NCBI GenBank assembly: GCA_025936175.1
Contig: JAICTV010000002.1
Location: 1 to 64,000 of the forward strand
Direction of reading: 5' to 3'
Origin: Phycisphaerae bacterium
GTDB taxonomy: Bacteria > Planctomycetota > Phycisphaerae > Tepidisphaerales > Tepidisphaeraceae
DNA length: 64,000 bases
Under the pieces are notes generated by a model. The model searched no databases, had not been told where the DNA came from, and saw only the letters and a list, made by a program, of their open reading frames with translations. A program made the position numbers and the translations under genes. Positions 1 through 64,000 of the stretch are shown here, one piece after another; position 1 is the stretch's first letter, and the number at the start of each line of letters is the position of its first letter.

Positions 1-1218
1 AACTGGGGCACTGACTTGGCGGCCGGCGCGCAGTTCAAATACGAATTGCTGTGGGTAGTCGCGGTCGCTAGCTTCATGGCGATCTTCTTGCAGGTGCTTT
101 CCGCGCGGTTGGGGATCGTTACCGGCAAGGACCTTGCGCAGGCTTGCCGAGATTGGTATCCGGCATGGACGCGCTGGCCCAACTGGCTCGGGACGGAGCT
201 GGCGATCATGGCGTGCGACCTCGCCGAGGTGCTCGGCTCCGCCGTCGCCATCCACCTGCTCTTCCCGTCGGTCCCGCTGCTGTGGGCGGTCGTCATCACC
301 GCGCTCGACGTGCTGCTGCTGCTCTCGTTGCAAAGCTTCGGCATGCGGATCATCGAGGCGTTCATCCTCGTGCTGGTGATCACGATCGGCGCGTGCTACT
401 TCATCGAGATCTTCATCCTGCCGCAGACCCGGCCGGATTTCATGGAGATGGGCCACGCGCTGATCCGTCCCGGTTTCCGCGAGAGCGGCATGATCTACGT
501 CGCGATCGGGATCATCGGCGCGACGGTGATGCCGCACAATCTCTACCTCCACTCGGCGCTCGTGCAGACGCGCGCGTTCCAGTCGGACGAAAAGTCGATC
601 CGCAAGGCGATCCAGCTCAACACCGTCGATTCGGTCATCGCCCTCTCGATCGCGTTCCTCGTCAACGCATCGATCATGGTGCTGGCGGCGATCACGTTCT
701 TCGGGCACGCGAGCGTCACGCTCGCCGGCGGACAGGTGATCAAGTTCGGCGAAGACTGGATCCAGGAGGCGTACCACACGCTCGCCCCCCTTCTGGGCAC
801 GACCGCGGCGAGCATCCTCTTCGCCGTCGCGCTGCTCGCCAGCGGGCAGAGCTCCACCGTCACCGGCACGCTCGCCGGGCAGGTGGTGATGGAAGGGTTC
901 ATGCACTGGCGGGTCCGCCCGTGGATCCGCCGGATGATCACCCGCCTGCTGGCGATCGTGCCGGCGGTGCTGGTCATCGGCGTCAAAGGTGACCAGAGCG
1001 TGAACGATCTGCTCACGCTCAGCCAGGTGGTGCTGGGCATCCAGCTCCCGCTGGCGATGTTCCCGCTGCTGCACTTCACGAGCTCGAAGGCGCGGATGGG
1101 CAGGTGGCGCAACGGCGTCTTTCTGCTGATCGCCGGATGGACCTCGTGTATCCTGATCACCGCGCTTGATGTTTACGGTTTGGGTGGGATGCTGATGGAT
1201 GCGATCAAAGGAAAGTGA
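1..1218 (+). CDS. mntH: Nramp family divalent metal (Mn2+/Fe2+) transporter, 5' truncated by window edge
   Basis: Proton-coupled importer of Mn2+ or Fe2+ in the inner membrane. The frame is open from base 1, and its first residues (NWGTDLAAGAQF) match the conserved first transmembrane segment of the family, so the true start lies outside the window. The family hallmark MPHNLYLHS is at about residue 177, and GQSSTVTGTLAGQ follows near residue 283. About nine to ten hydrophobic helices are visible in the 405 residues present. It ends 123 bp before a universal stress protein gene. Nramp identity is clear; the exact metal is inferred from the family. Confidence 0.93.
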   Translation, partial: NWGTDLAAGAQFKYELLWVVAVASFMAIFLQVLSARLGIVTGKDLAQACRDWYPAWTRWPNWLGTELAIMACDLAEVLGSAVAIHLLFPSVPLLWAVVITALDVLLLLSLQSFGMRIIEAFILVLVITIGACYFIEIFILPQTRPDFMEMGHALIRPGFRESGMIYVAIGIIGATVMPHNLYLHSALVQTRAFQSDEKSIRKAIQLNTVDSVIALSIAFLVNASIMVLAAITFFGHASVTLAGGQVIKFGEDWIQEAYHTLAPLLGTTAASILFAVALLASGQSSTVTGTLAGQVVMEGFMHWRVRPWIRRMITRLLAIVPAVLVIGVKGDQSVNDLLTLSQVVLGIQLPLAMFPLLHFTSSKARMGRWRNGVFLLIAGWTSCILITALDVYGLGGMLMDAIKGK

Positions 1219-1239
1219 GCGGTAATCGGTCGTGAATAA

Positions 1240-1305
1240 GCGGGTATCGGGTGTCGGGTATCGGGTTTGAAAACCGATACCCGACACGCGAGACCCGATA
1301 CCCGC
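1240..1305. repeat. Heptamer-unit palindrome A1
   Basis: Inverted repeat between mntH and usp. The left arm reads as degenerate 7-mers (GGGTATC, GGGTGTC, GGGTATC, GGGTTTG). The right arm is its imperfect reverse complement, carrying CCGATACCC twice, with a 2-nt loop. It could form a long cruciform or RNA hairpin. There is no T-tract after it, so it is not a standard terminator. Confidence 0.8.
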
Positions 1306-1341
1306 ATTCGTCAGCAGCCCGTCGTCAGTCGGCAGCTTCCC

Positions 1342-1794
1342 ATGTACCGAACGATCCTCGTCACCCTCGACACCACCGACGCCGATCGCACGATCCTCGA
1401 GCACGTGCGGCCGCTGGCGCGGTCGTTCAACAGCCGCGTCGTTCTCCTCCACGTCGCCGACGGATGGACCGCGCGCACCTACGGCCAGCACGGCGTCAGT
1501 CGGGAGATCAACGAGGATCGCGAATATCTCGCCAAGGTGCAGGCGGAGTTGCAGGCCGAAGGAATCCCAACGGATGCGGAACTGGCCTACGGCACGCCGG
1601 CGGATGAGATCATCCGATGGGTGCGGGAGAAGCACTGCGACCTGGTGGCGATGAGCACGCACGGGCATCGATTCCTCGGCGATCTGATCTTCGGCGCGAC
1701 GGCGCACCGCGTGCAGCATCGCGTGGACGTGCCGGTGCTGCTGCTCAAGGTCGGCGCCGCGACGACCGCCGCCGCCACGAAGGAGGCGCGATGA
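1342..1794 (+). CDS. Universal stress protein, UspA family
   Basis: 150-residue single USP domain (MYRTILVTLDTTDADRTILE at the N terminus, STHGHR near residue 112, PVLLLK near the C terminus), a cytoplasmic nucleotide-binding alpha/beta fold associated with stress survival. The start is set at ATG 1342 because the conserved strand beta1 begins there; the upstream open frame runs through the A1 repeat. The usual G-2X-G-9X-G(S/T) ATP signature is imperfect (GHRF...GA), so ATP binding is uncertain. Its last codons overlap the next gene (ATGA), suggesting co-transcription. Confidence 0.88.
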   Translation: MYRTILVTLDTTDADRTILEHVRPLARSFNSRVVLLHVADGWTARTYGQHGVSREINEDREYLAKVQAELQAEGIPTDAELAYGTPADEIIRWVREKHCDLVAMSTHGHRFLGDLIFGATAHRVQHRVDVPVLLLKVGAATTAAATKEAR

Positions 1795-2531
1795 GCTCGG
1801 CGCGTGCGGGTGTCGTGGCGGTGACGCTCCTTGCCGCCGGCGTGGTCGCGCTGGTGATCGTCGGGTGCGAGAAAGCGGAGGATGAATCGACGCGCGTCCC
1901 CAGCATCCCCAATTCCACGCCCTCGCCGTACGCGTCGACCAAGCGCTCGCCGATGACGCTGCCGACGACAAAGTCCGTCGCGGACCTGGCGCTGTCGATG
2001 CTGATCCCGATGCCTTCGTCGATGCCCGCATCGATGCCCTCCCTCGACCAGACCACCCGCCCCGCCACCACGCGCTCGGACCCGACGGCCGAGCCGGCGT
2101 CCGCCGTCGAGTACATGTTCCACAACATCAAGGACCAGGACTTCGGCGAGGTCCGCGAGCTGCTCTTCGAGCCGATGACGACGATGGAACTGCGGCAGTC
2201 GTTTGCCAACGCGGTCAACGGCTTTAAGCGCGGCACCGTCGTGTCGGTCATCGACGCCAAGCAGATGGGCAGCGCCGCGTTCGTGATCGTGCGCTCGCAG
2301 GGCCGCAGGCGCGCGGACAACGACCTCTCGTTCTTCTTCCTCATTCGTCGCTACGACCGCTGGAAGATCATCCTCGACGAGCCGAACCCCAAGAAGCTTT
2401 CACCGATGGAAAAGGCGGACCTGGTCAACGTCGCGGACTGGGGGCATGACCGGATGAAGCAGCTCGCCGCGATTCCACCGGTCCCGGCGACGAGGTCGAC
2501 CGCGCCTGCCTCGGCGCCCGCGGCTCGTTAA
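1791..2531 (+). CDS. Putative lipoprotein of unknown function
   Basis: 246 residues. The N terminus has a hydrophobic segment ending in a lipobox-like IVGC (Cys about residue 25), followed by a Ser/Thr/Pro-rich linker. From about residue 103 there is a compact domain with alternating helices and strands (FHNIKDQDF ... FFFLIRRYDRWKII), which resembles small cone-fold domains such as NTF2-like; I cannot assign it firmly. The tail is rich in Pro/Ala/Thr. It starts inside the stop of the Usp gene, so the two are probably translationally coupled. Function unknown. Confidence 0.7.
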   Translation: MSSARAGVVAVTLLAAGVVALVIVGCEKAEDESTRVPSIPNSTPSPYASTKRSPMTLPTTKSVADLALSMLIPMPSSMPASMPSLDQTTRPATTRSDPTAEPASAVEYMFHNIKDQDFGEVRELLFEPMTTMELRQSFANAVNGFKRGTVVSVIDAKQMGSAAFVIVRSQGRRRADNDLSFFFLIRRYDRWKIILDEPNPKKLSPMEKADLVNVADWGHDRMKQLAAIPPVPATRSTAPASAPAAR

Positions 2532-2558
2532 ATTTCCGCGGACACCTTCGTGTGGAGG

Positions 2559-2635
2559 TGTCATCCCGAGGCACTCCGAGGGATCTCGTGCACCAAGTGC
2601 GATCCGAGATCCCTCGGAGTCACTTCGGGATGACA
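2559..2635. repeat. Dispersed inverted repeat, family B copy 1
   Basis: Arms TGTCATCCCGAG...CACTCCGAGGGATCTCG and the inverted CGAGATCCCTCGGAGTCAC...CGGGATGACA flank about 17 nt. It lies between convergent genes (lipoprotein and ruvB), so it may act as a bidirectional transcript end. At least six further copies are in this window. Confidence 0.85.
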
Positions 2636-2650
2636 CTATCCCCCGGGCGC

Positions 2651-3700
2651 TCAGGTTGATTCGAACAACTCCTCCCCGTTCGCCTCCTTCGGCGGCTTCC
2701 ACTTGAGCTTCAGATGCTCGTGCGCCGCCTTCGTCGCCCGGCGGCCCTGCCGCGTCCGCGTCAGCATCGGTGGCTTGGTCTGGAGCAGGTACGGTTCGAT
2801 CACGTCCTCGAGCGTGTCGCGCTCCTCCCCCATCGTCGCCGCGATCGCCTCGATGCCCACGGGCCCGCCGTCGTACACCTCGATCAGCGTGCGGAGGAAC
2901 TGACGGTCCTGCTCGTCCAGTCCCTTGTCGTCGATGCCCTCGAGCTCGAGCGCCGCCCGCACCATCGGCAGCGTGAGCTTGCCGTCGCCTTCGACCGCGG
3001 CGTAATCGCGCGCGCGGCGGAGGAGACGATTGGCGATGCGCGGCGTGCCGCGACTCCGCTGCGACAGTTCCGCCAGCGCCTGATCGTCCGATTGCAGGTT
3101 CAGCAGCTTCACGTTGGCGCGCAGGATCTGCCGCAGATCCTCCGGCGTGTAGAAGTCGAGATGCTGGTTGATGCCGAAGCGCCCGCGCATCGGCGCGGTG
3201 AGCAGCCCGAGCCGGGTCGTCGCGCCGATCAGCGTGAACGGCGGGAGCGGCAGCGTCATCGTCCGCGCGTGCGCGCCCTGGTCGAGCGTGATGTCGACCT
3301 TGAAGTCTTCCATCGCCGGGTAGAGGTACTCTTCGACGACGGCGCTGAGGCGATGGATTTCGTCGATGAAGAGGATGTCGCCTTGGTTGAGTCGCGAGAG
3401 GATGCCGACGAGATCCGCGCCCTTGGTCAGCGCCGGGCCGTTGGTCACGTGAACCTGCGCGCCGACCTCGTTGGCGATGACGTGCGCGAGCGTGGTCTTG
3501 CCCAGCCCCGGCGGGCCGTGCAGCAGCGTGTGCTCGACCGGCTCCTTGCGCGTGCCCGCCGCCTCGACGGCGATTTTTAATTTGCGAATCAGCGCTTCCT
3601 GCCCGACGTACTGCTGAAATTTCTGCGGGCGAAGGGCGTAGTTGACCTGGTTCTCCTCCGCGCTGACTGCGGCGGCGGAGACGATTCGCTCGCGGGCCAT
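2651..3700 (-). CDS. ruvB: Holliday junction branch migration DNA helicase RuvB
   Basis: 349-residue AAA+ motor of the RuvABC resolvasome. Visible are Walker A GPPGLGKTT (about residue 63), Walker B LFIDEIH (about 109), the sensor GATTRLG (about 160) and the C-terminal winged-helix region ending near QGRRATKAAHEHL. I chose the start at MARERIV (3700) rather than the upstream ATG (3733), because RuvB proteins begin close to this point. It lies 258 bp downstream of ruvA on the same strand. The gap 3701-3958 shows no gene or clear signal. Confidence 0.97.
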   Translation of the reverse strand: MARERIVSAAAVSAEENQVNYALRPQKFQQYVGQEALIRKLKIAVEAAGTRKEPVEHTLLHGPPGLGKTTLAHVIANEVGAQVHVTNGPALTKGADLVGILSRLNQGDILFIDEIHRLSAVVEEYLYPAMEDFKVDITLDQGAHARTMTLPLPPFTLIGATTRLGLLTAPMRGRFGINQHLDFYTPEDLRQILRANVKLLNLQSDDQALAELSQRSRGTPRIANRLLRRARDYAAVEGDGKLTLPMVRAALELEGIDDKGLDEQDRQFLRTLIEVYDGGPVGIEAIAATMGEERDTLEDVIEPYLLQTKPPMLTRTRQGRRATKAAHEHLKLKWKPPKEANGEELFEST

Positions 3701-3958
3701 GGGAAGAGTTTTAGCGATCGACAGGAGCATCACAAGTCACCGGAGAGGTCGCCGGACGCGCAACACAGATGCTGAGCTTCAGAATCGGCCTCGCCCTAAG
3801 TGATTAATAATTCCATAGTTGCACCACTCGACCTTCCCCGCGCTTTTTCATTTGTTGCGCCACGATGCGCCGTGTTGCGCTGCCGAGGCGCGGCGCGGGC
3901 GCGACGGGCGAACGATATGAACATTACCCTAACGAAGTCAACTCGTTGATGTGCAATT

Positions 3959-4600
3959 TCACGCGCGGACGGCGCGCATCCGCAGCATCTCGCGGAGCAG
4001 CGCATCGGTGGTCTTGAGGTTCGCGTTCGTCGCCTTGGCGCGATCGAGAAGGTGCTCGGCTTCGATACGACGTTCGCCCAGCGCCATCAGCGCCTGAATC
4101 GCGTCTTCCTCCATCGGCGTGTGACGCAGCGCGGCGGCGGGCATCGCGCCCGCTCGCGAAGACGCGAGCGGCGAAGCGAATTCTTTCACCTTCCCCGCCA
4201 GCTCCGCCACGATCTGCTCCGCCGTGCGCTTGCCGATCTCCGGCAGCTCGCAGAGGAAGCGCGCGTCCTTCGACTCGATCGCCATCGCGATCTCCCCCAC
4301 CGGCAGCGCCAGCGCCTTGAGCGCTTTCTTCGGGCCGATGCCTTTGACGGTGATGAACTTCTCGAAAAACTTTTTGTCCTCGCGGCGGAGGAAGCCGATC
4401 AGCCGCGGCTCGATGTTCCCGCCGCTCGAGTCGCCCTGCAGGTAGAGGATGGTGTGGAACGTCATCTCCTCGCCGACGCCGGCCTGGAGAAGGTTCTGAT
4501 CCGATGCCGGGATCAGCAGCTCGTAGAGGATCGGACCGACTTCCAGGTGGATGCGGTCGTCGTCGACATGCTTGAGAGTTCCAGTAAGTGACGCGATCAC
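3959..4600 (-). CDS. ruvA: Holliday junction DNA-binding protein RuvA
   Basis: 213-residue subunit that forms the tetrameric platform on four-way junctions and recruits RuvB. Domain I is the N-terminal OB fold (MIASLTGTLKHVDDDRIHLE). Domain II carries two helix-hairpin-helix motifs (VKGIGPKKALKAL near residue 85 and LPEIGKRTAEQIV near 119). Domain III is a short RuvB-binding helical region (about residues 155-205). It sits 34 bp downstream of a sulfatase gene that separates it from ruvC. Confidence 0.97.
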   Translation of the reverse strand: MIASLTGTLKHVDDDRIHLEVGPILYELLIPASDQNLLQAGVGEEMTFHTILYLQGDSSGGNIEPRLIGFLRREDKKFFEKFITVKGIGPKKALKALALPVGEIAMAIESKDARFLCELPEIGKRTAEQIVAELAGKVKEFASPLASSRAGAMPAAALRHTPMEEDAIQALMALGERRIEAEHLLDRAKATNANLKTTDALLREMLRMRAVRA

Positions 4601-4634
4601 GTTCGGGCGATGTTATGCGACGCGGAAAATGATT

Positions 4635-6017
4635 TCAACGCGGGGCGCCCGTCTGCTCGAGCAGCTTCGCCAGCTCTGCCTTCATCGTCGCGAGCTGCTG
4701 TTTCGCGCTCTCCTCGCCGATGACGTTCTTCATCTCGTAGGGGTCGTTCTTCAAGTCGTACAGCTCGTCCATGCCTTGCAGGTCCGTGTAGTGGATGTAC
4801 TTCCAGTCATTCGTGCGCACGCCCTGCCAGGTTTCCACGTTGGGGTACATCTTTTCCAGGAAGTACTCGAACAGCGCGGCCTTGCGCCAGTGCGAATCGT
4901 CGCCCTTGAAGAGCGGCACGAGCGATGAGCCGTGTACGTCCTTGATCGGCTCGGCGCCGGCGAGCTCGATGAAGGTCGGGGCGAGGTCGATGTTGAGGAC
5001 CATCGGATCGAGCCTGGTGCCCGGCTTGATCAGCTTCGGGTAGCGCATCACCATCGGGATGCGGATCGACTCCTCGTACGCCACGCGCTTGTCGCCGAGA
5101 TGATGCTCGTTCCACAAATACCCGTTGTCGGAGCTGAAGACGACCAGCGTGTTGTCGAGCTGTCCGGTTTCCTTCAGCGTGTCGAGAATTCTCCCGACGC
5201 TCCGATCGACGCTGACGAGACAGCGGAGCTGATCGCGGATGATTTCATCGGTCACGCCATAAGCCGGATGATCCTTCGGCGGCGGCGCGACTTTGCGGGT
5301 GAGTGCGGGCTTGCCCGCGTCGTCGACGTCCTTCACGTCCGGCCGCTGCGGCAGCGGATCGTCCTTAAACAGGTCCTTGTCTTGATCCGCCGGCCGGTAC
5401 GGGCCATGGACCGCCTTGTGGCCGACGTACAGCGCGAACGGTTTGCCGCCGCGGTCTTTCTTGATGAAGTTCACCGCCTGATCGGTGATGACATCGGTGA
5501 TGTAACCCTTGACGGGCGTCGGCGTGCCGTTGATGTTCAGCGGGCAGTCGATGTAGCGGCCCTGGCCTTTGAAGATCGCCCAGTAGTCAAACCCCGGCCG
5601 CGGCGAGTCGTCCACGCCCATATGAAACTTGCCGATCGCGCCGGTTTCGTAGCCGGCCTTTTGCAGGTGCATCGGGTACGTGTCGAGCTTGTGGCTGATC
5701 GGCCCCATCGCGGCGGTGTTGTTGATCACGCCGTTCGCGTGCGAGTATCGCCCGGTGAAGAAGCAGGCGCGTGACGGCGAGCAAAGCGGGATCGAGACGA
5801 ACGCGTTGTTGAAATACGCGCCTTCGCTGGCGATCCGATCGATGTTGGGGGTTTTCAAAAACGGATGGCCGGCGCAGGAGAGACAGTCCCAGCGCTGGTC
5901 GTCTGTGAGAATGAAGACGATGTTGGGTTTGTCGGCTGCAAGAGAAGAGGAACTGAACCACAGAGAGCACAGAGACCACAGAGAAAGAAAGACCAAGAGA
6001 GAAGACGGCCTTTTCAT
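4635..6017 (-). CDS. Exported sulfatase (alkaline phosphatase superfamily), formylglycine type; signal peptide derived from a repeat
   Basis: 460 residues. After the signal peptide comes the metal-binding NIVFILTDDQRWD (about residue 33), then the formylglycine motif CSPSR (Cys about residue 78), FSSDNGYLWNEHHLG (about 296), and a C-terminal subdomain typical of iduronate-2-sulfatase-like enzymes. It should hydrolyse sulfate esters of polysaccharides outside the cytoplasm. The hydrophobic core of the signal peptide (FLSLWSLCSLWFSSSS) is encoded by a 9-bp tandem repeat forming one arm of an inverted repeat. Its ATG overlaps the ruvC stop (ATGA). The gene sits oddly between ruvC and ruvA. Confidence 0.92.
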   Translation of the reverse strand: MKRPSSLLVFLSLWSLCSLWFSSSSLAADKPNIVFILTDDQRWDCLSCAGHPFLKTPNIDRIASEGAYFNNAFVSIPLCSPSRACFFTGRYSHANGVINNTAAMGPISHKLDTYPMHLQKAGYETGAIGKFHMGVDDSPRPGFDYWAIFKGQGRYIDCPLNINGTPTPVKGYITDVITDQAVNFIKKDRGGKPFALYVGHKAVHGPYRPADQDKDLFKDDPLPQRPDVKDVDDAGKPALTRKVAPPPKDHPAYGVTDEIIRDQLRCLVSVDRSVGRILDTLKETGQLDNTLVVFSSDNGYLWNEHHLGDKRVAYEESIRIPMVMRYPKLIKPGTRLDPMVLNIDLAPTFIELAGAEPIKDVHGSSLVPLFKGDDSHWRKAALFEYFLEKMYPNVETWQGVRTNDWKYIHYTDLQGMDELYDLKNDPYEMKNVIGEESAKQQLATMKAELAKLLEQTGAPR

Positions 6018-6059
6018 TTTGCATTTCCTCTGTGGCCTCTGTCATCTCTGTGGTTCAAC
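5953..6059. repeat. Nonamer-unit palindrome (CACAGAGAN) spanning the ruvC/sulfatase junction
   Basis: The left arm has three tandem units CACAGAGAG, CACAGAGAC, CACAGAGAA. The right arm (6024-6059) is the inverse, with CTCTGTGG and CTCTGTCAT units. Both outer ends carry GAACCACAGAG / CTCTGTGGTTC. The left arm encodes the sulfatase signal-peptide core and the right arm encodes the last residues of RuvC. It belongs to the same architectural class as the heptamer palindromes. Confidence 0.85.
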
Positions 6060-6538
6060 TTCTGCATTCCCAAAGCTTGACCGCAGCACAGCGCCACCGC
6101 AAGCGCATCGGCGACGTCCGGCGGCTCGGGAAGCTTGGCGAGATTCCACTGATGCTGCACCGCGCGCTGCATCTGGTCTTTGCTGGCGTGACCGTGGCCG
6201 GTGAGCGACTGTTTGATGCGGTTGGCGGCAAATTCTTCGACCCGCACGCCGCGCCGGCGCGCCACCAGCAGGATCACGCCGCGCGCGTGACCCATCAGGA
6301 TGGCCGTGCGCGGATGGGCGTAGTTGGAATAGAGCTGCTCCACGGCGCAGGCGTCGGGCGCGTGCTCGTCGAAGAGCGATTCGAGTTCGGTTTCGAGTTC
6401 GACCAATCGATCGGGAATGGAGGTCTTCGCTTTGAGGCGGACGATCCCCGCGTCCACGAGTGCCGGCCGCAGCGGTTTCCAATCGATCACCCCGTAACCG
6501 GTGATCTGCAGGCCGGGATCGATGCCGAGGATTCGCAT
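6014..6538 (-). CDS. ruvC: Crossover junction endodeoxyribonuclease RuvC
   Basis: 174-residue Holliday-junction resolvase with an RNase H fold. MRILGIDPGLQITGYGVID carries the first catalytic Asp (D7). AVEQLYSN carries the catalytic Glu, and the C-terminal acidic pair is in PPDVADALAVALCC. I start it at 6538, because the upstream in-frame ATG (6571) lies in a separate repeat. The C terminus is extended by about 17 charged residues (LNHRDDRGHRGN) encoded by the right arm of the CACAGAG palindrome, beyond where RuvC proteins usually end. The stop overlaps the sulfatase start. Confidence 0.95.
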   Translation of the reverse strand: MRILGIDPGLQITGYGVIDWKPLRPALVDAGIVRLKAKTSIPDRLVELETELESLFDEHAPDACAVEQLYSNYAHPRTAILMGHARGVILLVARRRGVRVEEFAANRIKQSLTGHGHASKDQMQRAVQHQWNLAKLPEPPDVADALAVALCCGQALGMQKLNHRDDRGHRGNAK

Positions 6539-6541
6539 GCA

Positions 6542-6630
6542 ATGAAACCACAGATGAACACGGATGGACACAGATGTAAATGCGAGCGCTATCTCTATCC
6601 GTGTTTATTCGTGTTCGTCTGTGGTTTCAT
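6542..6630. repeat. Palindrome with 9-10-mer units (ACCACAGATGAACACGGATG type)
   Basis: Inverted repeat of about 89 bp between cysS and ruvC. The left arm ATGAAACCACAGATGAACAC and the right arm ending GTGTTCGTCTGTGGTTTCAT are near-perfect inverse copies at their outer ends. Internally the arms are built of CACAGATGA/ACACGGATGG-like units. It lies only 3 bp upstream of the ruvC start codon, so it would be in the ruvC leader of any cysS-ruvC transcript. Related sequence recurs at 22900 and 23101. Confidence 0.85.
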
Positions 6631-8132
6631 CCCCTCCGCCAGATCGTCCCATCCGCCCGATCCTCCAGCGTCACGTTGATCTGCTCCAGCCCCTTCCGCA
6701 CCGTATCCGCCAGCGCGAAGTTCTTGTCCTTGCGCGCGTTGGCGCGGATCTCGATCAAAAGCTTCATGAGCTGATCGACGAAGTCGCTGTCCTTCGGCTC
6801 GGCCTTGGCAAAGCCGGGGCGGAACAGGCCGAGCACCAGGCCGAGTTTGCGGAGGCTCTGCGCTGCTGCCGCGGCGGCGGTGATCAGCTCCGGCTGCTTG
6901 TTATGCTCGATGTTGTGACGCTCGATGAAGGCGTTCACTTCGCCGGCCAGCTCGTGCATCACCGCGATCGCGCCGGCGGTGTTGAAGTCGTCGTCCATCA
7001 TCTCGAGGAACTTCATTTTCAGATTCAACACGCTGCGGGCGAACTCGCCGTTGTCGCCTTCGAGCAGGCCGGCGGCGGTGCGGTCCATGTCCTGCACGTC
7101 GTCCGTGAGCGGCGCGCCGGTGAGTCGCTGGACGCGATCGAACAGACGCGCAAAAACCGACAAACCCTTCTTTGCTGCGGCGATCACTTCATCGGTGAAC
7201 TCGATGGGCCTTCGGTAGTGCGTGCTGATCAGGAAGTAGCGCATCAGGTCCGCGCCGTGGCGTTCGATCAGCTCGCGGACCGGGACCATGTTGCCGCTGC
7301 TGGCGTGCATGTCCTCGACCTGCCACTCGCCGCCACGCGCCTTGGTGCGCACGCGCGTCAGGCCGTTGTGCATCCAGTATTTGACGAACTCTTTGCCCGT
7401 CGCGGATTCGCTCTGCGCCAGCTCGTTCTCGTGATGCGGGAACATCAAATCCATCCCGCCGCCGTGCATGTCGAAGGTCTGCCCGAGGTATTTCATCGAC
7501 ATCGCGGAGCACTCGATGTGCCAGCCCGGCCGGCCGCGGCCCCAGGGGGAATCCCAGTACGGCTCGTCCGCCTTCGACGCCTTCCAGAGCGCGAAGTCCG
7601 CGGGATAGCGCTTCCCGGCGGCATCCACGCGGCCGGTCGTCTCCTGCTCCTCCACTTTTCGGTGCGAGAGCTTCCCGTAATCCGGGTCTTTGGTGACATC
7701 GAAATACACGTTGCCCTCGGCGGCGTAGGCGTGGCCCTTGCCGATCAGCGCCTCGCACATCTCGATGATCTCGGCGATGTGATCCGTCGCCTTGGGCATC
7801 TTGTCGATCGTGTCGATGCCGAGCAGCCTGAGCGTCTGGAGGTAATCGCGCGTGTACTTCTCAGCGATCTCCTGCATCGGCTGGCCGACCTTCTTCGACG
7901 CCTCGATCAGCTTGTCATCAACATCCGTAATGTTGACGACCCAGGTAACCTCGTAGCCCTTGTAGGTGAGGTAGCGCTTGATGGCGTCGAAGATGACCGG
8001 CCCGACCATGTGGCCGATGTGCGGCGATTTGTAGACCGTCATGCCGCAGAGGTAAATCCCCACCTTCCCCGGCTTGACCGGCTCGAAGAGTTCCTTCTTT
8101 TTCGTCAGTGTGTTGTAAACCCGTAGCGTCAT
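6627..8132 (-). CDS. cysS: Cysteinyl-tRNA synthetase, with degenerate KMSKS motif
   Basis: 501-residue class I synthetase charging tRNA-Cys. The HIGH motif is present ([10 protein letters not shown], about residue 34). The zinc ligands are visible as [15 protein letters not shown] and FPHHENE. A planctomycete-style insertion follows MHNGLTRV. At the place of KMSKS, however, the sequence reads DMHASSGN, so both lysines that normally stabilise the transition state are missing. The start is ATG 8132 (MTLRVYNTL), the family N terminus. It lies 61 bp downstream of ispF, probably in the same operon. Identity is certain; full catalytic competence is not. Confidence 0.93.
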
Positions 8133-8193
8133 GATGTGCGCTTTCGCCCGCGCGAACGAATTCAGCTTGTCCGCGTGCGGCGGCCGATCATAG

Positions 8194-8670
8194 TCATTGC
8201 ACCGGCGCGAGCAACACGACCGCATGAGCCGCGACGGCTTCGCCGCGACCGATCTCGCCACACCCTTCGTTCGTCCCTGCCTTGATATTGACCGGGCAGT
8301 TCAGAATGTTGATCAAGTGCTCAGCCATCCGCTTTTTGAACGGCTTGAGCTTCGGCCGCTCGGCCATGATGGTGACGTCGCAGTTGACGACGTGCATGCC
8401 GGCGACGCGTAAATGCTCTCTCATCCTGTCGAGGAAAACGGTGCTGGCGGCGCCATTGTACTGCGGGTCGGAATCGGGGAAGTGCTCGCCGATGTCGCCG
8501 ATGGCGAGCGCGCCGCAGATCGCGTCAACGATCGCATGGATGACGACGTCGCCGTCGCTGTGCGCAACAGGCGAGACGCCCGATGCGACGATGACGCCAG
8601 CCATGAGGAGATCGCCGCCGGCCTTGAGGCGGTGGATGTCGTAGCCGTGACCGATGCGGAAGCTAGACAT
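8194..8670 (-). CDS. ispF: 2-C-methyl-D-erythritol 2,4-cyclodiphosphate synthase
   Basis: 158-residue trimeric enzyme of the non-mevalonate isoprenoid pathway, which converts CDP-ME 2-phosphate to MEcPP. The divalent-metal ligands are in GYDIHRL (Asp8, His10) and AHSDGDVVIHA (His about 42). EHFPDSDPQYNGA and the C-terminal IGRGEAVAAHAVVLL also match the family. The start at ATG 8670 overlaps the 3' end of the upstream RAYT gene by 8 bp, and the longer frame upstream is only a shadow of that gene. cysS follows on the same strand. Confidence 0.96.
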   Translation of the reverse strand: MSSFRIGHGYDIHRLKAGGDLLMAGVIVASGVSPVAHSDGDVVIHAIVDAICGALAIGDIGEHFPDSDPQYNGAASTVFLDRMREHLRVAGMHVVNCDVTIMAERPKLKPFKKRMAEHLINILNCPVNIKAGTNEGCGEIGRGEAVAAHAVVLLAPVQ

Positions 8671-9352
8671 TGCTGCCCTCTTGTGTAGGGGCGACGCCTG
8701 CGTCGCCCTGCTCGCCCGATGCGCGCGGCGCGTGCCGCCGATCGATTTCGACGATGCGATCATGAAAACGATCGGTGGCGTCGCCGTCCGGGTTTTCCGC
8801 GTCGTGTGGCCAGCGCAACGGATTAGTGAAGATATATTCGCGAATGTCCTGGAGGGAGGATTCGTTACGGATGACGTGTTCGTAATAGTTCGGTTGCCAA
8901 AGTTTGGTGGCGCTGCCTGGACGGAGTTGGTTGATCCTGCGTGAAACGGCGGATTTGAACGAACCGAGGACGGCGCCGAGAGAACCGGAGGTCGCACCGC
9001 GCGGACGGCCAGAGGGCGACGCTGGCGTCGCCCCTACAGCGGCCGTCGCATTATGTAGGGGCGACGTCTGCGTCGCCCGGTTTCCGATCAGGAAAAGGAC
9101 GCCGTGGACGTGATTCGGCATGATGATGAATTCATCGAGCGAGGCGTTGGCGTGGTGATTCGGAATGTCGTGCCAACATTCGTTTACAATGTGTCCGCGT
9201 TGAGTCAATCGGACGGTATCGCCCGCAACCGTACCGAAAATGCATTCACGATTTCGCACGCAGATTGTAATGAAGTAGCCGCCGTGGTTGCGGTAGTCGT
9301 ACCACGGAATCCGGATTGATCGTCGATGATGTCTTGCCGGATCGTATGACAT
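8663..9352 (-). CDS. REP-associated tyrosine transposase (RAYT, Y1/HUH superfamily)
   Basis: 229 residues. The N-terminal IPWYDYRNHGGYFITICVRN, the HUH motif in IIMPNHVHGVL (about residue 80) and the C-terminal catalytic-Tyr region NYYEHVIRNESSLQDI...IFTNPLRW identify the IS200-like Y1 superfamily, RAYT branch. RAYTs are single-copy endonucleases linked to dispersed REP hairpins. Three hairpins of the type GGGGCGACGCctGCGTCGCCC lie inside this frame (8685-8709, 9013-9037, 9055-9080), encoding the low-complexity loop near residues 91-116 and part of the C terminus; a fourth is just upstream (9366-9390). The C terminus overlaps ispF by 8 bp. Confidence 0.88.
   Translation of the reverse strand: MSYDPARHHRRSIRIPWYDYRNHGGYFITICVRNRECIFGTVAGDTVRLTQRGHIVNECWHDIPNHHANASLDEFIIMPNHVHGVLFLIGNRATQTSPLHNATAAVGATPASPSGRPRGATSGSLGAVLGSFKSAVSRRINQLRPGSATKLWQPNYYEHVIRNESSLQDIREYIFTNPLRWPHDAENPDGDATDRFHDRIVEIDRRHAPRASGEQGDAGVAPTQEGSNV
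8685..8709. repeat. REP-like hairpin, family D copy 1
   Basis: TAGGGGCGACGCCTGCGTCGCCC: a 9-bp self-complementary stem with a conserved TAG(G) head. It is inside the 3' end of the RAYT reading frame (encodes QGDAGVAPT) and 15 bp upstream of the ispF start, so it also lies in the ispF leader. Confidence 0.85.
9013..9080. repeat. Inverted pair of REP-like hairpins, family D copies 2 and 3 (BIME-like)
   Basis: Copy 2 (9013-9037, CCCCTA head to the right) and copy 3 (9055-9080, TAGGGG head to the left) face each other across an 18-nt spacer. This is the head-to-head layout of bacterial interspersed mosaic elements. Both are within the RAYT coding frame, between its HUH motif and catalytic-Tyr region. 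Confidence 0.85.
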
Positions 9353-9365
9353 TGCGTGGCAGAGG

Positions 9366-9390
9366 AGGGCGACGCAGGCGTCGCGCCTGC
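9366..9390. repeat. REP-like hairpin, family D copy 4
   Basis: AGGGCGACGCAGGCGTCGCGCCTGC, 14 bp upstream of the RAYT start and 18 bp downstream of the stop of the NtrC-type gene. The 3' side has one base change (CGCGCC for CGCCCC) relative to the other copies. Confidence 0.8.
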
Positions 9391-9407
9391 GGAAGACCGT
9401 CCACGGG

Positions 9408-10784
<1,377 letters not shown>

Positions 10785-10873
10785 AGATCGGTCGTGGGAT
10801 TCTAGGAGGGGAATGGGATGACCGAAAGTGACGTGCGCCGCGGCGACATGGTCAGCGGAGCTGACCACGCCTT

Positions 10874-11707
10874 TCACCTCAGCGGGAGGGTGATGTAGAA
10901 GTCGGAGCCTTTTCCGAACTCGCTGCGGACCCCGATTTGCCCTGCGTGTTCTTCCGCGATGCGACGCGCCATCGCGAGTCCGATCCCGCTGCCGCCCTTT
11001 TTCGTCGTGTAGTACGCTTGAAAGATCTTCGCGAGCTTTTCCGGTTCGATCCCCGGCCCGGTATCGATGACGTCGATCACCGCGCTCTTTCCCTGGACCG
11101 ACAGCGACATGATCAACTCTCCCCCACCTTTCTCACTCATCGCCTGCAGCCCGTTGATCAGCAGGTTCAGGACGGCCTGCTTGATCAGGCGTGGATCGAC
11201 GTTGGCGACCACATCGCCCGCAGCGCGGCGCAATCGGAGCTGCACGCGCTGAAGCTGTGCCTGCGGCATGAAGAAGTCGCACAGCTCATCGAGCAATGCG
11301 TTCAGCTCCGTCGGCCGCCGATCCAGCTCGATGCGACCGGCGTAGCGGAGGAAGTCGTCGAGGATCTCGCGCAGGCGGGAGGTCTCGCGATGAACGGTAT
11401 CGAGCCGATTGACCAGACGTGAATAGGAGGGATTTTCGGGCAGCAAATCTTCGCGGAGGAGCTGGAGGTTGAGCTGAACCGTCGAAAGCGGGTTCTTGAT
11501 CTCGTGCGCAAGGCCGCCGGTAAGGGAGCCGATCTCCGCGAGGCGCTCCGCCTGAATGGCGCGGCGCTCGAGGAGTCGAATGCGCCGCGACATGACGTAG
11601 CCGACGCCGGCAGCGAGGGCGAGGCTGCACACGCAACCGGTCAGCAGTCCCCATGCGAAAGCGGGCATCGAATCGTCGAAGGTAAGGGCGCGGGTGGGAA
11701 ACTGCAA
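10874..11707 (-). CDS. Membrane-anchored sensor histidine kinase without sensor domain
   Basis: 277 residues. One hydrophobic segment (FAWGLLTGCVCSLALAAGVG, about residues 17-36) is followed directly by HisKA with the H-box GGLAHEIKNPLSTVQ (His about 69) and HATPase_c with the N-box NLLINGLQAM, the G1 box DTGPGIEP and the G2 box GGSGIGLAMA. No PAS, HAMP or periplasmic sensing domain fits, so the signal probably comes from a partner protein. The start may instead be the ATG at 11668. It precedes the NtrC-family regulator in the same direction, as in AtoS/ZraS-type pairs. Confidence 0.93.
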   Translation of the reverse strand: MQFPTRALTFDDSMPAFAWGLLTGCVCSLALAAGVGYVMSRRIRLLERRAIQAERLAEIGSLTGGLAHEIKNPLSTVQLNLQLLREDLLPENPSYSRLVNRLDTVHRETSRLREILDDFLRYAGRIELDRRPTELNALLDELCDFFMPQAQLQRVQLRLRRAAGDVVANVDPRLIKQAVLNLLINGLQAMSEKGGGELIMSLSVQGKSAVIDVIDTGPGIEPEKLAKIFQAYYTTKKGGSGIGLAMARRIAEEHAGQIGVRSEFGKGSDFYITLPLR

Positions 11708-11856
11708 AACGCGGGTCGCGCGCGAGGCGGAGACGCGCGCAGAAATCCTGGACGCGCCCCGCGAGCGAGGCGGCTAAATAGATAAGTTCGTTCGCTCACA
11801 CGATCTTCGCTGACGCGCGCCCGCGAGGGCGCGATCTTCGCGCGAGCGCGCGGAGG

Positions 11857-12099
11857 TCAGACGGGCTTGGGCGCGGGTTGTCCCGGCTTTTGCTGTTGCG
11901 CCAGTCGCTTGACGTGTTGCGCCAGCAATCCCTTTTCGCCCTGGATCTGTTCGTAATCGACCGCCTCACCGTCCTTGAGCGAGCGGAAGCCGTCGCCCTC
12001 GATGCTGGTGAAGTGGACGAAGACGTCTTTCCCCTCCGGGCCGATGATGAAGCCGAAGCCCTTCTTCGAGTCGAACCACTTGACGTTTCCCGTCGGCAT
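11857..12099 (-). CDS. Cold-shock domain protein (CspA family)
   Basis: 80-residue single cold-shock domain that binds single-stranded RNA and DNA: NVKWFDSKKGFGFI contains RNP1 and DVFVHF is RNP2. The C-terminal tail (about 14 residues) is Gln/Pro/Lys-rich. The start is ATG 12099, preceded by GGAGAAC as ribosome site. Downstream (about 11816-11850) a GC-rich stem without a T-run may protect the transcript end. Confidence 0.94.
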   Translation of the reverse strand: MPTGNVKWFDSKKGFGFIIGPEGKDVFVHFTSIEGDGFRSLKDGEAVDYEQIQGEKGLLAQHVKRLAQQQKPGQPAPKPV

Positions 12100-12376
12100 G
12101 GCCGTTCTCCCACAAATGTGCCGCCCCGGTGCGACGCATCCCGAGGGGATGGTGATCGGAGCGAGGGATGTGTAATGCGACGCGACGTCGTTCGGGCACG
12201 GTCCCGCGCGCCCAAATCGAACCGACGCCGTGCCGGTCATGTGCAAGCGGCAGATATATCAGACGGAGGAGGCGGCTCCAAACAAATTTCGGTTTTTTGC
12301 GAGGGCGAACATCGGGCAAATCCTGATCACGTTCGGCGGCGCGCTCGCCGCAAACGACACGAAGAGAATTCGTCCG

Positions 12377-12406
12377 TTGTCTCGCGCTTTGCGCGCTTCC
12401 TATACT
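12377..12406 (+). promoter_or_regulatory. Predicted sigma70-type promoter for the receiver-domain gene
   Basis: TTGTCT at 12377-12382, an 18-bp spacer, TATACT at 12401-12406. Start codons are at 12447/12450, preceded by GAGGGAG. It lies in the 347-bp gap 12100-12446 between the divergent cold-shock and receiver genes, in which I see no gene. Confidence 0.6.
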
Positions 12407-12446
12407 CGCGCTGCGAGCAGCATGATGCGGGACGATCGAGGGAGCT

Positions 12447-12854
12447 GTGGTGTCCAAACCGACCGTTGTCATCGTCGACGATAATCAAAGCGTCACCAAG
12501 GCGTTGGCGAAGCTGGTGGAACGTGCGGGCTTCGACACGGTGGGCTTCGGCCGCGGTGAAGAAGCGCTGGCGTACTGCTCGAGCGCCTGCGCCGACGGCG
12601 CGGCCCCCGCCGCCGCCGTCATCGATATTCACCTGCCGGACATCAACGGCCTGATCCTGGCGCAGAAGCTCCGCGAGCGGTTCGGCGCGAGCACGCCGAT
12701 CGTCGTCGTCAGCGGCGACACCTCGATGGAGACGATCAAATCGCTCTCACACGTCGGCGCGACGTATTTCTTCAGCAAACCGATCAACCCGGCGGCGCTG
12801 GTCGAGCGGCTGAAGGACCTGACCACGGCCGACGGCGGACGCGTCGCCGGATAA
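12447..12854 (+). CDS. Single-domain response regulator (receiver only)
   Basis: 135 residues, entirely one receiver domain: TVVIVDDNQ acidic pocket, AVIDIHLPDINGL phospho-acceptor Asp (about residue 60), VVSGDTS switch Thr/Ser, FFSKPIN conserved Lys. There is no output domain, so it works as a phosphotransfer or protein-interaction module (CheY/Spo0F-like). GTG GTG at 12447/12450 are alternative starts. No cognate kinase is adjacent. Confidence 0.92.
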   Translation: MVSKPTVVIVDDNQSVTKALAKLVERAGFDTVGFGRGEEALAYCSSACADGAAPAAAVIDIHLPDINGLILAQKLRERFGASTPIVVVSGDTSMETIKSLSHVGATYFFSKPINPAALVERLKDLTTADGGRVAG

Positions 12855-12863
12855 CGATCGAAA

Positions 12864-12925
12864 ACGTGGATCGTGGATGGAAGATGGTGGCGGCACCATC
12901 CACTATCCACCATCTACTATCCACG
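12864..12925. repeat. Heptamer-unit palindrome A2 (GTGGATA/GTAGATG family)
   Basis: Left arm ACGTGGATCGTGGATGGAAG plus GATGGTGG; right arm CACCATCCACTATCCACC plus ATCTACTATCCACG; loop about 4 nt. It lies between convergent genes. The stop codon TAG of the carbonic-anhydrase-like gene (12917-12919) falls inside the right arm. Confidence 0.85.
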
Positions 12926-13426
12926 CCTTTCGAACTCACCGGCAACGTAGCGTTCCGCCAGCTTCACGTAGTGCGGCACCAGCCAGCGCATGTATTCGAG
13001 CTCCTCCGCGCTGACCGCGCGGACGATTCTTCCCGGCACGCCCATGACGACCATGCGATCCTGCACCTCGAGCCCCGGCGGGACGACGGCGCCGGCGGCG
13101 ATGAGACACTCGCGGCCGATCTTCGTCCGCCCCAGCAGCGTCGCGTGCATGCCGATCAGCGAACCGGCGCCGACGAACGCGCCGTGCACGACGGCGGCGT
13201 GGCCGATCGTCACGTCCTCTTCGATCACGTTGGGCACGCCGCTGTCGCAGTGGATGATCGCGCCGTCCTGCACGTTGACGCGCTTGCCGATCGTGATCGG
13301 CGCGACGTCGCCGCGCACGACGGCGTTGAACCAGAAGCTGGCGTGCTCGGCGATGATGATTTCGCCGGTGAGCGTGGCGTTGTGGGCGAGGAAATAATTG
13401 CGTGACGTCTGCGTGAAGAGCGGCAT
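12917..13426 (-). CDS. Gamma-carbonic-anhydrase-like left-handed beta-helix protein (YrdA/PaaY family)
   Basis: 169 residues of hexapeptide repeats forming a left-handed beta-helix. NAVVRGDVAPITIG and the putative metal histidines in IIHCD, TIGHAAVVHG and IGMHATLLG match gamma-CA-like proteins. Activity as a true carbonic anhydrase is not established for this subgroup. The start is ATG 13426, only 7 nt after a TAGAAT hexamer, suggesting a leaderless transcript. The stop codon lies in a heptamer palindrome. Confidence 0.9.
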   Translation of the reverse strand: MPLFTQTSRNYFLAHNATLTGEIIIAEHASFWFNAVVRGDVAPITIGKRVNVQDGAIIHCDSGVPNVIEEDVTIGHAAVVHGAFVGAGSLIGMHATLLGRTKIGRECLIAAGAVVPPGLEVQDRMVVMGVPGRIVRAVSAEELEYMRWLVPHYVKLAERYVAGEFERRG

Positions 13427-13433
13427 CGAGCGA

Positions 13434-13439
13434 ATTCTA
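13434..13439 (-). promoter_or_regulatory. Predicted -10 element (TAGAAT) close to the gamma-CA start
   Basis: TAGAAT on the minus strand ends 7 nt before the ATG at 13426, so transcription would begin at or near the start codon (leaderless). No convincing -35 box is visible. It overlaps the stop codon of the upstream oxidoreductase gene. Confidence 0.4.
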
Positions 13440-14759
13440 TATCGACCAGCCGTCGCGGTAGCTGTACGCGATGAACTTTTCCGCTTCAGGCACGTTCGGG
13501 AAGCGCATCGAAGTCGCATCCCATTCCAATGGCTTCCGCGCGCGAAACGCGGCGACGCCGAGGAGCGCGGTTTCGCTCAGCAGGCCGCCGTAGGAGAACG
13601 GGGCGCTGGCGGCCGCCGGGTCGTTCTTCAGGCATGCGAGGACCCACTCGCGCTGGTGGCCCGGGGAATGGGCAAGGCGCGTCGTCGGCGGCTTGAAGTC
13701 TTTGAACTTCTCGGCCGGCAGCAGCATGTGGTGGCCGTAGTCGGTGCAGAGCATTCCGCCTTCGCCGACGAACATGACGCCTTCGCCTCGCAGCGCGTCG
13801 TCGAGCTTCCACTGGCCGATTTGCGCGGGCTTGCGCGGCGGGTCGTACCAAGTCATCTTCACCGGCGGTTTGCCTTCGCCGCGCGCGGGAAATTCGTACG
13901 TCGCGACGATCGTGTCGGCGCAGATCTCGTCCGACAGCTCGCTGCCCTCGGCGGAGATCTTCGTCGGATGCTGCAGGTCAAGCGACCAGAAGGCGACGTC
14001 CATCAGGTGACAGCCGATGTCGCCGAGCAGGCCCGACCCAAATGCCCACCAGCGCCGCCAGTTGTACGGGTGATAGCCCGGATGGAACGGCCGCGGCGAC
14101 AGGGGGCCGAGCCACAGGTCGTAGTTCAAACTTGCGGGCGGCGGCGTGACGCTCGGGTCGGGCGCGCGGTTCGTGCGGTTGTTCCAGATGTGAACTTCGT
14201 GCACCGGCCCGACCGCGCCCGCCTGGATGATCTCGACCACGCGGCGGTAGTTGTCGAACGCGTGAATCTGGATGCCGAGCTGCGTCACCAGTCCCGTCTG
14301 CTTCGCCAGCTCCACGATCGCGCGGCACTCGCGTACCGTGTGCGTCAGCGGCTTCTCGCAGTAGACGTGCTTGCCCGCCCGCAGCGCGGCGGCGGTGATG
14401 ACGGCGTGCGAATGATCGGGCGTCGCGATCAGCACCGCGTCGAGGTCCTTCAGCTTGAGCACATCGCGGAAATCGACGAAGGGCTGGGCCTTGGGGATGT
14501 TTCGCGCCGCGTTGACGAGGTTCACCGCATCGACGTCGCAGATCGCGATGATGTTCGCCTCGTCGATCTTCGACACCTCGCGCACATGATCGAACCCGCG
14601 CCCGCCGACGCCGATCAGCGCCAGGTTGAGCTTCTTCGACGGCGTGGCCGCGGGTTTTTCGTCGGCTTTCGGATCCGCCGCCGCGCCGGCGAGGGCTGGC
14701 GCGAGGGCGACGGCGGCGGTGGATTGAAGGAATCGGCGGCGCGAAAGCGGTGATGGCAT
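13437..14759 (-). CDS. Tat-exported Gfo/Idh/MocA family oxidoreductase
   Basis: 440 residues. The N terminus has a twin-arginine signal (SRRRFLQSTAAVALAPALAG), then a Rossmann NAD(P) domain (LALIGVGGRGFDHV, about residue 47) with the family CEKPLTHTVREC (about 137). The C-terminal alpha/beta substrate domain includes GLLGDIGCHLMDV. Such exported paralogues are abundant in planctomycetes and act on sugars or sugar-like compounds in the periplasm with a tightly bound cofactor. The substrate is unknown. The start is ATG 14759. It is downstream of the GH63 glucosidase gene, separated by a family C repeat. Confidence 0.93.
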   Translation of the reverse strand: MPSPLSRRRFLQSTAAVALAPALAGAAADPKADEKPAATPSKKLNLALIGVGGRGFDHVREVSKIDEANIIAICDVDAVNLVNAARNIPKAQPFVDFRDVLKLKDLDAVLIATPDHSHAVITAAALRAGKHVYCEKPLTHTVRECRAIVELAKQTGLVTQLGIQIHAFDNYRRVVEIIQAGAVGPVHEVHIWNNRTNRAPDPSVTPPPASLNYDLWLGPLSPRPFHPGYHPYNWRRWWAFGSGLLGDIGCHLMDVAFWSLDLQHPTKISAEGSELSDEICADTIVATYEFPARGEGKPPVKMTWYDPPRKPAQIGQWKLDDALRGEGVMFVGEGGMLCTDYGHHMLLPAEKFKDFKPPTTRLAHSPGHQREWVLACLKNDPAAASAPFSYGGLLSETALLGVAAFRARKPLEWDATSMRFPNVPEAEKFIAYSYRDGWSI

Positions 14760-14805
14760 ATTGCTGAATCTACCGCCGAGGGATCGAGACCGTTGCCCCG
14801 CCTCC

Positions 14806-14874
14806 GTCGCATGGCCGTCTCGGCCATGCCTTCTCCACCTTCGAAACGGCACGGGCGCGACGCCCCATGCTACG
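14806..14874. repeat. Double-hairpin repeat, family C copy 1
   Basis: Left arm GCATGGCCGTCTCGGCCATGC is self-complementary. The degenerate right arm GGGCGCGACGCCCCATGCTACG ends in the conserved CTACG. It lies between the GH63 gene and the oxidoreductase gene. The TAG within its conserved CGTAGCATGG (minus strand) is the stop codon of the GH63 gene. Confidence 0.85.
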
Positions 14875-17581
14875 GGAGCAGAGACGACATCGAAGTCACG
14901 GCGGCGTCGTTGCGATCGTGGGTTGCGTCGGCCGTTTGTCCGGCTTCCTCGCGACGAGCGCTGTGCGCGAGCTTCTCGAACAATCGCACGACCAGCGCCG
15001 TCCATCCCGTCTGGTGACTCGCGCCCAGGCCGCGACCGTTGTCGCCATTGAAATACTCGTGAAAGAGGATCAGGTCCTTCCAGCGCGGCTTGTTGATCGT
15101 CAAGAGCGACGTCAGCCGCGTTGACAGCTCATGCGCCACTTCGTTCAGCGCCATCATGCGCCCGGAACCGGTCGGGAACGCGATCTTGAACGTCGAGCCG
15201 TAATAGTGGTGATACCGCTCCAGCGCCTCGATCAGCAGAAAGTTGAGCGGGAACCAGATCGGGCCCCGCCAGTTGGAATTCCCGCCGAACAGCTCGGTAT
15301 CCGATTCCCCCGGCGTGTAGTGCGCCTCGAAACTCTTGCCGTCGATCTTGAAGACGCACGGCTGCTTTTCGTGCCGCTTCGACATCGAGCGCAAGCCAAA
15401 CGGCGAGAGGAACTCCTTCTCATCCAGCATGACCGCGAGCACGCGCTCGAGCTTCTCGCGCGAGGGAACCGCCAGCAACCGCCGCCCGCCATGATGGCCC
15501 TTGCACTCGGCGTAGCTGATGAAGTGCGCCAGGTCTTTGCGATGCTCGAGGAACCACATCATCCGCTTTTTGAAGCCGGGCAGACGGTCGATGACGTCAT
15601 TCTCGAGCACCTCGCAGGCGAGCAGCGGGATCAGACCGACCACCGATCGCACGGTGAGCGGGATCGTCCGTCCGTCGATGGAGAGGCGGTCGTAGTAGAA
15701 GCCTTCGGCGTCGTCCCACAGCCCGGTCCCGCCCAGCGTGTTGATCGCATCGACGATTGCGATGAAATGCTCGAAGAATTTGCTGGCGACGTCTTCGTAA
15801 ACCCGTCGTTCCGCGGCGAGCTCCATCGCGATGGAGAGCATCGTGCCACAATAGAAGGCCATCCACGCGGTGCCGTCGGCCTGGTCGAGGATCGCGCCGT
15901 CGGGAAGCTCCTGGTTGCGGTCGAAGACGCCGATATTGTCGAGCCCGAGAAATCCGCCGCCGAAGACGTTGCGGCCGTTGACGTCCTTGCGGTTCACCCA
16001 CCAGGTGAAGTTGATCAGCAGCTTGTGGAACGCGCGCTCGAGAAACGCGAGGTCACGATGCCCGCGCTCGGCCGACATCTTGTAGACGCGCCAGCACGCC
16101 CACGCGTGCACCGGCGGATTCACGTCGCCGAAGCAGAACTCGTACGCCGGGAGCTGCCCATTAGGATGCATGTACCACTCGCGCAGGAACAGCAGGAGCT
16201 GCTCCTTGGCGAATTGCGGATCGACGTGCGCGAAGCAGACCGTGTGGAAGGCGAGATCCCACGCCGCGTACCACGGGTACTCCCACTTGTCCGGCATCGA
16301 GATGACGTCGCGGTTGAACAGGTGCAGCCAGTTGTGATTGCGGCCGCTCCACCGCTCTTGCGGCGGCGGCGGTTGCTCGGGATCGCCTTCGAGCCAGTCA
16401 CGGACGATGTAATGGTAGAACTGCTTGCTCCACAGCAATCCCGCATACGCCTGTCGCGCGACTTGCTTTTGATCGACGGGCAGATTCGGCGGAATGACGC
16501 GGTCGTAGAACGCGTCCGCTTCCTTGAGCCGCTGCTCAAAGACCTGCGCGAAACCTTCATTAAACGGTTCGGCCGGCGCTTCGTCGGCGGCGCACAATCG
16601 CAGGCGGAGGGACGCTTCTGCGCCGGCGGGGATCTGGACCGCGATATATCCGGCGGCCTTCGTCCCCACCGAAGCGGAGTTGATCGCGTCGCCGCGTCCG
16701 TTGACGACGTAATCATGAAACGCATCGCGGACGTTTGGATAATAGTTCACCGCGCCGAACAGCCGCGAGACGTTCGACTCATTCTCCGTGAAGATCAGAT
16801 CGACCGGCTTGCCGTCGTACTCATCGACGTAGAGGAAGAATCGTCCGAGCGTCGCGTGATCGCACTGCACGACACCGGGCCGCACGAGCTGCACGCGCGG
16901 CTTCACCTCGCACCCCTCGTGCTTGCAGCCCCACGACCAGGTGTTGCGGAAAAAAAGCTGCGGCAGCAGATGAAGTTCCGCCGCCTCGGGACCGCGGTTG
17001 ATCGCCGTCACCTGGATCAGGATGTCGTTGGGCGAGTTCTTCGCGTATTCGGCGAAGACGTCGAAGTAGCGGTCGCCTTCGAACACCCCGGTGTCGCTCA
17101 GCTCGTATTCCGGCTCGTGCCGCGTGCGCTTCGCGTTCTCATCGACGAGCTGCTGATACGGATATTCCGCCTGCGGATATTTATAGAGCGCTTTGCAGTA
17201 CGAGTGGGTCGGCGTGGAGTCGAGGTAGAAGTATTCCTCCTTCACGTCCTCGCCATGATTTCCTTCCCCGTTGGTCAGGCCGAAAAGGCGCTCCTTGAGG
17301 ATCGGATCTTTTCCGTTCCACAGCGCGACAGAAAAACACAGGCGACACTCGCGGTCGCAGAACCCCAGCAGCCCGTCTTCGCCCCAGCGATACGCGCGGC
17401 TGCGCGCGTGATCGTGCGGGAAGTAATTCCAGCAGTCCCCGTCGGCGGAATAATCCTCGCGAACCGTTCCCCACTGCCGCTCGGAAAGATAAGGCCCCCA
17501 CCGTTTCCAGTTCTGCTCGCGGCGGGTGTCCTGGTGCAGACGATGAACTTCGGCCAGATGGGGCGAACCGTCATCAGACAT
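14870..17581 (-). CDS. Glycoside hydrolase family 63-type glucosidase (MGH1-like)
   Basis: 903 residues, no signal peptide. The N-terminal region (WGPYLSERQWGTVREDYS, DHARSRAYRWGEDG) and the (alpha/alpha)6 barrel with NRDVISMPDKWEYPWYAAWD, GGFLGLDNIGVFDRN, DQADGTAWMAFY and NSNWRGPIWFPLN are those of bacterial GH63/MGH1 proteins, which act on alpha-glucosides such as mannosylglycerate or glucosylglycerate. The substrate cannot be told here. The stop TAG is donated by a family C repeat (MSSLLP*). The start is ATG 17581. An 823-codon antisense open frame is only a high-GC shadow. Confidence 0.88.
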   Translation of the reverse strand: MSDDGSPHLAEVHRLHQDTRREQNWKRWGPYLSERQWGTVREDYSADGDCWNYFPHDHARSRAYRWGEDGLLGFCDRECRLCFSVALWNGKDPILKERLFGLTNGEGNHGEDVKEEYFYLDSTPTHSYCKALYKYPQAEYPYQQLVDENAKRTRHEPEYELSDTGVFEGDRYFDVFAEYAKNSPNDILIQVTAINRGPEAAELHLLPQLFFRNTWSWGCKHEGCEVKPRVQLVRPGVVQCDHATLGRFFLYVDEYDGKPVDLIFTENESNVSRLFGAVNYYPNVRDAFHDYVVNGRGDAINSASVGTKAAGYIAVQIPAGAEASLRLRLCAADEAPAEPFNEGFAQVFEQRLKEADAFYDRVIPPNLPVDQKQVARQAYAGLLWSKQFYHYIVRDWLEGDPEQPPPPQERWSGRNHNWLHLFNRDVISMPDKWEYPWYAAWDLAFHTVCFAHVDPQFAKEQLLLFLREWYMHPNGQLPAYEFCFGDVNPPVHAWACWRVYKMSAERGHRDLAFLERAFHKLLINFTWWVNRKDVNGRNVFGGGFLGLDNIGVFDRNQELPDGAILDQADGTAWMAFYCGTMLSIAMELAAERRVYEDVASKFFEHFIAIVDAINTLGGTGLWDDAEGFYYDRLSIDGRTIPLTVRSVVGLIPLLACEVLENDVIDRLPGFKKRMMWFLEHRKDLAHFISYAECKGHHGGRRLLAVPSREKLERVLAVMLDEKEFLSPFGLRSMSKRHEKQPCVFKIDGKSFEAHYTPGESDTELFGGNSNWRGPIWFPLNFLLIEALERYHHYYGSTFKIAFPTGSGRMMALNEVAHELSTRLTSLLTINKPRWKDLILFHEYFNGDNGRGLGASHQTGWTALVVRLFEKLAHSARREEAGQTADATHDRNDAAVTSMSSLLP

Positions 17582-17654
17582 GACGGGATTGTAGCGATGT
17601 GACTCCCGCCGGGGATGCACAAGATGTCATCAGCGTGGTTGGTGCGGTGCGGGG

Positions 17655-18446
17655 TCAGTGCGCCGTCAGCCCCTCGAGCACCACCGTATATTCCTTCGCC
17701 GCGGCGTCGTACTTGATGCTGTACGTCGTCGGGAAGTAGCCCAGCGGATAGACCTTGGGCTGCTTGATCGTGTCGGTGCTGTCCTGTTTCATGTCGAACT
17801 GCGCCTTGGTGATCATCGGTTCGATGAAGTTCACCCGGCCGGCGTACGCGCCGTAGAGGAACGTACGGGTGAACGGCATGCCGTGGAATTCCGGCGACGT
17901 CGGATCGATCCAATGCACGCCCATCTTCATCACGCCGGGCGTCGCAATGTGACCGGCGGGCAGGCAATCGGCGGGCGGGGCCTTGGCGAAGTTCGGATCG
18001 TCCAGCGCGATCTTCTGCCGCTCGGCGTCATCCATCATGTAAAAGTGGAAATCGAAGTGCGGCTTGTCGTAAATGCCGGGCGGGACGTGGCCGTTCGGGT
18101 TCCAGTTCACCGCGATGTGCGTGAACGGAGGGACGTTCAGCCCGTCCGGCAGACGCAGCAACGTCTCGTTCTGACAGCAGCCGAGTCCGCGGTCGCCGGT
18201 CGTCGGAAGATGGTTGAGCGCGCTTTCGGTGAACGTCACGCCGATCGCGACCGGCCTGCCTTCGACGGTGCGCACGAACGAGCGCACGATGCCGTCACCC
18301 AGCTTCCTGGTCTCGCCGATCGACGTCTCGGCCGCCGGCGCCGGCGGCGGCTGCTCGGCCTTGAGAATCTTCGGCTGCGGCTTGACGATCAGCGCCACCG
18401 CCAACGCCGACACCAGCACTCCTTCCACAATCGCAAACGGACGCAT
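17655..18446 (-). CDS. Exported protein of unknown function (TTHB210/DUF5602-like)
   Basis: 263 residues. An N-terminal hydrophobic segment (VEGVLVSALAVALIV, residues about 8-22) looks like a signal or anchor. The body has HIAVNWNPNGHVPPG, DFHFYMMDD and HIATPGVMKMGVHW, a pattern I associate with TTHB210-like proteins, whose role is unclear. A paired CC (GLGCCQNE) may bind metal. A good ribosome site (GAAGGAG) precedes ATG 18446. Upstream is a predicted 32-residue membrane protein on the same strand. Confidence 0.7.
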   Translation of the reverse strand: MRPFAIVEGVLVSALAVALIVKPQPKILKAEQPPPAPAAETSIGETRKLGDGIVRSFVRTVEGRPVAIGVTFTESALNHLPTTGDRGLGCCQNETLLRLPDGLNVPPFTHIAVNWNPNGHVPPGIYDKPHFDFHFYMMDDAERQKIALDDPNFAKAPPADCLPAGHIATPGVMKMGVHWIDPTSPEFHGMPFTRTFLYGAYAGRVNFIEPMITKAQFDMKQDSTDTIKQPKVYPLGYFPTTYSIKYDAAAKEYTVVLEGLTAH

Positions 18447-18494
18447 TGCAGATCACTCCTTCTCGCAACAAACCTTCTTCACTCCGGGGCAACC

Positions 18495-18593
18495 TCACGC
18501 CGGCATCGGCGCCAGCATCCACACCGCCGCCGAGACCACCATCGCGGCGAGCGCGATGAAGCAGACGACCTGGCTGCGCATCGATTCGGTCAT
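18495..18593 (-). CDS. Possible 32-residue single-pass membrane protein
   Basis: Starts MTESMRSQVVC and continues with one hydrophobic helix (FIALAAMVVSAAVWML). ATG 18593 is preceded by AGAAGGAG with a 7-nt spacing, which is a much better start than the longer upstream frame. The stop is 48 bp before the TTHB210-like gene, on the same strand. Unknown function; it may be a small partner of that protein. Confidence 0.5.
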   Translation of the reverse strand: MTESMRSQVVCFIALAAMVVSAAVWMLAPMPA

Positions 18594-18749
18594 GACGTTT
18601 GCTCCTTCTGGCGTTCGACTACGCGTTCGAACGACGGTGCGAAACATATCGCCGGTTAACAATTGAACAATCTCCCTGATCGGGGGAGTGGAGCGCAAGT
18701 GGCTGTGGGATCTAGTCTTGCAACGTAAATATGTGGTTCGATGCGTCGG

Positions 18750-19415
18750 TTACGCCGTCACCCTTCCGTGCACGTCCAGGTGACGATCGCTGGACGTTTC
18801 GACGGCGAGATGGGCCAGCCTCGCCTCGGCGAGCTGCCCGCGCACTTCATCGATCGTGAACGCGGCGAGGAGGGAGCGATAGAACTCTTCCTGCAACAGC
18901 TTGGTTTCGCCGCCGGCATAGTGACCGACGATCCGCCGCGCCGCTTGCGCGGTGGCTGGGCGATGAAGATCGCGCACGAACAGCACCGCGCCCGGCCTGG
19001 CGAGTCGCTTCATCTCCGTCCACAACGGCAGCGGATCGGGAAGGTGGTGCAGCAGCGAGTTGGAGAAGATCACGTCGTAGCCGCCGGAGGAGAGCCCCGT
19101 GTTCTTCGCGTCCGCGAGACAAAGCGTGAGATTGCGCGCGGCGTGATAGGAAGAGACCGCGCGGCGCGCGATATCGAGCATCGCCGGCGACGCGTCAACG
19201 GCATCGATCCGCCACTCCGCTCGCGCCAGCGCGATCCGGATGGCGATGTCGGCCGGGCCGCAGCCGAGATCGACCACACGCGCGGTCTTGAAATTATCCG
19301 CCAGCTTCAGCACGCGCTCGGCGAAAGCGATGTTGACGTCGGCGAAATCCGCGGCGGCGTACGCCTCGGCTTCATCGACCAGGTCCATCAGTTCCGGCTC
19401 GAGCTGGCGTTCCAT
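18750..19415 (-). CDS. Class I SAM-dependent methyltransferase
   Basis: 221 residues with motif I VVDLGCGPADIAIRI (about residue 47), motif II IDAVDASPAML, motif III YDVIFSNSLLHHLPDP and post motif RPGAVLFVRDL: a Methyltransf_11/25-like enzyme. The substrate cannot be assigned. The start is ATG 19415 (MERQLEPELMD). It follows the ABC exporter gene on the same strand at 95 bp. Confidence 0.88.
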   Translation of the reverse strand: MERQLEPELMDLVDEAEAYAAADFADVNIAFAERVLKLADNFKTARVVDLGCGPADIAIRIALARAEWRIDAVDASPAMLDIARRAVSSYHAARNLTLCLADAKNTGLSSGGYDVIFSNSLLHHLPDPLPLWTEMKRLARPGAVLFVRDLHRPATAQAARRIVGHYAGGETKLLQEEFYRSLLAAFTIDEVRGQLAEARLAHLAVETSSDRHLDVHGRVTA

Positions 19416-19510
19416 GGCGGCATTCTACGCCGTCCACTGGACCCGACGTCGGCCGAGCGCGATCAACAGGCGACGCGTGGGATCGCCTCTTTCGGATCGC
19501 TCGACCTCTC

Positions 19511-21379
19511 TCACGGCAGCGCCGATTCATCGAGCACGCTGAACGAGCGCCACTGCCGCTCGACCATGTCGAAATAAAACCCGCGCCGCTCCATCAGCTC
19601 CGCGTGCGTTCCCACCTCCACGATCTCGCCGTGGTTCATCGCGACGATGATGTCCGCGCCCGTGACGGTGCTGAGCCGGTGCGCGATGACGAAGGTGGTG
19701 CGGCCCTTGAACAGCTCCGCGAGCGATGCCTGGATGAGCTGCTCGCTCTCGGTGTCGAGGTTGCTCGTGGCCTCGTCGAGGATGAGGATCTGCGGGTCGG
19801 CCAGGATCGCGCGGGCGATGGAAAGGCGCTGGCGCTGCCCGCCGGAGAGTTTGAAGCCGCGCTCGCCGATGAGCGTGTTGTACTGCTCGGGGAGTTTCTC
19901 GATGAACTCATGCGCGTTGGCCCGCCGCGCGGCGTCGATGATCTGCGCGTCGCCGACGTGACGTCTTCCGTACGCGATGTTATCGCGCACCGTGCCGTCG
20001 AAAAGAAAGGTTTCCTGCTGAACGACGGCGAGGAGTTTTCGATAATCGCGAAGGCGCAGGCGGCGGAGGTCGATGCCGTTGAGAACCAAGCGGCCGCGCG
20101 TGGGATCGTAGAAGCGCGCCACGAGATCCGTCAGTGTCGTCTTGCCCGCGCCGCTGGGACCGACCAGTGCCACCGTCGCCCCGCCGGGGACGAGCAGGTG
20201 AAAATCCTTCAAAACCGGCGTATTTTCGCGATATTCGAAAGTGACGTGATCGAAGCGGATGTCCCGCACCTTCTCGGGCGCGTCGATCGCATCGGGCGCA
20301 TCGGGTTTATCGATCGGCTTGGCGAGGATCTCGAAGACGCGCTCCATCGCCGCCAGCGAACGCTGCGTCGTGTTGATCGAGTTGACGATTTGCCAGATCG
20401 GCTGCAGCAGCATCACCGCGTATATCTGGAAGACGAACAGGTCGCTGATCTGCGCCTTGTTGTGCAGGTGAAGCCAGCCGCCGTACCAGACGATCAGCAG
20501 GCTGGTTGCCGGGATCATGAAGCCCCACACGCCGCCGAGGATCAACTCGATCCGCTCGGCGTAGAGCGACTTGCGGATGGTGAGATGATGCCCGGTGGCG
20601 TAGGCGCGTTCCTCGTGGGGCTCGCGGCGGAAGGAGCGCACGATGCGGATCCCGCCGAACGTTTCGTTGACGCGGCCGTCGATTTCCGAGCGGTCTTCGC
20701 GGATCGATCGCCACACCGGGCGCGCGCGGCGCATGTAGACCATGCTGGCCAGCGCGATCGGCGGCATGGTGATCAGCGCCGCGACGGCGAGTTGCCAGCT
20801 CAGGTAGAAAAAGATCGCGATGGTGAGCACGACGCGGATGAATGCTGCGACCGGGCTGATGATCGCCATCTGCACCAGCCCGCTGACGCTGTCCACATCG
20901 CCCGAGAGTCGTGAGGTGATCCCGCCCGCTTTCATTTCCGAAAGCTCGCCGAGCCCCAGCCCGATCAGCTTTCGGAACAGCCGCTTGCGGAGGCGGAAGA
21001 TGACCTTGGCGTTCAGAACGGTCGTGCGGTAGCCGCGATAGCTGTCGAGGAGCTGCTTGACGATCAGCAGGAGCACGACCCCCGCGCCGAAGAGGTTCAG
21101 CCGCGCCAGTTTTTGCGAATTCGTCCCGCCGCCGGAAAGCAGGTTGATGATCCCCTTGATCGCCAGCGGCCAGACCATATCGAGCGCCGAGGTGATGAGC
21201 GCGAGAACCAGCACCCAGACGATCGCGAAGCGGTACGGCCAAAGCCACCGCACGTAATCGCGTAAATGCTTGTTCTCGCGGATCTTCGACGTCTTGGCCT
21301 GGCCGTTGGACGAAGGCGCAGCTTTCTGTTTGGCGTGAAACAGCCGCTCACGCTGCTTGGAAGAGAGGGGACGCCCCAT
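19511..21379 (-). CDS. ABC exporter, fused membrane and ATPase domains (MsbA/lipid-type)
   Basis: 622 residues: a basic N-terminal tail of about 40 residues, six transmembrane helices (about residues 50-330), then the ATPase with Walker A GPSGAGKTT, Q-loop VVQQETFLFDGTV, signature LSGGQRQRLS, Walker B ILILDEATS and H-loop FVIAHRLSTV. It works as a homodimer or heterodimer, probably exporting lipid or drug-like substrates. The start is ATG 21379. Unambiguous as a type IV (B-family) ABC exporter; the substrate is unknown. Confidence 0.94.
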   Translation of the reverse strand: MGRPLSSKQRERLFHAKQKAAPSSNGQAKTSKIRENKHLRDYVRWLWPYRFAIVWVLVLALITSALDMVWPLAIKGIINLLSGGGTNSQKLARLNLFGAGVVLLLIVKQLLDSYRGYRTTVLNAKVIFRLRKRLFRKLIGLGLGELSEMKAGGITSRLSGDVDSVSGLVQMAIISPVAAFIRVVLTIAIFFYLSWQLAVAALITMPPIALASMVYMRRARPVWRSIREDRSEIDGRVNETFGGIRIVRSFRREPHEERAYATGHHLTIRKSLYAERIELILGGVWGFMIPATSLLIVWYGGWLHLHNKAQISDLFVFQIYAVMLLQPIWQIVNSINTTQRSLAAMERVFEILAKPIDKPDAPDAIDAPEKVRDIRFDHVTFEYRENTPVLKDFHLLVPGGATVALVGPSGAGKTTLTDLVARFYDPTRGRLVLNGIDLRRLRLRDYRKLLAVVQQETFLFDGTVRDNIAYGRRHVGDAQIIDAARRANAHEFIEKLPEQYNTLIGERGFKLSGGQRQRLSIARAILADPQILILDEATSNLDTESEQLIQASLAELFKGRTTFVIAHRLSTVTGADIIVAMNHGEIVEVGTHAELMERRGFYFDMVERQWRSFSVLDESALP

Positions 21380-22045
21380 GCGGGGACATTGTAGCCCGGG
21401 ACGCCACGACGGAATTTAAGGCGCGGCGTGGTGCATCGCGGGACGATGGCGCCGCTTCGGCACACGCTTGCCCGCGGCCTTGGCGGCGCGCAACCAAGCC
21501 TTCAGCAATCTGCGCCTCGCACAGCGCATCCTGCGGCGCGCGCCCGAGCAAGCCTCGAGATCTCACACATCCGCGATGGGTCAGCGGTCTTCGTCGCTGT
21601 AGAAGGTTACGCGTGAAAGGGCGCGTGCGCCTCAGAGGGTGCCTGTGGCTCTGTCTCAACCCCGTGATTCGCCGGATTTGCAGGGGCGACGCCTGCGTCG
21701 CCCTCTTCGAGTTTGGCTGGAAATTCGCGACCGACAAATGCGGGCGAGGCAGGCCTCGCCCCTACCGGGGAAGATTGAGACAGAGCCGGTGCCTGTGACG
21801 ATTCCGAGGGCGCCTGCGTCCGAGGGTCCCTGCGCCGAGGGTGCCTGTCACCCTCGTCATTAGTTCTTGTCGGACAAGGAGATATCATGACCACCCCCCC
21901 CCCCATCCCAACCGGGGCTCCAATAGGCGAGAATTCTGACTTTCGGGCGGAATCGAAAGGGGGGCCGCGTGCGACACGAAATTTTCGCCGGTTTTGTGTC
22001 CTGTCGTCCCCTCCTCGTGCATACTACTTCAGAAGCTCGCGCAAC
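21380..22045. other. 666-bp intergenic region with nested repeats and a C11 run
   Basis: No protein gene is convincing between the divergent ABC exporter and ECF sigma genes. The stretch 21635-21856 holds nested palindromes (separate entry). At 21894-21904 is a run of 11 C. The rest (21380-21630) shows nothing I can name. Short open frames here are not supported. Confidence 0.6.
21635..21856. repeat. Nested palindromes: GGCTCTGTCTCAA arms enclosing two family D hairpins, flanked by GGGTGCCTGT repeats
   Basis: Perfect 13-bp inverted arms GGCTCTGTCTCAA (21647-21659) and TTGAGACAGAGCC (21775-21787). Inside are CAGGGGCGACGCCTGCGTCGCC (21681 on) and a relative, CGGGCGAGGCAGGCCTCGCC (21741 on, then CCTAC). 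Outside, GAGGGTGCCTGT-like units occur five times (21635-21646, then 21786-21850), the last one itself a hairpin (GAGGGTG CCTGT CACCCTC). Confidence 0.8.
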
Positions 22046-22888
22046 ATGGACGACGCTCATCTATTGCAGGAATACGTCGAAACCGCTTCGCAGGAGGCCT
22101 TTGGGCAATTGGTCTCCAAGCACATCGGCTTCGTCTATTCGGCTGCGCTGAGAAACGTCCATGACCGACACGTCGCCGAGGAAATCACGCAGGCGGTGTT
22201 CATCGTCCTGGCCCGCAAGGCCTCCACGCTCCGCCATGAGGCGGTCCTCTCATCGTGGCTGTTGAGCACCACCCGCTACGCTTCGCTGGGTCACATGAAG
22301 ATGGCCGCCCGGCGCAAGCGACATGAAAGAAGGGCCGCCGAGATGGCCAAGACCGTTTGGGAGGAAGAAGCCGACACCCGCTGGCCGCAGTACGAGGGCG
22401 ACCTCGACGCGGCGCTCGCTTCCCTGCGCGAGGGCGATCGCAAGGCGGTCATGCTCCGCTTCTACGAGCACAAATCGTTCGACGAGATCGCGCACATCCT
22501 CGGCACCGCCGAGGAGGCGGCACGCAAGCGCGTCAGCCGGGCGGTGGAAAAACTCCGCGGCTCCTTCGGCGTCTCGGCGCGCACGCTGCCGGCGACGATG
22601 GTCACCTACTACCTCTACAACAAGCTGGCCGCTCCCGCGCCCGCGGAACTGACCGCCAAGATCACCACGGCGGCGACCAGGAGCGCGACCGCATCCGTCG
22701 CCTCATCGGAGCTGGCGCGTCAGGTCGTGCAGCAGATCGCCATCGCCAAGGCCAAGTGGGTCGCCACCAGCATCGCGGCGGCGCTGGCGTTGTGCGTCGC
22801 GGGCGGCGTGATCGTCGCGTCGTCGATTCCGGATGGCAAAGACACGCACCAGCCGCGGCCGGAGCAGCGGGATTTCCGGATTCGCTAG
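22046..22888 (+). CDS. ECF-type RNA polymerase sigma factor with C-terminal membrane helix
   Basis: 280 residues. Region 2 (EEITQAVFIVLARKA, then LSSWLLSTTRYASLG) and region 4 (DRKAVMLRFYEHKSFDEIAHILGTAEEAARKRVSRAVEKLR) occupy residues 1-180. The remaining 100 residues are an Ala-rich extension with a predicted membrane helix (WVATSIAAALALCVAGGVIV) near the C terminus. C-terminally extended ECF factors occur in planctomycetes; the tail may act as a built-in anti-sigma or sensor. The start is ATG 22046. No separate anti-sigma gene is adjacent. It precedes the pseudopilus operon by about 240 bp. Confidence 0.92.
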   Translation: MDDAHLLQEYVETASQEAFGQLVSKHIGFVYSAALRNVHDRHVAEEITQAVFIVLARKASTLRHEAVLSSWLLSTTRYASLGHMKMAARRKRHERRAAEMAKTVWEEEADTRWPQYEGDLDAALASLREGDRKAVMLRFYEHKSFDEIAHILGTAEEAARKRVSRAVEKLRGSFGVSARTLPATMVTYYLYNKLAAPAPAELTAKITTAATRSATASVASSELARQVVQQIAIAKAKWVATSIAAALALCVAGGVIVASSIPDGKDTHQPRPEQRDFRIR

Positions 22889-22899
22889 AAGAATTTGAT

Positions 22900-23134
22900 T
22901 TGCCACAGACGGGGCACAGATGGACACGGATGGTGTCAACGCTCCCGCAGCGCGCGCTGACTTTGTCATGCTGAGGTACTGGGTACTCGCGCAGCGGGTG
23001 ATCCAAGCATCTGGGTGACCGCGGCCAGATCCTTCGGAGTACCTCAGGATGACGTCACGCGAATCTCGCGGCGCGTTTCGTCCGAACATCGTGCGAGGTC
23101 TTTCATCTGTGCTAATCTGTGCCCCATCCGTGGC
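22900..23134. repeat. Nested palindrome: CACAGATGG-type arms enclosing a family B element
   Basis: Outer arms are 22900-22933 (TTGCCACAGACGGGGCACAG...) and 23101-23134 (...CTGTGCCCCATCCGTGGC). Inside is a complete family B element at 22965-23053 (GTCATGCTGAGGTACT ... AGTACCTCAGGATGAC). The GTG start codon of the GspE-like gene (23130) is part of the right outer arm. It fills nearly all of the gap between the sigma factor and the pseudopilus operon. Confidence 0.85.
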
Positions 23135-24236
23135 TAGTTCATCTCCGAATTCGACTCCAGACGCGCGCGTCATCGTCGATCAGATCCTCGACGACGCCGT
23201 CAAAAGTCGCGCCTCCGACGTTCATCTCGAACCCACCGCCGACGGCCTCGAAGTTCGCTTTCGTATTGACGGCATTCTGGAAGTTGTGGGCAAGCACGAT
23301 CTGACCGTCGGCCGCAGCCTCGTCGCGCGGCTGATGGTGATGGCTCACCTGCTCACCTATCGCCTCGACATCCCGCAGGAAGGACGACTGACGGCAGCGG
23401 TGGCGTCGTCGCCGCAGCCCCTCGACCTTCGCCTGAGCATCATGCCGACGATGCACGGCCTGCGTGCGGTCGTCCGACTTCCCGCCGAGTTGATCCAGCC
23501 GCACACGCTGGAAGAACTGAACCTTCCCGAGTCAGTGCTCCAAGGCCTGCACCGCTTCGCGGCGAGCGACGCGGGGATGCTCGTCCTCACCGGTCCCGCC
23601 GGCGCCGGCAAGACGACGAGCATCTACGCCCTGCTCCAGCACATCGCCGCCACGTCGCCGGGCCTCAGCATCATCACATTGGAAGACCCGATCGAGCGCG
23701 ACATCCCCGGGGTCACGCAGATCGAGGTCGCGCCGTTCGGCGAGCTGACCTACGAGCGGACGCTCCGCAGCATCCTCCGCCAGGACCCGCAGGTGCTGAT
23801 GCTCGGCGAGATCCGCGATCCGGCGACGGCGACGCTGGCGGTTCAGGCCGCGCTGTCGGGTCATCGCATGATCTCGACGCTGCACGCACTCAATCCCGCA
23901 TTCGCGCTGGCTCGACTCATGGAAATGGGCGTCGAGCCCTACCAGCTCTCAAGCGCGATCTTCGGCATCGTCACGCAGCGGCTGCTGCGCCGCCGCGAAG
24001 GTAGCGGATATCGCGGCCGCCTCGCCGCCGCGGAGTTCGTGGCGATGGACGATCCGCTGCGCGCCGCCGTGCTCAAGCGGGCCGATGCTTCTCAACTGAT
24101 GAAAATCTATGCCGCGCAGGCCGGCTTCCGTCCCATGCGCGCCGCGGCCGTCGATTTTGTACACAGAGGCTGGACCGACGACGCGGACGTCCTCCGCGCG
24201 CTGGGCCAACCGGACGACCGTATAGAGACCGCATGA
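23130..24236 (+). CDS. GspE/PilB-type secretion or pilus assembly ATPase, short form
   Basis: 368 residues, a cytoplasmic hexameric ATPase driving pseudopilus assembly. The N2-type domain starts at about residue 15 (VIVDQILDDAVKSRASDVHLEP). Walker A is GPAGAGKTT, the Asp box LEDPIERDIPGVTQIEV, Walker B VLMLGEIRDPATA and the His box GHRMISTLHAL. The N1 domain and the tetracysteine zinc knuckle of typical GspE are absent, giving a PilT-like length. GTG 23130 is chosen as start; the longer frame only reads through the repeat. It overlaps gspF by 4 bp. Confidence 0.9.
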   Translation: MASSSPNSTPDARVIVDQILDDAVKSRASDVHLEPTADGLEVRFRIDGILEVVGKHDLTVGRSLVARLMVMAHLLTYRLDIPQEGRLTAAVASSPQPLDLRLSIMPTMHGLRAVVRLPAELIQPHTLEELNLPESVLQGLHRFAASDAGMLVLTGPAGAGKTTSIYALLQHIAATSPGLSIITLEDPIERDIPGVTQIEVAPFGELTYERTLRSILRQDPQVLMLGEIRDPATATLAVQAALSGHRMISTLHALNPAFALARLMEMGVEPYQLSSAIFGIVTQRLLRRREGSGYRGRLAAAEFVAMDDPLRAAVLKRADASQLMKIYAAQAGFRPMRAAAVDFVHRGWTDDADVLRALGQPDDRIETA

Positions 24237-25444
24237 CCGACACCGCCGCCGCTGCCAACGCATTCGCCTATCAGGCTCAGACTCTGCAAGGTCAGCCCGT
24301 CGCCGGCACCATCGACGCCGCCGACGTCGAGCAGGCCCAGCGCCTTCTCGCCGGGCTTCGTCTGCGCGTGCTGCAGATCGAACCCGCGAAGGAATCGGCG
24401 CGTGGCCGGCCGCTCAAGGCCGGCGACTTCGCCGCCTTCAACCTTCAGCTCGCGCATCTCACCTCGGCGGGGATGCCGGTCGAGCACGGGCTTCGTCTCA
24501 TCGCCCAGGACATGCGCGGCGGGCGGCTGAAGACCACGATCAACCAGCTCAGCGCGGAGCTCGAGAAAGGCACGCCGCTCGAGCAGGCGTTCGAGAACTA
24601 CCAGGAGCGCTTCCCGCCGCTCTACTCGCGATTGATCGCCGCCGGCGTGCGCAGCGGCGATCTGCCGGGCGTCCTGTTAAACCTCGGCCGGCATATGGAT
24701 CTCGTCCAGCGTCTGCGCGCCGCGATCTGGCGGGCTTCCACCTATCCGCTGATGGTGCTCGCGGGACTCGTGCTGGTGATCACCTTCCTCAGCCTGGTCG
24801 TCATCCCGCAGTTTCAACTGATGTTCCGCGACTTCGGCGTGCAGCTCCCGCTGATGACCCGCGCGCTGCTCTCGGTGCCAACCTGGATGCCCTACGTGCT
24901 CCTCGCCGCCGCCATCATCCTGATCGCGCTGATCATCGCCGTGCAGATGATCCGCATGAGCAAGTCGGCGGCGGCGGTGACGGATGCGCTGGTCCTGCCG
25001 ATGCCGCTGATCGGCCCGGTGCTGAAGTGGAACCTCGTGGCGCGCTGGTGTGATGCGCTGAAGCTGGGCATCCTCGCGGGGATGGATTTGCCGCGCAGCA
25101 TCGAGCTCGCCGGCGACGTCGTCGGCTCGCCCGCGCTGCGCCGCGACGGCGATGAAATCAGCGGCGCGATCCAGGCCGGAAAACCCATCGACGCCGTCGA
25201 GCACACGCGCCTCCTCCCCGCGACCGTCGTCGCCGCCATGGCGATGTCCTCCCAGAACCACGACCTCCCCGCCGCCATGACCATGCTCGCCGACATGTAC
25301 CAGCAGCAATCCGACGCGCGGCTGACGCTCATCCCCGGCCTGCTCGCGCCGCTGCTGATCATCGTCGTCGCCGTCGTCATCGGCTTTGTCATCGCGGGAT
25401 TGTTCCTGCCGTTCATTACGCTGCTGCACGCGATCACCGGCTGA
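24233..25444 (+). CDS. GspF/PilC family inner-membrane platform protein (first copy)
   Basis: 403 residues. A short cytoplasmic N-terminal domain (FAYQAQTLQGQPVAGTIDA) is followed by two T2SSF domains (LTSAGMPVEHGLRLIAQ, about 82; LGILAGMDLPRSIELAG, about 281) and three membrane helices (about 172-195, 222-242, 372-398). It forms the platform around which GspE remodels the pseudopilus. The ATG overlaps the stop of the ATPase gene. Confidence 0.93.
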   Translation: MTDTAAAANAFAYQAQTLQGQPVAGTIDAADVEQAQRLLAGLRLRVLQIEPAKESARGRPLKAGDFAAFNLQLAHLTSAGMPVEHGLRLIAQDMRGGRLKTTINQLSAELEKGTPLEQAFENYQERFPPLYSRLIAAGVRSGDLPGVLLNLGRHMDLVQRLRAAIWRASTYPLMVLAGLVLVITFLSLVVIPQFQLMFRDFGVQLPLMTRALLSVPTWMPYVLLAAAIILIALIIAVQMIRMSKSAAAVTDALVLPMPLIGPVLKWNLVARWCDALKLGILAGMDLPRSIELAGDVVGSPALRRDGDEISGAIQAGKPIDAVEHTRLLPATVVAAMAMSSQNHDLPAAMTMLADMYQQQSDARLTLIPGLLAPLLIIVVAVVIGFVIAGLFLPFITLLHAITG

Positions 25445-25449
25445 ACGAC

Positions 25450-26694
25450 ATGAGATCGCTCAAGATCATCATCGAGGCGCTCTTCTGGATGGTCGCCGCC
25501 GCCGCGACCATGTTCGGAGCCGCCGTCGCCATCGGCTATCTCACCGCGCCGCCGATCGGCTACCTGGCGGCGGCGGGGATCATCGTGATGCTTCCGGTGC
25601 TCGTGCGGATCTTGACGCTGGTCCGGCGGCGCCGCGCCGCGGCGGTGCTCTCGTACCTCGAGCAGGCGGTGCGACTGAACCTGCCGCTCCCGCGCATGCT
25701 CACCGCCGCCGCCCGCGCCGAGCGCGGCATCATCGCCACGCGCCTCGGCACCGTGCGCACGCTGCTGGAAGACGGCTACTCGCTCGGCACCGCGCTGCAG
25801 ATCGGCGTGCCGGAGGTGACGCCGCGATCGTGGTCGATCCTTGACGCCTCCGAGCGCCTCGGCCGGCTGGCGCACGCGCTGCGCCGGCTGGTCGCCGACC
25901 AGCGCATCGAGCTCGATCGCGAGGCCGGCTCGTCCGGCTTCGTCCGCGCGTACCCCTTCATGATGATCACCGCGATTTGCAGCGCGATCTCTCTCGTCAG
26001 CATCTTCGTCCTGCCCAAATATCAGGCGGTCTTCAAAGATTTCGGCACCAAACTCCCCGACATCACGATGACGGTCTTCACCGGCTCGGAATCGGTGGCG
26101 ACGATCGCGATCATGCTGGCGACGCTTTCGCTGCTCTGGTGGGGCGGCGGATCGCTGTGGGAAGTCTTCCACCCGCGCGAGGAGCCGCCGGCGTCGCTGG
26201 CCTGGTTCCGCGACGCCGTCTACTGGTATTTGCCGATCGCACACGGAATCGTCCGCGACCGCGGGCTCGGCGACGCGCTCGACCTGATGGCCGATGCGTT
26301 CCGTGGCGGCACGCCCGCCCACCGCGCGCTCGAGCAGGCCGCCGCCCTGCGCGTCAACCGCGTGCTGGCGACGAAGCTGGCGTTCTGGTCGCAGCTCGTG
26401 ACCAACGGCATGAGCCTCAGTGAAGGCGCGCGACGCGCGGGCCTGCCGCGACTGGTCTGCGAGATGCTGTCGGCCGCGCGCGGCGGCGATCAGGCGGCGG
26501 ACGTGCTCGATTTCCTCGCCCGCTACTACGCCGCCCGCTTCAGCCGCGCCTCATCGCTGCTGCAGGCCGCCGCCGTCCCCGCGATCACGCTCTTCTTCGC
26601 CTGCATCGTCGCGATCATCGCCATCGCCTTGATCACCCCGATGGCGTCGCTCATCCAATCGCTTTCCGCGCACTCGGGCAGGTGGAGGCTTTGA
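25450..26694 (+). CDS. GspF-like platform protein, divergent second copy
   Basis: 414 residues. Unlike the first copy it begins with two membrane helices (about residues 8-30 and 38-55). T2SSF-like regions follow (YLEQAVRLNLPLPRMLTAAA and FWSQLVTNGMSLSEGARRAG), with helices at about 175-195, 220-236 and 375-400. Two F-type proteins in one operon is unusual; they may form a heteromeric platform. It begins 5 bp after the first copy, and its stop overlaps the next start (TGATG). Confidence 0.85.
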   Translation: MRSLKIIIEALFWMVAAAATMFGAAVAIGYLTAPPIGYLAAAGIIVMLPVLVRILTLVRRRRAAAVLSYLEQAVRLNLPLPRMLTAAARAERGIIATRLGTVRTLLEDGYSLGTALQIGVPEVTPRSWSILDASERLGRLAHALRRLVADQRIELDREAGSSGFVRAYPFMMITAICSAISLVSIFVLPKYQAVFKDFGTKLPDITMTVFTGSESVATIAIMLATLSLLWWGGGSLWEVFHPREEPPASLAWFRDAVYWYLPIAHGIVRDRGLGDALDLMADAFRGGTPAHRALEQAAALRVNRVLATKLAFWSQLVTNGMSLSEGARRAGLPRLVCEMLSAARGGDQAADVLDFLARYYAARFSRASSLLQAAAVPAITLFFACIVAIIAIALITPMASLIQSLSAHSGRWRL

Positions 26695-27074
26695 TGCGAC
26701 GACGACCAACAGCACACCTTCGCCGCGCCGGATGGTTTTTGGCGGATACGATCGTCGCGATCATCATCGTCGGTGTGCTGGCGGCGGTGCTGGTGCTCTC
26801 GGTCCGCCGACAGCAAAAAGCCGCCGATCAACTCGCGGATTCGCGCGAGGCGACGCGACTGGCCGAGCGCACGCTCATTTCGATGCAGACGGGCGCCAAG
26901 CCGCCCCCTTCCCCCGCGGGGATGAGCGTGAAGGTGCGATCGATTGATTCGACCGCATCGCCCGCGAAGGGATGCACGTGGGCCGTCGTCACCGTCACCC
27001 GTCGCAACGGCCGCGCGAGCGAATTGACGGGCCTCGTCCGGCGCGATGCGATTCCTGCGGGAGGCGGGCGATGA
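26694..27074 (+). CDS. Type II pseudopilin-like protein (GspI/H type)
   Basis: 126 residues. A basic leader (MRRRPTAHLRRAG) precedes the hydrophobic helix WFLADTIVAIIIVGVLAAVL, consistent with prepilin peptidase cleavage after Gly13. Position +5 is Asp instead of the usual Glu. The globular part is short (about 90 residues). A minor pseudopilin is the likely role, from position in the operon. The start is ATG 26694. Confidence 0.75.
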   Translation: MRRRPTAHLRRAGWFLADTIVAIIIVGVLAAVLVLSVRRQQKAADQLADSREATRLAERTLISMQTGAKPPPSPAGMSVKVRSIDSTASPAKGCTWAVVTVTRRNGRASELTGLVRRDAIPAGGGR

Positions 27075-27541
27075 GCACACGTCCACGTCATCCTCGTCGT
27101 CGCGGCTTCACGCTCATGGAGCTGCTCGTCACGATCATCCTGCTCGGCACGTTCGGCCTGCTTGTCGCGCAGCTCTTCCACGCGACGTTCATGCTCAACT
27201 ACACCACCGCCAATGCCCAGAACGCCGCCGCCAGCTTCAACTTCGCCGAGCTGCGATTGCGCGAGGACGTTTGGACGGCGCAGAAGATCGCGGTGAAAGA
27301 TCCGCACACCGCCGCGGTCACGCTCAGCGACGGCGGTGGCGCGATTACCTGGACGCTGCGGAACGACAAGCTTTCCCGCCGCGTCGGCGACGACACCGAC
27401 ACGTGGACCGCCCCGCCCGGCGCGACGTTCCAGCTCGACGGGTCGACGCTGCTCCTCGCCGTCGCCGAATCGAAAACCGCCCGCGCGGCGACGCTGTCCT
27501 TCGCGAGCCAGCGAACAACCGTCAACGGGATGCTCAAATGA
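27071..27541 (+). CDS. Type II pseudopilin with canonical prepilin leader (GspJ-like)
   Basis: 156 residues. Leader MSTRPRHPRRRG, then FTLMELLVTIILLGTFGLLVA, with cleavage expected after Gly12 and Glu at +5. The C-terminal beta-rich domain (AVTLSDGGGAITWTLRNDKL) fits a minor pseudopilin. It overlaps its neighbours by 4 bp on both sides. Assignment to J rather than H/I is tentative. Confidence 0.82.
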   Translation: MSTRPRHPRRRGFTLMELLVTIILLGTFGLLVAQLFHATFMLNYTTANAQNAAASFNFAELRLREDVWTAQKIAVKDPHTAAVTLSDGGGAITWTLRNDKLSRRVGDDTDTWTAPPGATFQLDGSTLLLAVAESKTARAATLSFASQRTTVNGMLK

Positions 27542-28140
27542 TCCGCCGGCGCAGGCACATGCCGTCGAGACATTCGCGCCTCCTCGGCGCGCCGCGAAGA
27601 TTGTCATCCCGAGGTACTCCGACGAATCTCGACGTCGAGCGGCGTCCAGGATTCCTCGGAGCACCTCGCAATGACATCTCCGCGAATCAGGTCCGGGGCG
27701 CCAGCCCCCGCGGCTTCGCGTCAATCATGGCGATCTTCATGATCATTCTGGTCGGCGCGGTGCTGGCGACGACCGCCGCCTACTTTGTCGCCGAAGCCAG
27801 GCGCACGCGCATCGAAGCCGAGGACGCGCAGCTCCGCCAGCTCCTCACCGCCGGCGCGGCGGCGGCATGTCAGTCCGAGCCCGCCACCTCCATCGACTTG
27901 CCGGGCGGGTTGTCGTCGCAGCAGGCGAAGGTTGAAATCGCATCGATCAAATCGGCCGGCGACACGCGCGACGTGATCATCAAGGCGACGCTCGGCACCC
28001 GGCACATGGACGAATCGCTGCACCTGACCCGCAGCGGGGACCGGTGGACGATCGCCGCGGTCGGCGTGAATGACGATCACCCGCCGGCCGTTTCGACCCA
28101 GCCGAGCGACCGCTCCACCGCCGCCAGCCAGCGCTCATAG
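27538..28140 (+). CDS. GspK-like pseudopilin with repeat-derived leader extension
   Basis: 200 residues. The prepilin-like helix [18 protein letters not shown] starts only at about residue 60 and lacks Glu at +5, as GspK-type tip pseudopilins do. Residues about 22-46 ([20 protein letters not shown] on) are encoded by a family B repeat element (27602-27675) lying in frame between the start codon and the helix. The last 64 bp overlap the 3' end of glpK on the other strand. It is the final gene of the six-gene secretion operon. Confidence 0.75.
27602..27675. repeat. Dispersed inverted repeat, family B copy inside a coding sequence
   Basis: TGTCATCCCGAGGTACTCCG ... CTCGGAGCACCTCGCAATGACA. This copy is wholly inside the leader region of the GspK-like gene and keeps the frame open. 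Confidence 0.85.
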
Positions 28141-29593
28141 AGCTTGTCGCGCGTCCGCTGATCCATCCGCGGCTCCCAGCGCATCCCTCCGCCGGCGGAT
28201 TGAATCGCGGGCTTCTCCGGCCAGGCGCCGATCGCCCGTGCGGCGGCGTACGCCGCGCCCAGCGCCGTCGTCTCCATCACCTTCGGCCGCTCGACGGCGA
28301 TGCCGAGCACGTCCGCCTGGAATTGCATGAGCAGATCGTTGGCGGTCATGCCGCCGTCGACTTTAAGCGATGACAGTTGGACGTTCGCGTCGCCGCGCAT
28401 CGCTTCGAGCACGTCGCGGGTCTGATACGCCGTCGCCTCCAGCGCGGCGCGGGCGAGATGACCGCGGTTGGTGAAGCGCGTCATGCCGACGATCGTCCCG
28501 CGCGCATCGGCGCGCCAGCGCGGCGCGAACAGGCCCGAAAACGCCGGAACGAAGTAGACGTCGCCGTTGTCCTCGACGCTGCGCGCCATCGCCTCGACGT
28601 CCTTCGAAGCCGCGAACAGTCCAAGGTTATCGCGGAGCCATTGGACGAGCGACCCGGCGACGGCGACGGAGCCCTCGAGGGCGTAGTTCGCCGCTCGGCC
28701 GTCATCGAAGCGATACGCGACGGTCGTCAGCAGTCCGAACTTCGATGCGACGGGCTTTTCTCCCGTGTGCAGGAGCATAAAGCAACCGGTCCCGTACGTG
28801 TTTTTGCAATCGCCTTTGGAGAGACATCCTTGTCCGACGAGCGCGGCTTGCTGGTCTCCGAGGTTTCCGCAGACGGGGATTCCCGCGGCAAAGCCCCGGA
28901 CTTTGTACTTTCCCCAGCCCGCTTTCGCGTTCGATGACGTGATCTTCGGAAGCATCGTGCGCGGGATGGTGAACATCTCCAGCAGCTCATCGTCCCAGTC
29001 GAGCGCGCGGAGATTCATCAGCAGCGTGCGGCTCGCGTTCGTCACGTCCGTGACGTGCACGCCGCCGCTGGCGCCACCGGTCAGATTCCAGATCAGCCAC
29101 GTATCGATCGTGCCGAAGATCGCGTCGCCGCGCTCGGCGCTCGCGCGGGCGCCTTCGACGTTGTCGAGAATCCACTTGAGCTTCGTCGCGGAAAAATACG
29201 TCGCGACGGGCAGGCCCGTCTTCTCGCGCACCCGGTCCGCGACGCCGCGCGCACTCAGGTCATCGCAGATGTCCTGAGTCCGCGTATCCTGCCAGACGAT
29301 CGCGTGGTGCAGCGGTTTGCCCGTCCGCCGGTCCCAGACGACCGTCGTCTCGCGCTGGTTCGCGATGCCGATGGCGGCGATGTCTTCGAACCGCGCGTTC
29401 GCCGATATCACCGCTCGGCGAAAACTTCTTCCGTCCGCCGCCAGATCTCGATCGCATCGTGCTCCACCCATCCCGCGCGCGGAAAGACCTGCCGGTGCTC
29501 CTTCTGCGCCGTCGAAACCACTGACGACTCGGAAAACAACATGCAGCGCGTGCTGGTCGTGCCCTGGTCGATGGCCGCGATGAGCGATGACAT
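28077..29593 (-). CDS. glpK: Glycerol kinase GlpK, interrupted by an apparent 1-nt frameshift
   Basis: ATP:glycerol 3-phosphotransferase of the FGGY family. The first 50-odd residues ([14 protein letters not shown] ... [17 protein letters not shown]) are in one frame that stops at 29408. The rest ([26 protein letters not shown] ... [16 protein letters not shown]) is in another frame open to 28077. Joining at GTTTTC (about 29419-29424) by re-reading one T restores a continuous family match, so one base is missing from a T-run, through either sequencing error or real mutation. The start at 29593 is 9 nt after a TAGAAT hexamer. It is divergent from the TPR-glycosyltransferase gene. Confidence 0.85.
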
Positions 29594-29602
29594 GATCGGC
29601 GG

Positions 29603-29619
29603 ATTCTAATCGTTACAAT
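29603..29619. promoter_or_regulatory. Back-to-back -10 elements in the 34-bp glpK / TPR-glycosyltransferase gap
   Basis: TAGAAT on the minus strand (29603-29608), 9 nt before the glpK ATG, and TACAAT on the plus strand (29614-29619), 8 nt before the GTG at 29628. Polymerase could hardly use both at once. Each would give a leaderless or nearly leaderless mRNA. Confidence 0.45.
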
Positions 29620-29627
29620 CCGTCGGA

Positions 29628-30932
29628 GTGAACTTCGCCGAGAACTCCGTCGAACAACTCGTCGACCAGGGCGTCGCCCTCGGGAAGCAGGACCGCCTCG
29701 CCGAGGCCGAAGCGCTCTTCCGCCAGGCGACCGCACTCGACCCGAATCACCCGCGCGCCCACACCAACCTCGCCGTCGCGCTGCAGGCGATGGGCCGGTT
29801 CGACGAGGCGCTGCCGATCATCCGTCGCTCGATCGCGCTGCGCGGCGACGACGCCAACGCGCACCACACGCTCGCCAAGATCCTGGTGAAGACCAACCGC
29901 GCGACCGAAGCAATCGAAGCGCTGCGCCGATCACTCCAGCTCAACCCCGACGACACCGAAGCGCACGGCACGCTCGCCAAGACCCTCCTCCTCGCCGGCG
30001 ATTTCAAGCGCGGCTGGGCGGAGTACGAATGGCGGTGGAAGGCCCCGAGCTTCAAGGAGCCCAAGCGCCTCTTCAATAAGCCGCAGTGGACCGGCGGGAA
30101 ACTGACCGACAAGACGATCCTTCTGCATCACGAGCAGGGCTTCGGCGACACCATCCAGTTCCTCCGCTACGTGCCGCTGGTCGCGCGCGAGCGCGGCGGA
30201 GACGTGATCGTTCAGGTCCCGCGCGAGCTGGTCGATCTCGTCCGCCGGATGCCGACGGCGCCCGACGTCGTCGCGCTCGGCGATCCGCTCCCGCCGTTCG
30301 ACCTGCACATCCCGGTGATGAGCCTTCCGCTGGCGTTCAACACGACGCTCAAGACCATCCCCGCGAACGTGCCGTACCTGTCCGCGTCGCCGAAGGTGGC
30401 GCACGTGTGGGCCGATCGCATCAAGTCCGACGGCGGCGACGAAGGCACGTTGCGCGTCGGCCTCGCCTGGGCCGGGCGGCCGACGCATCGCGACGACAAG
30501 CAGCGCTCGCTCCGCCTCGAGCAGCTTGCGCCGCTTGCTTCCCCCGCGCCGGACGTCGTCTTCTACTCGCTCCAGAAATGGGACCCGCAGCGCGAGGCCG
30601 CCAGGCAGCCGGCGGGCATGAAGCTGATCGACGCGGCGGAAAAGCTCTTCGACTTCTCCGACTCCGCGGCGGTGATCGCCAACCTCGATCTGGTCATCGC
30701 CGTTGACACCGCGATCGCGCATCTCGCCGGCGCGATGGGAAAGCCGGTTTGGACGATGCTCCCCTTCGCCCCCGATTTCCGCTGGATGCTCGATCGCCCG
30801 GACTCGCCGTGGTACCCGACCATGCGCCTCTACCGCCAGCCGGCCTGTGACGATTGGAATTCGGTCCTGCGCCAAATTGCCGAAGATTTATCGGCCCACG
30901 CCGCCTCAAAAAGGTCCCGTAAGGCGCTTTGA
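29628..30932 (+). CDS. TPR-repeat protein fused to a GT9/heptosyltransferase-like domain
   Basis: 434 residues. About four TPR motifs lie in residues 8-140 (AEALFRQATALDPNHPRAHT, AIEALRRSLQLNPDDTEAHG). The C-terminal half has LLHHEQGFGDTIQFLRYVPL, LRVGLAWAGRPTHRDDKQRS and VDTAIAHLAGAMGKPVWTML, the fold of ADP-heptose:LPS heptosyltransferases. It may glycosylate proteins or cell-surface polymers. It starts at GTG 29628. The last residues (SKRSRKAL) are basic. Confidence 0.88.
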   Translation: MNFAENSVEQLVDQGVALGKQDRLAEAEALFRQATALDPNHPRAHTNLAVALQAMGRFDEALPIIRRSIALRGDDANAHHTLAKILVKTNRATEAIEALRRSLQLNPDDTEAHGTLAKTLLLAGDFKRGWAEYEWRWKAPSFKEPKRLFNKPQWTGGKLTDKTILLHHEQGFGDTIQFLRYVPLVARERGGDVIVQVPRELVDLVRRMPTAPDVVALGDPLPPFDLHIPVMSLPLAFNTTLKTIPANVPYLSASPKVAHVWADRIKSDGGDEGTLRVGLAWAGRPTHRDDKQRSLRLEQLAPLASPAPDVVFYSLQKWDPQREAARQPAGMKLIDAAEKLFDFSDSAAVIANLDLVIAVDTAIAHLAGAMGKPVWTMLPFAPDFRWMLDRPDSPWYPTMRLYRQPACDDWNSVLRQIAEDLSAHAASKRSRKAL

Positions 30933-31024
30933 TCCGGATTTTCCGCCGATCTCATTCAGTCATGCCGATATCGCGCCGAAACTCCTCTAGAGCACCGATT
31001 TCCCCCGGGTGAGGAGAGCGACAC

Positions 31025-31498
31025 GTGAGCCTGACATACGATCAGCGCAGCGAGATCCGCATGGCCTTCGACGAGGCGTACGTCCCGCCGGACCGCCGCC
31101 GCAACATGCGCGTCAAGTTCCGCGTTCCCGCCGAGATCACCGCCTGGACGCGCGGCAAACAGGGCGAGCCGCTCAACGTCCAGATCGAAGACTTCTCCCC
31201 CACCGGCGTCGGCATGTACCACACCGAGTCGATGGCCGCCGGCAGCCAGTGGCTGCTCAAAGTCCCGCGCCCGGAACACGGTGAGCTCATTGTCCTGCTC
31301 ACGGTCGTGCGCTCCAGGCAGCAGGAGGACGGCACTTGGCTCATCGGCCTCGAGCTCAGCTCCGTGCTCGATCGCAGCATGATGGGTGATTTTGTCGACG
31401 CCATTCACGGCCCCCGCCGTCTCACCAGCAAGCGCACCAAGCGCCTGCTGATGATCCTGGGCATCTTCGGCATCGCGTTCGCGCTGATCTTGTCGTAA
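31025..31498 (+). CDS. PilZ domain protein with C-terminal membrane anchor
   Basis: 157 residues. The c-di-GMP-binding motifs of PilZ are visible: the arginine-rich RRRNMRVKFRVP (about residue 24) and DFSPTGVGMY (D/NxSxxG, about residue 57). A basic stretch (RRLTSKRTKR) precedes a C-terminal helix (LLMILGIFGIAFALILS) that should anchor it in the inner membrane. GTG 31025 is preceded by GAGGAGAG. It is a likely effector of cyclic-di-GMP; the target is unknown. Confidence 0.88.
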   Translation: MSLTYDQRSEIRMAFDEAYVPPDRRRNMRVKFRVPAEITAWTRGKQGEPLNVQIEDFSPTGVGMYHTESMAAGSQWLLKVPRPEHGELIVLLTVVRSRQQEDGTWLIGLELSSVLDRSMMGDFVDAIHGPRRLTSKRTKRLLMILGIFGIAFALILS

Positions 31499-31523
31499 CC
31501 GCGGCCCCGGGTACGCCGCACGA

Positions 31524-31609
31524 TGTCATCCCGAGCGGTATTCCGCGAGGGATCTCGGCGTCGAACGGCTTTCCAAATCCGAGATCCCTCGGAGTACCTC
31601 GGGATGACA
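31524..31609. repeat. Dispersed inverted repeat, family B copy 4
   Basis: TGTCATCCCGAG...GCGAGGGATCTCGG ... CCGAGATCCCTCGGAGTACC...GGGATGACAT between the PilZ gene and a lipoprotein gene. It occupies a third of the 297-bp gap; the rest of 31499-31795 shows no gene. Confidence 0.85.
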
Positions 31610-31795
31610 TTAGGTGGCGTCCACGGATTTCGAAGGCTCTTTCCCCGCACCAAAATCACACCTTCCCCATTGTCCCGTTCCCGCGGTAGAGATGACGTCA
31701 CCGACGCACGATTCTGACACCCGCCGTGCCGCGTCGATTGCTAGATTGAGTTTGCGTCGCCCGAATCCGTTCGTCTCGTCTGCGGAGATCCTCCC

Positions 31796-32233
31796 ATGCG
31801 CCGACTCGCCCTGCTCGCACTTGTTCCACTCCTCGCCGGCTGCGCCGAGCTCGATCGTTCCGACAAGAAGGCCGCCGCCGAGCCGCAGCACCCGCAGGTC
31901 GTCATCCAGGGCATCGACGGGACGACCATGTCCGGAGAGCTGCTCAACGGCAGCGTCACGCTCGACTCGGGCCAGGGCGAGCTCACCCTGCTGACCGATC
32001 ACGTCCACTCCATCACGCTCGCGCAGGACGTGGACAAGGTCGACAGCGACTCGATCAAGGTCGCCGGCAAGATGAAGGAAGACCGTTTCTACCTGAAGAA
32101 CGAGCACGGCGTGTTCACGCTCGCCAAGGACCGCCTGCGCAAGATCGACTTCGTCGCCAACCCCGCGACCACGCCGACGATGGCCGCCTCCTCCGGCGCG
32201 ACCGTCAAGGCCACCGCCGCCGGCATGAGGTAA
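31796..32233 (+). CDS. Small lipoprotein of unknown function
   Basis: 145 residues. The lipobox is LLAGC (Cys16), after the basic-hydrophobic MRRLALLALVP. The mature part is rich in short beta-strand patterns (VVIQGIDGTTMSGELLNGSV, LTLLTDHVHSITL) resembling repeat-like small beta domains. No family recognised. It ends 28 bp before the region homologous to LigD polymerase. Confidence 0.75.
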   Translation: MRRLALLALVPLLAGCAELDRSDKKAAAEPQHPQVVIQGIDGTTMSGELLNGSVTLDSGQGELTLLTDHVHSITLAQDVDKVDSDSIKVAGKMKEDRFYLKNEHGVFTLAKDRLRKIDFVANPATTPTMAASSGATVKATAAGMR

Positions 32234-32261
32234 ACGCGTCACGGCTGCTGCGGAAACAACC

Positions 32262-33148
32262 GTCACGATCGGCCGGCGCAAGCTCGTCCTCTCGCACCTC
32301 GAGAAACGGCTCTTTCCCTCCGGCTTCACCAAGGCCGAGGTGATCGACTACTACTCGCGGGTCGCGCCGGCGATGCTCCCGCACCTGCGCGGCCGCGGCG
32401 TGACGCTCAAGCGTTACCCGCGCGGCACGGATGAAAGCGTCTTCTTCGAAAAAGAGTGCCCGCCGTTCCATCCGCCCTGGGTGAAAACGCAGTCGGTTCC
32501 CCGCCGATTGCGGGAAGGCGACATCAACTATTGTCTGGCTCAGGATGTCGCGTCGCTGGTCTGGATGATCAACCTGGACGCCATCGAACTGCACGTCCCG
32601 CTCGCGCTGACCAAGGACTGGTCGCGACCGCGCGAGATGGTCTTCGATCTCGATCCCGGCGAGCCCGCCACCCTCATCGACTGCTGCCGCTTCGGCCTGC
32701 GCTTCCGCGACGTGCTCGCTGGGCTCGGGCTCCAAAGCTTCGCCAAAACCAGCGGCGGCAAAGTCTGCACGTCTACGTCCCGCTCAACACGCCCGGCATC
32801 ACGTTCGACCACACGAAAACCTTCGCCCGCGCCGTCGCCACGATCTTCGAGCGCGAAAACCCGAATCACATCACGGCGACGATGACCCGCAACCTCCGTC
32901 GCGGCAAAGTGTTCGTCGATTGGAGTCAAAACGATCAGACGAAGACGACGGTTTGCGTCTATTCATTACGAGCAAAGGGCAAACCGACCGTCTCGACGCC
33001 GGTGACGTGGAAGGAAGTCGAATCCGCCGCGAAGAGCGGCGATGCCGATCGAATCACGTTTGTCGCGGACGACGTCCTCTCGCGCGTGAAAAAACTCGGT
33101 GACCTGTTCGCGCCGGTGCGCAAGCTCAAACAGAAGCTCCCGCAATAG
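32262..33148 (+). CDS. LigD-type polymerase/primase (PrimPol) domain protein, frameshifted
   Basis: Stand-alone polymerase domain as in LigD of non-homologous end joining. VTIGRRKLVLSHLEKRLFPS begins at 32262, then EVIDYYSRVAPAMLPHLRG, the catalytic FDLDPGE (about 32643) and, in another frame, LHVYVPLNTPG ... ATMTRNLRRGKVFVDWSQN. The frames join at GGCAAAGTCTG (about 32757-32767), where one G is missing compared with the expected GGK-GLHVYV. No ATG/GTG/TTG lies in frame upstream of GTG 32340, although homology extends to 32262. It is therefore either broken or affected by sequence errors. No Ku gene is nearby. Confidence 0.75.
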
Positions 33149-33151
33149 CGC

Positions 33152-33220
33152 GTCATCCTGAGGTACTCCGAAGGATCTGGCTTAGGTAGCGCAGATGCTT
33201 CGGAGTATCTCAGCATGACG
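33152..33220. repeat. Dispersed inverted repeat, family B copy 5
   Basis: GTCATCCTGAGGTACTCCGA...AGGATCTGG and the inverse GATGCTTCGGAGTATCTCAG...CATGAC. It starts 3 bp after the stop codon of the LigD-type gene. Confidence 0.87.
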
Positions 33221-33243
33221 TCGGCGGGTGCCAAGCGCAACGT

Positions 33244-33278
33244 CAATCGACAATCAACAATCCACAATCGACAATCTG
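33244..33278. repeat. Single-arm tandem heptamers (CAATCNA x5)
   Basis: Five consecutive 7-mers: CAATCGA, CAATCAA, CAATCCA, CAATCGA, CAATCTG. No inverse arm follows. The array ends 5 bp before the ATG of the amidohydrolase gene, where a ribosome-binding site would normally be. Confidence 0.85.
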
Positions 33279-33283
33279 CAACG

Positions 33284-34201
33284 ATGCTCATCGACGCCCA
33301 CCAGCACGTCTTCTGGCACTGGCGGAACGACGCCGACCTGATCGCCGATATGGACGCCCACGGCATCGACCTCGCGTGGCTGCTGACCTGGGAGATCACG
33401 CCCGCCGAGTGGGAACCGAACTGGATCCGCATTTTGAACCCGGTTCACGTCCGGCCGGACGGGACGAACCGCGGTGTTCTCCTGTCCGACCTCCTGCTTG
33501 CCTCTTCGCGACACCCCAACCGCTTCATCCTCGGCTACTGCCCCCACCCAGCGATCGGCGATGCGCCCGCGCTGTTCGAATCTGCCTACCACATCCACCG
33601 CGTGCGCGTCTGCGGCGAATGGAAGTTCCGCATGGAGTTCGACGACCCGCGCTGCATCGCCCTGTTCAAAAAAGCCGGCGAGCTGAAATGTCCGGTCGTC
33701 CTCCACCTCGACGTGCGCCATCTGCCGGACAAGCAGACCGGAAAACCGATCGAACAAAAAGCGTGGTTCGGCGGCGACATCCAGAACATCGAGCGCGCCC
33801 TGCAACTCTGTCCGGAAACCACGTTCATCGGCCACGCCCCCGGCTTCTGGCGCTACATCAGCGCCGACGCCGCGAGCGATCCGGAGCCCTATCCGAAAGG
33901 ACCGGTGAAGGAAGGCGGCGAAGTCGCTCGATTGCTGGAGAAATACCCAAATCTCTACGCGGATTTATCCGCGGGGTCAGGATTGGGTGCGATCCGCCGC
34001 GACGTCGAGCACGGAAGGAAGTTCCTCAATCGCTTCGCGGATCGGCTTCTCTTCGCGCGCGATTATTACGGAGGTGAGTTGCTCGAATTCGTCAAGTCGC
34101 TGCAACTTTCCAAAGACGTGGAAGAAAAGATCTTCTTCTGCAATGCGCAGAAGCTGATCCCGGAAGTGCAACCCCACCCTCCGGTATTACGAAAACTCTA
34201 A
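33284..34201 (+). CDS. Amidohydrolase family 2 (TIM-barrel metal-dependent hydrolase/decarboxylase type)
   Basis: 305 residues. MLIDAHQHVFWHW carries the HxH metal motif, CPVVLHLDVRHL a further His, and TFIGHAPGFW the conserved His; the barrel continues with LYADLSAGSG and ADRLLFARDYYGG (terminal metal Asp). Members hydrolyse or decarboxylate small aromatic or lactone substrates, but no specific one can be named. The start is ATG 33284; the upstream in-frame ATG reads through repeats. Confidence 0.87.
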   Translation: MLIDAHQHVFWHWRNDADLIADMDAHGIDLAWLLTWEITPAEWEPNWIRILNPVHVRPDGTNRGVLLSDLLLASSRHPNRFILGYCPHPAIGDAPALFESAYHIHRVRVCGEWKFRMEFDDPRCIALFKKAGELKCPVVLHLDVRHLPDKQTGKPIEQKAWFGGDIQNIERALQLCPETTFIGHAPGFWRYISADAASDPEPYPKGPVKEGGEVARLLEKYPNLYADLSAGSGLGAIRRDVEHGRKFLNRFADRLLFARDYYGGELLEFVKSLQLSKDVEEKIFFCNAQKLIPEVQPHPPVLRKL

Positions 34202-34214
34202 CAGCCCGAGGTGT

Positions 34215-34281
34215 GTCATGCTGAGGTACTCCGAAGCATCTGTGTCATCGAACCCAGACCTTCGGAGTAACTCAGGAGGAC
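34215..34281. repeat. Dispersed inverted repeat, family B copy 6
   Basis: GTCATGCTGAGGTACTCCGA...AGCATCTG and the inverse CAGACCTTCGGAGTAACTCA...GGAGGAC between the amidohydrolase and tRNA-Thr genes, which converge here. It could serve as a shared transcript end. Confidence 0.85.
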
Positions 34282-34301
34282 AACTCTCAAACCCCCGAGA
34301 A

Positions 34302-34374
34302 AGCCGCCTGTCGGAATCGAACCGACAACCTGCGCTTTACAAAAGCGCTGCTCTGCCAGTTGAGCTAAGGCGGC
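34302..34374 (-). tRNA. tRNA-Thr (anticodon TGT)
   Basis: Cloverleaf on the minus strand: acceptor GCCGCCT/AGGCGGC, D arm GCTC AACTGGCA GAGC, anticodon stem GCGCT/AGCGC with loop TTTGTAA (anticodon TGT, reads ACA), T arm GTCGG TTCGATT CCGAC. The 3' CCA is not encoded. Its 5' end is 8 bp after the greA stop codon, so it is probably processed from a greA-tRNA transcript. Confidence 0.95.
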
Positions 34375-34382
34375 AACGTCGT

Positions 34383-34853
34383 CTACTGCACGATCTCCAG
34401 TATCTTGAACTCCATCGTCCCCCGCGGCGCTTTCACCTTCACCGTGTCGCCGACGCGCGCCTTCATCAGCGCTTCGCCCATCGGGCTGTTCACCGAAACG
34501 GGCATCACCTCGTCGTTGGGGTTGGGCGTGCCCGCTTCGCCGACCAGGCGCACGAGCTGTTCGCTGTCGTCGTCGAGATCGAGCAGCTTGACCGTGTGGC
34601 CGAGGAAGACCACGTCCTCCGGCACGTCGTCCGTGCTGACCACCTGCACGTTCTTCAGCTTCGCCTCGATCTGTGCCAGCTCGCGCTGAATGTTGCGGTT
34701 CTCCTCCTTGGCGAAGTGATACTCCGCGTTCTCCGACAGATCGCCCAGCGACGCCGCCCTGCGGATCCGGTCCTGGACGTCGATCTGCGACTTGTACAGC
34801 TCCTCGCGCTTGGCTTGGAGGGCGGCCTTCTCTTCGGCGCTGACGATCTGCAT
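34383..34853 (-). CDS. greA: Transcription elongation factor GreA
   Basis: 156 residues. The N-terminal coiled coil reaches into the RNA polymerase secondary channel; its tip acidic residues are in AASLGDLSENAEYHFAKEEN (about residues 33-52). The C-terminal FKBP-like domain contains VMPVSVNSPMGEALMKARVG. It rescues backtracked polymerase by stimulating transcript cleavage. ATG 34853 is preceded by TAGGAG. A terminator-like hairpin sits just upstream of the ribosome site, and tRNA-Thr follows 8 bp after the stop. Confidence 0.96.
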   Translation of the reverse strand: MQIVSAEEKAALQAKREELYKSQIDVQDRIRRAASLGDLSENAEYHFAKEENRNIQRELAQIEAKLKNVQVVSTDDVPEDVVFLGHTVKLLDLDDDSEQLVRLVGEAGTPNPNDEVMPVSVNSPMGEALMKARVGDTVKVKAPRGTMEFKILEIVQ

Positions 34854-34875
34854 ATCACGACTCCTAGAAAACCAA

Positions 34876-34901
34876 ACCACCGCGCGAAACGGCGCGGTGG
34901 T
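34876..34901 (-). promoter_or_regulatory. Hairpin plus T-rich tract in the greA leader (possible attenuator)
   Basis: 10-bp GC-rich stem ACCACCGCGC / GCGCGGTGGT with a 6-nt loop. On the minus strand it is followed by TTGGTTTTC and then the greA ribosome site. This is the order of an intrinsic terminator placed in the leader, reminiscent of the attenuated greA leader known from Escherichia coli. Confidence 0.6.
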
Positions 34902-34938
34902 CTTCTGCGATGACGGCGTATCATAGCAGCGGGAGGCT

Positions 34939-35036
34939 GATTTTCGATTTTGGATTGCGGATTTTGGATCGAAAAACCTCAGCCGGCCCGGTCCGCGTCT
35001 TCAATCCAAAATCCAAAAACCGCAATCCAGAATCGC
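34939..35036. repeat. Heptamer-unit palindrome A7 (TTTTGGAT family) between divergent greA and atpC
   Basis: Left arm GATTTTCGATTTTGGATTGC plus GGATTTTGGATCG; right arm CAATCCAAAATCCAAAAACC plus GCAATCCAGAATCG. Units of 7 (TTTGGAT, TGCGGAT, TTTGGAT) and a 27-nt loop. It occupies the common promoter region of two divergent genes. Confidence 0.83.
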
Positions 35037-35042
35037 CGGAAA

Positions 35043-35070
35043 TTGACCCTCAAACCGCGTCTGCTACACT
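35043..35070 (+). promoter_or_regulatory. Predicted promoter of atpC
   Basis: TTGACC (35043-35048), a 16-bp spacer, TACACT (35065-35070). The ATG at 35080 follows after 9 nt, so the transcript would be leaderless or nearly so. Confidence 0.55.
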
Positions 35071-35079
35071 CCCCGCCCC

Positions 35080-35472
35080 ATGGCCTTTAACGTCGTCATC
35101 GTCACGCCGGAGCAGCAGGTCCTCGATGAGACCGTCACGCAGGCGATCCTCCCGGCCCACGACGGCGAGATCGGCATCCTCACCGATCGCGCCCCCCTGC
35201 TGGTGAAGCTCGGGCAGGGCCGCATGCAGTTGGCTCTTCCGGGCGGCGGCAAGCGCCGGGTCCTCTACGTCGAGGGGGGCGTCGCGCAGATGAAGGACAA
35301 CAAGCTGACCGTCCTGACCCAGATCGCGATCCCCGCCGAAGAAATCAGCGCCGAGACGGCGGGAGCGGAGCTTGCCGAAGCCACAGCGCAAAGGACCACG
35401 GACGAGAAGAGTTTTGAAGACCGTCAACGCCGCATGCAGCGCGCAAGATCGATGCAGGCGCTGGCGCGATAA
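35080..35472 (+). CDS. atpC: F1Fo ATP synthase epsilon subunit, solitary
   Basis: 130 residues. The N-terminal beta-sandwich (VVIVTPEQQVLDETVTQAIL, HDGEIGILTDRAPLLVKLGQ) and a two-helix C-terminal hairpin (from about residue 85) are those of the rotor-stalk epsilon subunit, which couples rotation and inhibits hydrolysis. No other atp gene is in the window, whereas atpC usually ends the atp operon. It may be a detached atpC or belong to a second synthase. It has its own predicted promoter. Confidence 0.92.
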   Translation: MAFNVVIVTPEQQVLDETVTQAILPAHDGEIGILTDRAPLLVKLGQGRMQLALPGGGKRRVLYVEGGVAQMKDNKLTVLTQIAIPAEEISAETAGAELAEATAQRTTDEKSFEDRQRRMQRARSMQALAR

Positions 35473-35681
35473 CCCGTCCGCGCAGCGCCGAGCGCGGCGC
35501 CTGACGCCAGGTCCCACCGCGAAACGGTGCGCTTTGAACGGCGACCTCCGCTCGCCTCAACATTTTTTACAATCCGCGGATTTTGGCGCATTGTCCCGCT
35601 CGGTTCGATTGTTAACATGAACAGCGCGAGGACGGGGAGCAGTTGTCCGACCGTACAGCCTCAAACGAAGGACGGTGACGC

Positions 35682-35900
35682 ATGCTCCGCTACACCGCCA
35701 GAAACGGCACGACCTTTCACTTCGACCTCTGCGACGCCTCCCCCGCCAGCGTCCACGTCGTCAGTGCCGACTCCGAAGGCCCCCCGATCCCCGTTGATCT
35801 CGATGACCTGCGCGAGTTCATGCAGTACCTCGAGGACGTGATCGAGTCGCAGGCCGGCGCTGAAAGCGACGCCGACCTGACCGCCGTCGGCCCGGATTAG
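35682..35900 (+). CDS. Small acidic protein of unknown function
   Basis: 72 residues, acidic (DLDDLREFMQYLEDVIESQA), no membrane segment. An N-terminal beta pattern (LRYTARNGTTFHFDLCD) is followed by a helix. ATG 35682 is preceded by AAGGA at a suitable spacing. No family recognised. It stands alone between atpC and a palindrome-flanked barrel gene. Confidence 0.65.
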   Translation: MLRYTARNGTTFHFDLCDASPASVHVVSADSEGPPIPVDLDDLREFMQYLEDVIESQAGAESDADLTAVGPD

Positions 35901-35963
35901 TCGCCTCGCTTCTCAATTCGCGCGATTGCACGTTCGACAGCGCGAACGTGCAACGGCTTTCCG

Positions 35964-35994
35964 TCCAAAATCTGAAATCTCAAATCTCAAATCC
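35964..35994. repeat. Single-arm tandem heptamers (TCAAATC x4)
   Basis: CCAAAATC, TGAAATC, TCAAATC, TCAAATC in tandem with period 7. No inverse arm is found within 100 bp. Located between convergent genes (35900 and 36101). Confidence 0.75.
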
Positions 35995-36100
35995 GCGAGA
36001 TTGCTCCGCATTCCGACGTCTCGGCTTCGCGCGTTGCAGATTCGTCACCGCGCGGGTGACAAAACGAACCCATGGCGGATCGATCAGCCGGAATCGGGAT

Positions 36101-37027
36101 TCAGTAGCTGAAGCCGACGCCGAACCCGCCCCAGATTTCCGTGTCGCCCCGAAGCTGATCGTTCAGCCCGTCGGTGTAGTAGAGGTAGCCCTTGAGGTCG
36201 ATCTTCCCGTAGCGCAGCGGGACGTTCAGGAGCTGGTTCATCGCGTACGTCAGCTCCAGCCCGATCTCATAATGCTGAAAGCCCGAGTCGCGGCCGAAGG
36301 ATCCGTGATTGAATCCCGGATCGCCCGCCGGCGTACCTTCGGTGCGGAAGTCTTTGCGGTTGTCCACGTACGCGATCGCCGCCCGCGGGGTCAGCGTGAT
36401 CGGCGTGTCTTCGATCACGAAGTCGTGGCTGACGCCCAGCTCGATGTAGGCGCCGTGATTGATGTCGTAGTCGTAGGCGCAGAAGACGTACGGGTTGAGG
36501 ACCGGGTCGTCCGTGCGGAAGAAATAGGAGTCGTCCAGCTTGATGCGCGCCCACAACTCGCCGGTGTTGAACTGATCGCGATCGGGAAAGATGTAGAAGA
36601 AGTTCCCGACGGTGAAGATCACCGGCCGGGCCGTCAGCTCGGCGCCGAAGTACGGGCGGATCTCCTGGAAGCGGCTGATCGGATCGGAGTCGTAGACGTT
36701 GGTGAAGACGCCCAGGAAGGGGTGCGGCCATTTGCCCAGGTCCCACTTGAGCGATCCGTCGAACTGGAGGTTGGGCGAGTCTTCCGCGCCGCCGGACTCG
36801 CTGCGATCGATGCCGCGCCAGACGTAGTCGGTCAGGTAGTTGAAGCGGAAGTCGACGTTGACGCCGCCCTCGTTGGTCCCCTGCTCGATGGGCGTGACCT
36901 CCGGCGGCGCGTAGATGCTCTCGTACTGATCGGGCGCGAGCGAGAGCTTGATCGGGGGCAAGGACGTCGATTGCGCGGACGCCAGCGAAGCGGCGCACAG
37001 GAGAACGATCGGGATCGTCACTCGCAT
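36101..37027 (-). CDS. Putative outer-membrane beta-barrel protein
   Basis: 308 residues with a cleavable signal peptide (VTIPIVLLCAASLASAQS). Alternating amphipathic strands (VDFRFNYLTDYVWRGID, YIELGVSHDFVIEDTPITLT, HYEIGLELTYAMNQ) end in an aromatic C terminus (GGFGVGFSY), as outer-membrane barrels do. FNYLTDYVWRG resembles the start of TIGR02001-like barrel proteins. Function unknown, perhaps a pore. A TATAAC hexamer lies about 20 nt upstream of the ATG. It is divergent from the M24-fold gene. Confidence 0.75.
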   Translation of the reverse strand: MRVTIPIVLLCAASLASAQSTSLPPIKLSLAPDQYESIYAPPEVTPIEQGTNEGGVNVDFRFNYLTDYVWRGIDRSESGGAEDSPNLQFDGSLKWDLGKWPHPFLGVFTNVYDSDPISRFQEIRPYFGAELTARPVIFTVGNFFYIFPDRDQFNTGELWARIKLDDSYFFRTDDPVLNPYVFCAYDYDINHGAYIELGVSHDFVIEDTPITLTPRAAIAYVDNRKDFRTEGTPAGDPGFNHGSFGRDSGFQHYEIGLELTYAMNQLLNVPLRYGKIDLKGYLYYTDGLNDQLRGDTEIWGGFGVGFSY

Positions 37028-37095
37028 CGAGGCAGCAAATGTACAGGGGGGTTATAACCTTGTCGATTCATCGCACAACTCGTAACGTCGCCGCC

Positions 37096-38235
37096 ATGAA
37101 CGGCACGAGCGACATGAAAGCCGGCGGCGGCGGCGAATGGTCCATCAAGCGCGATCGGCTGGCAGAGTTTCTCGATGAGCACCACTTCGACGGCGTGCTG
37201 CTGACGCTGCGCAGCAACTTCGCGTGGGTGACCGGCGGAAAAGACAACCACATCGCCAACAACACCCCGGTCGGCGTCGCCAGCATTCTCGCCACCAAGG
37301 ACGGCAAGCGCGTCTGCATCGCCAACAACATCGAGTCGCCGCGGATCAAGGCGCAGGAGCTCGACAAGCTCGGCATCGAAACGATCCGCTTTCCCTGGTA
37401 TGACGGCGCCGCCGGGCAGAAGGTTGTTCGTGACGTGATCGCCGGCCGAAAAATCGCCAGCGATTCCGAAGCGTTCGCCCTGCACCTCCCGTCGATGCCG
37501 GGCAGCTTCAACGCGCTGCGCTGGGAGCTGACCGCTCCGGAGATCGATCGCATCCGCGACGGCGGACGCCGCGGATCGCGCGCGATGGAATCGGCGTGTC
37601 GGTCGCTCAAGCGCGGAATGACCGAACAGGAAATCGCCGGCGTGCTCGATCTTGAAGTGCATCGCGCGCGGCTCAATCCACTGGTCACGCTCGTCACCGG
37701 CGACGATCGCATCAAGCAGTTCCGCCATCCGATCCCCAAGCCGATCGCGTGCAACGAGCTGGTGATGCTGGTGACGTGTGCCGAGTTCGGCGGATTGATC
37801 GCCTGCCTGACGCGCTTCGTCGCCTTCACCGAGCCGACGAAGGAGCAGCGCGACAAATGCCAGGCCGTCGCGAACATCGACGCGGCGGTGAACCTCGCCA
37901 CCCAGCCGGGGAGAACGCTCGGCGAGATCTTCGACGACCTCCGCCGCGCGTACGCCGAGAACGGCGATGCCGATCAGTGGCAGAACCATCACCAGGGCGG
38001 ATCGACGGGCTATCTCCCGCGCGAGATGGTCGCGACGCCCAACTCGCCGGTGCCGGTGCTGGCGAACCAGGCGTTCGCGTGGAATCCGTCGATCGTCGGA
38101 GCCAAGAGCGAGGACACGGTGCTCTGCACCGGGAACGGGATCGAAGTTTTAACGGGGGCAAGCAATGATTGGCCGAGCATCGAGGGGAAATCGTCGGCCG
38201 GAACATTGCGGCGAGCAGCGTGGCTCGTCGTCTAG
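37096..38235 (+). CDS. M24 (creatinase/aminopeptidase P-fold) protein lacking most metal ligands
   Basis: 379 residues. The creatinase N-terminal domain occupies residues 15-150, and the pita-bread domain begins near LTAPEIDRIRDGGRRGSRAM. HHQGGSTGYLPRE keeps the conserved His region, and SEDTVLCTGNGIEVLT the final Glu region. The usual DxG...D ligand strand reads CAEFGGLIACLTRFV, however, and the EPG motif reads NQAFAWNPS, so a dinuclear metal site is unlikely. It may be a hydrolase-fold protein with another role. The start is ATG 37096; an earlier ATG (37039) exists. Confidence 0.8.
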   Translation: MNGTSDMKAGGGGEWSIKRDRLAEFLDEHHFDGVLLTLRSNFAWVTGGKDNHIANNTPVGVASILATKDGKRVCIANNIESPRIKAQELDKLGIETIRFPWYDGAAGQKVVRDVIAGRKIASDSEAFALHLPSMPGSFNALRWELTAPEIDRIRDGGRRGSRAMESACRSLKRGMTEQEIAGVLDLEVHRARLNPLVTLVTGDDRIKQFRHPIPKPIACNELVMLVTCAEFGGLIACLTRFVAFTEPTKEQRDKCQAVANIDAAVNLATQPGRTLGEIFDDLRRAYAENGDADQWQNHHQGGSTGYLPREMVATPNSPVPVLANQAFAWNPSIVGAKSEDTVLCTGNGIEVLTGASNDWPSIEGKSSAGTLRRAAWLVV

Positions 38236-38252
38236 CCGCGCGGGTCGTTTGC

Positions 38253-38282
38253 TTGCGAAACCACGCCGCTTGCGGCTACATT
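38253..38282 (+). promoter_or_regulatory. Predicted promoter of the livKHMGF operon
   Basis: TTGCGA (38253-38258), an 18-bp spacer, TACATT (38277-38282). The livK ATG follows after 5 nt, implying a leaderless transcript. Confidence 0.5.
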
Positions 38283-38287
38283 TCGCC

Positions 38288-39484
38288 ATGCACATGCGGG
38301 CAAAAACTCTTGCACTGGCCGTTCTGGCGCCGGCATTTCTCCTCCCCATTCTCTTCCTCGTCGTCGGCTGCGAAAAACAATCGTCCTCGTCGTCCACGCA
38401 GCCTGCCACCGGCAGCGCGTCCGGCGGCGCGATCAAGATCGGCCACTACGGCTCGATGACCGGCAGCGAGGCGACGTTCGGCGTCTCGACCGACAACGGC
38501 ATCAAGCTCGCCGTCAAGGAGCGCAACGCCGCCGGCGGCGTGAACGGGAAGCAGATCCAGCTCATCACCTACGACGACCAGGGCAAGGGCCAGGAGGCCG
38601 TCACCGCCGTCACGCGCCTGATCCAGCAGGACGGCGTCGTCGCGGTGCTCGGGGAAGTCGCATCGAGCCGCTCGATCGCCGCCGGGCCGGTCTGCCAGCG
38701 CGAAGGTGTGCCGATGATCTCGCCGTCGAGCACCAACCCGCAGGTGACGGAGATCGGCGACATGATCTTCCGCGTCTGCTTCATCGACCCGTTCCAGGGC
38801 TACGTCGGCGCGAGCTTCGCGAAGAACCAGTTGAAGCTCGACAAGGCCGCGACGCTCTACAACCGCTCGCAGGCCTACTCCGCGGGATTGAATAAGGAAT
38901 TCGTCAACGCCTTCGAGAAGCTCGGCGGGCAGGTGCTGATCCAGCAAGCGTACGCCGACGGCGACAACGACTTCTCCGCGCAGCTCACCGCGATCCGCGA
39001 GAAGAACCCGCAGTTCATCTACATCCCCGGCTATTACACGGAGGTGGTGAACATCGCGCGGCAGGCGCGCAAGCTCGGGGTCACCTGCCCGCTGATCGGC
39101 GGCGACGGGTGGGTCTCGGAGGAGCTGAAGAACGCCGGCGACGCGCTGGACGGATGCTACTTCTCCGACCACTACTCGCAGGAAGACAAGCGGCCGGAGG
39201 TGCAGGATTTCCTCAAGAAGTACAAGTCCGAATACGGCAAGACGCCCGACAGCATGGCCGCGCTCGGCTATGACGCGGCGAACCTGCTCTTCGACGCGAT
39301 GAAGCGTGCGAAAAGTCTGAACGGCCACGATCTCGCCGACGCGATCGCATCGACCAAGGACTTCAAGGCGGTCACCGGCAACATCACGATCAACGAGCAC
39401 CGCGACGCGAACAAGCTGGCGGTGATCCAGAAGATCCAGGGCGGACAGTTCTCCTACTACGCGACCGTGGAGCCTCCGAAGTGA
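38288..39484 (+). CDS. livK: Branched-chain amino acid ABC transporter, substrate-binding lipoprotein
   Basis: 398 residues, with a lipobox LVVGC (Cys about residue 22), an Ser-rich linker, then a type I periplasmic binding fold (IKIGHYGSMTGSEATFGVST, GVNGKQIQLITYDDQGKGQE, VVAVLGEVASSRSIA, GLNKEFVNAFEKLGGQV). It captures leucine/isoleucine/valine-like or related solutes and delivers them to LivHM. ATG 38288 is chosen because the lipoprotein signal begins there. It is the first gene of a complete liv operon. Confidence 0.92.
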   Translation: MHMRAKTLALAVLAPAFLLPILFLVVGCEKQSSSSSTQPATGSASGGAIKIGHYGSMTGSEATFGVSTDNGIKLAVKERNAAGGVNGKQIQLITYDDQGKGQEAVTAVTRLIQQDGVVAVLGEVASSRSIAAGPVCQREGVPMISPSSTNPQVTEIGDMIFRVCFIDPFQGYVGASFAKNQLKLDKAATLYNRSQAYSAGLNKEFVNAFEKLGGQVLIQQAYADGDNDFSAQLTAIREKNPQFIYIPGYYTEVVNIARQARKLGVTCPLIGGDGWVSEELKNAGDALDGCYFSDHYSQEDKRPEVQDFLKKYKSEYGKTPDSMAALGYDAANLLFDAMKRAKSLNGHDLADAIASTKDFKAVTGNITINEHRDANKLAVIQKIQGGQFSYYATVEPPK

Positions 39485-39518
39485 GGGAGACGCCGGTCAT
39501 ATGACATCCGGGGGGATC

Positions 39519-39587
39519 GTCATGCTGGGGTACTCCGAAGCATCTGCGTGATCTAAGCCAGATCGTTCGCCAGTACCTCAGGATGAC
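39519..39587. repeat. Dispersed inverted repeat, family B copy 7, inside the liv operon
   Basis: GTCATGCTGGGGTACTCCGA...AGCATCTGCG and the inverse CAGATCG...CAGTACCTCAGGATGAC between livK and livH. A hairpin here could separate the abundant livK message from the downstream genes. Confidence 0.85.
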
Positions 39588-39623
39588 ACGCAGGGGGCGG
39601 CTTGGAGCGGGCCGAAGACGCGC

Positions 39624-40580
39624 GTGACACAACTCATCCAAACCTTAACGGACGGCATCGCGGTCGGGAGCCTTTACGCGCTGATCGCGCTGGGCTACAC
39701 GCTGGTTTACGGCATCCTCCAGTTCATCAACTTCGCGCACTCGGACGTCTTCGCGCTGGGCGCGTGGCTGAGCTTCACGATCGCGACGTGGTTCGGCCTC
39801 GCCGCCGGCTCCGGCGCGACCACGCCGCCCTGGTACATCGGACTGGCCGTCCTCGCGCTGGCGATGATCGGCTGCGGCATCGTGGGCTTCCTGATCGAGC
39901 GGCTCGCTTACAAGCCGCTGCGGGCCGCGCCGCGCCTCAATGTGCTGATCACCGCGATCGGCGTGTCGCTGCTGCTGGAGAACGTCGGACAGCTCGAGGG
40001 AATGTTCCGCGGGCACCACTTCAAGATCTTCGGGCCTTATCCCAAGGCGATGCCGGCGCTGATCCCCGATCGCGTGCTGCTGCACTTCGCCGCCGTGCAG
40101 TTTCGTCTCGTCGATGCCGTCGTGCTCGGAACCGCGCTGTTCCTGATGGTCGCGATCCAGTGGCTGGTCTTCCGCACCAGGCTGGGGATGGCGATGCGCG
40201 CCGTCTCCTTCAACCACAACTCGGCCGCGCTCATGGGCATCAACGTCAGCCGCATCATCAGCGCGACGTTCGTGCTCGGCTCGATGCTCGCGGCGGCGGC
40301 GGGATTCCTCTACGCGATGAAGTACGCGCAACTCAAACAGACCGCCGACAACGTCTGGGTGCTGCTGGGACTCAAGGCCTTCGTCGCCGCGGTGGTCGGC
40401 GGCATCGGCAACATCCGCGGCGCGATGCTCGGCGGGATCTTCATCGGGCTGATCGAGTTCTTTGGCGTCGCGTATCTGTCCGACAAGTACCGCGACGTCT
40501 ACGTCTTCTCGCTGCTGATCATCGTGCTGCTCGTGCGTCCGAGCGGGATACTTGGGAAGGCGACGGTGGAGAAGGTTTGA
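39624..40580 (+). CDS. livH: Branched-chain amino acid ABC transporter permease LivH
   Basis: 318 residues with about eight hydrophobic helices. The family pattern GIAVGSLYALIALGYTLVYG at the N terminus and INFAHSDVFALGAW follow the LivH profile. The C-terminal region AAVVGGIGNIRGAMLGGIFI contains the coupling-loop sequence. It starts at GTG 39624. Two bp after its stop a family C repeat begins, followed by livM. Confidence 0.95.
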   Translation: MTQLIQTLTDGIAVGSLYALIALGYTLVYGILQFINFAHSDVFALGAWLSFTIATWFGLAAGSGATTPPWYIGLAVLALAMIGCGIVGFLIERLAYKPLRAAPRLNVLITAIGVSLLLENVGQLEGMFRGHHFKIFGPYPKAMPALIPDRVLLHFAAVQFRLVDAVVLGTALFLMVAIQWLVFRTRLGMAMRAVSFNHNSAALMGINVSRIISATFVLGSMLAAAAGFLYAMKYAQLKQTADNVWVLLGLKAFVAAVVGGIGNIRGAMLGGIFIGLIEFFGVAYLSDKYRDVYVFSLLIIVLLVRPSGILGKATVEKV

Positions 40581-40582
40581 AT

Positions 40583-40651
40583 CGTAGCATGGCCGTCTCG
40601 GCCATGCCGTGCCGGTAGATGGAGAGGCATGGCCGAGACGGCCATGCTACG
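40583..40651. repeat. Double-hairpin repeat, family C copy 2 (livH-livM junction)
   Basis: CGTAGCATGGCCGTCTCGGC...CATGCC, a 23-nt spacer, and GGCATGGCCGAGACGGCCAT...GCTACG. Each arm is itself a hairpin. It starts 2 bp after the livH stop and ends 7 bp before the livM start. Confidence 0.9.
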
Positions 40652-40658
40652 AAAGCGG

Positions 40659-41801
40659 ATGAGCGTTTCTGCCAGCGAATCTCCTGAAGAATTGCGCCCG
40701 CCGGCGTGGTCGTTCGTGCCGCGCGCGTTTGCGCCGTTGTTGGTCGGGACGGTCGTCGCGGGAATCCTTTACTTCTTCGTGCAACCCGCGATCGGCGGGT
40801 TCGGGAGCAACCTGCTCCTCTTCGCGGGGATCAACATCATCCTCGCCGTCTCGCTGACGATCGTGAACGGGTTTACCGGGCAGTTTTCGATCGGCCACGC
40901 GGGGTTCATGGCGCTGGGCGGGTACACCGCCGCCGCGATCGTCTACTACGGCTCGTTCAAGATCTACGGGGATGCGAGTTTTCATGGCGGCCTCGTCTCG
41001 TGGACGGGCCGCGCCGGCGGATTCCGCGGGCCGCTGCTGGGCAGCGGCGACCTGCTCTTTGTCGGCGCGACCGTGGCGGGCGGAATCGTGGCGGCGGCGG
41101 CGGGTTGGCTCGTCGGTCTGCCGTCGCTGCGCCTCCGCGGCGATTATCTCGCGATCGTCACGCTCGGCTTCGGCGAGATCGTCCGCGTCGTCTTGCAGGG
41201 GACCGATGAGCAGCTCCGCCGCTACGACCTCGAACTCATCCGCTCCACGCCGATGCTCAAGCTGATGAACAAGCTCGGCGGCGCGCTCGGGTTCATCGGC
41301 ATCCCGGCGTACAGCACCGTCTTCTGGGTCTACCTCTGGGTGGCGATCATGCTGATCGTCGCGGTGCGGCTGAAACATTCCAGCTACGGCCGGGCGCTGC
41401 TCTCGATCCGCGAGGACGAAATCGCGGCACAAGCGGTCGGCGTCAACATCACCCGGTACAAGGTGCGCGCGTTCGTGCTCTCGAGCTTCTTCGCGGGCGT
41501 CGCCGGGGCGCTCTACGCGCTGCAGATCGGATCGATCAATGCGGGGGAGCTGGGGTTTCAGCGATCCTTCGAGATCCTGATCATGGTGGTCCTCGGCGGG
41601 CTCGGATCCGTCAGCGGCGCGACGCTCGCGGCGATCATCCTCACCGCGCTGCCGGAGGTGCTTCGCTTCGTCGATCAGTACCGGATGATCGTCTATTCGC
41701 TGCTGCTGATCATCATGATGATCGTGCGTCCGCAGGGCTTGTTCGGCGTGCGCGAGGCATGGGATTTGTTTCGTCGAAGACGACCGCGAGGTGGCGCATG
41801 A
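40659..41801 (+). CDS. livM: Branched-chain amino acid ABC transporter permease LivM
   Basis: 380 residues with about nine helices. FSIGHAGFMALGGYTAA, LRLRGDYLAIVTLGFGEIV and VLGGLGSVSGATLAAII are LivM hallmarks. I start it at ATG 40659 (MSVSASES), since the earlier in-frame ATG (40629) lies within the family C repeat. It overlaps livG by 4 bp. Confidence 0.94.
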   Translation: MSVSASESPEELRPPAWSFVPRAFAPLLVGTVVAGILYFFVQPAIGGFGSNLLLFAGINIILAVSLTIVNGFTGQFSIGHAGFMALGGYTAAAIVYYGSFKIYGDASFHGGLVSWTGRAGGFRGPLLGSGDLLFVGATVAGGIVAAAAGWLVGLPSLRLRGDYLAIVTLGFGEIVRVVLQGTDEQLRRYDLELIRSTPMLKLMNKLGGALGFIGIPAYSTVFWVYLWVAIMLIVAVRLKHSSYGRALLSIREDEIAAQAVGVNITRYKVRAFVLSSFFAGVAGALYALQIGSINAGELGFQRSFEILIMVVLGGLGSVSGATLAAIILTALPEVLRFVDQYRMIVYSLLLIIMMIVRPQGLFGVREAWDLFRRRRPRGGA

Positions 41802-42583
41802 GCGACGCCATCGGGGACAATCTTCTGCTCGACGTGCGCGACGTGTCGATCCGCTTCGGCGGGTTGTGCGCGGTGAACAAGTTCTCGCTGGCGCTGCCGC
41901 CGGGCGCGCTCTACGGATTGATCGGCCCGAACGGCGCCGGCAAGACGACGGCATTCAACCTGCTCACGGGCGTCTATCGCCCCGACGGCGGCTCGGTTTA
42001 TGTGCAGGGCAAGCGGGTGGACGGCCTCAAGCCGCACCAGATCGCGCACGCGGGCCTGGCGCGGACGTTCCAGAACATCCGCCTCTTCGGCGAGCTGTCG
42101 GTGCTCGACAACGTCCGCATGGGCGCGCAGATGCGCGGCTGGCACGGCCTGCCCGGAACGCTCCTCCGCACCGGCCGCTATGTAAAAGCTGAGCGCGGCA
42201 TCGACCGCCACGCGCGACAGCTCCTCGACATCATGGGCATCGCGTCGCGCGAAGCCGAGCAGGCGAAGAATCTCCCGTACGGTGATCAGCGACGGCTGGA
42301 GATCGCGCGAGCGCTGGCGACCGAGCCGAAGGTGCTGCTGCTCGACGAACCCGCCGCCGGCATGAACCCGCAGGAGAAGCACGACCTGATGCAGCTCATC
42401 CGCCTGATCCGCGATCGCTTTCGCCTCGCGATCCTGCTGATCGAGCACGACATGAAGCTGGTGATGAGCATCTGCGAGCGGATCACGGTGCTGGATCACG
42501 GAGAGACGATCGCGGCGGGAAATCCGTCGGAAATCCAGGCGAATCCGAAGGTCATTGAAGCGTACCTGGGAGAGCCGGTCTGA
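41798..42583 (+). CDS. livG: Branched-chain amino acid ABC transporter ATPase LivG
   Basis: 261 residues. Walker A GPNGAGKTT, the LivG-type signature LPYGDQRRLEIARAL in place of LSGGQ, Walker B VLLLDEPAAGM, H-loop LLIEHDM. It pairs with LivF to energise LivHM. The start at 41798 overlaps the livM stop; its stop overlaps livF by 1 bp. Confidence 0.96.
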   Translation: MSDAIGDNLLLDVRDVSIRFGGLCAVNKFSLALPPGALYGLIGPNGAGKTTAFNLLTGVYRPDGGSVYVQGKRVDGLKPHQIAHAGLARTFQNIRLFGELSVLDNVRMGAQMRGWHGLPGTLLRTGRYVKAERGIDRHARQLLDIMGIASREAEQAKNLPYGDQRRLEIARALATEPKVLLLDEPAAGMNPQEKHDLMQLIRLIRDRFRLAILLIEHDMKLVMSICERITVLDHGETIAAGNPSEIQANPKVIEAYLGEPV

Positions 42584-43293
42584 TGCCGTTGCTGTCGGTG
42601 CGCAACCTCGACGTGTGCTACGGCGTGATCAGCGCGCTGCAGGAGGTATCGCTGGAGATCAACCGGGGAGAGATCGTCACGCTGATCGGATCGAACGGCG
42701 CGGGCAAGACGACGCTGCTGCGCACGATCAGCGCGCTGGTGCGGCCGAGGCGCGGAGCGATCTTCTTCAACGATGTCGAGATCACGCGGCTCGCGCCGCA
42801 CGAGATCGTCCGCCGGGGCGTGTGTCACGTGCCCGAAGGCAGACAGATATTCGCCAACCTGACCGTGCACGAGAACCTGCTGCTCGGCGGATATCAGGAG
42901 CGCGACGCGAATCGCATCCGCGCGAGCCTCGATCGGTGCTTCTCGCTGTTTCCGGTCCTCGCGGAGCGGCGCGAGCAGCGCGCGGGCACGCTCTCCGGGG
43001 GCGAGCAGCAGATGCTGGCGATCGGTCGGGCGCTGATGAGCAAGCCGCAACTGCTCTTGCTGGACGAGCCGTCGCTGGGGCTCGCTCCCCTGATCGTGCG
43101 GAAGATCTTCCAGATCATCCGCGAGATCAACGCCGAGGGGACGACCGTTTTCCTCGTCGAGCAGAACGCGCACATGGCGCTCACCGTGGCGCACCGCGCG
43201 TACGTGCTGCAGACCGGGCGGGTGATCAAGTCGGACGTCGCTTCGAACCTGCTGCAAGACCCGGAGGTGAAAAAGGCGTATCTGGGTGGATGA
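42583..43293 (+). CDS. livF: Branched-chain amino acid ABC transporter ATPase LivF
   Basis: 236 residues. Walker A GSNGAGKTT, RGVCHVPEGRQIFANLTVHE (LivF-specific), signature LSGGEQQMLAIGRAL, Walker B LLLLDEPSLGL. It is the last gene of the liv operon. The 137-bp gap to the convergent gene holds a decayed piece of a family B element (about 43310-43345) and nothing else clear. Confidence 0.96.
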   Translation: MPLLSVRNLDVCYGVISALQEVSLEINRGEIVTLIGSNGAGKTTLLRTISALVRPRRGAIFFNDVEITRLAPHEIVRRGVCHVPEGRQIFANLTVHENLLLGGYQERDANRIRASLDRCFSLFPVLAERREQRAGTLSGGEQQMLAIGRALMSKPQLLLLDEPSLGLAPLIVRKIFQIIREINAEGTTVFLVEQNAHMALTVAHRAYVLQTGRVIKSDVASNLLQDPEVKKAYLGG

Positions 43294-43430
43294 CAGGAGG
43301 CGACGGGCCGGTCATTGGTCGTTCCGGGGTACTCCGAGATGGACGAGTCGATCGGTGTGCGAGATTCGTCGCGCGGGGTACCGCTCGGAAGGACGCCGTT
43401 GCGGCGGTGATCGCCGCTCGCAGTCGATGC

Positions 43431-44000
43431 TCAGCCGGCGCTCGGACCCGCGTCGGAGTTCTTCGCGGTGCCTGCGGCGGGCTTGGAGGGATCGCCATTC
43501 TTTTTCGCGGGCGCGACGGCCGCGGCGGCGTGCTCGAGGGCCGTGAGCTCCGTCTCCAGCTCCGCGCGATGTGCCCGCAACAGCGCCGGCACGTCCGCCG
43601 GAACCTGCGGAAGGCGCCCGATGCTCTCGATCGCGTTGGCGTAACGCCGGATGCACAGCTTCTTCTCGTCCACGAGCTTGGGGAGCAGGAACTTGAGCGA
43701 CAGGTACGCCAGGTACTGCTCGTCCGAGCGGATCTCCGCCCGCACCACGGCCGGCGCGCCGAGTGATTCCAGCGTGGCGGCCAGCTCCGATGCGCGGCGA
43801 TTGTTCGCGATCACCATCTCCTGCAGCGGCCTGCGGATCTCCGCCGAGGCGCGGCTCAGGTACGGCGAGCCCTCGGCGACGAAGCGAAAGACGCTGTTGA
43901 CCGCCGATTCCAGCAGGCTGGTGAGCAGATCGACGACGGCGACGGGCGTGGCGGCGGGCGCGGTCATGTTGCGTGCAGTGTGCGCGATCGCGGTCGTCAT
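43431..44000 (-). CDS. Helical protein of unknown function at the end of the nuo operon
   Basis: 189 residues, mostly alpha-helical (VVDLLTSLLESAVNSVFRFV, LQEMVIANNRRASELAATLE, LLRAHRAELETELTALEHAA), with an Ala/Pro/Lys-rich tail. No membrane segment or family recognised; the four-helix pattern recalls ferritin-like or DUF2383-type bundles, without proof. It begins 1 bp after the nuoN stop, so it is co-transcribed with complex I genes and might help assembly or respond to respiratory state. Confidence 0.65.
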   Translation of the reverse strand: MTTAIAHTARNMTAPAATPVAVVDLLTSLLESAVNSVFRFVAEGSPYLSRASAEIRRPLQEMVIANNRRASELAATLESLGAPAVVRAEIRSDEQYLAYLSLKFLLPKLVDEKKLCIRRYANAIESIGRLPQVPADVPALLRAHRAELETELTALEHAAAAVAPAKKNGDPSKPAAGTAKNSDAGPSAG

Positions 44001-44001
44001 G

Positions 44002-45621
44002 TCAGCGCCGCTCCCCGGTGATCATCGCGGTGGATTGTGCCGGCTGCTGCTGCGTCTGGGACGTCAGATACAGCTTTCCGTAGTTGGTCGTCACGCGGCT
44101 CAACGGCGCGAGGCCGATGAACAGGAGCACGAGCGCCGCCGCGCACGCGACGGCCAGCCCGAGCCCGAGCGGATTGACGTTCAGCGCCGGCGCGTCGCTC
44201 GGCGTGAGATACATGATCTTTACGACGCGAACGTAATAGTAGAGGCTGAAGATCGTGTTAAGGCCGATGACGGCGACCAGTGCCCACCACCATCCGCCGT
44301 TGGTGCCGAGCACCCACATGAGGTTGAACTTGGCGACGAAGCCCGCGAACGGCGGCAGACCGATCAGGCTGAACATGAACACCGTCATGCACGCGGCGGC
44401 GAGCGGCGAGCGGCGCGACAGGCCGGCGTAATGGGTGATGTCCTCGCTGCCGGTTTGACGGTAGATCAGCGCGGCGACGGTGAACGCGCCGAGGTTCATG
44501 AAGAGGTAGACCGCCAGGTACAGCAGGATCGCCTGTGCCGCGATCGAGTTCCCGTCCTCGCCGACGATCGTCGCCTTGTGGCGGACGAGGAGCGAGACGG
44601 CGCAGAGCATGTAGCCGGCGTGGGCGATCGAGCTGTAAGCGAGCAGGCGCTTGATGTTGGTCTGAACGAGCGCGCCCAGGTTCCCGACGGTGCAGGTGAC
44701 CGCGCCCATCACACCGATGACGCCCGCGAGCGCCGCGAGCGACATCCCGGCGTGCGGCGCGAAGCCGAGCCCCGCGGCGATGGTCGTCAGCACACGGATC
44801 AGCAGCACCAGCGCCGCGCCCTTCGACGCGACAGAGAGGAACGTCGTCACCTCGATGCTGGCGCCTTCAAAGACGTCGGGACACCAGAAGTGGAACGGCA
44901 CGGCGGAGACTTTGAAGCCGATCCCTACGATCAGACCCAGCAGCGCGACCGCGAGCAGCGCGTTCCCACCGACGCCGATGGCTCCGGCGGCCATCGCGTG
45001 TCCGATCGCGCCGACCTGGAGCGTGCCGTAGAGGCCGTAGAGGAAGCTCAGGCCGTAGATCATGACGGCGCTCGTGACCGCGCCGAAGAGGACGTACTTG
45101 AGCGACGCCTCCGCGCCGATGCGGTGCGTCTTGCGAAAACCGGCGAGCACGTAGCTCGGCAGCGACGCCATCTCGACGGACAGGACGAGCATGAGCAGGT
45201 TCGACGTCGAGGCCATCAGCGACATGCCGAGGGTGGCGCTGAGCAGCAGCGCGAAGAACTCGGGCCCGTCGCCTTCGTGCATGTTCGACGCTGTCGTCGT
45301 GAACCACATGAGGATCACGCCGGCGACGAAGAGGAGCAGCAGCAGCTTCCAGAGCATCGCGAACTGGTCCATCACCAGCAGCCCGCGGAAGTGCTCGCCG
45401 ATCACGTGCGGGGAGTTGCGGACGAGGAGCTGCGAGAGGAACGCGAGCGTCACGCCGGCAAGCGCGACCAGTGCGCAGGCGATGTTGGATCGCGTGATGA
45501 AGAACGGCGTGATCAGCACGGCGACGATCGTGACAATGAGCCAGAGGTCCGCCGCGAAGGGACGCAGCTCGTCCCAACCGGGAATGTAGGGCAGGCCAAT
45601 GGCGGCGAGAAGATGCGTCAT
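44002..45621 (-). CDS. nuoN: NADH-quinone oxidoreductase subunit N
   Basis: 539 residues, about 14 membrane helices, an antiporter-like proton-pumping subunit of complex I. The conserved channel region reads FKVSAVPFHFWCPDVFEGAS followed by FLSVASKGAALVLLIRV, and LLAYSSIAHAGYMLCAVSLL carries the typical lysine/serine pattern. It starts at ATG 45621, 4 bp after nuoM. Confidence 0.96.
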   Translation of the reverse strand: MTHLLAAIGLPYIPGWDELRPFAADLWLIVTIVAVLITPFFITRSNIACALVALAGVTLAFLSQLLVRNSPHVIGEHFRGLLVMDQFAMLWKLLLLLFVAGVILMWFTTTASNMHEGDGPEFFALLLSATLGMSLMASTSNLLMLVLSVEMASLPSYVLAGFRKTHRIGAEASLKYVLFGAVTSAVMIYGLSFLYGLYGTLQVGAIGHAMAAGAIGVGGNALLAVALLGLIVGIGFKVSAVPFHFWCPDVFEGASIEVTTFLSVASKGAALVLLIRVLTTIAAGLGFAPHAGMSLAALAGVIGVMGAVTCTVGNLGALVQTNIKRLLAYSSIAHAGYMLCAVSLLVRHKATIVGEDGNSIAAQAILLYLAVYLFMNLGAFTVAALIYRQTGSEDITHYAGLSRRSPLAAACMTVFMFSLIGLPPFAGFVAKFNLMWVLGTNGGWWWALVAVIGLNTIFSLYYYVRVVKIMYLTPSDAPALNVNPLGLGLAVACAAALVLLFIGLAPLSRVTTNYGKLYLTSQTQQQPAQSTAMITGERR

Positions 45622-45625
45622 GAGG

Positions 45626-47242
45626 TCACGAGAAGAGCTTGAACAAGGCGTTCACAGTCTGTTGGGTGAAAACGAACATCGTCAGCGTCGGCAGCACGCC
45701 GAGCGCGATCGCCATGACCGTCAGCGGCGTCAGCACGGTGATCTCGCGGCGATCGACTTCCGGGAAGCCGCGGTACTCGTTCTTTTCCGGGCCGAAGAAA
45801 ACGCGCTGGATGGTCCAGAGCATGTAGCCGGCGGTGAGGATTACGCCGAAGCAGGAGATCACCGCGAGCGTCATGATGTAAGGCCAGGCGGCGCCCTTGG
45901 TGTACTGCATGATGATGGAGTCAGGCTTGGCGGCCTGGAAGCTTCCGATCAGGACCATCACTTCGCCGACGAAGCCGCAGAGCCCGGGCAGGCCGAGATT
46001 GGCCATGCACGCGACGGTGCTGAAGCCGGTGTAGACGGGCATCGTGGTCGCGATGCCGCCGAACCTGGCCAGCTCGCGGTGATGGGCGCGGTCGTAGATC
46101 ACGCCGACGATGAAGAACATCATGGCGCTGGTGATGCCGTGGGCGATCATCATGAAGAGCGCGCCGTTGACGCCGGCATCGGTCATCATGGCGGCGCCGA
46201 GCGTCACGAAGCCCATGTGCGACACGGAGGAGTAGGCGACGAGCTTCTTGAAATCGGTCTGGCTCATCGCGCACAGCGCGCCGTAGATGATCGAGACCAC
46301 CCCGATGATCGCGAAGAGCAACCAGAGCTCTTTTCCCGCGTTGGGATACAGCGGGTACGCGATGCGGAAGATGCCGTAGCCGCCCATCTTCAGCAGGATG
46401 GCGGCGAGGATCATGCTGATCGGCGTCGGCGCTTCGACGTGCGCGTCGGGCAGCCAGGTGTGCAGCGGGACCGCCGGCACCTTGATCAAAAACCCGATCA
46501 TCAGCAGGACGAAGAAGGTCTTCATCACCGCCGACGTCATGCCGGCGACGCTCATCACCTTCGCCTGGAATTCCGGCCCCGCGAGTTTCACCAGATCGAA
46601 TGTCCCGGCGACGGGATTGCCGGCGGTCGCGGGGAAAACGCTGCGGCTGTAGAGGTAGGTGCCGATCAGGACGATCAGCAAGCCGATCGAGCCGACGAGC
46701 GTGTAGAGGAAGAACTTGATCGCCGCGTATTCCTTGCGCGGCCCGCCCCAGATCCCGATGAGGAAGTACATCGGCAGCAGGCTGACTTCGAAGAAGACGT
46801 AGAAGAGGAAGAAGTCGAGCGAGAGGAAGACGCCGAGGATGCCGGTCTCGAGGAACAAAAACAGCGCCATGTAGCCCTTGAGCATCTTGTCGATGTTCCA
46901 GGACGCGATGCATGCGAGAAGACAGATGAAGGTCGAGAGGATGACCAGCGGGAAGGAGAGCCCGTCGATGCCGACCTTGTACTGGATGTTGAACGCGGGG
47001 ATCCATGCCGCCTGCTGCACCATCTGCACGACGCCGCCTTCGGAGGCGTAGGCGTACTTGCCGTTGCCCTGGTGCCAGTCGAAGGTGGCAAAGAGCAGGA
47101 GCGACAGCGCGAAGGTGACGATGGTGGTCGCCAGCGCCGTCCAGCGGACGGCGTCACGCCCCTTGGCAAACAGGACGAGGACCGCGCCGACGCACGGGAG
47201 GAAGATCAGGATCGTCAGCAGCCAGTTGCTCAGGAAGTCCAT
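45626..47242 (-). CDS. nuoM: NADH-quinone oxidoreductase subunit M
   Basis: 538 residues, about 14 helices. GIDGLSFPLVILSTFICLLA, KVPAVPLHTWLPDAHVEAPT and KLVAYSSVSHMGFVTLG are hallmark stretches of the M antiporter-like subunit. Upstream lies a family C repeat separating it from nuoL, with 17 bp between the repeat and the ATG at 47242. Confidence 0.97.
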   Translation of the reverse strand: MDFLSNWLLTILIFLPCVGAVLVLFAKGRDAVRWTALATTIVTFALSLLLFATFDWHQGNGKYAYASEGGVVQMVQQAAWIPAFNIQYKVGIDGLSFPLVILSTFICLLACIASWNIDKMLKGYMALFLFLETGILGVFLSLDFFLFYVFFEVSLLPMYFLIGIWGGPRKEYAAIKFFLYTLVGSIGLLIVLIGTYLYSRSVFPATAGNPVAGTFDLVKLAGPEFQAKVMSVAGMTSAVMKTFFVLLMIGFLIKVPAVPLHTWLPDAHVEAPTPISMILAAILLKMGGYGIFRIAYPLYPNAGKELWLLFAIIGVVSIIYGALCAMSQTDFKKLVAYSSVSHMGFVTLGAAMMTDAGVNGALFMMIAHGITSAMMFFIVGVIYDRAHHRELARFGGIATTMPVYTGFSTVACMANLGLPGLCGFVGEVMVLIGSFQAAKPDSIIMQYTKGAAWPYIMTLAVISCFGVILTAGYMLWTIQRVFFGPEKNEYRGFPEVDRREITVLTPLTVMAIALGVLPTLTMFVFTQQTVNALFKLFS

Positions 47243-47259
47243 TGGTTCTCGCTTCCCCT

Positions 47260-47328
47260 CGTAGCATGGCCGTCTCGGCCATGCCTTCTCACCTATCGCA
47301 ACGACATGGGCGAGACGCCCATGCTACG
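47260..47328. repeat. Double-hairpin repeat, family C copy 3 (nuoL-nuoM junction)
   Basis: CGTAGCATGGCCGTCTCGGC...CATGCC and CATGGGCGAGACGCCCATG...CTACG. The second arm has GGGCG/CGCCC where the first has GGCCG/CGGCC, keeping its own stem paired. The nuoL stop codon (TAG, 47324-47326) lies in its conserved CTACG/CGTAG end. Confidence 0.9.
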
Positions 47329-49576
47329 AAAGAGCCACGATGATCGCGACGGCCAGTCCGACCGCGACCGCCGCCATCAGGATCGTGACGTACATCCGGA
47401 TTCGTCCGGTTTGCGGCGCGCGGACGGCGGCGCCCAGGTCCTGCGTCATCGTCGCCAGGCCGTTGACGGCGCCGTCGACGATGTACTTGTCGTTGGCGCC
47501 GGCGACGAACGCGGACTGCTTGACCAGCCAACCCGCCAGGTTCACCAGTCCGTCAACGACGTAGCGGTCGAACATCGCCGACATCCACGACAGCGCCATC
47601 ACCCCGCCGACCAGGAACGTGAAGTACAGCTCGTCGAAATACATCCGGCGATACAACCAGATGCGAATAAAAGCGAGCGGCCCGGATTGCGTGAGCGGGC
47701 GGGCGATCCAGTAGCCGTTCATGTAGACGAAGAAGCCGACGCCGATGCCGACGACGAAGGCCCAGGAGACGATCTTTTCCACCAGCTCGTGACCGTGGCT
47801 GAGGGGGTCTTCGCCGTGCGCTTCGGCGGCGTGCTCGGCCTTGATCGGGTGGGGCAGCGCGTGCTCGCCGGCGGGCGGCTCGCCTTCTTCGGCGGCGACT
47901 TTGCGATTCTCCGGCTCGTGCATCGGCCAGGCGGTGCTGAAGCCGGCGAACTTCGGGTCGGTCCGCTGGCACAGCGCGGTGTTCTCCGTCATCGACGCCT
48001 TGATGAGCTCCGACGCGCCGAACCACGGGTACCCGGCGATGATCGCCATCACCGCGAGGATCGCCAGCGGGCCCCAGAGGATTGGCATCTCGTGCGCGTG
48101 GTCGTAGAGGTGCTGATTCCGCGGCTTGCCCCAGAAGGTCAGCATCCAGCAGCGCATCATGTAGAAAGGCGTGACGAAGGCGATGATCGCCGGCAGCGCG
48201 AACAGCGCCCAATACCAGTGCGATCGGCCCGCATGATCCGCCATCGTCGCGAACGCGCCGGCGTGGGCGAGGATCAGGTCCTTGCTGTAGTAGCCGGAGA
48301 GGAACGGCGTGCCCGCGATCGCCAGCACCGCGATGCCGAAGGTCACCGCGGTGATCGGGATCTTCTTCAGCAATCCGCCGTACTGGGAGAGCTCCTGCTC
48401 GTGGTGGGCGGCGTGGATGACGCTGCCGGAGCCGAGGAAGAGCAGCGCTTTGAAGAACGCGTGCGTGATGAGGTGGAATAATCCGCCGACGTAGCTGCCG
48501 ATGCCCAGCGCCATGATCATGTACCCGAGCTGCGACAGCGTCGAGTACGCCAGCACCTTCTTGATGTCCGTCTGCGCGACCGCGATGAGCGCCGCCATCG
48601 TCAAGGTCGTGCAGCCGATGATGGCGATGAAGAGCTTCGCGTCCGGCGTGAGGATCGGAAAGATCCGGCCGACGAGGTAGACGCCGGCGGCGACCATGGT
48701 GGCGGCGTGGATCAGCGCGCTGACGGGCGTCGGGCCTTCCATCGCGTCAGGGAGCCAGACGTGCAGGGGAAACTGCGCGCTCTTGCCGACGGCGCCGAAG
48801 AACAACCCGATGCCCATCGCGGTGAGCATCGTCGCGCTCATGACCACGCCGTTGGGCAGCGTCAGTTGCGAGACGAGGTGCCCGTCCACCCGGCCCGCGC
48901 CGTTGAGCGCGATCCACATGTTCGGCAGCGAGACGTTGCCCAGGTGATAGAACAGAATGCCAAAGCCGATGAGGAAACCGAAGTCGCCGACGCGGTTGGC
49001 GACGAAGGCCTTGATCGCCGCGTTGGAGGCGGACGGCTTCTCGTACCAGAATCCGATCAGCAGGTAGCTGCACAGGCCGACCAGCTCCCAGAAGATGAAC
49101 AGCTGAAGCACCGTCCCGCCGATCACCAGCCCGAGCATCGAGAAGCAGAAGAGCCCCAGGTAAGTGAAGAAGCGCGGGAAGCGCTTGTCCTCGCGCATGT
49201 AGCCGATCGAGAAGACGTGTACGAGCGTCGCGACCAGCGTGATCATCGCGAACATGGCGACGGTCAGGCTGTCAACGTAGATGCCGACGTCGAGGTAGCC
49301 GGGGTGCGTCTGATCGATCCCTTCGCCGACGGGGATCCAGCGCATCGGCATGTTGATCGGCGCTTTTTCAAAGCCCCACTCGGCGTTGTTGTAGGTCCCC
49401 TTGTTGTACCAGGAGACCATGGCGGCCATCGAGCAGAGGAAGCTGCCGGCGATCATGGCCGTCCCCACCCAGCCGGCCAGCGGGTTGCCCATGCGCTTGC
49501 CGACGAACATGAGGATCACGAAGCCCGCCAAAGGCAGGAGCGTCGCGATCAGGAGCATTAATGCGGGTGGCGGCAT
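47324..49576 (-). CDS. nuoL: NADH-quinone oxidoreductase subunit L, with His/Glu-rich insertion
   Basis: 750 residues, the distal proton-pumping subunit with a long lateral helix at the C terminus. FVANRVGDFGFLIGFGILFY, FPLHVWLPDAMEGPTPVSAL and IHAATMVAAGVYLVGR are conserved. It is longer than the usual ~610-650 residues because of a hydrophilic loop at about residues 540-605 (PENRKVAAEEGEPPAGEH, KAEHAAEAHGEDPLSHGHEL). The stop codon belongs to a family C repeat. Confidence 0.96.
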   Translation of the reverse strand: MPPPALMLLIATLLPLAGFVILMFVGKRMGNPLAGWVGTAMIAGSFLCSMAAMVSWYNKGTYNNAEWGFEKAPINMPMRWIPVGEGIDQTHPGYLDVGIYVDSLTVAMFAMITLVATLVHVFSIGYMREDKRFPRFFTYLGLFCFSMLGLVIGGTVLQLFIFWELVGLCSYLLIGFWYEKPSASNAAIKAFVANRVGDFGFLIGFGILFYHLGNVSLPNMWIALNGAGRVDGHLVSQLTLPNGVVMSATMLTAMGIGLFFGAVGKSAQFPLHVWLPDAMEGPTPVSALIHAATMVAAGVYLVGRIFPILTPDAKLFIAIIGCTTLTMAALIAVAQTDIKKVLAYSTLSQLGYMIMALGIGSYVGGLFHLITHAFFKALLFLGSGSVIHAAHHEQELSQYGGLLKKIPITAVTFGIAVLAIAGTPFLSGYYSKDLILAHAGAFATMADHAGRSHWYWALFALPAIIAFVTPFYMMRCWMLTFWGKPRNQHLYDHAHEMPILWGPLAILAVMAIIAGYPWFGASELIKASMTENTALCQRTDPKFAGFSTAWPMHEPENRKVAAEEGEPPAGEHALPHPIKAEHAAEAHGEDPLSHGHELVEKIVSWAFVVGIGVGFFVYMNGYWIARPLTQSGPLAFIRIWLYRRMYFDELYFTFLVGGVMALSWMSAMFDRYVVDGLVNLAGWLVKQSAFVAGANDKYIVDGAVNGLATMTQDLGAAVRAPQTGRIRMYVTILMAAVAVGLAVAIIVALS

Positions 49577-49585
49577 TTTTCTTTT

Positions 49586-49653
49586 CGTAGCATGGGCGTC
49601 TCGCCCATGCCGTTTCCCTTGCTCGAAGGCATGGCCGAGACGGCCATGCTACG
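49586..49653. repeat. Double-hairpin repeat, family C copy 4 (nuoK-nuoL junction)
   Basis: CGTAGCATGGGCGTCTCGCC...CATGCC and GGCATGGCCGAGACGGCCAT...GCTACG. Here the first arm has the GGGCG/CGCCC version and the second the GGCCG/CGGCC version, the reverse of copy 3. It starts 2 bp after the nuoK stop (minus strand). Confidence 0.9.
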
Positions 49654-49655
49654 TT

Positions 49656-50006
49656 TCAACCTCTCAGGTTCTGTGCTCTCTCCACGTCGATCGTGCTGAA
49701 GTTGTTGTAGAAGTTCAAAAAGATCGCCAGCGCGACGGCGGCTTCGGCGGCGGCGAGGACGATGACGAAGATGGCGAAGACCTGGCCGTCGAGCTTCAGC
49801 GCCGGCCCCGCCCCGCCGCCGTGCGCGAAACGGTTGAACGCGACGAGGTTGACGTTGGCGGCGTTGAGGACCAGCTCCACGCCCATCAGGATGCCGATCG
49901 CATTGCGCTTGACGAGGATCGTCGCCAGCCCGCAGACGAAGAGCAAAGCCGCAAGCACGAGGTAGTGCTGCAGGCCGATGATGCCGAATTGAATTCCCGC
50001 GAGCAT
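49656..50006 (-). CDS. nuoK: NADH-quinone oxidoreductase subunit K
   Basis: 116 residues with three helices: GLQHYLVLAALLFVCGLATI, NAIGILMGVELVLNAANVNL (with the functional Glu) and VIVLAAAEAAVALAIFLNFY (second Glu). It starts at ATG 50006; the longer frame upstream reads the ATTTGCA palindrome. Part of the membrane arm next to NuoJ. Confidence 0.96.
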   Translation of the reverse strand: MLAGIQFGIIGLQHYLVLAALLFVCGLATILVKRNAIGILMGVELVLNAANVNLVAFNRFAHGGGAGPALKLDGQVFAIFVIVLAAAEAAVALAIFLNFYNNFSTIDVERAQNLRG

Positions 50007-50010
50007 CTTG

Positions 50011-50074
50011 TTATTTGCGATTTGCGATTTGCAATTTGCAATTGAGTTCAATCACAAATTGCAAATTGAAAATC
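50011..50074. repeat. Heptamer-unit palindrome A6 (TTTGCRA family), nuoJ-nuoK junction
   Basis: Tandem 7-mers TTTGCGA, TTTGCGA, TTTGCAA, TTTGCAA, then an inverse arm CACAAATTGCAAATTG...AAAATC. It is AT-rich, in contrast to its surroundings. It fills the whole gap between nuoJ and nuoK, in the position taken by family C repeats at other nuo junctions. Confidence 0.85.
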
Positions 50075-50076
50075 TC

Positions 50077-50679
50077 CTAAGACCACTCCCTCGCCTGTCT
50101 CGACAGCGACCCCGATCGCGCGGCGCCTTCTTCGCCTTCACGTCGCCGGCCCTTCGCCAGATATGCGGCGCCGATCATCACCGCCAGCAGCAGCACGCTG
50201 ACGACCTCGAACGGCACGAGGTAGTCGCCGAGCAGCACCTGCCCGAGGCGGTCGATCGGGTAGTTGCCGGTGGGAAATTCATCGGTCGCGAAGGTCGTCC
50301 TGACGATCCCCATCACCAGCGCGAACAGCAGCACGCACGCCAGCGACATCGCGATGACCACCTCGCCGAGCTTGGCTTCGAATCGGCTGAAGGGGCTTTT
50401 GCTGGTCAGCATCACGCCGAAGATGATGAGGATGAGCGTGCCGCCGGCGTAGACGACCAACTGCACGGCGGCGAGGAACTCGGCGTTGAGCAGGAAGTAC
50501 AACCCCGCGACGCCGGTGAGCGTGAACAGCAATGCGACGGCGGTGCGGACGATGTTGCGGCTGACCGCGACGCAGATCGCCGACCCGCCGGCCATGATCG
50601 CGAAGAGATAGAACAACACCGCCGTCGCCGTGTTGGCGGCGTCGCTGATGTCGGATTGGGCGAGCACTGAGAAGCTCAT
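50077..50679 (-). CDS. nuoJ: NADH-quinone oxidoreductase subunit J
   Basis: 200 residues, five helices. The first conserved helices (LFYLFAIMAGGSAICVAVSR, NIVRTAVALLFTLTGVAGLY) and the pi-bulge helix region QLVVYAGGTLILIIFGVML are typical. The C terminus is Arg/Glu-rich. It starts at ATG 50679, 8 bp after a family C repeat. nuoI, usually between nuoH and nuoJ, is absent. Confidence 0.95.
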   Translation of the reverse strand: MSFSVLAQSDISDAANTATAVLFYLFAIMAGGSAICVAVSRNIVRTAVALLFTLTGVAGLYFLLNAEFLAAVQLVVYAGGTLILIIFGVMLTSKSPFSRFEAKLGEVVIAMSLACVLLFALVMGIVRTTFATDEFPTGNYPIDRLGQVLLGDYLVPFEVVSVLLLAVMIGAAYLAKGRRREGEEGAARSGSLSRQAREWS

Positions 50680-50687
50680 CTTCCCTT

Positions 50688-50757
50688 CGTAGCATGGCCG
50701 TCTTGGCCGTGCCTGTTCGGCTATCCAAGCGGCATGGGCGAGACGCCCATGCTACGG
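50688..50757. repeat. Double-hairpin repeat, family C copy 5 (nuoH-nuoJ junction)
   Basis: CGTAGCATGGCCGTCTTGGC...CGTGCC and GGCATGGGCGAGACGCCCAT...GCTACG. It begins 2 bp after the nuoH stop codon (minus strand). The left arm changes CTCGG to CTTGG and retains G-U pairing in RNA. Confidence 0.9.
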
Positions 50758-50759
50758 AA

Positions 50760-52139
50760 CTACGTCGCCACCACTTCACCTTCGGATGGTTCATCGATCG
50801 GCGCCGGTTCGGTCAGTCGTTGCTTCAGATTTCTTCCGCTGGCGGCGGCGTAGGCGATCCAGCTGATCGTTGCAACGAATCCGGCGAGGCCGATCAGCAT
50901 CAGCAGGATCTGGATCACCAGCGCGGCGGTAAACCCGGCTTCCGCCCACTGCACGAAGTTGAACGGGTTGTAATCCTTCCACGGGATGCCGGGCCGCTCG
51001 GGGATCAGCCATTGCCACAGCGCCCCGCCCAGCAGCAGCACGCACGCCAGCGGCAGGAGCACCTTCACGCACGCGTAGAGCACCTGGTCGATGCGCGGCC
51101 GCGGGAGCGTCCAGCGCAGCCACATCTGGATGAAGATGATCAGCAGCGCCTTGGAGCAGAAGATCGCGGCGGCGATGCAGTTGAGGGCAAAGAGCGCGGC
51201 GACGTTGTAATTCTCCGGCAGCATCAGCTTCCAGTACGCCGCCCCGATCAGGCCGAAGGGATCGTGCCACGCGCCGAGGAACAGCGCCGCCTGGATCCCG
51301 CCGACGACGAACATCGCGCCGTACTCGGCGAAGAAGAAGAACGACCAGCGCAGGCCGGAATATTCGGTGTGGAAGCCGGCGACCAGCTCGGATTCCGATT
51401 CAGGGAGATCGAACGGCGCGCGTTTGTTCGAGGCGAGCGATGCGATGAAGTAGACGAAGAACGCGGCGAAGACGAACGGGTTGCGATAGATCAGCCAGGT
51501 GTGCAGCCCGCCGCCCTGCAGATGGCCGAGCTGCACCATGTTGAGCGTGCCCGCGGACATCACGCCGACGATGATCGAGATCCCCAGCGGGATCTCGTAG
51601 CTGACCATCTGGCACGCCTCGCGCATTGCGCCGTAGATCGCCCATTTGTTGTTGCTCGCCCAGCCGGCGAGGATCACGCCCATCACTTCGACCGCGAGGA
51701 TCGCCAGGATCCAGAACAACCCGACGTTCAAGCGCGGCTCGAACGTCAGGTCCGGGCCGAAGGGCAGGGCTAAAAACGCGGCGAACGCCGGCGCGAACGC
51801 TAAATAAGGCGCGAGGCGAAATAAGAAATGATCCGCCGCGTCCGGCGCTAAATCTTCCTTGAGCAGCAGCTTCACGCCGTCCGCGAGCGACTGGAGCAGC
51901 CCGAACGGCCCGACGCGATTGGGCCCGATCCGGCTCTGCATGTGCCCCGCCACCTTGCGTTCCCACCAGATGCAGAACATCGCCACCAGCGAGACCAGCC
52001 CCGCGAACACCGTCGCGCAGAGGATGAAGCTGTAGATGAAGGTGACCAGCAGACCCGGGTCTTCGCCGAAAACGAGTTGCTGAAAAAGCGTCGGCTGCGA
52101 GAGGGACTGCTGCGCCAGGATCGGCATCGCAAGGTGCAT
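50760..52139 (-). CDS. nuoH: NADH-quinone oxidoreductase subunit H, C-terminally extended
   Basis: 459 residues, the membrane subunit forming part of the quinone chamber. WWERKVAGHMQSRIGPNRVG and ASNKRAPFDLPESESELVAG are invariant family blocks. It is longer than most NuoH (about 330-400): an extra C-terminal stretch (AEAGFTAALVIQILLMLIGL and a hydrophilic tail) adds at least one helix. It heads the H-J-K-L-M-N cluster. Upstream at 52356-52557 is a 21-bp repeat array. MPILAQQ (52127) is an alternative start. Confidence 0.95.
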   Translation of the reverse strand: MHLAMPILAQQSLSQPTLFQQLVFGEDPGLLVTFIYSFILCATVFAGLVSLVAMFCIWWERKVAGHMQSRIGPNRVGPFGLLQSLADGVKLLLKEDLAPDAADHFLFRLAPYLAFAPAFAAFLALPFGPDLTFEPRLNVGLFWILAILAVEVMGVILAGWASNNKWAIYGAMREACQMVSYEIPLGISIIVGVMSAGTLNMVQLGHLQGGGLHTWLIYRNPFVFAAFFVYFIASLASNKRAPFDLPESESELVAGFHTEYSGLRWSFFFFAEYGAMFVVGGIQAALFLGAWHDPFGLIGAAYWKLMLPENYNVAALFALNCIAAAIFCSKALLIIFIQMWLRWTLPRPRIDQVLYACVKVLLPLACVLLLGGALWQWLIPERPGIPWKDYNPFNFVQWAEAGFTAALVIQILLMLIGLAGFVATISWIAYAAASGRNLKQRLTEPAPIDEPSEGEVVAT

Positions 52140-52355
52140 AAGAATCTAACCCGCGCGATCGACCTGAGACGCTGTGCACTCCGCGGGGCAAGTGGTTCTA
52201 TCGGGATGACTTATGAGTGTCAACACTTCACCGGAACTCACCCGGCGACGAGCAGCCGTTGACCGGCCGCCGGCTTGCGCGGGCTGGCGCGGCCCGACCC
52301 GGGCGCGCCGTTATCGGGCCACGCAAGCGTCGTTGGCGATGGTTGGACAGCCATC

Positions 52356-52557
52356 GCCGATGCACCAGAAGTCGTTGCCGATGCATCGGGAATCGCTGCC
52401 GATGCATCGGGAGTGATTGCCGGTGCATCAAAAATCGTCGCCCATGCATCGGCGAACCGTTGCCGATGCATGGGGAATGACTGCCGGTGCACGGAAAGTC
52501 GCTGCCGATGCATCGGCAATCATTTTTGGTGCATCGGGAATGACTGCCGGCGCGCCG
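52356..52557. repeat. Tandem array of nine 21-bp units with palindromic core CCGATGCATCGG
   Basis: Units follow GCCGATGCATCGGGAATCGCT; nine complete copies plus a partial tenth, all 21 bp except the fifth (22 bp). The perfect 12-bp palindrome CCGATGCATCGG is present or one or two changes away in most units. It lies in the 503-bp gap 52140-52642, 217 bp upstream of nuoH and 86 bp past the pterin dehydratase gene. The rest of the gap has no clear feature. All frames stay open through it because 21 is divisible by 3, but I do not think it is coding. Confidence 0.85.
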
Positions 52558-52642
52558 TGACGAACCGACAGTTTGTCCGCGATCGTCTTCTCACGCGCGT
52601 CGAGAGGCTCATTATCGGCGGCGGTCTGCAACCCACTGAAGC

Positions 52643-52984
52643 CTACACCCGGAACAGCCGCTCGACCTTCGCCGCGCAAATGAAATCGTTCTCGCTCAGG
52701 CCCCCCACCGAGTGCGTGCTGTACTTCACCTTGCAGCGGTTGTACCCGACCTCCATGTCCGGGTGATGGTCCTCGTGGTGCGCGATCCAGGCGACCGCGT
52801 TCACGAACGCCATCGTCTCGTAATAGTTCTTGAACGAGAAGGCCTTGCTGATCGCCCCCTCCTTCGACATCCAGCCGGGCAGGCTCTTGAGCAGATCGGC
52901 GGCGTAGGCGTCGGTCAGCGCGGCGGCGCCGGGCTTGACGGGTTGCGAATGCTTGTCGGCGAGGGCGGGCGGGGTTGTTGACAT
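52643..52984 (-). CDS. 4a-hydroxytetrahydrobiopterin dehydratase (PCD/DCoH)
   Basis: 113 residues. The signature WIAHHEDHHPDMEVGYNRCK followed by STHSVGGLSENDFICAAKV gives the catalytic histidines of pterin-4a-carbinolamine dehydratase. It recycles the pterin cofactor of aromatic amino-acid hydroxylases, or has a molybdopterin-linked role in bacteria lacking them. The start is ATG 52984 (MSTTPPALAD). It is divergent from the phosphatase gene, with palindrome A3 between them. Confidence 0.93.
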   Translation of the reverse strand: MSTTPPALADKHSQPVKPGAAALTDAYAADLLKSLPGWMSKEGAISKAFSFKNYYETMAFVNAVAWIAHHEDHHPDMEVGYNRCKVKYSTHSVGGLSENDFICAAKVERLFRV

Positions 52985-53006
52985 GACGGCTCCTTGCGGG
53001 GTTGAA

Positions 53007-53087
53007 CACGTGGATAGTAGATGGTGGATGGTAGATAGTGAACGCACGATCGACACCATCTACCATCCACTATCCACCATCCACGTG
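53007..53087. repeat. Heptamer-unit palindrome A3 (GTGGATA/GTAGATG family)
   Basis: Left arm CACGTGGATAGTAGATGGTG...GATAGTG, right arm CACCATCTACCATCCACTAT...CCACGTG, loop about 13 nt. Units: GTGGATA, GTAGATG, GTGGATG, GTAGATA. It sits between divergent genes, ending 13 bp before the phosphatase start codon. Confidence 0.9.
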
Positions 53088-53100
53088 TTAGCTTAAGAGG

Positions 53101-53901
53101 GTGCGATGGATCATCGGCGACATCCACGGCATGCTCCGCCCGCTCGAAGCGCTGCTGCGCGCGATCGAGCGGCATGATCCGCAGCGAAAACTGTTGTTCG
53201 TCGGCGATTACGTGAATCGCGGGCCGGAAAGCAAGGCCGTCATTTCGCTGCTGCTGTCGCTCAAGGATGCGCACTTCATCCGCGGGAATCACGATGATGT
53301 CTTCGACCAAGTCCTCAGTGGCAAGAGCTACGCCAACAAGGAGGGCGAAGAACATCGCGACTTGGCGTTCAAGTGGTTCATGCAGCACGGGCTCGATAAG
53401 ACCTTCATGAGCTACGGCGTCGGCGCGAGCGACCTGCAGCGAATGGTGCGAAACTCGACCAAGGCGAACCTCGATTTCCTCGCGGAATCGGTACCGGCGG
53501 AGCATCGCCAGTTCATCCGCGATCTGCCGGTCGTGCTGGAGAGCGATGACCTGTTCGTCGCGCACGCGAAGTGGGACGTGAACACCGCGACGACCAGGCC
53601 GCCGCTGGTCGAGCGGCTCAAGTCGTCGGAGGTCGTGCGCTACACACTGATCTGGGGACGTTTCAGGCCCGACGAGGTCACGGCGCCCAAGCCGTGGGAG
53701 CGGACGGGATATTTCGGGCACACGCCCGTGGACACGTATCTCCAGGACGGCCAGGAACTGGTGCCGGTGGTCGGGCCGAAGATCGTCCTGCTTGACACCG
53801 CCGCCGCGCTGGTGCCGCACGGGCGGTTGACGGCGGTGTGTCATGACAGCGGTGAGTTCCTGCAGGCGGACCGCGAGGGAAGCGTCGTGGTGCCGCGTTG
53901 A
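53101..53901 (+). CDS. PPP-family metallophosphatase
   Basis: 266 residues. The PPP motifs are in order: GDIHG (about residue 6), GDYVNRG (about 36), RGNHDD (about 62), later His in VAHAKWDV and GYFGHTPV. This is the Ser/Thr protein phosphatase or diadenosine-tetraphosphatase branch, and the substrate cannot be told apart from sequence alone. It starts at GTG 53101, close behind palindrome A3. Confidence 0.9.
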   Translation: MRWIIGDIHGMLRPLEALLRAIERHDPQRKLLFVGDYVNRGPESKAVISLLLSLKDAHFIRGNHDDVFDQVLSGKSYANKEGEEHRDLAFKWFMQHGLDKTFMSYGVGASDLQRMVRNSTKANLDFLAESVPAEHRQFIRDLPVVLESDDLFVAHAKWDVNTATTRPPLVERLKSSEVVRYTLIWGRFRPDEVTAPKPWERTGYFGHTPVDTYLQDGQELVPVVGPKIVLLDTAAALVPHGRLTAVCHDSGEFLQADREGSVVVPR

Positions 53902-53910
53902 AAGGCACAC

Positions 53911-53981
53911 ACGTAGATCGTAGATAGTGGATGGTGGATAGTCGCAGGCCACCATTCACAATCCACCATCTGCTATCCACG
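53911..53981. repeat. Heptamer-unit palindrome A4 (GTGGATA/GTAGATG family)
   Basis: Left arm ACGTAGATCGTAGATAGTGG...ATAGT, right arm GGCCACCATTCACAATCC...CTATCCACG, loop about 6 nt. It ends 8 bp before the trmL start codon, so it would fold in the trmL leader. Confidence 0.88.
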
Positions 53982-53989
53982 CTTTTTCC

Positions 53990-54475
53990 ATGCCGACCCT
54001 GCCGCCCCATCGGCTCAAGATCGCCCTCATCCGCCCGCAGATCGCGCCCAACACCGGCAACATCGCCCGGCTGTGCGTCGCCACGGGCACGGAACTTCAT
54101 CTCGTCCGCCCGCTCGGGTTCGTGCTGAGCGATCGGGAGCTCAAGCGCAGCGCGATGGACTACTGGCCGCGATTGAAGTTGACGGTGCACGATGACGACG
54201 CGGCGTTCTTCGCAGCGATGGGCGGCGCGCGACGATGGCTGCTCTCGAGCCAGGGGACGCGATCGATCTGGGATGCGGACTTCCGCGACGGCGATTTTCT
54301 AATCTTGGGCAACGAAACGCACGGGCTGCCCGCGGAGTGGCTCGCGCGCGAGCCGGAGCGAACGATCCGCATCCCGCAGGCCGCCGGCGAACGATGCCTC
54401 AACCTCTCCACCGCCGCCGGCATCGCGCTATACGAAGCGCTCCGGCAGATCCGTCCTCACGCGATGCGGTCGTAG
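53990..54475 (+). CDS. trmL: tRNA (cytidine/uridine-34-2'-O)-methyltransferase TrmL
   Basis: 161-residue SPOUT methyltransferase. RPQIAPNTGNIARLCVATGT (motif 1), LILGNETHGLP (motif 2) and RCLNLSTAAGIALYEALRQ (motif 3) form the deep trefoil knot. It methylates the wobble ribose of tRNA-Leu. Its 3' end overlaps the convergent FkbM-type gene by 19 bp. Confidence 0.94.
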   Translation: MPTLPPHRLKIALIRPQIAPNTGNIARLCVATGTELHLVRPLGFVLSDRELKRSAMDYWPRLKLTVHDDDAAFFAAMGGARRWLLSSQGTRSIWDADFRDGDFLILGNETHGLPAEWLAREPERTIRIPQAAGERCLNLSTAAGIALYEALRQIRPHAMRS

Positions 54476-55197
54476 ATCTCCGGCGAGAGGAACATCGCAT
54501 CGCCCCACCCGAGCACGCCGTTGTGGCCGCGGATCAGGTGATACAGCCCGTAAAGCTGGTAGCCGAACGATCCGAGATGCGCCGCGATGTCGTGATAAAA
54601 CGCCTGCCCCTCGTACAGCCGGCCGAAGAGCACTTCGCTGTAAACGATGCGAACCGCGCGACGATCGAGGAGCCCTCTCGCCCCGCGCAACGCGCGCAGC
54701 TCATAACCCTGGATGTCCATCTTCAGCAGGTCAACGCGATCGATGCCGCGTTCGGCGCAGAAGCCGTCCAGCGTCGCCACCGGCACCGTCACCTTCTGCA
54801 ATGTCTCGTCGCCCGATCCGAGCAGCTTCGCCACGCGCGGGTCGGTCGCCAGCAGCGAGTTGGTCTGATGATCCGGATTGACGTGTAGCTCCGCGCTTCC
54901 GGCGGATTCGCCGACGGCGGCATTGACCGCCGTCACCAGCGCGTCGCCGCGGTGTCGCTCGACGAGCTTCTGATACTCCCGCGGCGTCGGCTCGATCGCG
55001 TAGACGTGCGCCTGCGGGAAATGGGTGCGATATCGTGCCGCGCTGCTGCCGTCGAACGCGCCGACGTCGAGGATCGTCTTGATCGGCGCGTCGGCCAGCA
55101 GCGTCGCCGCGTCGGCGAGGTCGTCGTGGTGGTGCGAGCGCAGCCGGCGCAGCTCCAGGCCAAGACGATTGAGCGTTTGCTGGATGAGCTCCTTCAC
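54457..55197 (-). CDS. FkbM family methyltransferase
   Basis: 246 residues. KTILDVGAFDGSSAARYRTH is motif I, VYAIEPTPREYQKLVERH motif II, and VDLLKMDIQGYELRALRGA the FkbM-specific acidic block. Such enzymes O-methylate sugars in exopolysaccharides or secondary metabolites; the acceptor is unknown. It starts at ATG 55197, 42 bp after the der stop, and is likely co-transcribed with der. Confidence 0.92.
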   Translation of the reverse strand: MKELIQQTLNRLGLELRRLRSHHHDDLADAATLLADAPIKTILDVGAFDGSSAARYRTHFPQAHVYAIEPTPREYQKLVERHRGDALVTAVNAAVGESAGSAELHVNPDHQTNSLLATDPRVAKLLGSGDETLQKVTVPVATLDGFCAERGIDRVDLLKMDIQGYELRALRGARGLLDRRAVRIVYSEVLFGRLYEGQAFYHDIAAHLGSFGYQLYGLYHLIRGHNGVLGWGDAMFLSPEIYDRIA

Positions 55198-55239
55198 GCG
55201 CTTCTGCCCCGTGGTCGTCGGCCCCGCGATCGATCGATC

Positions 55240-56799
55240 TCAGTGAGGCCGCGTCCCACGCGCCGGTCCGCGCCGCGCGCCCTTCTTCGGATGCGGCTTG
55301 GGTTGCGGCTTGCGCTTCCCGCGCGAAACGCGCTTCGCCGCCGGCGACGATGACGGCGCCGGCCGCGGCTTCACCGGCCGCTCCGCTTCCCCGCCGCCGG
55401 CGATTTCCTCCTCGTGCTCGCCTCTTACCCTGCCGCGGAACTGCAGCTTGATCGGCACCTCCGCGTACGGCAGCAGCTCGCGGAAGCGGTTGATCATGAA
55501 CCGCTGGTAGGACTCGTTGACCAGCGTGGGGTTGTTGACGAACAGCACGATGGTCGGCGGCGACACCTCCGCCTGCGTGGCGTAGTAGACGCGAATCCGC
55601 TCGCCGCGCGGCGTGCTGGGCGTCTGCTCGGCGAAAATCTGCTTCACCGCACGATTCAATTCCCCGGTGCCGACGCGCGTGTTCGCCTGCTTGAAGAGGT
55701 TCTGCGCCAGATCGAGCGCCTTCTGCACGTTCTTTCCGTCTTTCGCGGTGATGAACATCAGCGGCGCGTAATCGAGATGCCGAAGTTCCTGCCCCAGGTA
55801 TTCGGCGAACTCCTGCATCAACAGATCGTCGCTGAAGGTCGTGCCGCGCTCCTCCGCCTGCTTCCTCGCGTTGGCCAGCACCAGGTCCCACTTGTTGATG
55901 ACGAGGATGACCGGCTTGTACTGCTCGGCGATGTACTGCGCGAGCTTCTTGTCCGGCTCGGAGACGTGCTCGCTCCCGTCGATCAGCATCATCACGACAT
56001 CGGCGCGGCGGATGGATCGCTGCGCGCGGTGGAAGGAGTAGAACTCGATGTCGTTGGTCACCATGTGCCGTTTCTTGCGCACGCCGGCGGTGTCGATGAC
56101 GATGAGCGTCTTGCCGTCCTTCTCGAAGCGGACATCGACGCTGTCGCGCGTCGTGCCGGGGACTTCGGAGACGATGACGCGCTGCGGATCGTCCTCGTAC
56201 GCCTCGGCGATCGCGTTGACCAGCGTGCTCTTGCCCGCGTTGCGCTTGCCGACGATCGCCAGCAGCATCTGCGGCTCCGGGATCTCCGTCGGCGCCTCGG
56301 AAAGATCAATGCTCTTGCGAACTTCCTTGAGCAATTGATCGAGATTGCGGTCGTTCATCGCCGAAACGCCGATCGGCGTGCCGAAGCCGAGCCGCGCGAA
56401 ATCGGTGACCGCCAGGTCCGCCTTCGGCCCGTCGGCTTTGTTGGCGACTAGGACCGTCTTGATGTTTTTCCGCCGCAGCATTGAGGCGATCTCTTCGTCG
56501 GCGCTGGTCAAGCCGCTCTGGCAATCGACGAGGAACAGGACCAGATCGGCCCGCGACATCGCGATCTCGATCTGGTGCTTGATGTGCTCCGTGAGCCCCT
56601 GCTCATCGACGAAGCCATAGCCGCCGGTGTCGACGATCTCCACCCATTTGCCGTCGATCTGATACGGCGTCACCACCCTGTCGCGCGTTACGCCCGGCAT
56701 ATCCTGAACGATCGAGATCCGCTTGCCGACCAGCGCGTTGAGGAGCGACGACTTCCCCACGTTGGGCCGGCCGACGATGGCAATGACGGGCATACGCAT
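55240..56799 (-). CDS. der: Ribosome-assembly GTPase Der (EngA)
   Basis: 519 residues with two tandem GTPase domains: GRPNVGKSSLLN ... DTGGYG ... NKADG, and GKRNAGKSTLVN ... DTAGVRKK ... NKWDL. They are followed by the KH-like domain (VNNPTLVNESYQRFMINRFR) and a basic Lys/Arg/Pro-rich C-terminal tail of about 60 residues. It is essential for 50S subunit maturation. I start it at 56799 (MRMPVIAIVG), 7 nt after TACAAT; 56793 and 56808 are alternatives. Confidence 0.96.
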   Translation of the reverse strand: MRMPVIAIVGRPNVGKSSLLNALVGKRISIVQDMPGVTRDRVVTPYQIDGKWVEIVDTGGYGFVDEQGLTEHIKHQIEIAMSRADLVLFLVDCQSGLTSADEEIASMLRRKNIKTVLVANKADGPKADLAVTDFARLGFGTPIGVSAMNDRNLDQLLKEVRKSIDLSEAPTEIPEPQMLLAIVGKRNAGKSTLVNAIAEAYEDDPQRVIVSEVPGTTRDSVDVRFEKDGKTLIVIDTAGVRKKRHMVTNDIEFYSFHRAQRSIRRADVVMMLIDGSEHVSEPDKKLAQYIAEQYKPVILVINKWDLVLANARKQAEERGTTFSDDLLMQEFAEYLGQELRHLDYAPLMFITAKDGKNVQKALDLAQNLFKQANTRVGTGELNRAVKQIFAEQTPSTPRGERIRVYYATQAEVSPPTIVLFVNNPTLVNESYQRFMINRFRELLPYAEVPIKLQFRGRVRGEHEEEIAGGGEAERPVKPRPAPSSSPAAKRVSRGKRKPQPKPHPKKGARRGPARGTRPH

Positions 56800-56806
56800 G
56801 AGCGGC

Positions 56807-56812
56807 ATTGTA
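56807..56812 (-). promoter_or_regulatory. Predicted -10 element (TACAAT) of der
   Basis: TACAAT on the minus strand, 7 nt before ATG 56799, consistent with a leaderless mRNA. A weak TTGTGA lies 20 bp further upstream. Confidence 0.4.
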
Positions 56813-56840
56813 GTCGGACTGTGGGAACTTATTCACAATG

Positions 56841-56870
56841 TTGAAATGGGCGCGCGCGACTTGGCATAAT
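56841..56870 (+). promoter_or_regulatory. Predicted promoter of the CBS-domain gene
   Basis: TTGAAA (56841-56846), an 18-bp spacer, CATAAT (56865-56870). It gives a leader of about 84 nt ending in the ribosome site AGAAGAGGTG before ATG 56962. Confidence 0.5.
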
Positions 56871-56961
56871 CGCTGAGAGATACAGGTCCGGCCGCCATCA
56901 CGTCTCTCGCGGCCATTCGTGAACTGATCGACTTCTCTAATCTCGAAGAAGAGGTGCTCCG

Positions 56962-57399
56962 ATGCCAACCGTTCAAGACGTCCTGTCGGTCAAAGGCGAG
57001 AAAGTCCATTCCGTCACCCCCGCGTCCACCGTGCTCGAAACCATCAATACGATGAATCAGCACAAGATCGGCGCGGTGCTGGTGATGCACGATGGGCAAG
57101 TGGTGGGAATGTTCACGGAGCGCGACGTGCTGCGTCGCGTGATCGGCGAGCAGAAGAACCCGGCGACTTGCACCGTCGCCGAGGTGATGACCGAAGACGT
57201 CATCTGCGTCGAGCCGACGACGGATCTCGACGAGGTCTCCACGATCATGAAGAACCGCAAGATCCGCCACATCCCCGTGTGCGGCGAAGACGGAAAGCTT
57301 CACGGCATGGTGAGCATCGGCGACCTGAACGCGTACCACGCCACGAACCAGGAAGCGCAGATTCACTTCCTGAGCGAGTACATTTACGGGCGCGTCTAG
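56962..57399 (+). CDS. Tandem CBS domain protein
   Basis: 145 residues made of two CBS motifs: VHSVTPASTVLETINTMNQH...VVGMFTERDVLRRV, and VICVEPTTDLDEVSTIMKNR...LHGMVSIGDLNAY. It forms a Bateman module that binds adenine nucleotides and probably senses energy state. A short C-terminal helix follows. No catalytic domain. It is divergent from der and convergent with csbD. Confidence 0.92.
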   Translation: MPTVQDVLSVKGEKVHSVTPASTVLETINTMNQHKIGAVLVMHDGQVVGMFTERDVLRRVIGEQKNPATCTVAEVMTEDVICVEPTTDLDEVSTIMKNRKIRHIPVCGEDGKLHGMVSIGDLNAYHATNQEAQIHFLSEYIYGRV

Positions 57400-57411
57400 C
57401 GAGGACGAAAG

Positions 57412-57481
57412 ACGTGGATAGTAGATGGTGGATCGTGGATCGTCGCTTCCACCATCCACTATCTACTATCCACCATCTACG
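57412..57481. repeat. Heptamer-unit palindrome A5 (GTGGATA/GTAGATG family)
   Basis: Left arm ACGTGGATAGTAGATGGTGG...ATCGTGGATCG, right arm CCACCATCCACTATCTAC...ATCTACG, loop about 6 nt. It lies between convergent genes, 12 bp after one stop and 3 bp after the other. Confidence 0.9.
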
Positions 57482-57484
57482 CCG

Positions 57485-57652
57485 TTATTTCTTCGTCGAA
57501 CCCTTCCCCATCGCCTCCTGCACCTTCCCGACGCCCTTCTGGATCTTTCCTTTGAGCTGCTGACCGGAATCGCCCTTGACGGCGCCGATCACGTCGTTGG
57601 CTTTGCCTTTGAGCTGCTTGGCCTTTCCTGCGGCTACGTCTTCACGTCCCAT
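57485..57652 (-). CDS. CsbD family stress protein
   Basis: 55 residues: MGREDVAAGKAKQLKGKAND, then IGAVKGDSGQQLKGKIQKGV, the short helical CsbD repeat family, usually induced by general stress. ATG 57652 is preceded by GGAGG. Lys/Gly-rich, no Cys or membrane segment. Confidence 0.9.
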   Translation of the reverse strand: MGREDVAAGKAKQLKGKANDVIGAVKGDSGQQLKGKIQKGVGKVQEAMGKGSTKK

Positions 57653-57717
57653 CGAACCTCCAGTTGGTGGATGACGTGAGGCAAACAAAGGACGTACCAG
57701 CGGCGCCCCCCGGGGCA

Positions 57718-58482
57718 TCATCGGGTGCGGCGAGCGATCATGCGGACGAAACCGAGATAGCGGCCGGAGTCCTCGCGGAGAAGGTCGGATTCATCCGACG
57801 GCGAACCGCGCAGCGCGTCGAGCGCTTCGTCGAACAGAAGCCAGTCTCGCCAGCCGTTCGGCGACACGTCGGCCAACTCGATCTCGACGCGGCCGGTCAC
57901 TTCCCAGTGCCGCCGCCACCAGTCGGCGGTGTGGAAGGAGTTGAAGTCGTCCGCCCAGATCTGCTTGAGGTGGGCCGGAATTTGACCTTCGTCGAAATCG
58001 CGCACGAGTCCCGGCACGATGATGCCAATCTGTCCGCCGACCTTCACCAGCCGCGCAAAATGTTCTCGAAAGTAAAGATCGTCGGTCCCGAAGTAGTGGT
58101 AAGCATCGACACTGACGACTGCATCGAAGAATTCGTCCGCGTACGGAAGCGAGCGCGCCTCGGCGTGAATCGGAAAGACGGCATCTGGCAGCCCCGCCTC
58201 GCAGATTCGCTTCCAGTTCTCGGTCGGCTTGATCCACCAGTCGTTGGCCCGGACGCGCACGCCAAATTCGCGCGCGAGGAAAATGCTGGTGATGGACCGG
58301 CCGCAGCCCATGTCGAGAACGCGCATCCCGGACTTGAGATCGACGTGCCGGCACAGCGACTCCATGAGCCACAGCGGGTGCGGGCCCATCTGGTTTTTAA
58401 TGACCGACGCCGGATCGTACTTGCTCGACAGCGGGTAGCCGTCGCGGATCAACGACGCGAGGTGCGCGGATTGGGTGCGCAT
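57718..58482 (-). CDS. Class I SAM-dependent methyltransferase (UbiE/Methyltransf_11 type)
   Basis: 254 residues. Motif I is VLDMGCGRSITSIFLAREFG (about residue 55), followed by VRANDWWIKP, DAVVSVDAYHYFG and KVGGQIGIIVPGLV. The tryptophan-rich segment HTADWWRRHWEVTGRVEIEL marks a family seen in many bacteria with unknown small-molecule substrates. It starts at ATG 58482. It is divergent from the DNA methyltransferase gene. Confidence 0.87.
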   Translation of the reverse strand: MRTQSAHLASLIRDGYPLSSKYDPASVIKNQMGPHPLWLMESLCRHVDLKSGMRVLDMGCGRSITSIFLAREFGVRVRANDWWIKPTENWKRICEAGLPDAVFPIHAEARSLPYADEFFDAVVSVDAYHYFGTDDLYFREHFARLVKVGGQIGIIVPGLVRDFDEGQIPAHLKQIWADDFNSFHTADWWRRHWEVTGRVEIELADVSPNGWRDWLLFDEALDALRGSPSDESDLLREDSGRYLGFVRMIARRTR

Positions 58483-58627
58483 GATCAGTTTCTCCTGCGA
58501 TTGGAATGAAGGACAGATGACGCGAAGCGGCGAGGATGGAGCGGATCAGGCAGTCATACGCGTGCGCGACAGACTCGCCAGTCGCGGATTGGAAATCAAG
58601 TGAGGCGCGGTGTAAACCAGTCGACGG

Positions 58628-59329
58628 ATGAAGTTCAAACGCCCGCCGCTGCGGTTGCAGGTCACCACGCTGTGGGACTATCCGTCCCAGGACTACGGCC
58701 AAGGCCAGCAGGGCCGGCCGGGGTACAAGGGGGCGACGCCGAGCTACATCATCTGGAACTTGCTCCAGCGCTACACGAAGGAGAAGGAGCTGGTGGTCGA
58801 TCCCTTCGCCGGCAGCGGGACGACGCTGGACGTGGCGCGCGATCTTAATCGACGCGCGCTCGGCTACGACGTTCATCCGACGCGGAAGGACATCTTCCGC
58901 GTCGATGCGCGGAAACTTCCGCCGGAGCTGAGCGGCAAGGTGGATTTCATTTTCATGGACCCCCCCTACTCGACGCATCTCGACTACGGCGACGACCCGC
59001 GCGACATCGGCAAGCTCGACGTCGCCAGCGGAAGCGCGTACTACGACGCGATGGAGCAGGTTTTCGGCGAATGTCACCGCCTGCTCAAGCCGGGCAAGCA
59101 TCTCGGCCTCTACGTCAGCGACAGCTACGTGCACGGCAAGGCATTTCATCCGATCGGCTTTGAGCTGTTCGCCCGCCTGCAACATCACGGGTTCGAGCCG
59201 GTCGACATCGTCGCCGTCACGCGGCACAACAAGACGCTGGAGATGGGCAACTACCGCAAGGCCGCCGAGGAGGGAAACTTCTTCCTCCGCGGGTTCAATT
59301 ATCTCTTCATCATGCGGAAACCGACATGA
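58628..59329 (+). CDS. Orphan DNA methyltransferase-like protein (N6-adenine/N4-cytosine type)
   Basis: 233 residues. TPSYIIWNLLQRYTKEKELV leads into the SAM motif DPFAGSGTTLDVARDL (about residue 58). DFIFMDPPYSTHLDYGDD carries the catalytic DPPY (about residue 118). C-terminal motifs include LYVSDSYVHGKAFHPIGFEL and EEGNFFLRGFNYLFIMRK. There is no target-recognition domain of normal size and no restriction enzyme nearby, so it is an orphan, maybe regulatory, methylase. A nucleic acid other than DNA is possible. It overlaps the following sulfatase by 4 bp. Confidence 0.85.
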   Translation: MKFKRPPLRLQVTTLWDYPSQDYGQGQQGRPGYKGATPSYIIWNLLQRYTKEKELVVDPFAGSGTTLDVARDLNRRALGYDVHPTRKDIFRVDARKLPPELSGKVDFIFMDPPYSTHLDYGDDPRDIGKLDVASGSAYYDAMEQVFGECHRLLKPGKHLGLYVSDSYVHGKAFHPIGFELFARLQHHGFEPVDIVAVTRHNKTLEMGNYRKAAEEGNFFLRGFNYLFIMRKPT

Positions 59330-60789
59330 GCCGAATTGCCATCGCACTCGCTTGCGTCTTCGCGATCTGCTCATCTGTCGGCGGTGCGGAGAAGCGCCTC
59401 AATGTTGTCGTCTTCCTCGCCGACGATCTGGGCATCCACGACCTCGGCTACACCGGCTCGACGTTCTACGAGTCGCCGAACATCGACGCGCTTTCCAAGC
59501 GCGGCTGCGTCTTCACCAGCGCGTACGCGAACTGCCCCGTCTGCAGCCCGACGCGCGCGGCGATCATGACCGGGAAATATCCGCCGCGCGTCGGCATCAC
59601 CGACTACATCGGCGGGCCGCAGCCGGAAGAGGCGCGGACGCAGGAGAAGTATCGCGACCGCCTGCTGCCGGCGGCGTACAAGGAGCACCTGGCGCTGGAG
59701 GAGACGACGATCGGCGAAGTTTTTCACGACGCCGGCTACGCGACGTTCTTCGCGGGCAAGTGGCACCTGGGCGGGAAGGGTTTCACGCCGGACCGGCAGG
59801 GTTTCGACGTGAGCCTCGGCGCCGGCCATCAGGGGAGCCCCGGGAAGAACGGGTATTTCTCTCCGTACAACGTTCCGCTGTCTCCAGGGCCCAAGGGCGA
59901 GCATCTCGACAAGCGCCTGGCGAGCGAAGCGGTCACATGGCTGTCGCAGCAGTCGAAGGAAAAACCGTTCTTCCTCTACATGTCGTTCTACGACGTACAC
60001 ATCCCATTGATGGCGCCGGCGGAGACCGTCCATTATTTCGAGGAGAAACGCGCGAAGCTGAAGCTCGACGATCGCTTCGCGCCGCTGGGCGCGGGGAACG
60101 TGCGGACGAATCAATCGCACGTGACCTACGCCGCCATGATCAAAACCATGGACGATTGCGTCGGCATGATCGTCAAGCAGTTGGAAGAGCAGAAGTTGAT
60201 CGACGACACGATCATCGTCTTCACCAGCGACAACGGCGGGCTGAGCACGGCGGAAGGCTCGCCGACCAGCAACGCCCCGCAGCTCGCCGGCAAAGGCTGG
60301 GCGTACGAAGGCGGCACGCGCGTCCCGATGTTCATGATCGTCCCCGGCGTCACCCGAGCCGGTTCATCGACGCGCGAGCGCGCGATCTCGATGGACCTTT
60401 ATCCCACCCTCGCCGCCGCCTGCCGCTTGGCTTGGGCGAGCCCGGTCGAGCCGCGTCTTCGCGACGAGAACAAGATCGACGGCATCGACCTCGCCCCCGC
60501 GCTCAAAGGCGAGTCACTGCCATCTCGTCCCCTCTTCTGGCATTACCCGCATTACGGGAACCAGGGCGGGTCCCCGTTCTCGTCCATCCTTGACGGCAAC
60601 TGGAAGTTGATCGCCTTCCACGACCCGCGTCAGGGCGTCGAGCTGTACGACCTCGCCGCCGATCCGAGCGAGCAGCACAACGTCGCGTCGTCGAACAAGG
60701 AGAAGATCGCGGAGTTGAGCGAGAAGCTTGACGCGTGGAAGAAGGACGTCGGCGCGATCGACGCCGCGCCGCAACATCAGCTTCATTAG
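59326..60789 (+). CDS. Exported sulfatase (arylsulfatase A / GalNAc-6-sulfatase-like), formylglycine type
   Basis: 487 residues. Signal peptide ALACVFAICSSVGGA; metal motif LNVVVFLADDLGIHDLGYTG; formylglycine motif CSPTRAAIMTGKYPPRVG (Cys about residue 74); KWHLGGKGFTPDRQGFD; FTSDNGGLSTAEG. It hydrolyses sulfate from polysaccharides outside the cytoplasm after Cys-to-formylglycine conversion. ATG 59326 overlaps the stop of the DNA methyltransferase gene, an unexpected pairing. Confidence 0.94.
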   Translation: MSRIAIALACVFAICSSVGGAEKRLNVVVFLADDLGIHDLGYTGSTFYESPNIDALSKRGCVFTSAYANCPVCSPTRAAIMTGKYPPRVGITDYIGGPQPEEARTQEKYRDRLLPAAYKEHLALEETTIGEVFHDAGYATFFAGKWHLGGKGFTPDRQGFDVSLGAGHQGSPGKNGYFSPYNVPLSPGPKGEHLDKRLASEAVTWLSQQSKEKPFFLYMSFYDVHIPLMAPAETVHYFEEKRAKLKLDDRFAPLGAGNVRTNQSHVTYAAMIKTMDDCVGMIVKQLEEQKLIDDTIIVFTSDNGGLSTAEGSPTSNAPQLAGKGWAYEGGTRVPMFMIVPGVTRAGSSTRERAISMDLYPTLAAACRLAWASPVEPRLRDENKIDGIDLAPALKGESLPSRPLFWHYPHYGNQGGSPFSSILDGNWKLIAFHDPRQGVELYDLAADPSEQHNVASSNKEKIAELSEKLDAWKKDVGAIDAAPQHQLH

Positions 60790-60849
60790 CTGACGCCGCT
60801 CTCATTCGCCTGTCGACGGTCCTTTCGCACGAAAGGACGAGCCGCGGCA

Positions 60850-60880
60850 TTGCAATCCCGGGGCTTTCACGGCAAATACT
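60850..60880 (+). promoter_or_regulatory. Predicted promoter of pepF
   Basis: TTGCAA (60850-60855), a 19-bp spacer, AATACT (60875-60880), then 6 nt to ATG 60887. It fits a leaderless transcript like several other genes here. Confidence 0.4.
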
Positions 60881-60886
60881 CCGCCC

Positions 60887-62692
60887 ATGAGCAAACCCAA
60901 GACGTTGCCCGCGCGCAACAAAGTCAAAGAAGCCGACCAGTGGAACCTCGCCAGCCTCTTTAAGACTGACAAGGACTGGGACGCGGCGTTCGCCAGGTGG
61001 GAACAGCAGATCGCCGGTTACGAGAAGTTCCGCGGCCGTCTCGGCGACTCTGCCGAGATGCTCTCGGCGTGTCTGCAATTCGACTCGTCGATCGATCGGG
61101 CCGGCGAACCGCTCGGCGTGTACGCGTTCCTTAAGACCGCCGAGGACCAGACCAACAGCGATTACCAGCGGATGAAGGGCCGCTACCAGCACGTCGCCAC
61201 CAAGGCGTCCGAAGCGGCGAGCTTCATCCGGCCGGAGATCATGTCGATCGACCCGGCGAAGATGAAGTCGTTCCTCGAAGCGCGGGAGCTTGCGGAGTGG
61301 CGGATCGCGCTCGATCGCATCCTCCGCTACCGTCCGCACACGCTCTCGGACAAGGAAGAGCACCTGCTGGCGATGCAGGGGCAGATGAGCGAGGCGTCGA
61401 ACCAGGTCTTCCGCCAGCTCAATGACGCCGATCTGAAATGGCCGGCGATCAAGGACGAGCGCGGGCGGTCGATCGAGCTGGGGCATTCATCCTTCGCGAC
61501 GTTCCTGCGCAGCCCGAGCCGCGCGGTGCGGAAGAAGGCGTTTCACACCTATTACGCGCAGTACGAGCTGCACCGTAACTCGCTCGCCGCCGCGCTCAAT
61601 GGTTCCAATCAGCGCGATGCGTACTACGCCAAGGCGCGAAACTTCCCCGGCGCGCGCGAGTCGGCATTGTTCGACGATCGGGTGCCGGTGAGCGTCTACG
61701 ACAGCCTGGTCGAATCCGTCCACAACAACCTGCCCGCGCTCTACCGCTACTACGCGCTCCGCCGCCGCGCCTTGAAACTCAAGGACATTCACCACTACGA
61801 CACCTACGTCTCGATCTTCTCCGACATGGAGAAGAAGCACACGTGGGATCAGGCGGTCGAAGTCGTGATCGACGCGCTCGAGCCGATGGGTGACGAATAC
61901 ACGCGCGAGCTCCGCCGCGGGCTCACCGCCGCGCGCTGGTGCGACCGCTACCCCAACGCCGGCAAGCAGTCGGGCGCGTTCTCGTACGGCACCTACGACG
62001 CCGAGCCGTACATCATGATGAACTTCGAGCCCAAGGTGTTCGATCACGTCTTCACGCTCGCGCACGAGGCGGGGCATTCGATGCACAGCTACTTCTCGGC
62101 GAAGAATCAGCCCTTCCAGTACTACGGGTACACGATCTTCGTCGCGGAAGTCGCCAGCACCTTCAACGAGCAGGTGCTGCTCAAACACATGATCGCCCGA
62201 GCGAAGTCGAAGAAGGAGAAGGCGTACCTGCTCAATCACGCGATCGACGAGATCCGCGGCACGATCATCCGCCAGACGATGTTCGCGGAGTTTGAGAAGA
62301 TCAGCCACGCGCTGGTGGAGAGCGGCGAGCCGCTGACGGTGGAGACGCTCCGCCGCGAGTATCGCAAGCTGCTCGACCTCTACTTCGGCCCCGATTTTGT
62401 CGTCGACAAGGAGCTGGAGCTGGAGTGCCTGCGCATCCCGCACTTCTATCGCGCGTTTTACGTCTACAAGTACGCGACGGGTTTGAGCGCGGCGATCGCG
62501 CTGAGCGAGCGCGTGACCACCGGCGGGCAGAAGGAGCTGAACGACTACCTCGGCTTCCTCAAGGGCGGCTGCAGCAAGTACCCGCTCGACCTGCTGCGCG
62601 ACGCGGGCGTGGACATGGAAACGCCGGAGCCGGTCGATGCCGCGATGAAGCGGTTCGCAGAGTTGGTGGAGGAACTGGATGAGCTGGTTTGA
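60887..62692 (+). CDS. pepF: Oligoendopeptidase F (M3B metallopeptidase)
   Basis: 601 residues, cytoplasmic zinc peptidase cleaving oligopeptides. The N-terminal helical domain starts WNLASLFKTDKDWDAAFARW. The active site is VFTLAHEAGHSMHSYFS (HExxH about residue 395), with the third ligand in FVAEVASTFNEQ. RIPHFYRAFYVYKYATGLSA near the C terminus is also conserved. Normal length for the family. It stands alone with its own predicted promoter. Confidence 0.96.
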   Translation: MSKPKTLPARNKVKEADQWNLASLFKTDKDWDAAFARWEQQIAGYEKFRGRLGDSAEMLSACLQFDSSIDRAGEPLGVYAFLKTAEDQTNSDYQRMKGRYQHVATKASEAASFIRPEIMSIDPAKMKSFLEARELAEWRIALDRILRYRPHTLSDKEEHLLAMQGQMSEASNQVFRQLNDADLKWPAIKDERGRSIELGHSSFATFLRSPSRAVRKKAFHTYYAQYELHRNSLAAALNGSNQRDAYYAKARNFPGARESALFDDRVPVSVYDSLVESVHNNLPALYRYYALRRRALKLKDIHHYDTYVSIFSDMEKKHTWDQAVEVVIDALEPMGDEYTRELRRGLTAARWCDRYPNAGKQSGAFSYGTYDAEPYIMMNFEPKVFDHVFTLAHEAGHSMHSYFSAKNQPFQYYGYTIFVAEVASTFNEQVLLKHMIARAKSKKEKAYLLNHAIDEIRGTIIRQTMFAEFEKISHALVESGEPLTVETLRREYRKLLDLYFGPDFVVDKELELECLRIPHFYRAFYVYKYATGLSAAIALSERVTTGGQKELNDYLGFLKGGCSKYPLDLLRDAGVDMETPEPVDAAMKRFAELVEELDELV

Positions 62693-62925
62693 CTCAGGGG
62701 GAGAGCGACGTCTCATCAATTTATCATGGGGACTTTGCGGTTCGCGCCGCGGCGCGGGCGGGATTAGCCTTCGCTCCACGCGCTAACGTCGTCGCGATGC
62801 TGAACACTGCGGAGGGTGTGATGCGGTCGGATGACTCACGAGCGTGCGGCACTCGTGCGAGCGCCGCGAAACAGGTTGTTCATCGTGGGTGCTGTTTGCC
62901 CCGATCACATTCAAGGAGCGAACCG

Positions 62926-63114
62926 ATGAACCAGATGATCGAGAACCTCGAAGGCCGCGTCCTTTTCGCCATCACCACGACGACGACCGTCGTGAAGCAG
63001 CCCGGCCCGAACGACACGGTGGTGACCGTCGCCACCAACCCCGCCGGCAACCAGGCCGTCGGCCAGAACGACACGCAGACGCTGTCGAATCACGACGCCA
63101 AGGCGTTCAAGTAG
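62926..63114 (+). CDS. Small protein with planctomycete-type 'LEGRVLF' motif
   Basis: 62 residues. MNQMIENLEGRVLFAI resembles the ExLExRxLL(A/S) motif found at the N termini of many large secreted planctomycete proteins, but here only a Thr/Val/Asn-rich tail (TTTTTVVKQPGPNDTVVTVA) follows. ATG 62926 is preceded by AAGGAG. The 233-bp gap before it shows no other gene. It could be a remnant or a genuinely minimal exported protein. Confidence 0.6.
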   Translation: MNQMIENLEGRVLFAITTTTTVVKQPGPNDTVVTVATNPAGNQAVGQNDTQTLSNHDAKAFK

Positions 63115-63182
63115 CAAAGCTTCGCCGCCGCCAGCGTCGCGAGATCTCCGCGCTCGCGACGCCGGCGGTGCGCGGGCTGCGC

Positions 63183-63479
63183 CTAGCGGCGGCCAAACAG
63201 CCGCCGCAGATTCCGCGCGTCGTGAAGGACGCGCAGGATTTCGACCCCGTCGCTCATCGGCCGGTAGAAGATCAGATAGTTCCCGACGGGAAAGCTGCGG
63301 ACCTCCGGCAGCAACTCCGGTCGCGCCTGTCCGGCGCCGGTAACGTCCGCCAGCATCTGGAACCGTCGGTCAATCTCGTCCGCCAGACGAAACGCCGCCT
63401 CCTCATTGTCTTGCGCAATGTAGAGGACGATTTCCCACAGATCATCCTCCGCGGCAGGCGTGCGGATGACTTGCGGCAT
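63183..63479 (-). CDS. parE: RelE/ParE family toxin
   Basis: 98 residues. VIRTPAAEDDLWEIVLYIAQ and PVGNYLIFYRPMSDGVEILRVLHDARNL follow the ParE fold. ParE-type toxins poison DNA gyrase; RelE-type cleave mRNA at the ribosome, and the sequence alone favours ParE. ATG 63479 overlaps the last base of the antitoxin gene. Confidence 0.9.
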   Translation of the reverse strand: MPQVIRTPAAEDDLWEIVLYIAQDNEEAAFRLADEIDRRFQMLADVTGAGQARPELLPEVRSFPVGNYLIFYRPMSDGVEILRVLHDARNLRRLFGRR

Positions 63480-63745
63480 CAGGAGGCCTTCGATCGGCGG
63501 AGCTGTTCGCGCACCCGAGCCTTGAATGCCTCGACATCCCACGGCCCCGACTCGCCGCGATCCGCTTGCGCAACGCCCACTGCGATCATCGCGCGCAACT
63601 CGATCACATCTTCCTCCGTCACCTCTTCCTGTGTCTTCAGCGTGGACAAGCTGTCGTTGACGGCTTCACTCGCGGAGGCGTACGCACCGCTCTTGACCTT
63701 CTCCGCGACGTACTTCTCCATCTCGGGCGTGAGATTGATGTTCAT
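63479..63745 (-). CDS. parD: ParD family antitoxin
   Basis: 88 residues. The N-terminal ribbon-helix-helix MNINLTPEMEKYVAEKVKSG...AYASASEAVNDSLSTLK binds DNA. An acidic C-terminal part (QADRGESGPWDVEAFKARVR) wraps the toxin. It lies immediately upstream of the toxin gene, as usual for autoregulated parDE modules. Confidence 0.9.
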   Translation of the reverse strand: MNINLTPEMEKYVAEKVKSGAYASASEAVNDSLSTLKTQEEVTEEDVIELRAMIAVGVAQADRGESGPWDVEAFKARVREQLRRSKAS

Positions 63746-63782
63746 AGGATCACCGGAACTGATTATAGCAAACGCGATCGAC

Positions 63783-64000
63783 CTAGTTCGCCAATGTCGG
63801 CAGCCCCGCCGCGGTCCAGGCGCTCATGCCGCCGAGGACATTGGCGACTTCTCTTCGCCCGCGGCTCTTGAGGAACGACGCCGCGATCGACGCGCGGTAG
63901 CCGCTGCCACAGACGACGGCGACCGCGCGGTCCGCCGGCACTTCATCGACGCGGTCCTGAAGCAGGCCGCCGTGGATGTGGTGCGCGCCGTCGATATGGC
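63783..64000 (-). CDS. Rhodanese-domain protein, 3' part (continues beyond the window)
   Basis: The last 72 codons of a minus-strand gene, read from the window edge: HIDGAHHIHGGLLQD, AVAVVCGSGYRASIAASFLK (active-site Cys loop CGSGYR) and VANVLGGMSAWTAAGLPTL before the TAG stop. The loop and the ending match the C-terminal rhodanese of metallo-beta-lactamase/persulfide-dioxygenase-like fusions, but a stand-alone rhodanese is possible. Confidence 0.85.
   Translation of the reverse strand, partial: HIDGAHHIHGGLLQDRVDEVPADRAVAVVCGSGYRASIAASFLKSRGRREVANVLGGMSAWTAAGLPTLAN

Follow-up and report, generated by a model that had tools for sequence, protein, structure and literature searches.

The palindrome lying across the junction of the ruvC and sulfatase genes of a Phycisphaerae bacterium is probably a stand-alone copy, non-autonomous or relic, of an inverted repeat associated with genes of the GxxExxY family, which was later coded into the C-terminal tail of RuvC and into most of the core of a predicted signal peptide. 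The DNA analysed, hereafter the window, is a stretch of 64,000 nucleotides from a MAG of 5.5 Mb in 384 contigs that is 86% complete. Repeat detection, ORF coordinates, shuffles and RNA folding all bear out the proposal of an initial annotation that an inverted repeat spans the overlapping ruvC stop and sulfatase start. The two arms are 33 nt long and separated by a 38-nt spacer (Table 1), and TRF assigns to both a period of 9, that is three codons, as had been noted. The two-unit pattern CACAGAGNNCACAGAG, allowing at most 2 mismatches, has 4 matches in the window, all at this palindrome, for an expected 0.38; this number was reached in 0 of 100 shuffles.

The predicted fold of the palindrome RNA, read on the coding (minus) strand, has an energy of -61.3 kcal/mol (z = -9.7), with the sulfatase AUG mostly within the apical loop. 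The ruvC stop (6014) and the sulfatase start (6017) overlap as ATGA and, together with the SD-like AGAGG, make translational coupling from ruvC to the sulfatase plausible on the basis of sequence. A ribosome finishing ruvC would open the hairpin stem and thereby couple translation of the sulfatase; opening of a stem by the ribosome of the upstream gene is a standard coupling arrangement.

Table 1. Features of the ruvC/sulfatase junction (window positions) and other loci at which an arm contributes to a protein N-terminus.
Feature	Position	Strand	Basis and remarks
Sulfatase, 460 aa	4635-6017	-	PF00884 and SGSH_C, Pfam 3.4e-60; predicted Sec signal peptide
Predicted signal peptide MKRPSSLLVFLSLWSLCSLWFSSSSLA	5937-6017	-	Codons 1-27; from sequence and hydrophobicity
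Left-arm-encoded part of the h-region, LSLWSLCSLWFS	5952-5987	-	Codons 11-22
Left arm	5954-5986		Three CACAGAG units on the + strand; CTCTGTG units on the - strand
Loop	5987-6024	-	Holds the ruvC stop and sulfatase ATG; encodes the n-region MKRPSS and LLVF
ruvC, 174 aa	6014-6538	-	Domain search
Repeat-derived RuvC tail LNHRDDRGHRGN	6023-6058	-	Residues 161-172; absent in relatives
Right arm	6025-6057		88% complementary to the left arm
SD-like AGAGG	6027-6031	-	Part of the right arm; 9 nt upstream of the sulfatase ATG; base-paired in the predicted hairpin
Second palindrome, same class	6542-6630		10-bp units AACCACAGATGAACACGGATGGACACAGAT; arms 6542-6575 and 6597-6630
L226, L231			TonB receptors, two species of one genus; Pfam
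L227			Kelch protein; Pfam
L225, L271			TPR proteins; Pfam
L266			VWA/DUF4159; Pfam
L222			GH99 with lipobox; Pfam
L224			PQQ propeller; Pfam
L272			BPD_transp_2 permease; Pfam
L255			S1/P1-nuclease-like protein; true start may be after the arm; Pfam
L208	1440-2612		Contig C243 of the source genome (G000); 391-aa protein without Pfam match; N-terminus MKSFIPLCMLCVLCGSSAFG, then EEH

The conserved domain of RuvC ends near residue 152-155, and the final 12-14 residues of the protein come from the right arm. The initial annotation had ascribed an extra RuvC tail to this arm, which is what the translation gives, and the RuvC proteins of relatives end in other sequence and lack the tail. Several relatives have ruvA directly following ruvC, so the presence of the sulfatase gene between the two is derived. 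Different palindromes are found directly behind ruvC in five relatives (L004, L005, L009, L014 and L021), an indication that palindromes have reached such junctions repeatedly and independently.

On the sulfatase side, the ATG sits in the palindrome loop; the loop encodes residues 1-10 and the left arm residues 11-22, and the cleavage region lies beyond the repeat. The N-terminus reads MKRPSSLLVFLSLWSLCSLWFSSSSLA up to the predicted cleavage point and ADKPN after it, and its sequence has the parts of a Sec signal: an MKR n-region, the h-region LLVFLSLWSLCSLWF, and small residues at -3/-1 (SLA before the cut and AD after it). The left arm had been proposed to be the core of the signal peptide; this stands for residues 11-22, while F10 and the last S residues of the h-region lie just outside the arm. 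The peak hydropathy, 2.10, is just at the low end of that of five homologues (2.13-3.03). The C-x-P-x-R motif of sulfatases is intact as C-S-P-S-R (PLCSPSRACFFTGR in translation), in a protein belonging to PF00884. Within the family, the nearest homologue shares 48% identity with the sulfatase; at this identity and below all homologues examined have unrelated signal sequences, none sharing this signal without a palindrome. The sulfatase would be exported by means of an arm-derived predicted signal peptide. Elsewhere the repeat is intergenic and here it encodes both protein ends, which supports the view of a non-coding repeat turned into protein parts; the initial interpretation, which also had the palindrome fuse the two genes into one transcription unit, is partly supported as a whole.

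The two arms differ in what they encode. When all spacer variants are translated, CTCTGTG units are hydrophobic whichever of the three frames is read (mean hydropathy 2.49, 0.84 and 1.98), with stops in 4 of the 48 spacer/frame combinations; the corresponding values for CACAGAG units are -1.22, -1.90 and -2.51, without any stop. On each strand, the 5' arm hence consists of hydrophilic codons (HRD/HRG) and the 3' arm of hydrophobic, almost always stop-free ones (SLW, LCV, SVV). Because the element is a palindrome, genes running out into it read the hydrophilic arm and genes starting in its loop read the hydrophobic arm: the former gain a hydrophilic tail, the latter a signal-peptide-like N-terminus.

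The GxxExxY proteins (TIGR04256, PF13366 PDDEXK_3), an uncharacterised and widespread PD-(D/E)XK family, were first met directly behind CACAGAG arms in an orientation control, and inspection of the loci located their genes between CACAGAG and CTCTGTG arms. Among 30 GxxExxY loci of relatives taken regardless of repeats, all 30 have inverted arms on both sides of the gene, with alignments that beat all 100 shuffles. The same arrangement was found at 2 of 29 control ruvC loci and at 8 of 142 size-matched control ORFs, where one locus, L025, itself holds a GxxExxY gene. Flanking inverted arms are also present at 25 of 29 cross-phylum GxxExxY loci, from genomes chosen for carrying CACAGAG arms, one of them (L411) being low-complexity and weak. 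Conversely, 45 of the 49 genomes with three CACAGAG units possess a GxxExxY gene. Arms and gene co-occur in 392 Planctomycetota genomes (52/62 versus 132/330, Fisher p = 9e-11, relatedness ignored), and arm similarity tracks GxxExxY protein similarity (Mantel r = 0.32, 0/2000 permutations). A PDB search with GxxExxY returned nothing significant, and PADLOC a weak Cas4-like match. To note, about ten CACAGAG units form an expanded array that flanks a GxxExxY gene at L272/L273 (genome G225), which suggests expansion in unit number.

A search for three exact CTCTGTG units finds them in at least 117 contig stretches, with archaea represented alongside many bacterial phyla. The arms around GxxExxY genes vary in type, including CACAGAG, CGCAGAG, CACGAAG, CATGAAG, CACAGATGAACACGGAT and others; those of the window follow the design of the class as defined here, about three tandem 8-10-bp units of CAC/CGC-AGAG, CACGAAG or CACAGATGAACACGGAT type, in inverted orientation. 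The dispersed arm type of a genome tends to match its GxxExxY flanks. As predicted before the search, CATGAAG pairs number 51 in G041 and 52 in G050, as compared to 0-2 in 59 others, and these two genomes are the only ones with a GxxExxY gene between CATGAAG arms. The 24 CGCAAAG pairs of G052 were likewise predicted; other genomes are also rich in this type (27 pairs in G044, 60 in G010 and 26 in G016), so the match is not one-to-one. In G010 and G016, one CGCAAAG arm lies about 100 nt from the GxxExxY gene. CACGAAG arms are more scattered, with 22 in the source genome itself.

A GxxExxY gene was found neither between the window arms nor elsewhere in the 86% of the source genome that is assembled, and the palindrome is thus a stand-alone copy or relic and not a full element: either the window copy is a relic, or its enzyme is encoded in the missing 14%. 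Between the cysS stop and the ruvC start lies another palindrome of the same class, with the cysS TGA in its first bases, so that ruvC is bracketed by two palindromes of one class. The arm type of this second copy is also found around the GxxExxY genes of L382 and L383.

In the full element, inverted arms built from tandem units of 8-10 bp would enclose the gene of a GxxExxY PD-(D/E)XK nuclease, by which the element would be mobilised. A copy lying between ruvC and the sulfatase gene would have extended RuvC and supplied the SD-like AGAGG through its right arm, the ATG and charged n-region of the sulfatase through its loop, and most of the h-region through its left arm, the sulfatase's own sequence providing the cleavage site.

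The use of an arm as a protein N-terminus is not confined to the window. Searching the 392 Planctomycetota genomes for ATGA followed after 6-36 nt by two CTCTGTG units gave matches in 46 of them, as compared to a single match overall in a backwards control. Among the matches listed, the frame is open through the arm at 79 of 97 distinct sites, and 21 of these 79 belong to an ORF of at least 90 aa. The CTCTGTG arm forms the hydrophobic N-terminal core in about nine further loci in these genomes, the candidate signal peptides being judged by eye; one lies in the window's own genome and one is common to two species. The Pfam-matched proteins with arm-derived N-termini are nearly all of envelope or exported types (Table 1). 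A third unit, which the search did not ask for, is present in 8 of 10 loci (L226/L231 counted once, window included): at 1-nt spacing it matches 8/8 bases in L231, 7/8 in L222 and L225, and 6/8 in L226 and L227, and in L208 the preceding unit matches at 6/7; further cases have a 2-nt spacing. L224 and L281 are without a third unit and may therefore be convergent. The full palindrome is found only in the window and in L271, the other signal-peptide cases keeping a single arm; as most are single-armed and two have no third unit, chance convergence is possible for some of them. Convergent codon use was rejected as a full explanation of these cases, since a control 14-mer optimal for signal peptides (CTTGCTG twice) is far rarer: 11 matches in the 392 genomes, about 3 of them signal-peptide-like, versus more than 100 matches and 10 signal-peptide loci for CTCTGTG.

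In the orientation control, the only Pfam-matched proteins with N-terminal CACAGAG arms, in a scan that left out eight ORFs of at most 133 aa, are two GxxExxY proteins, one protein with a periplasmic-binding domain and a plausible internal start, and one FGE protein in which, once more, a CTCTGTG-like arm encodes the hydrophobic stretch. At L332 (301-1161), an FGE-sulfatase frame, read from a putative start, runs through a whole palindrome and takes its hydrophobic stretch from the second arm. Around position 3900 of L122, a CTCTGTG arm within a long ORF immediately precedes a C-terminal segment resembling a T9SS sorting signal (YPNPFNSTLTV), and is possibly an in-frame insertion. Among 160 arms of an unselected cross-phylum sample, convincing signal-peptide use is essentially absent, hence such reuse is rare.

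This rarity would suit a hairpin that acts as an RNA or DNA structure, such as a terminator, an mRNA stabiliser or a REP-like site, with the overlapping coding being incidental and neutral, as would the great stability of the hairpin and the second palindrome on the other side of ruvC. Such a role as the whole explanation appears unlikely, however, as no alternative start of the sulfatase would plausibly provide a charged n-region and removal of the arm would leave the protein with no h-region, and arm-derived N-termini recur elsewhere on exported protein types. It is more doubtful still that the sulfatase is untranslated from this ATG, or silent, and owes the look of its signal peptide to the hydrophobic reading of the repeat. 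Any ORF entering an arm does look like a signal peptide, because the arms are hydrophobic in every frame, but the 460-aa sulfatase is intact with its C-S-P-S-R, AGAGG stands 9 nt before the ATG, the n-, h- and c-regions are consensus-like with SLA and AD around the cut, and an arm-derived N-terminus has been kept in the two species of L226/L231.

A REP or REPIN origin of the palindrome, with mobilisation by a RAYT transposase encoded at 8663-9352, can be given hardly any credence, although this RAYT-like Y1_Tnp ORF is only 2.6 kb away. The palindromes in or near it are GC-rich (GGGCGACGCTGGCGTCGCCCCTAC, 9014-9078) and of another type, CACAGAG arms are associated with GxxExxY genes both as their flanks and by co-occurrence, and the window arm sequences lack the REP/REPIN tag GTAG or CGTC, as named in the title of PMC3733652.

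The window holds repeats of other kinds. The GC-rich REP palindrome at 9014-9078 (GGGCGACGCTGGCGTCGCCCCTACA) is within the reading frame of the RAYT-like ORF itself. Inverted repeats with 7-bp units (CGGGTAT, GATTTTG, GTGGATA and others) represent a separate class, at 1240-1305, 34939-35034, 50019-50074, 53005-53089 and 57414-57473. A REP-like hairpin, TCGTAGCATGGCCGTCTCGGCCATGCC, recurs at 40582-40652, 47259-47329 and 49586-49653, and a degenerate 21-bp tandem repeat, which contains strong palindromes, occupies 52333-52553 in about 9 copies.

Beyond the window, we see an even chance that GxxExxY spreads or maintains tandem-unit palindromes throughout prokaryotes, ready-made cassettes that would give rise, time and again, to new signal peptides; the proposed parts of such a cassette are an SD-like site, a start in the loop and a hydrophobic arm. 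That such repeats bracket GxxExxY genes suggests that they are what is left of a mobile or repeat-maintenance system about which little is known. If the reading given here for the window palindrome is right, it provides a concrete route from a non-coding repeat to a protein-targeting signal, with a codon rule predicting when this is possible. It would also tie very common, unexplained palindromes of bacteria and archaea to one uncharacterised nuclease family, making the origin of both directly testable. Annotators meeting an N-terminus like LSVFSVV or SLWSLC, or a tail like NHRGHRG, would then be warned that it is repeat-derived. In the literature searched (subscription journals and preprints were outside its scope), neither a description of these repeats nor a link between them and GxxExxY was found, the family being mentioned only in passing, in two papers, and the novelty of the link is thus provisional.

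Several known systems share features with the window element. In the GxxExxY family (TIGR04256, PF13366), genes lie between inverted arms of the window type, whereas the window copy carries none. Rickettsia palindromic elements are palindromes within protein-coding frames; they are inserted inside proteins, whereas the window element lies across the junction of two genes. The REPIN/RAYT systems (PMC3116915, PMC2817692) likewise combine dispersed short palindromes with the gene of a related enzyme that has the same arms on either side, the enzyme copies being few and the palindromes many. Their enzyme is an HUH Y1 transposase and their repeats are tagged hairpins, as compared to a PD-(D/E)XK family protein, GxxExxY, and tandem 8-10-bp units of presumed mobility. 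The closest precedent in terms of coding is that of ERIC (RU-1), YPAL (RU-2) and RU-3, small mobile sequences that are found joined in frame to genes (Delihas 2007, PMC2759123). In YPO1552, whose homologues have unrelated signal peptides, YPAL accounts for part of the predicted signal peptide, and a similar idea of repeat-derived signal peptides is therefore already published (PMC2759123). These are, however, single families of 103-168 bp in enterobacteria, whereas the palindrome described here is of a generic tandem-unit design with representatives in many phyla, and which of its ends turns hydrophobic can be predicted from its codon logic.
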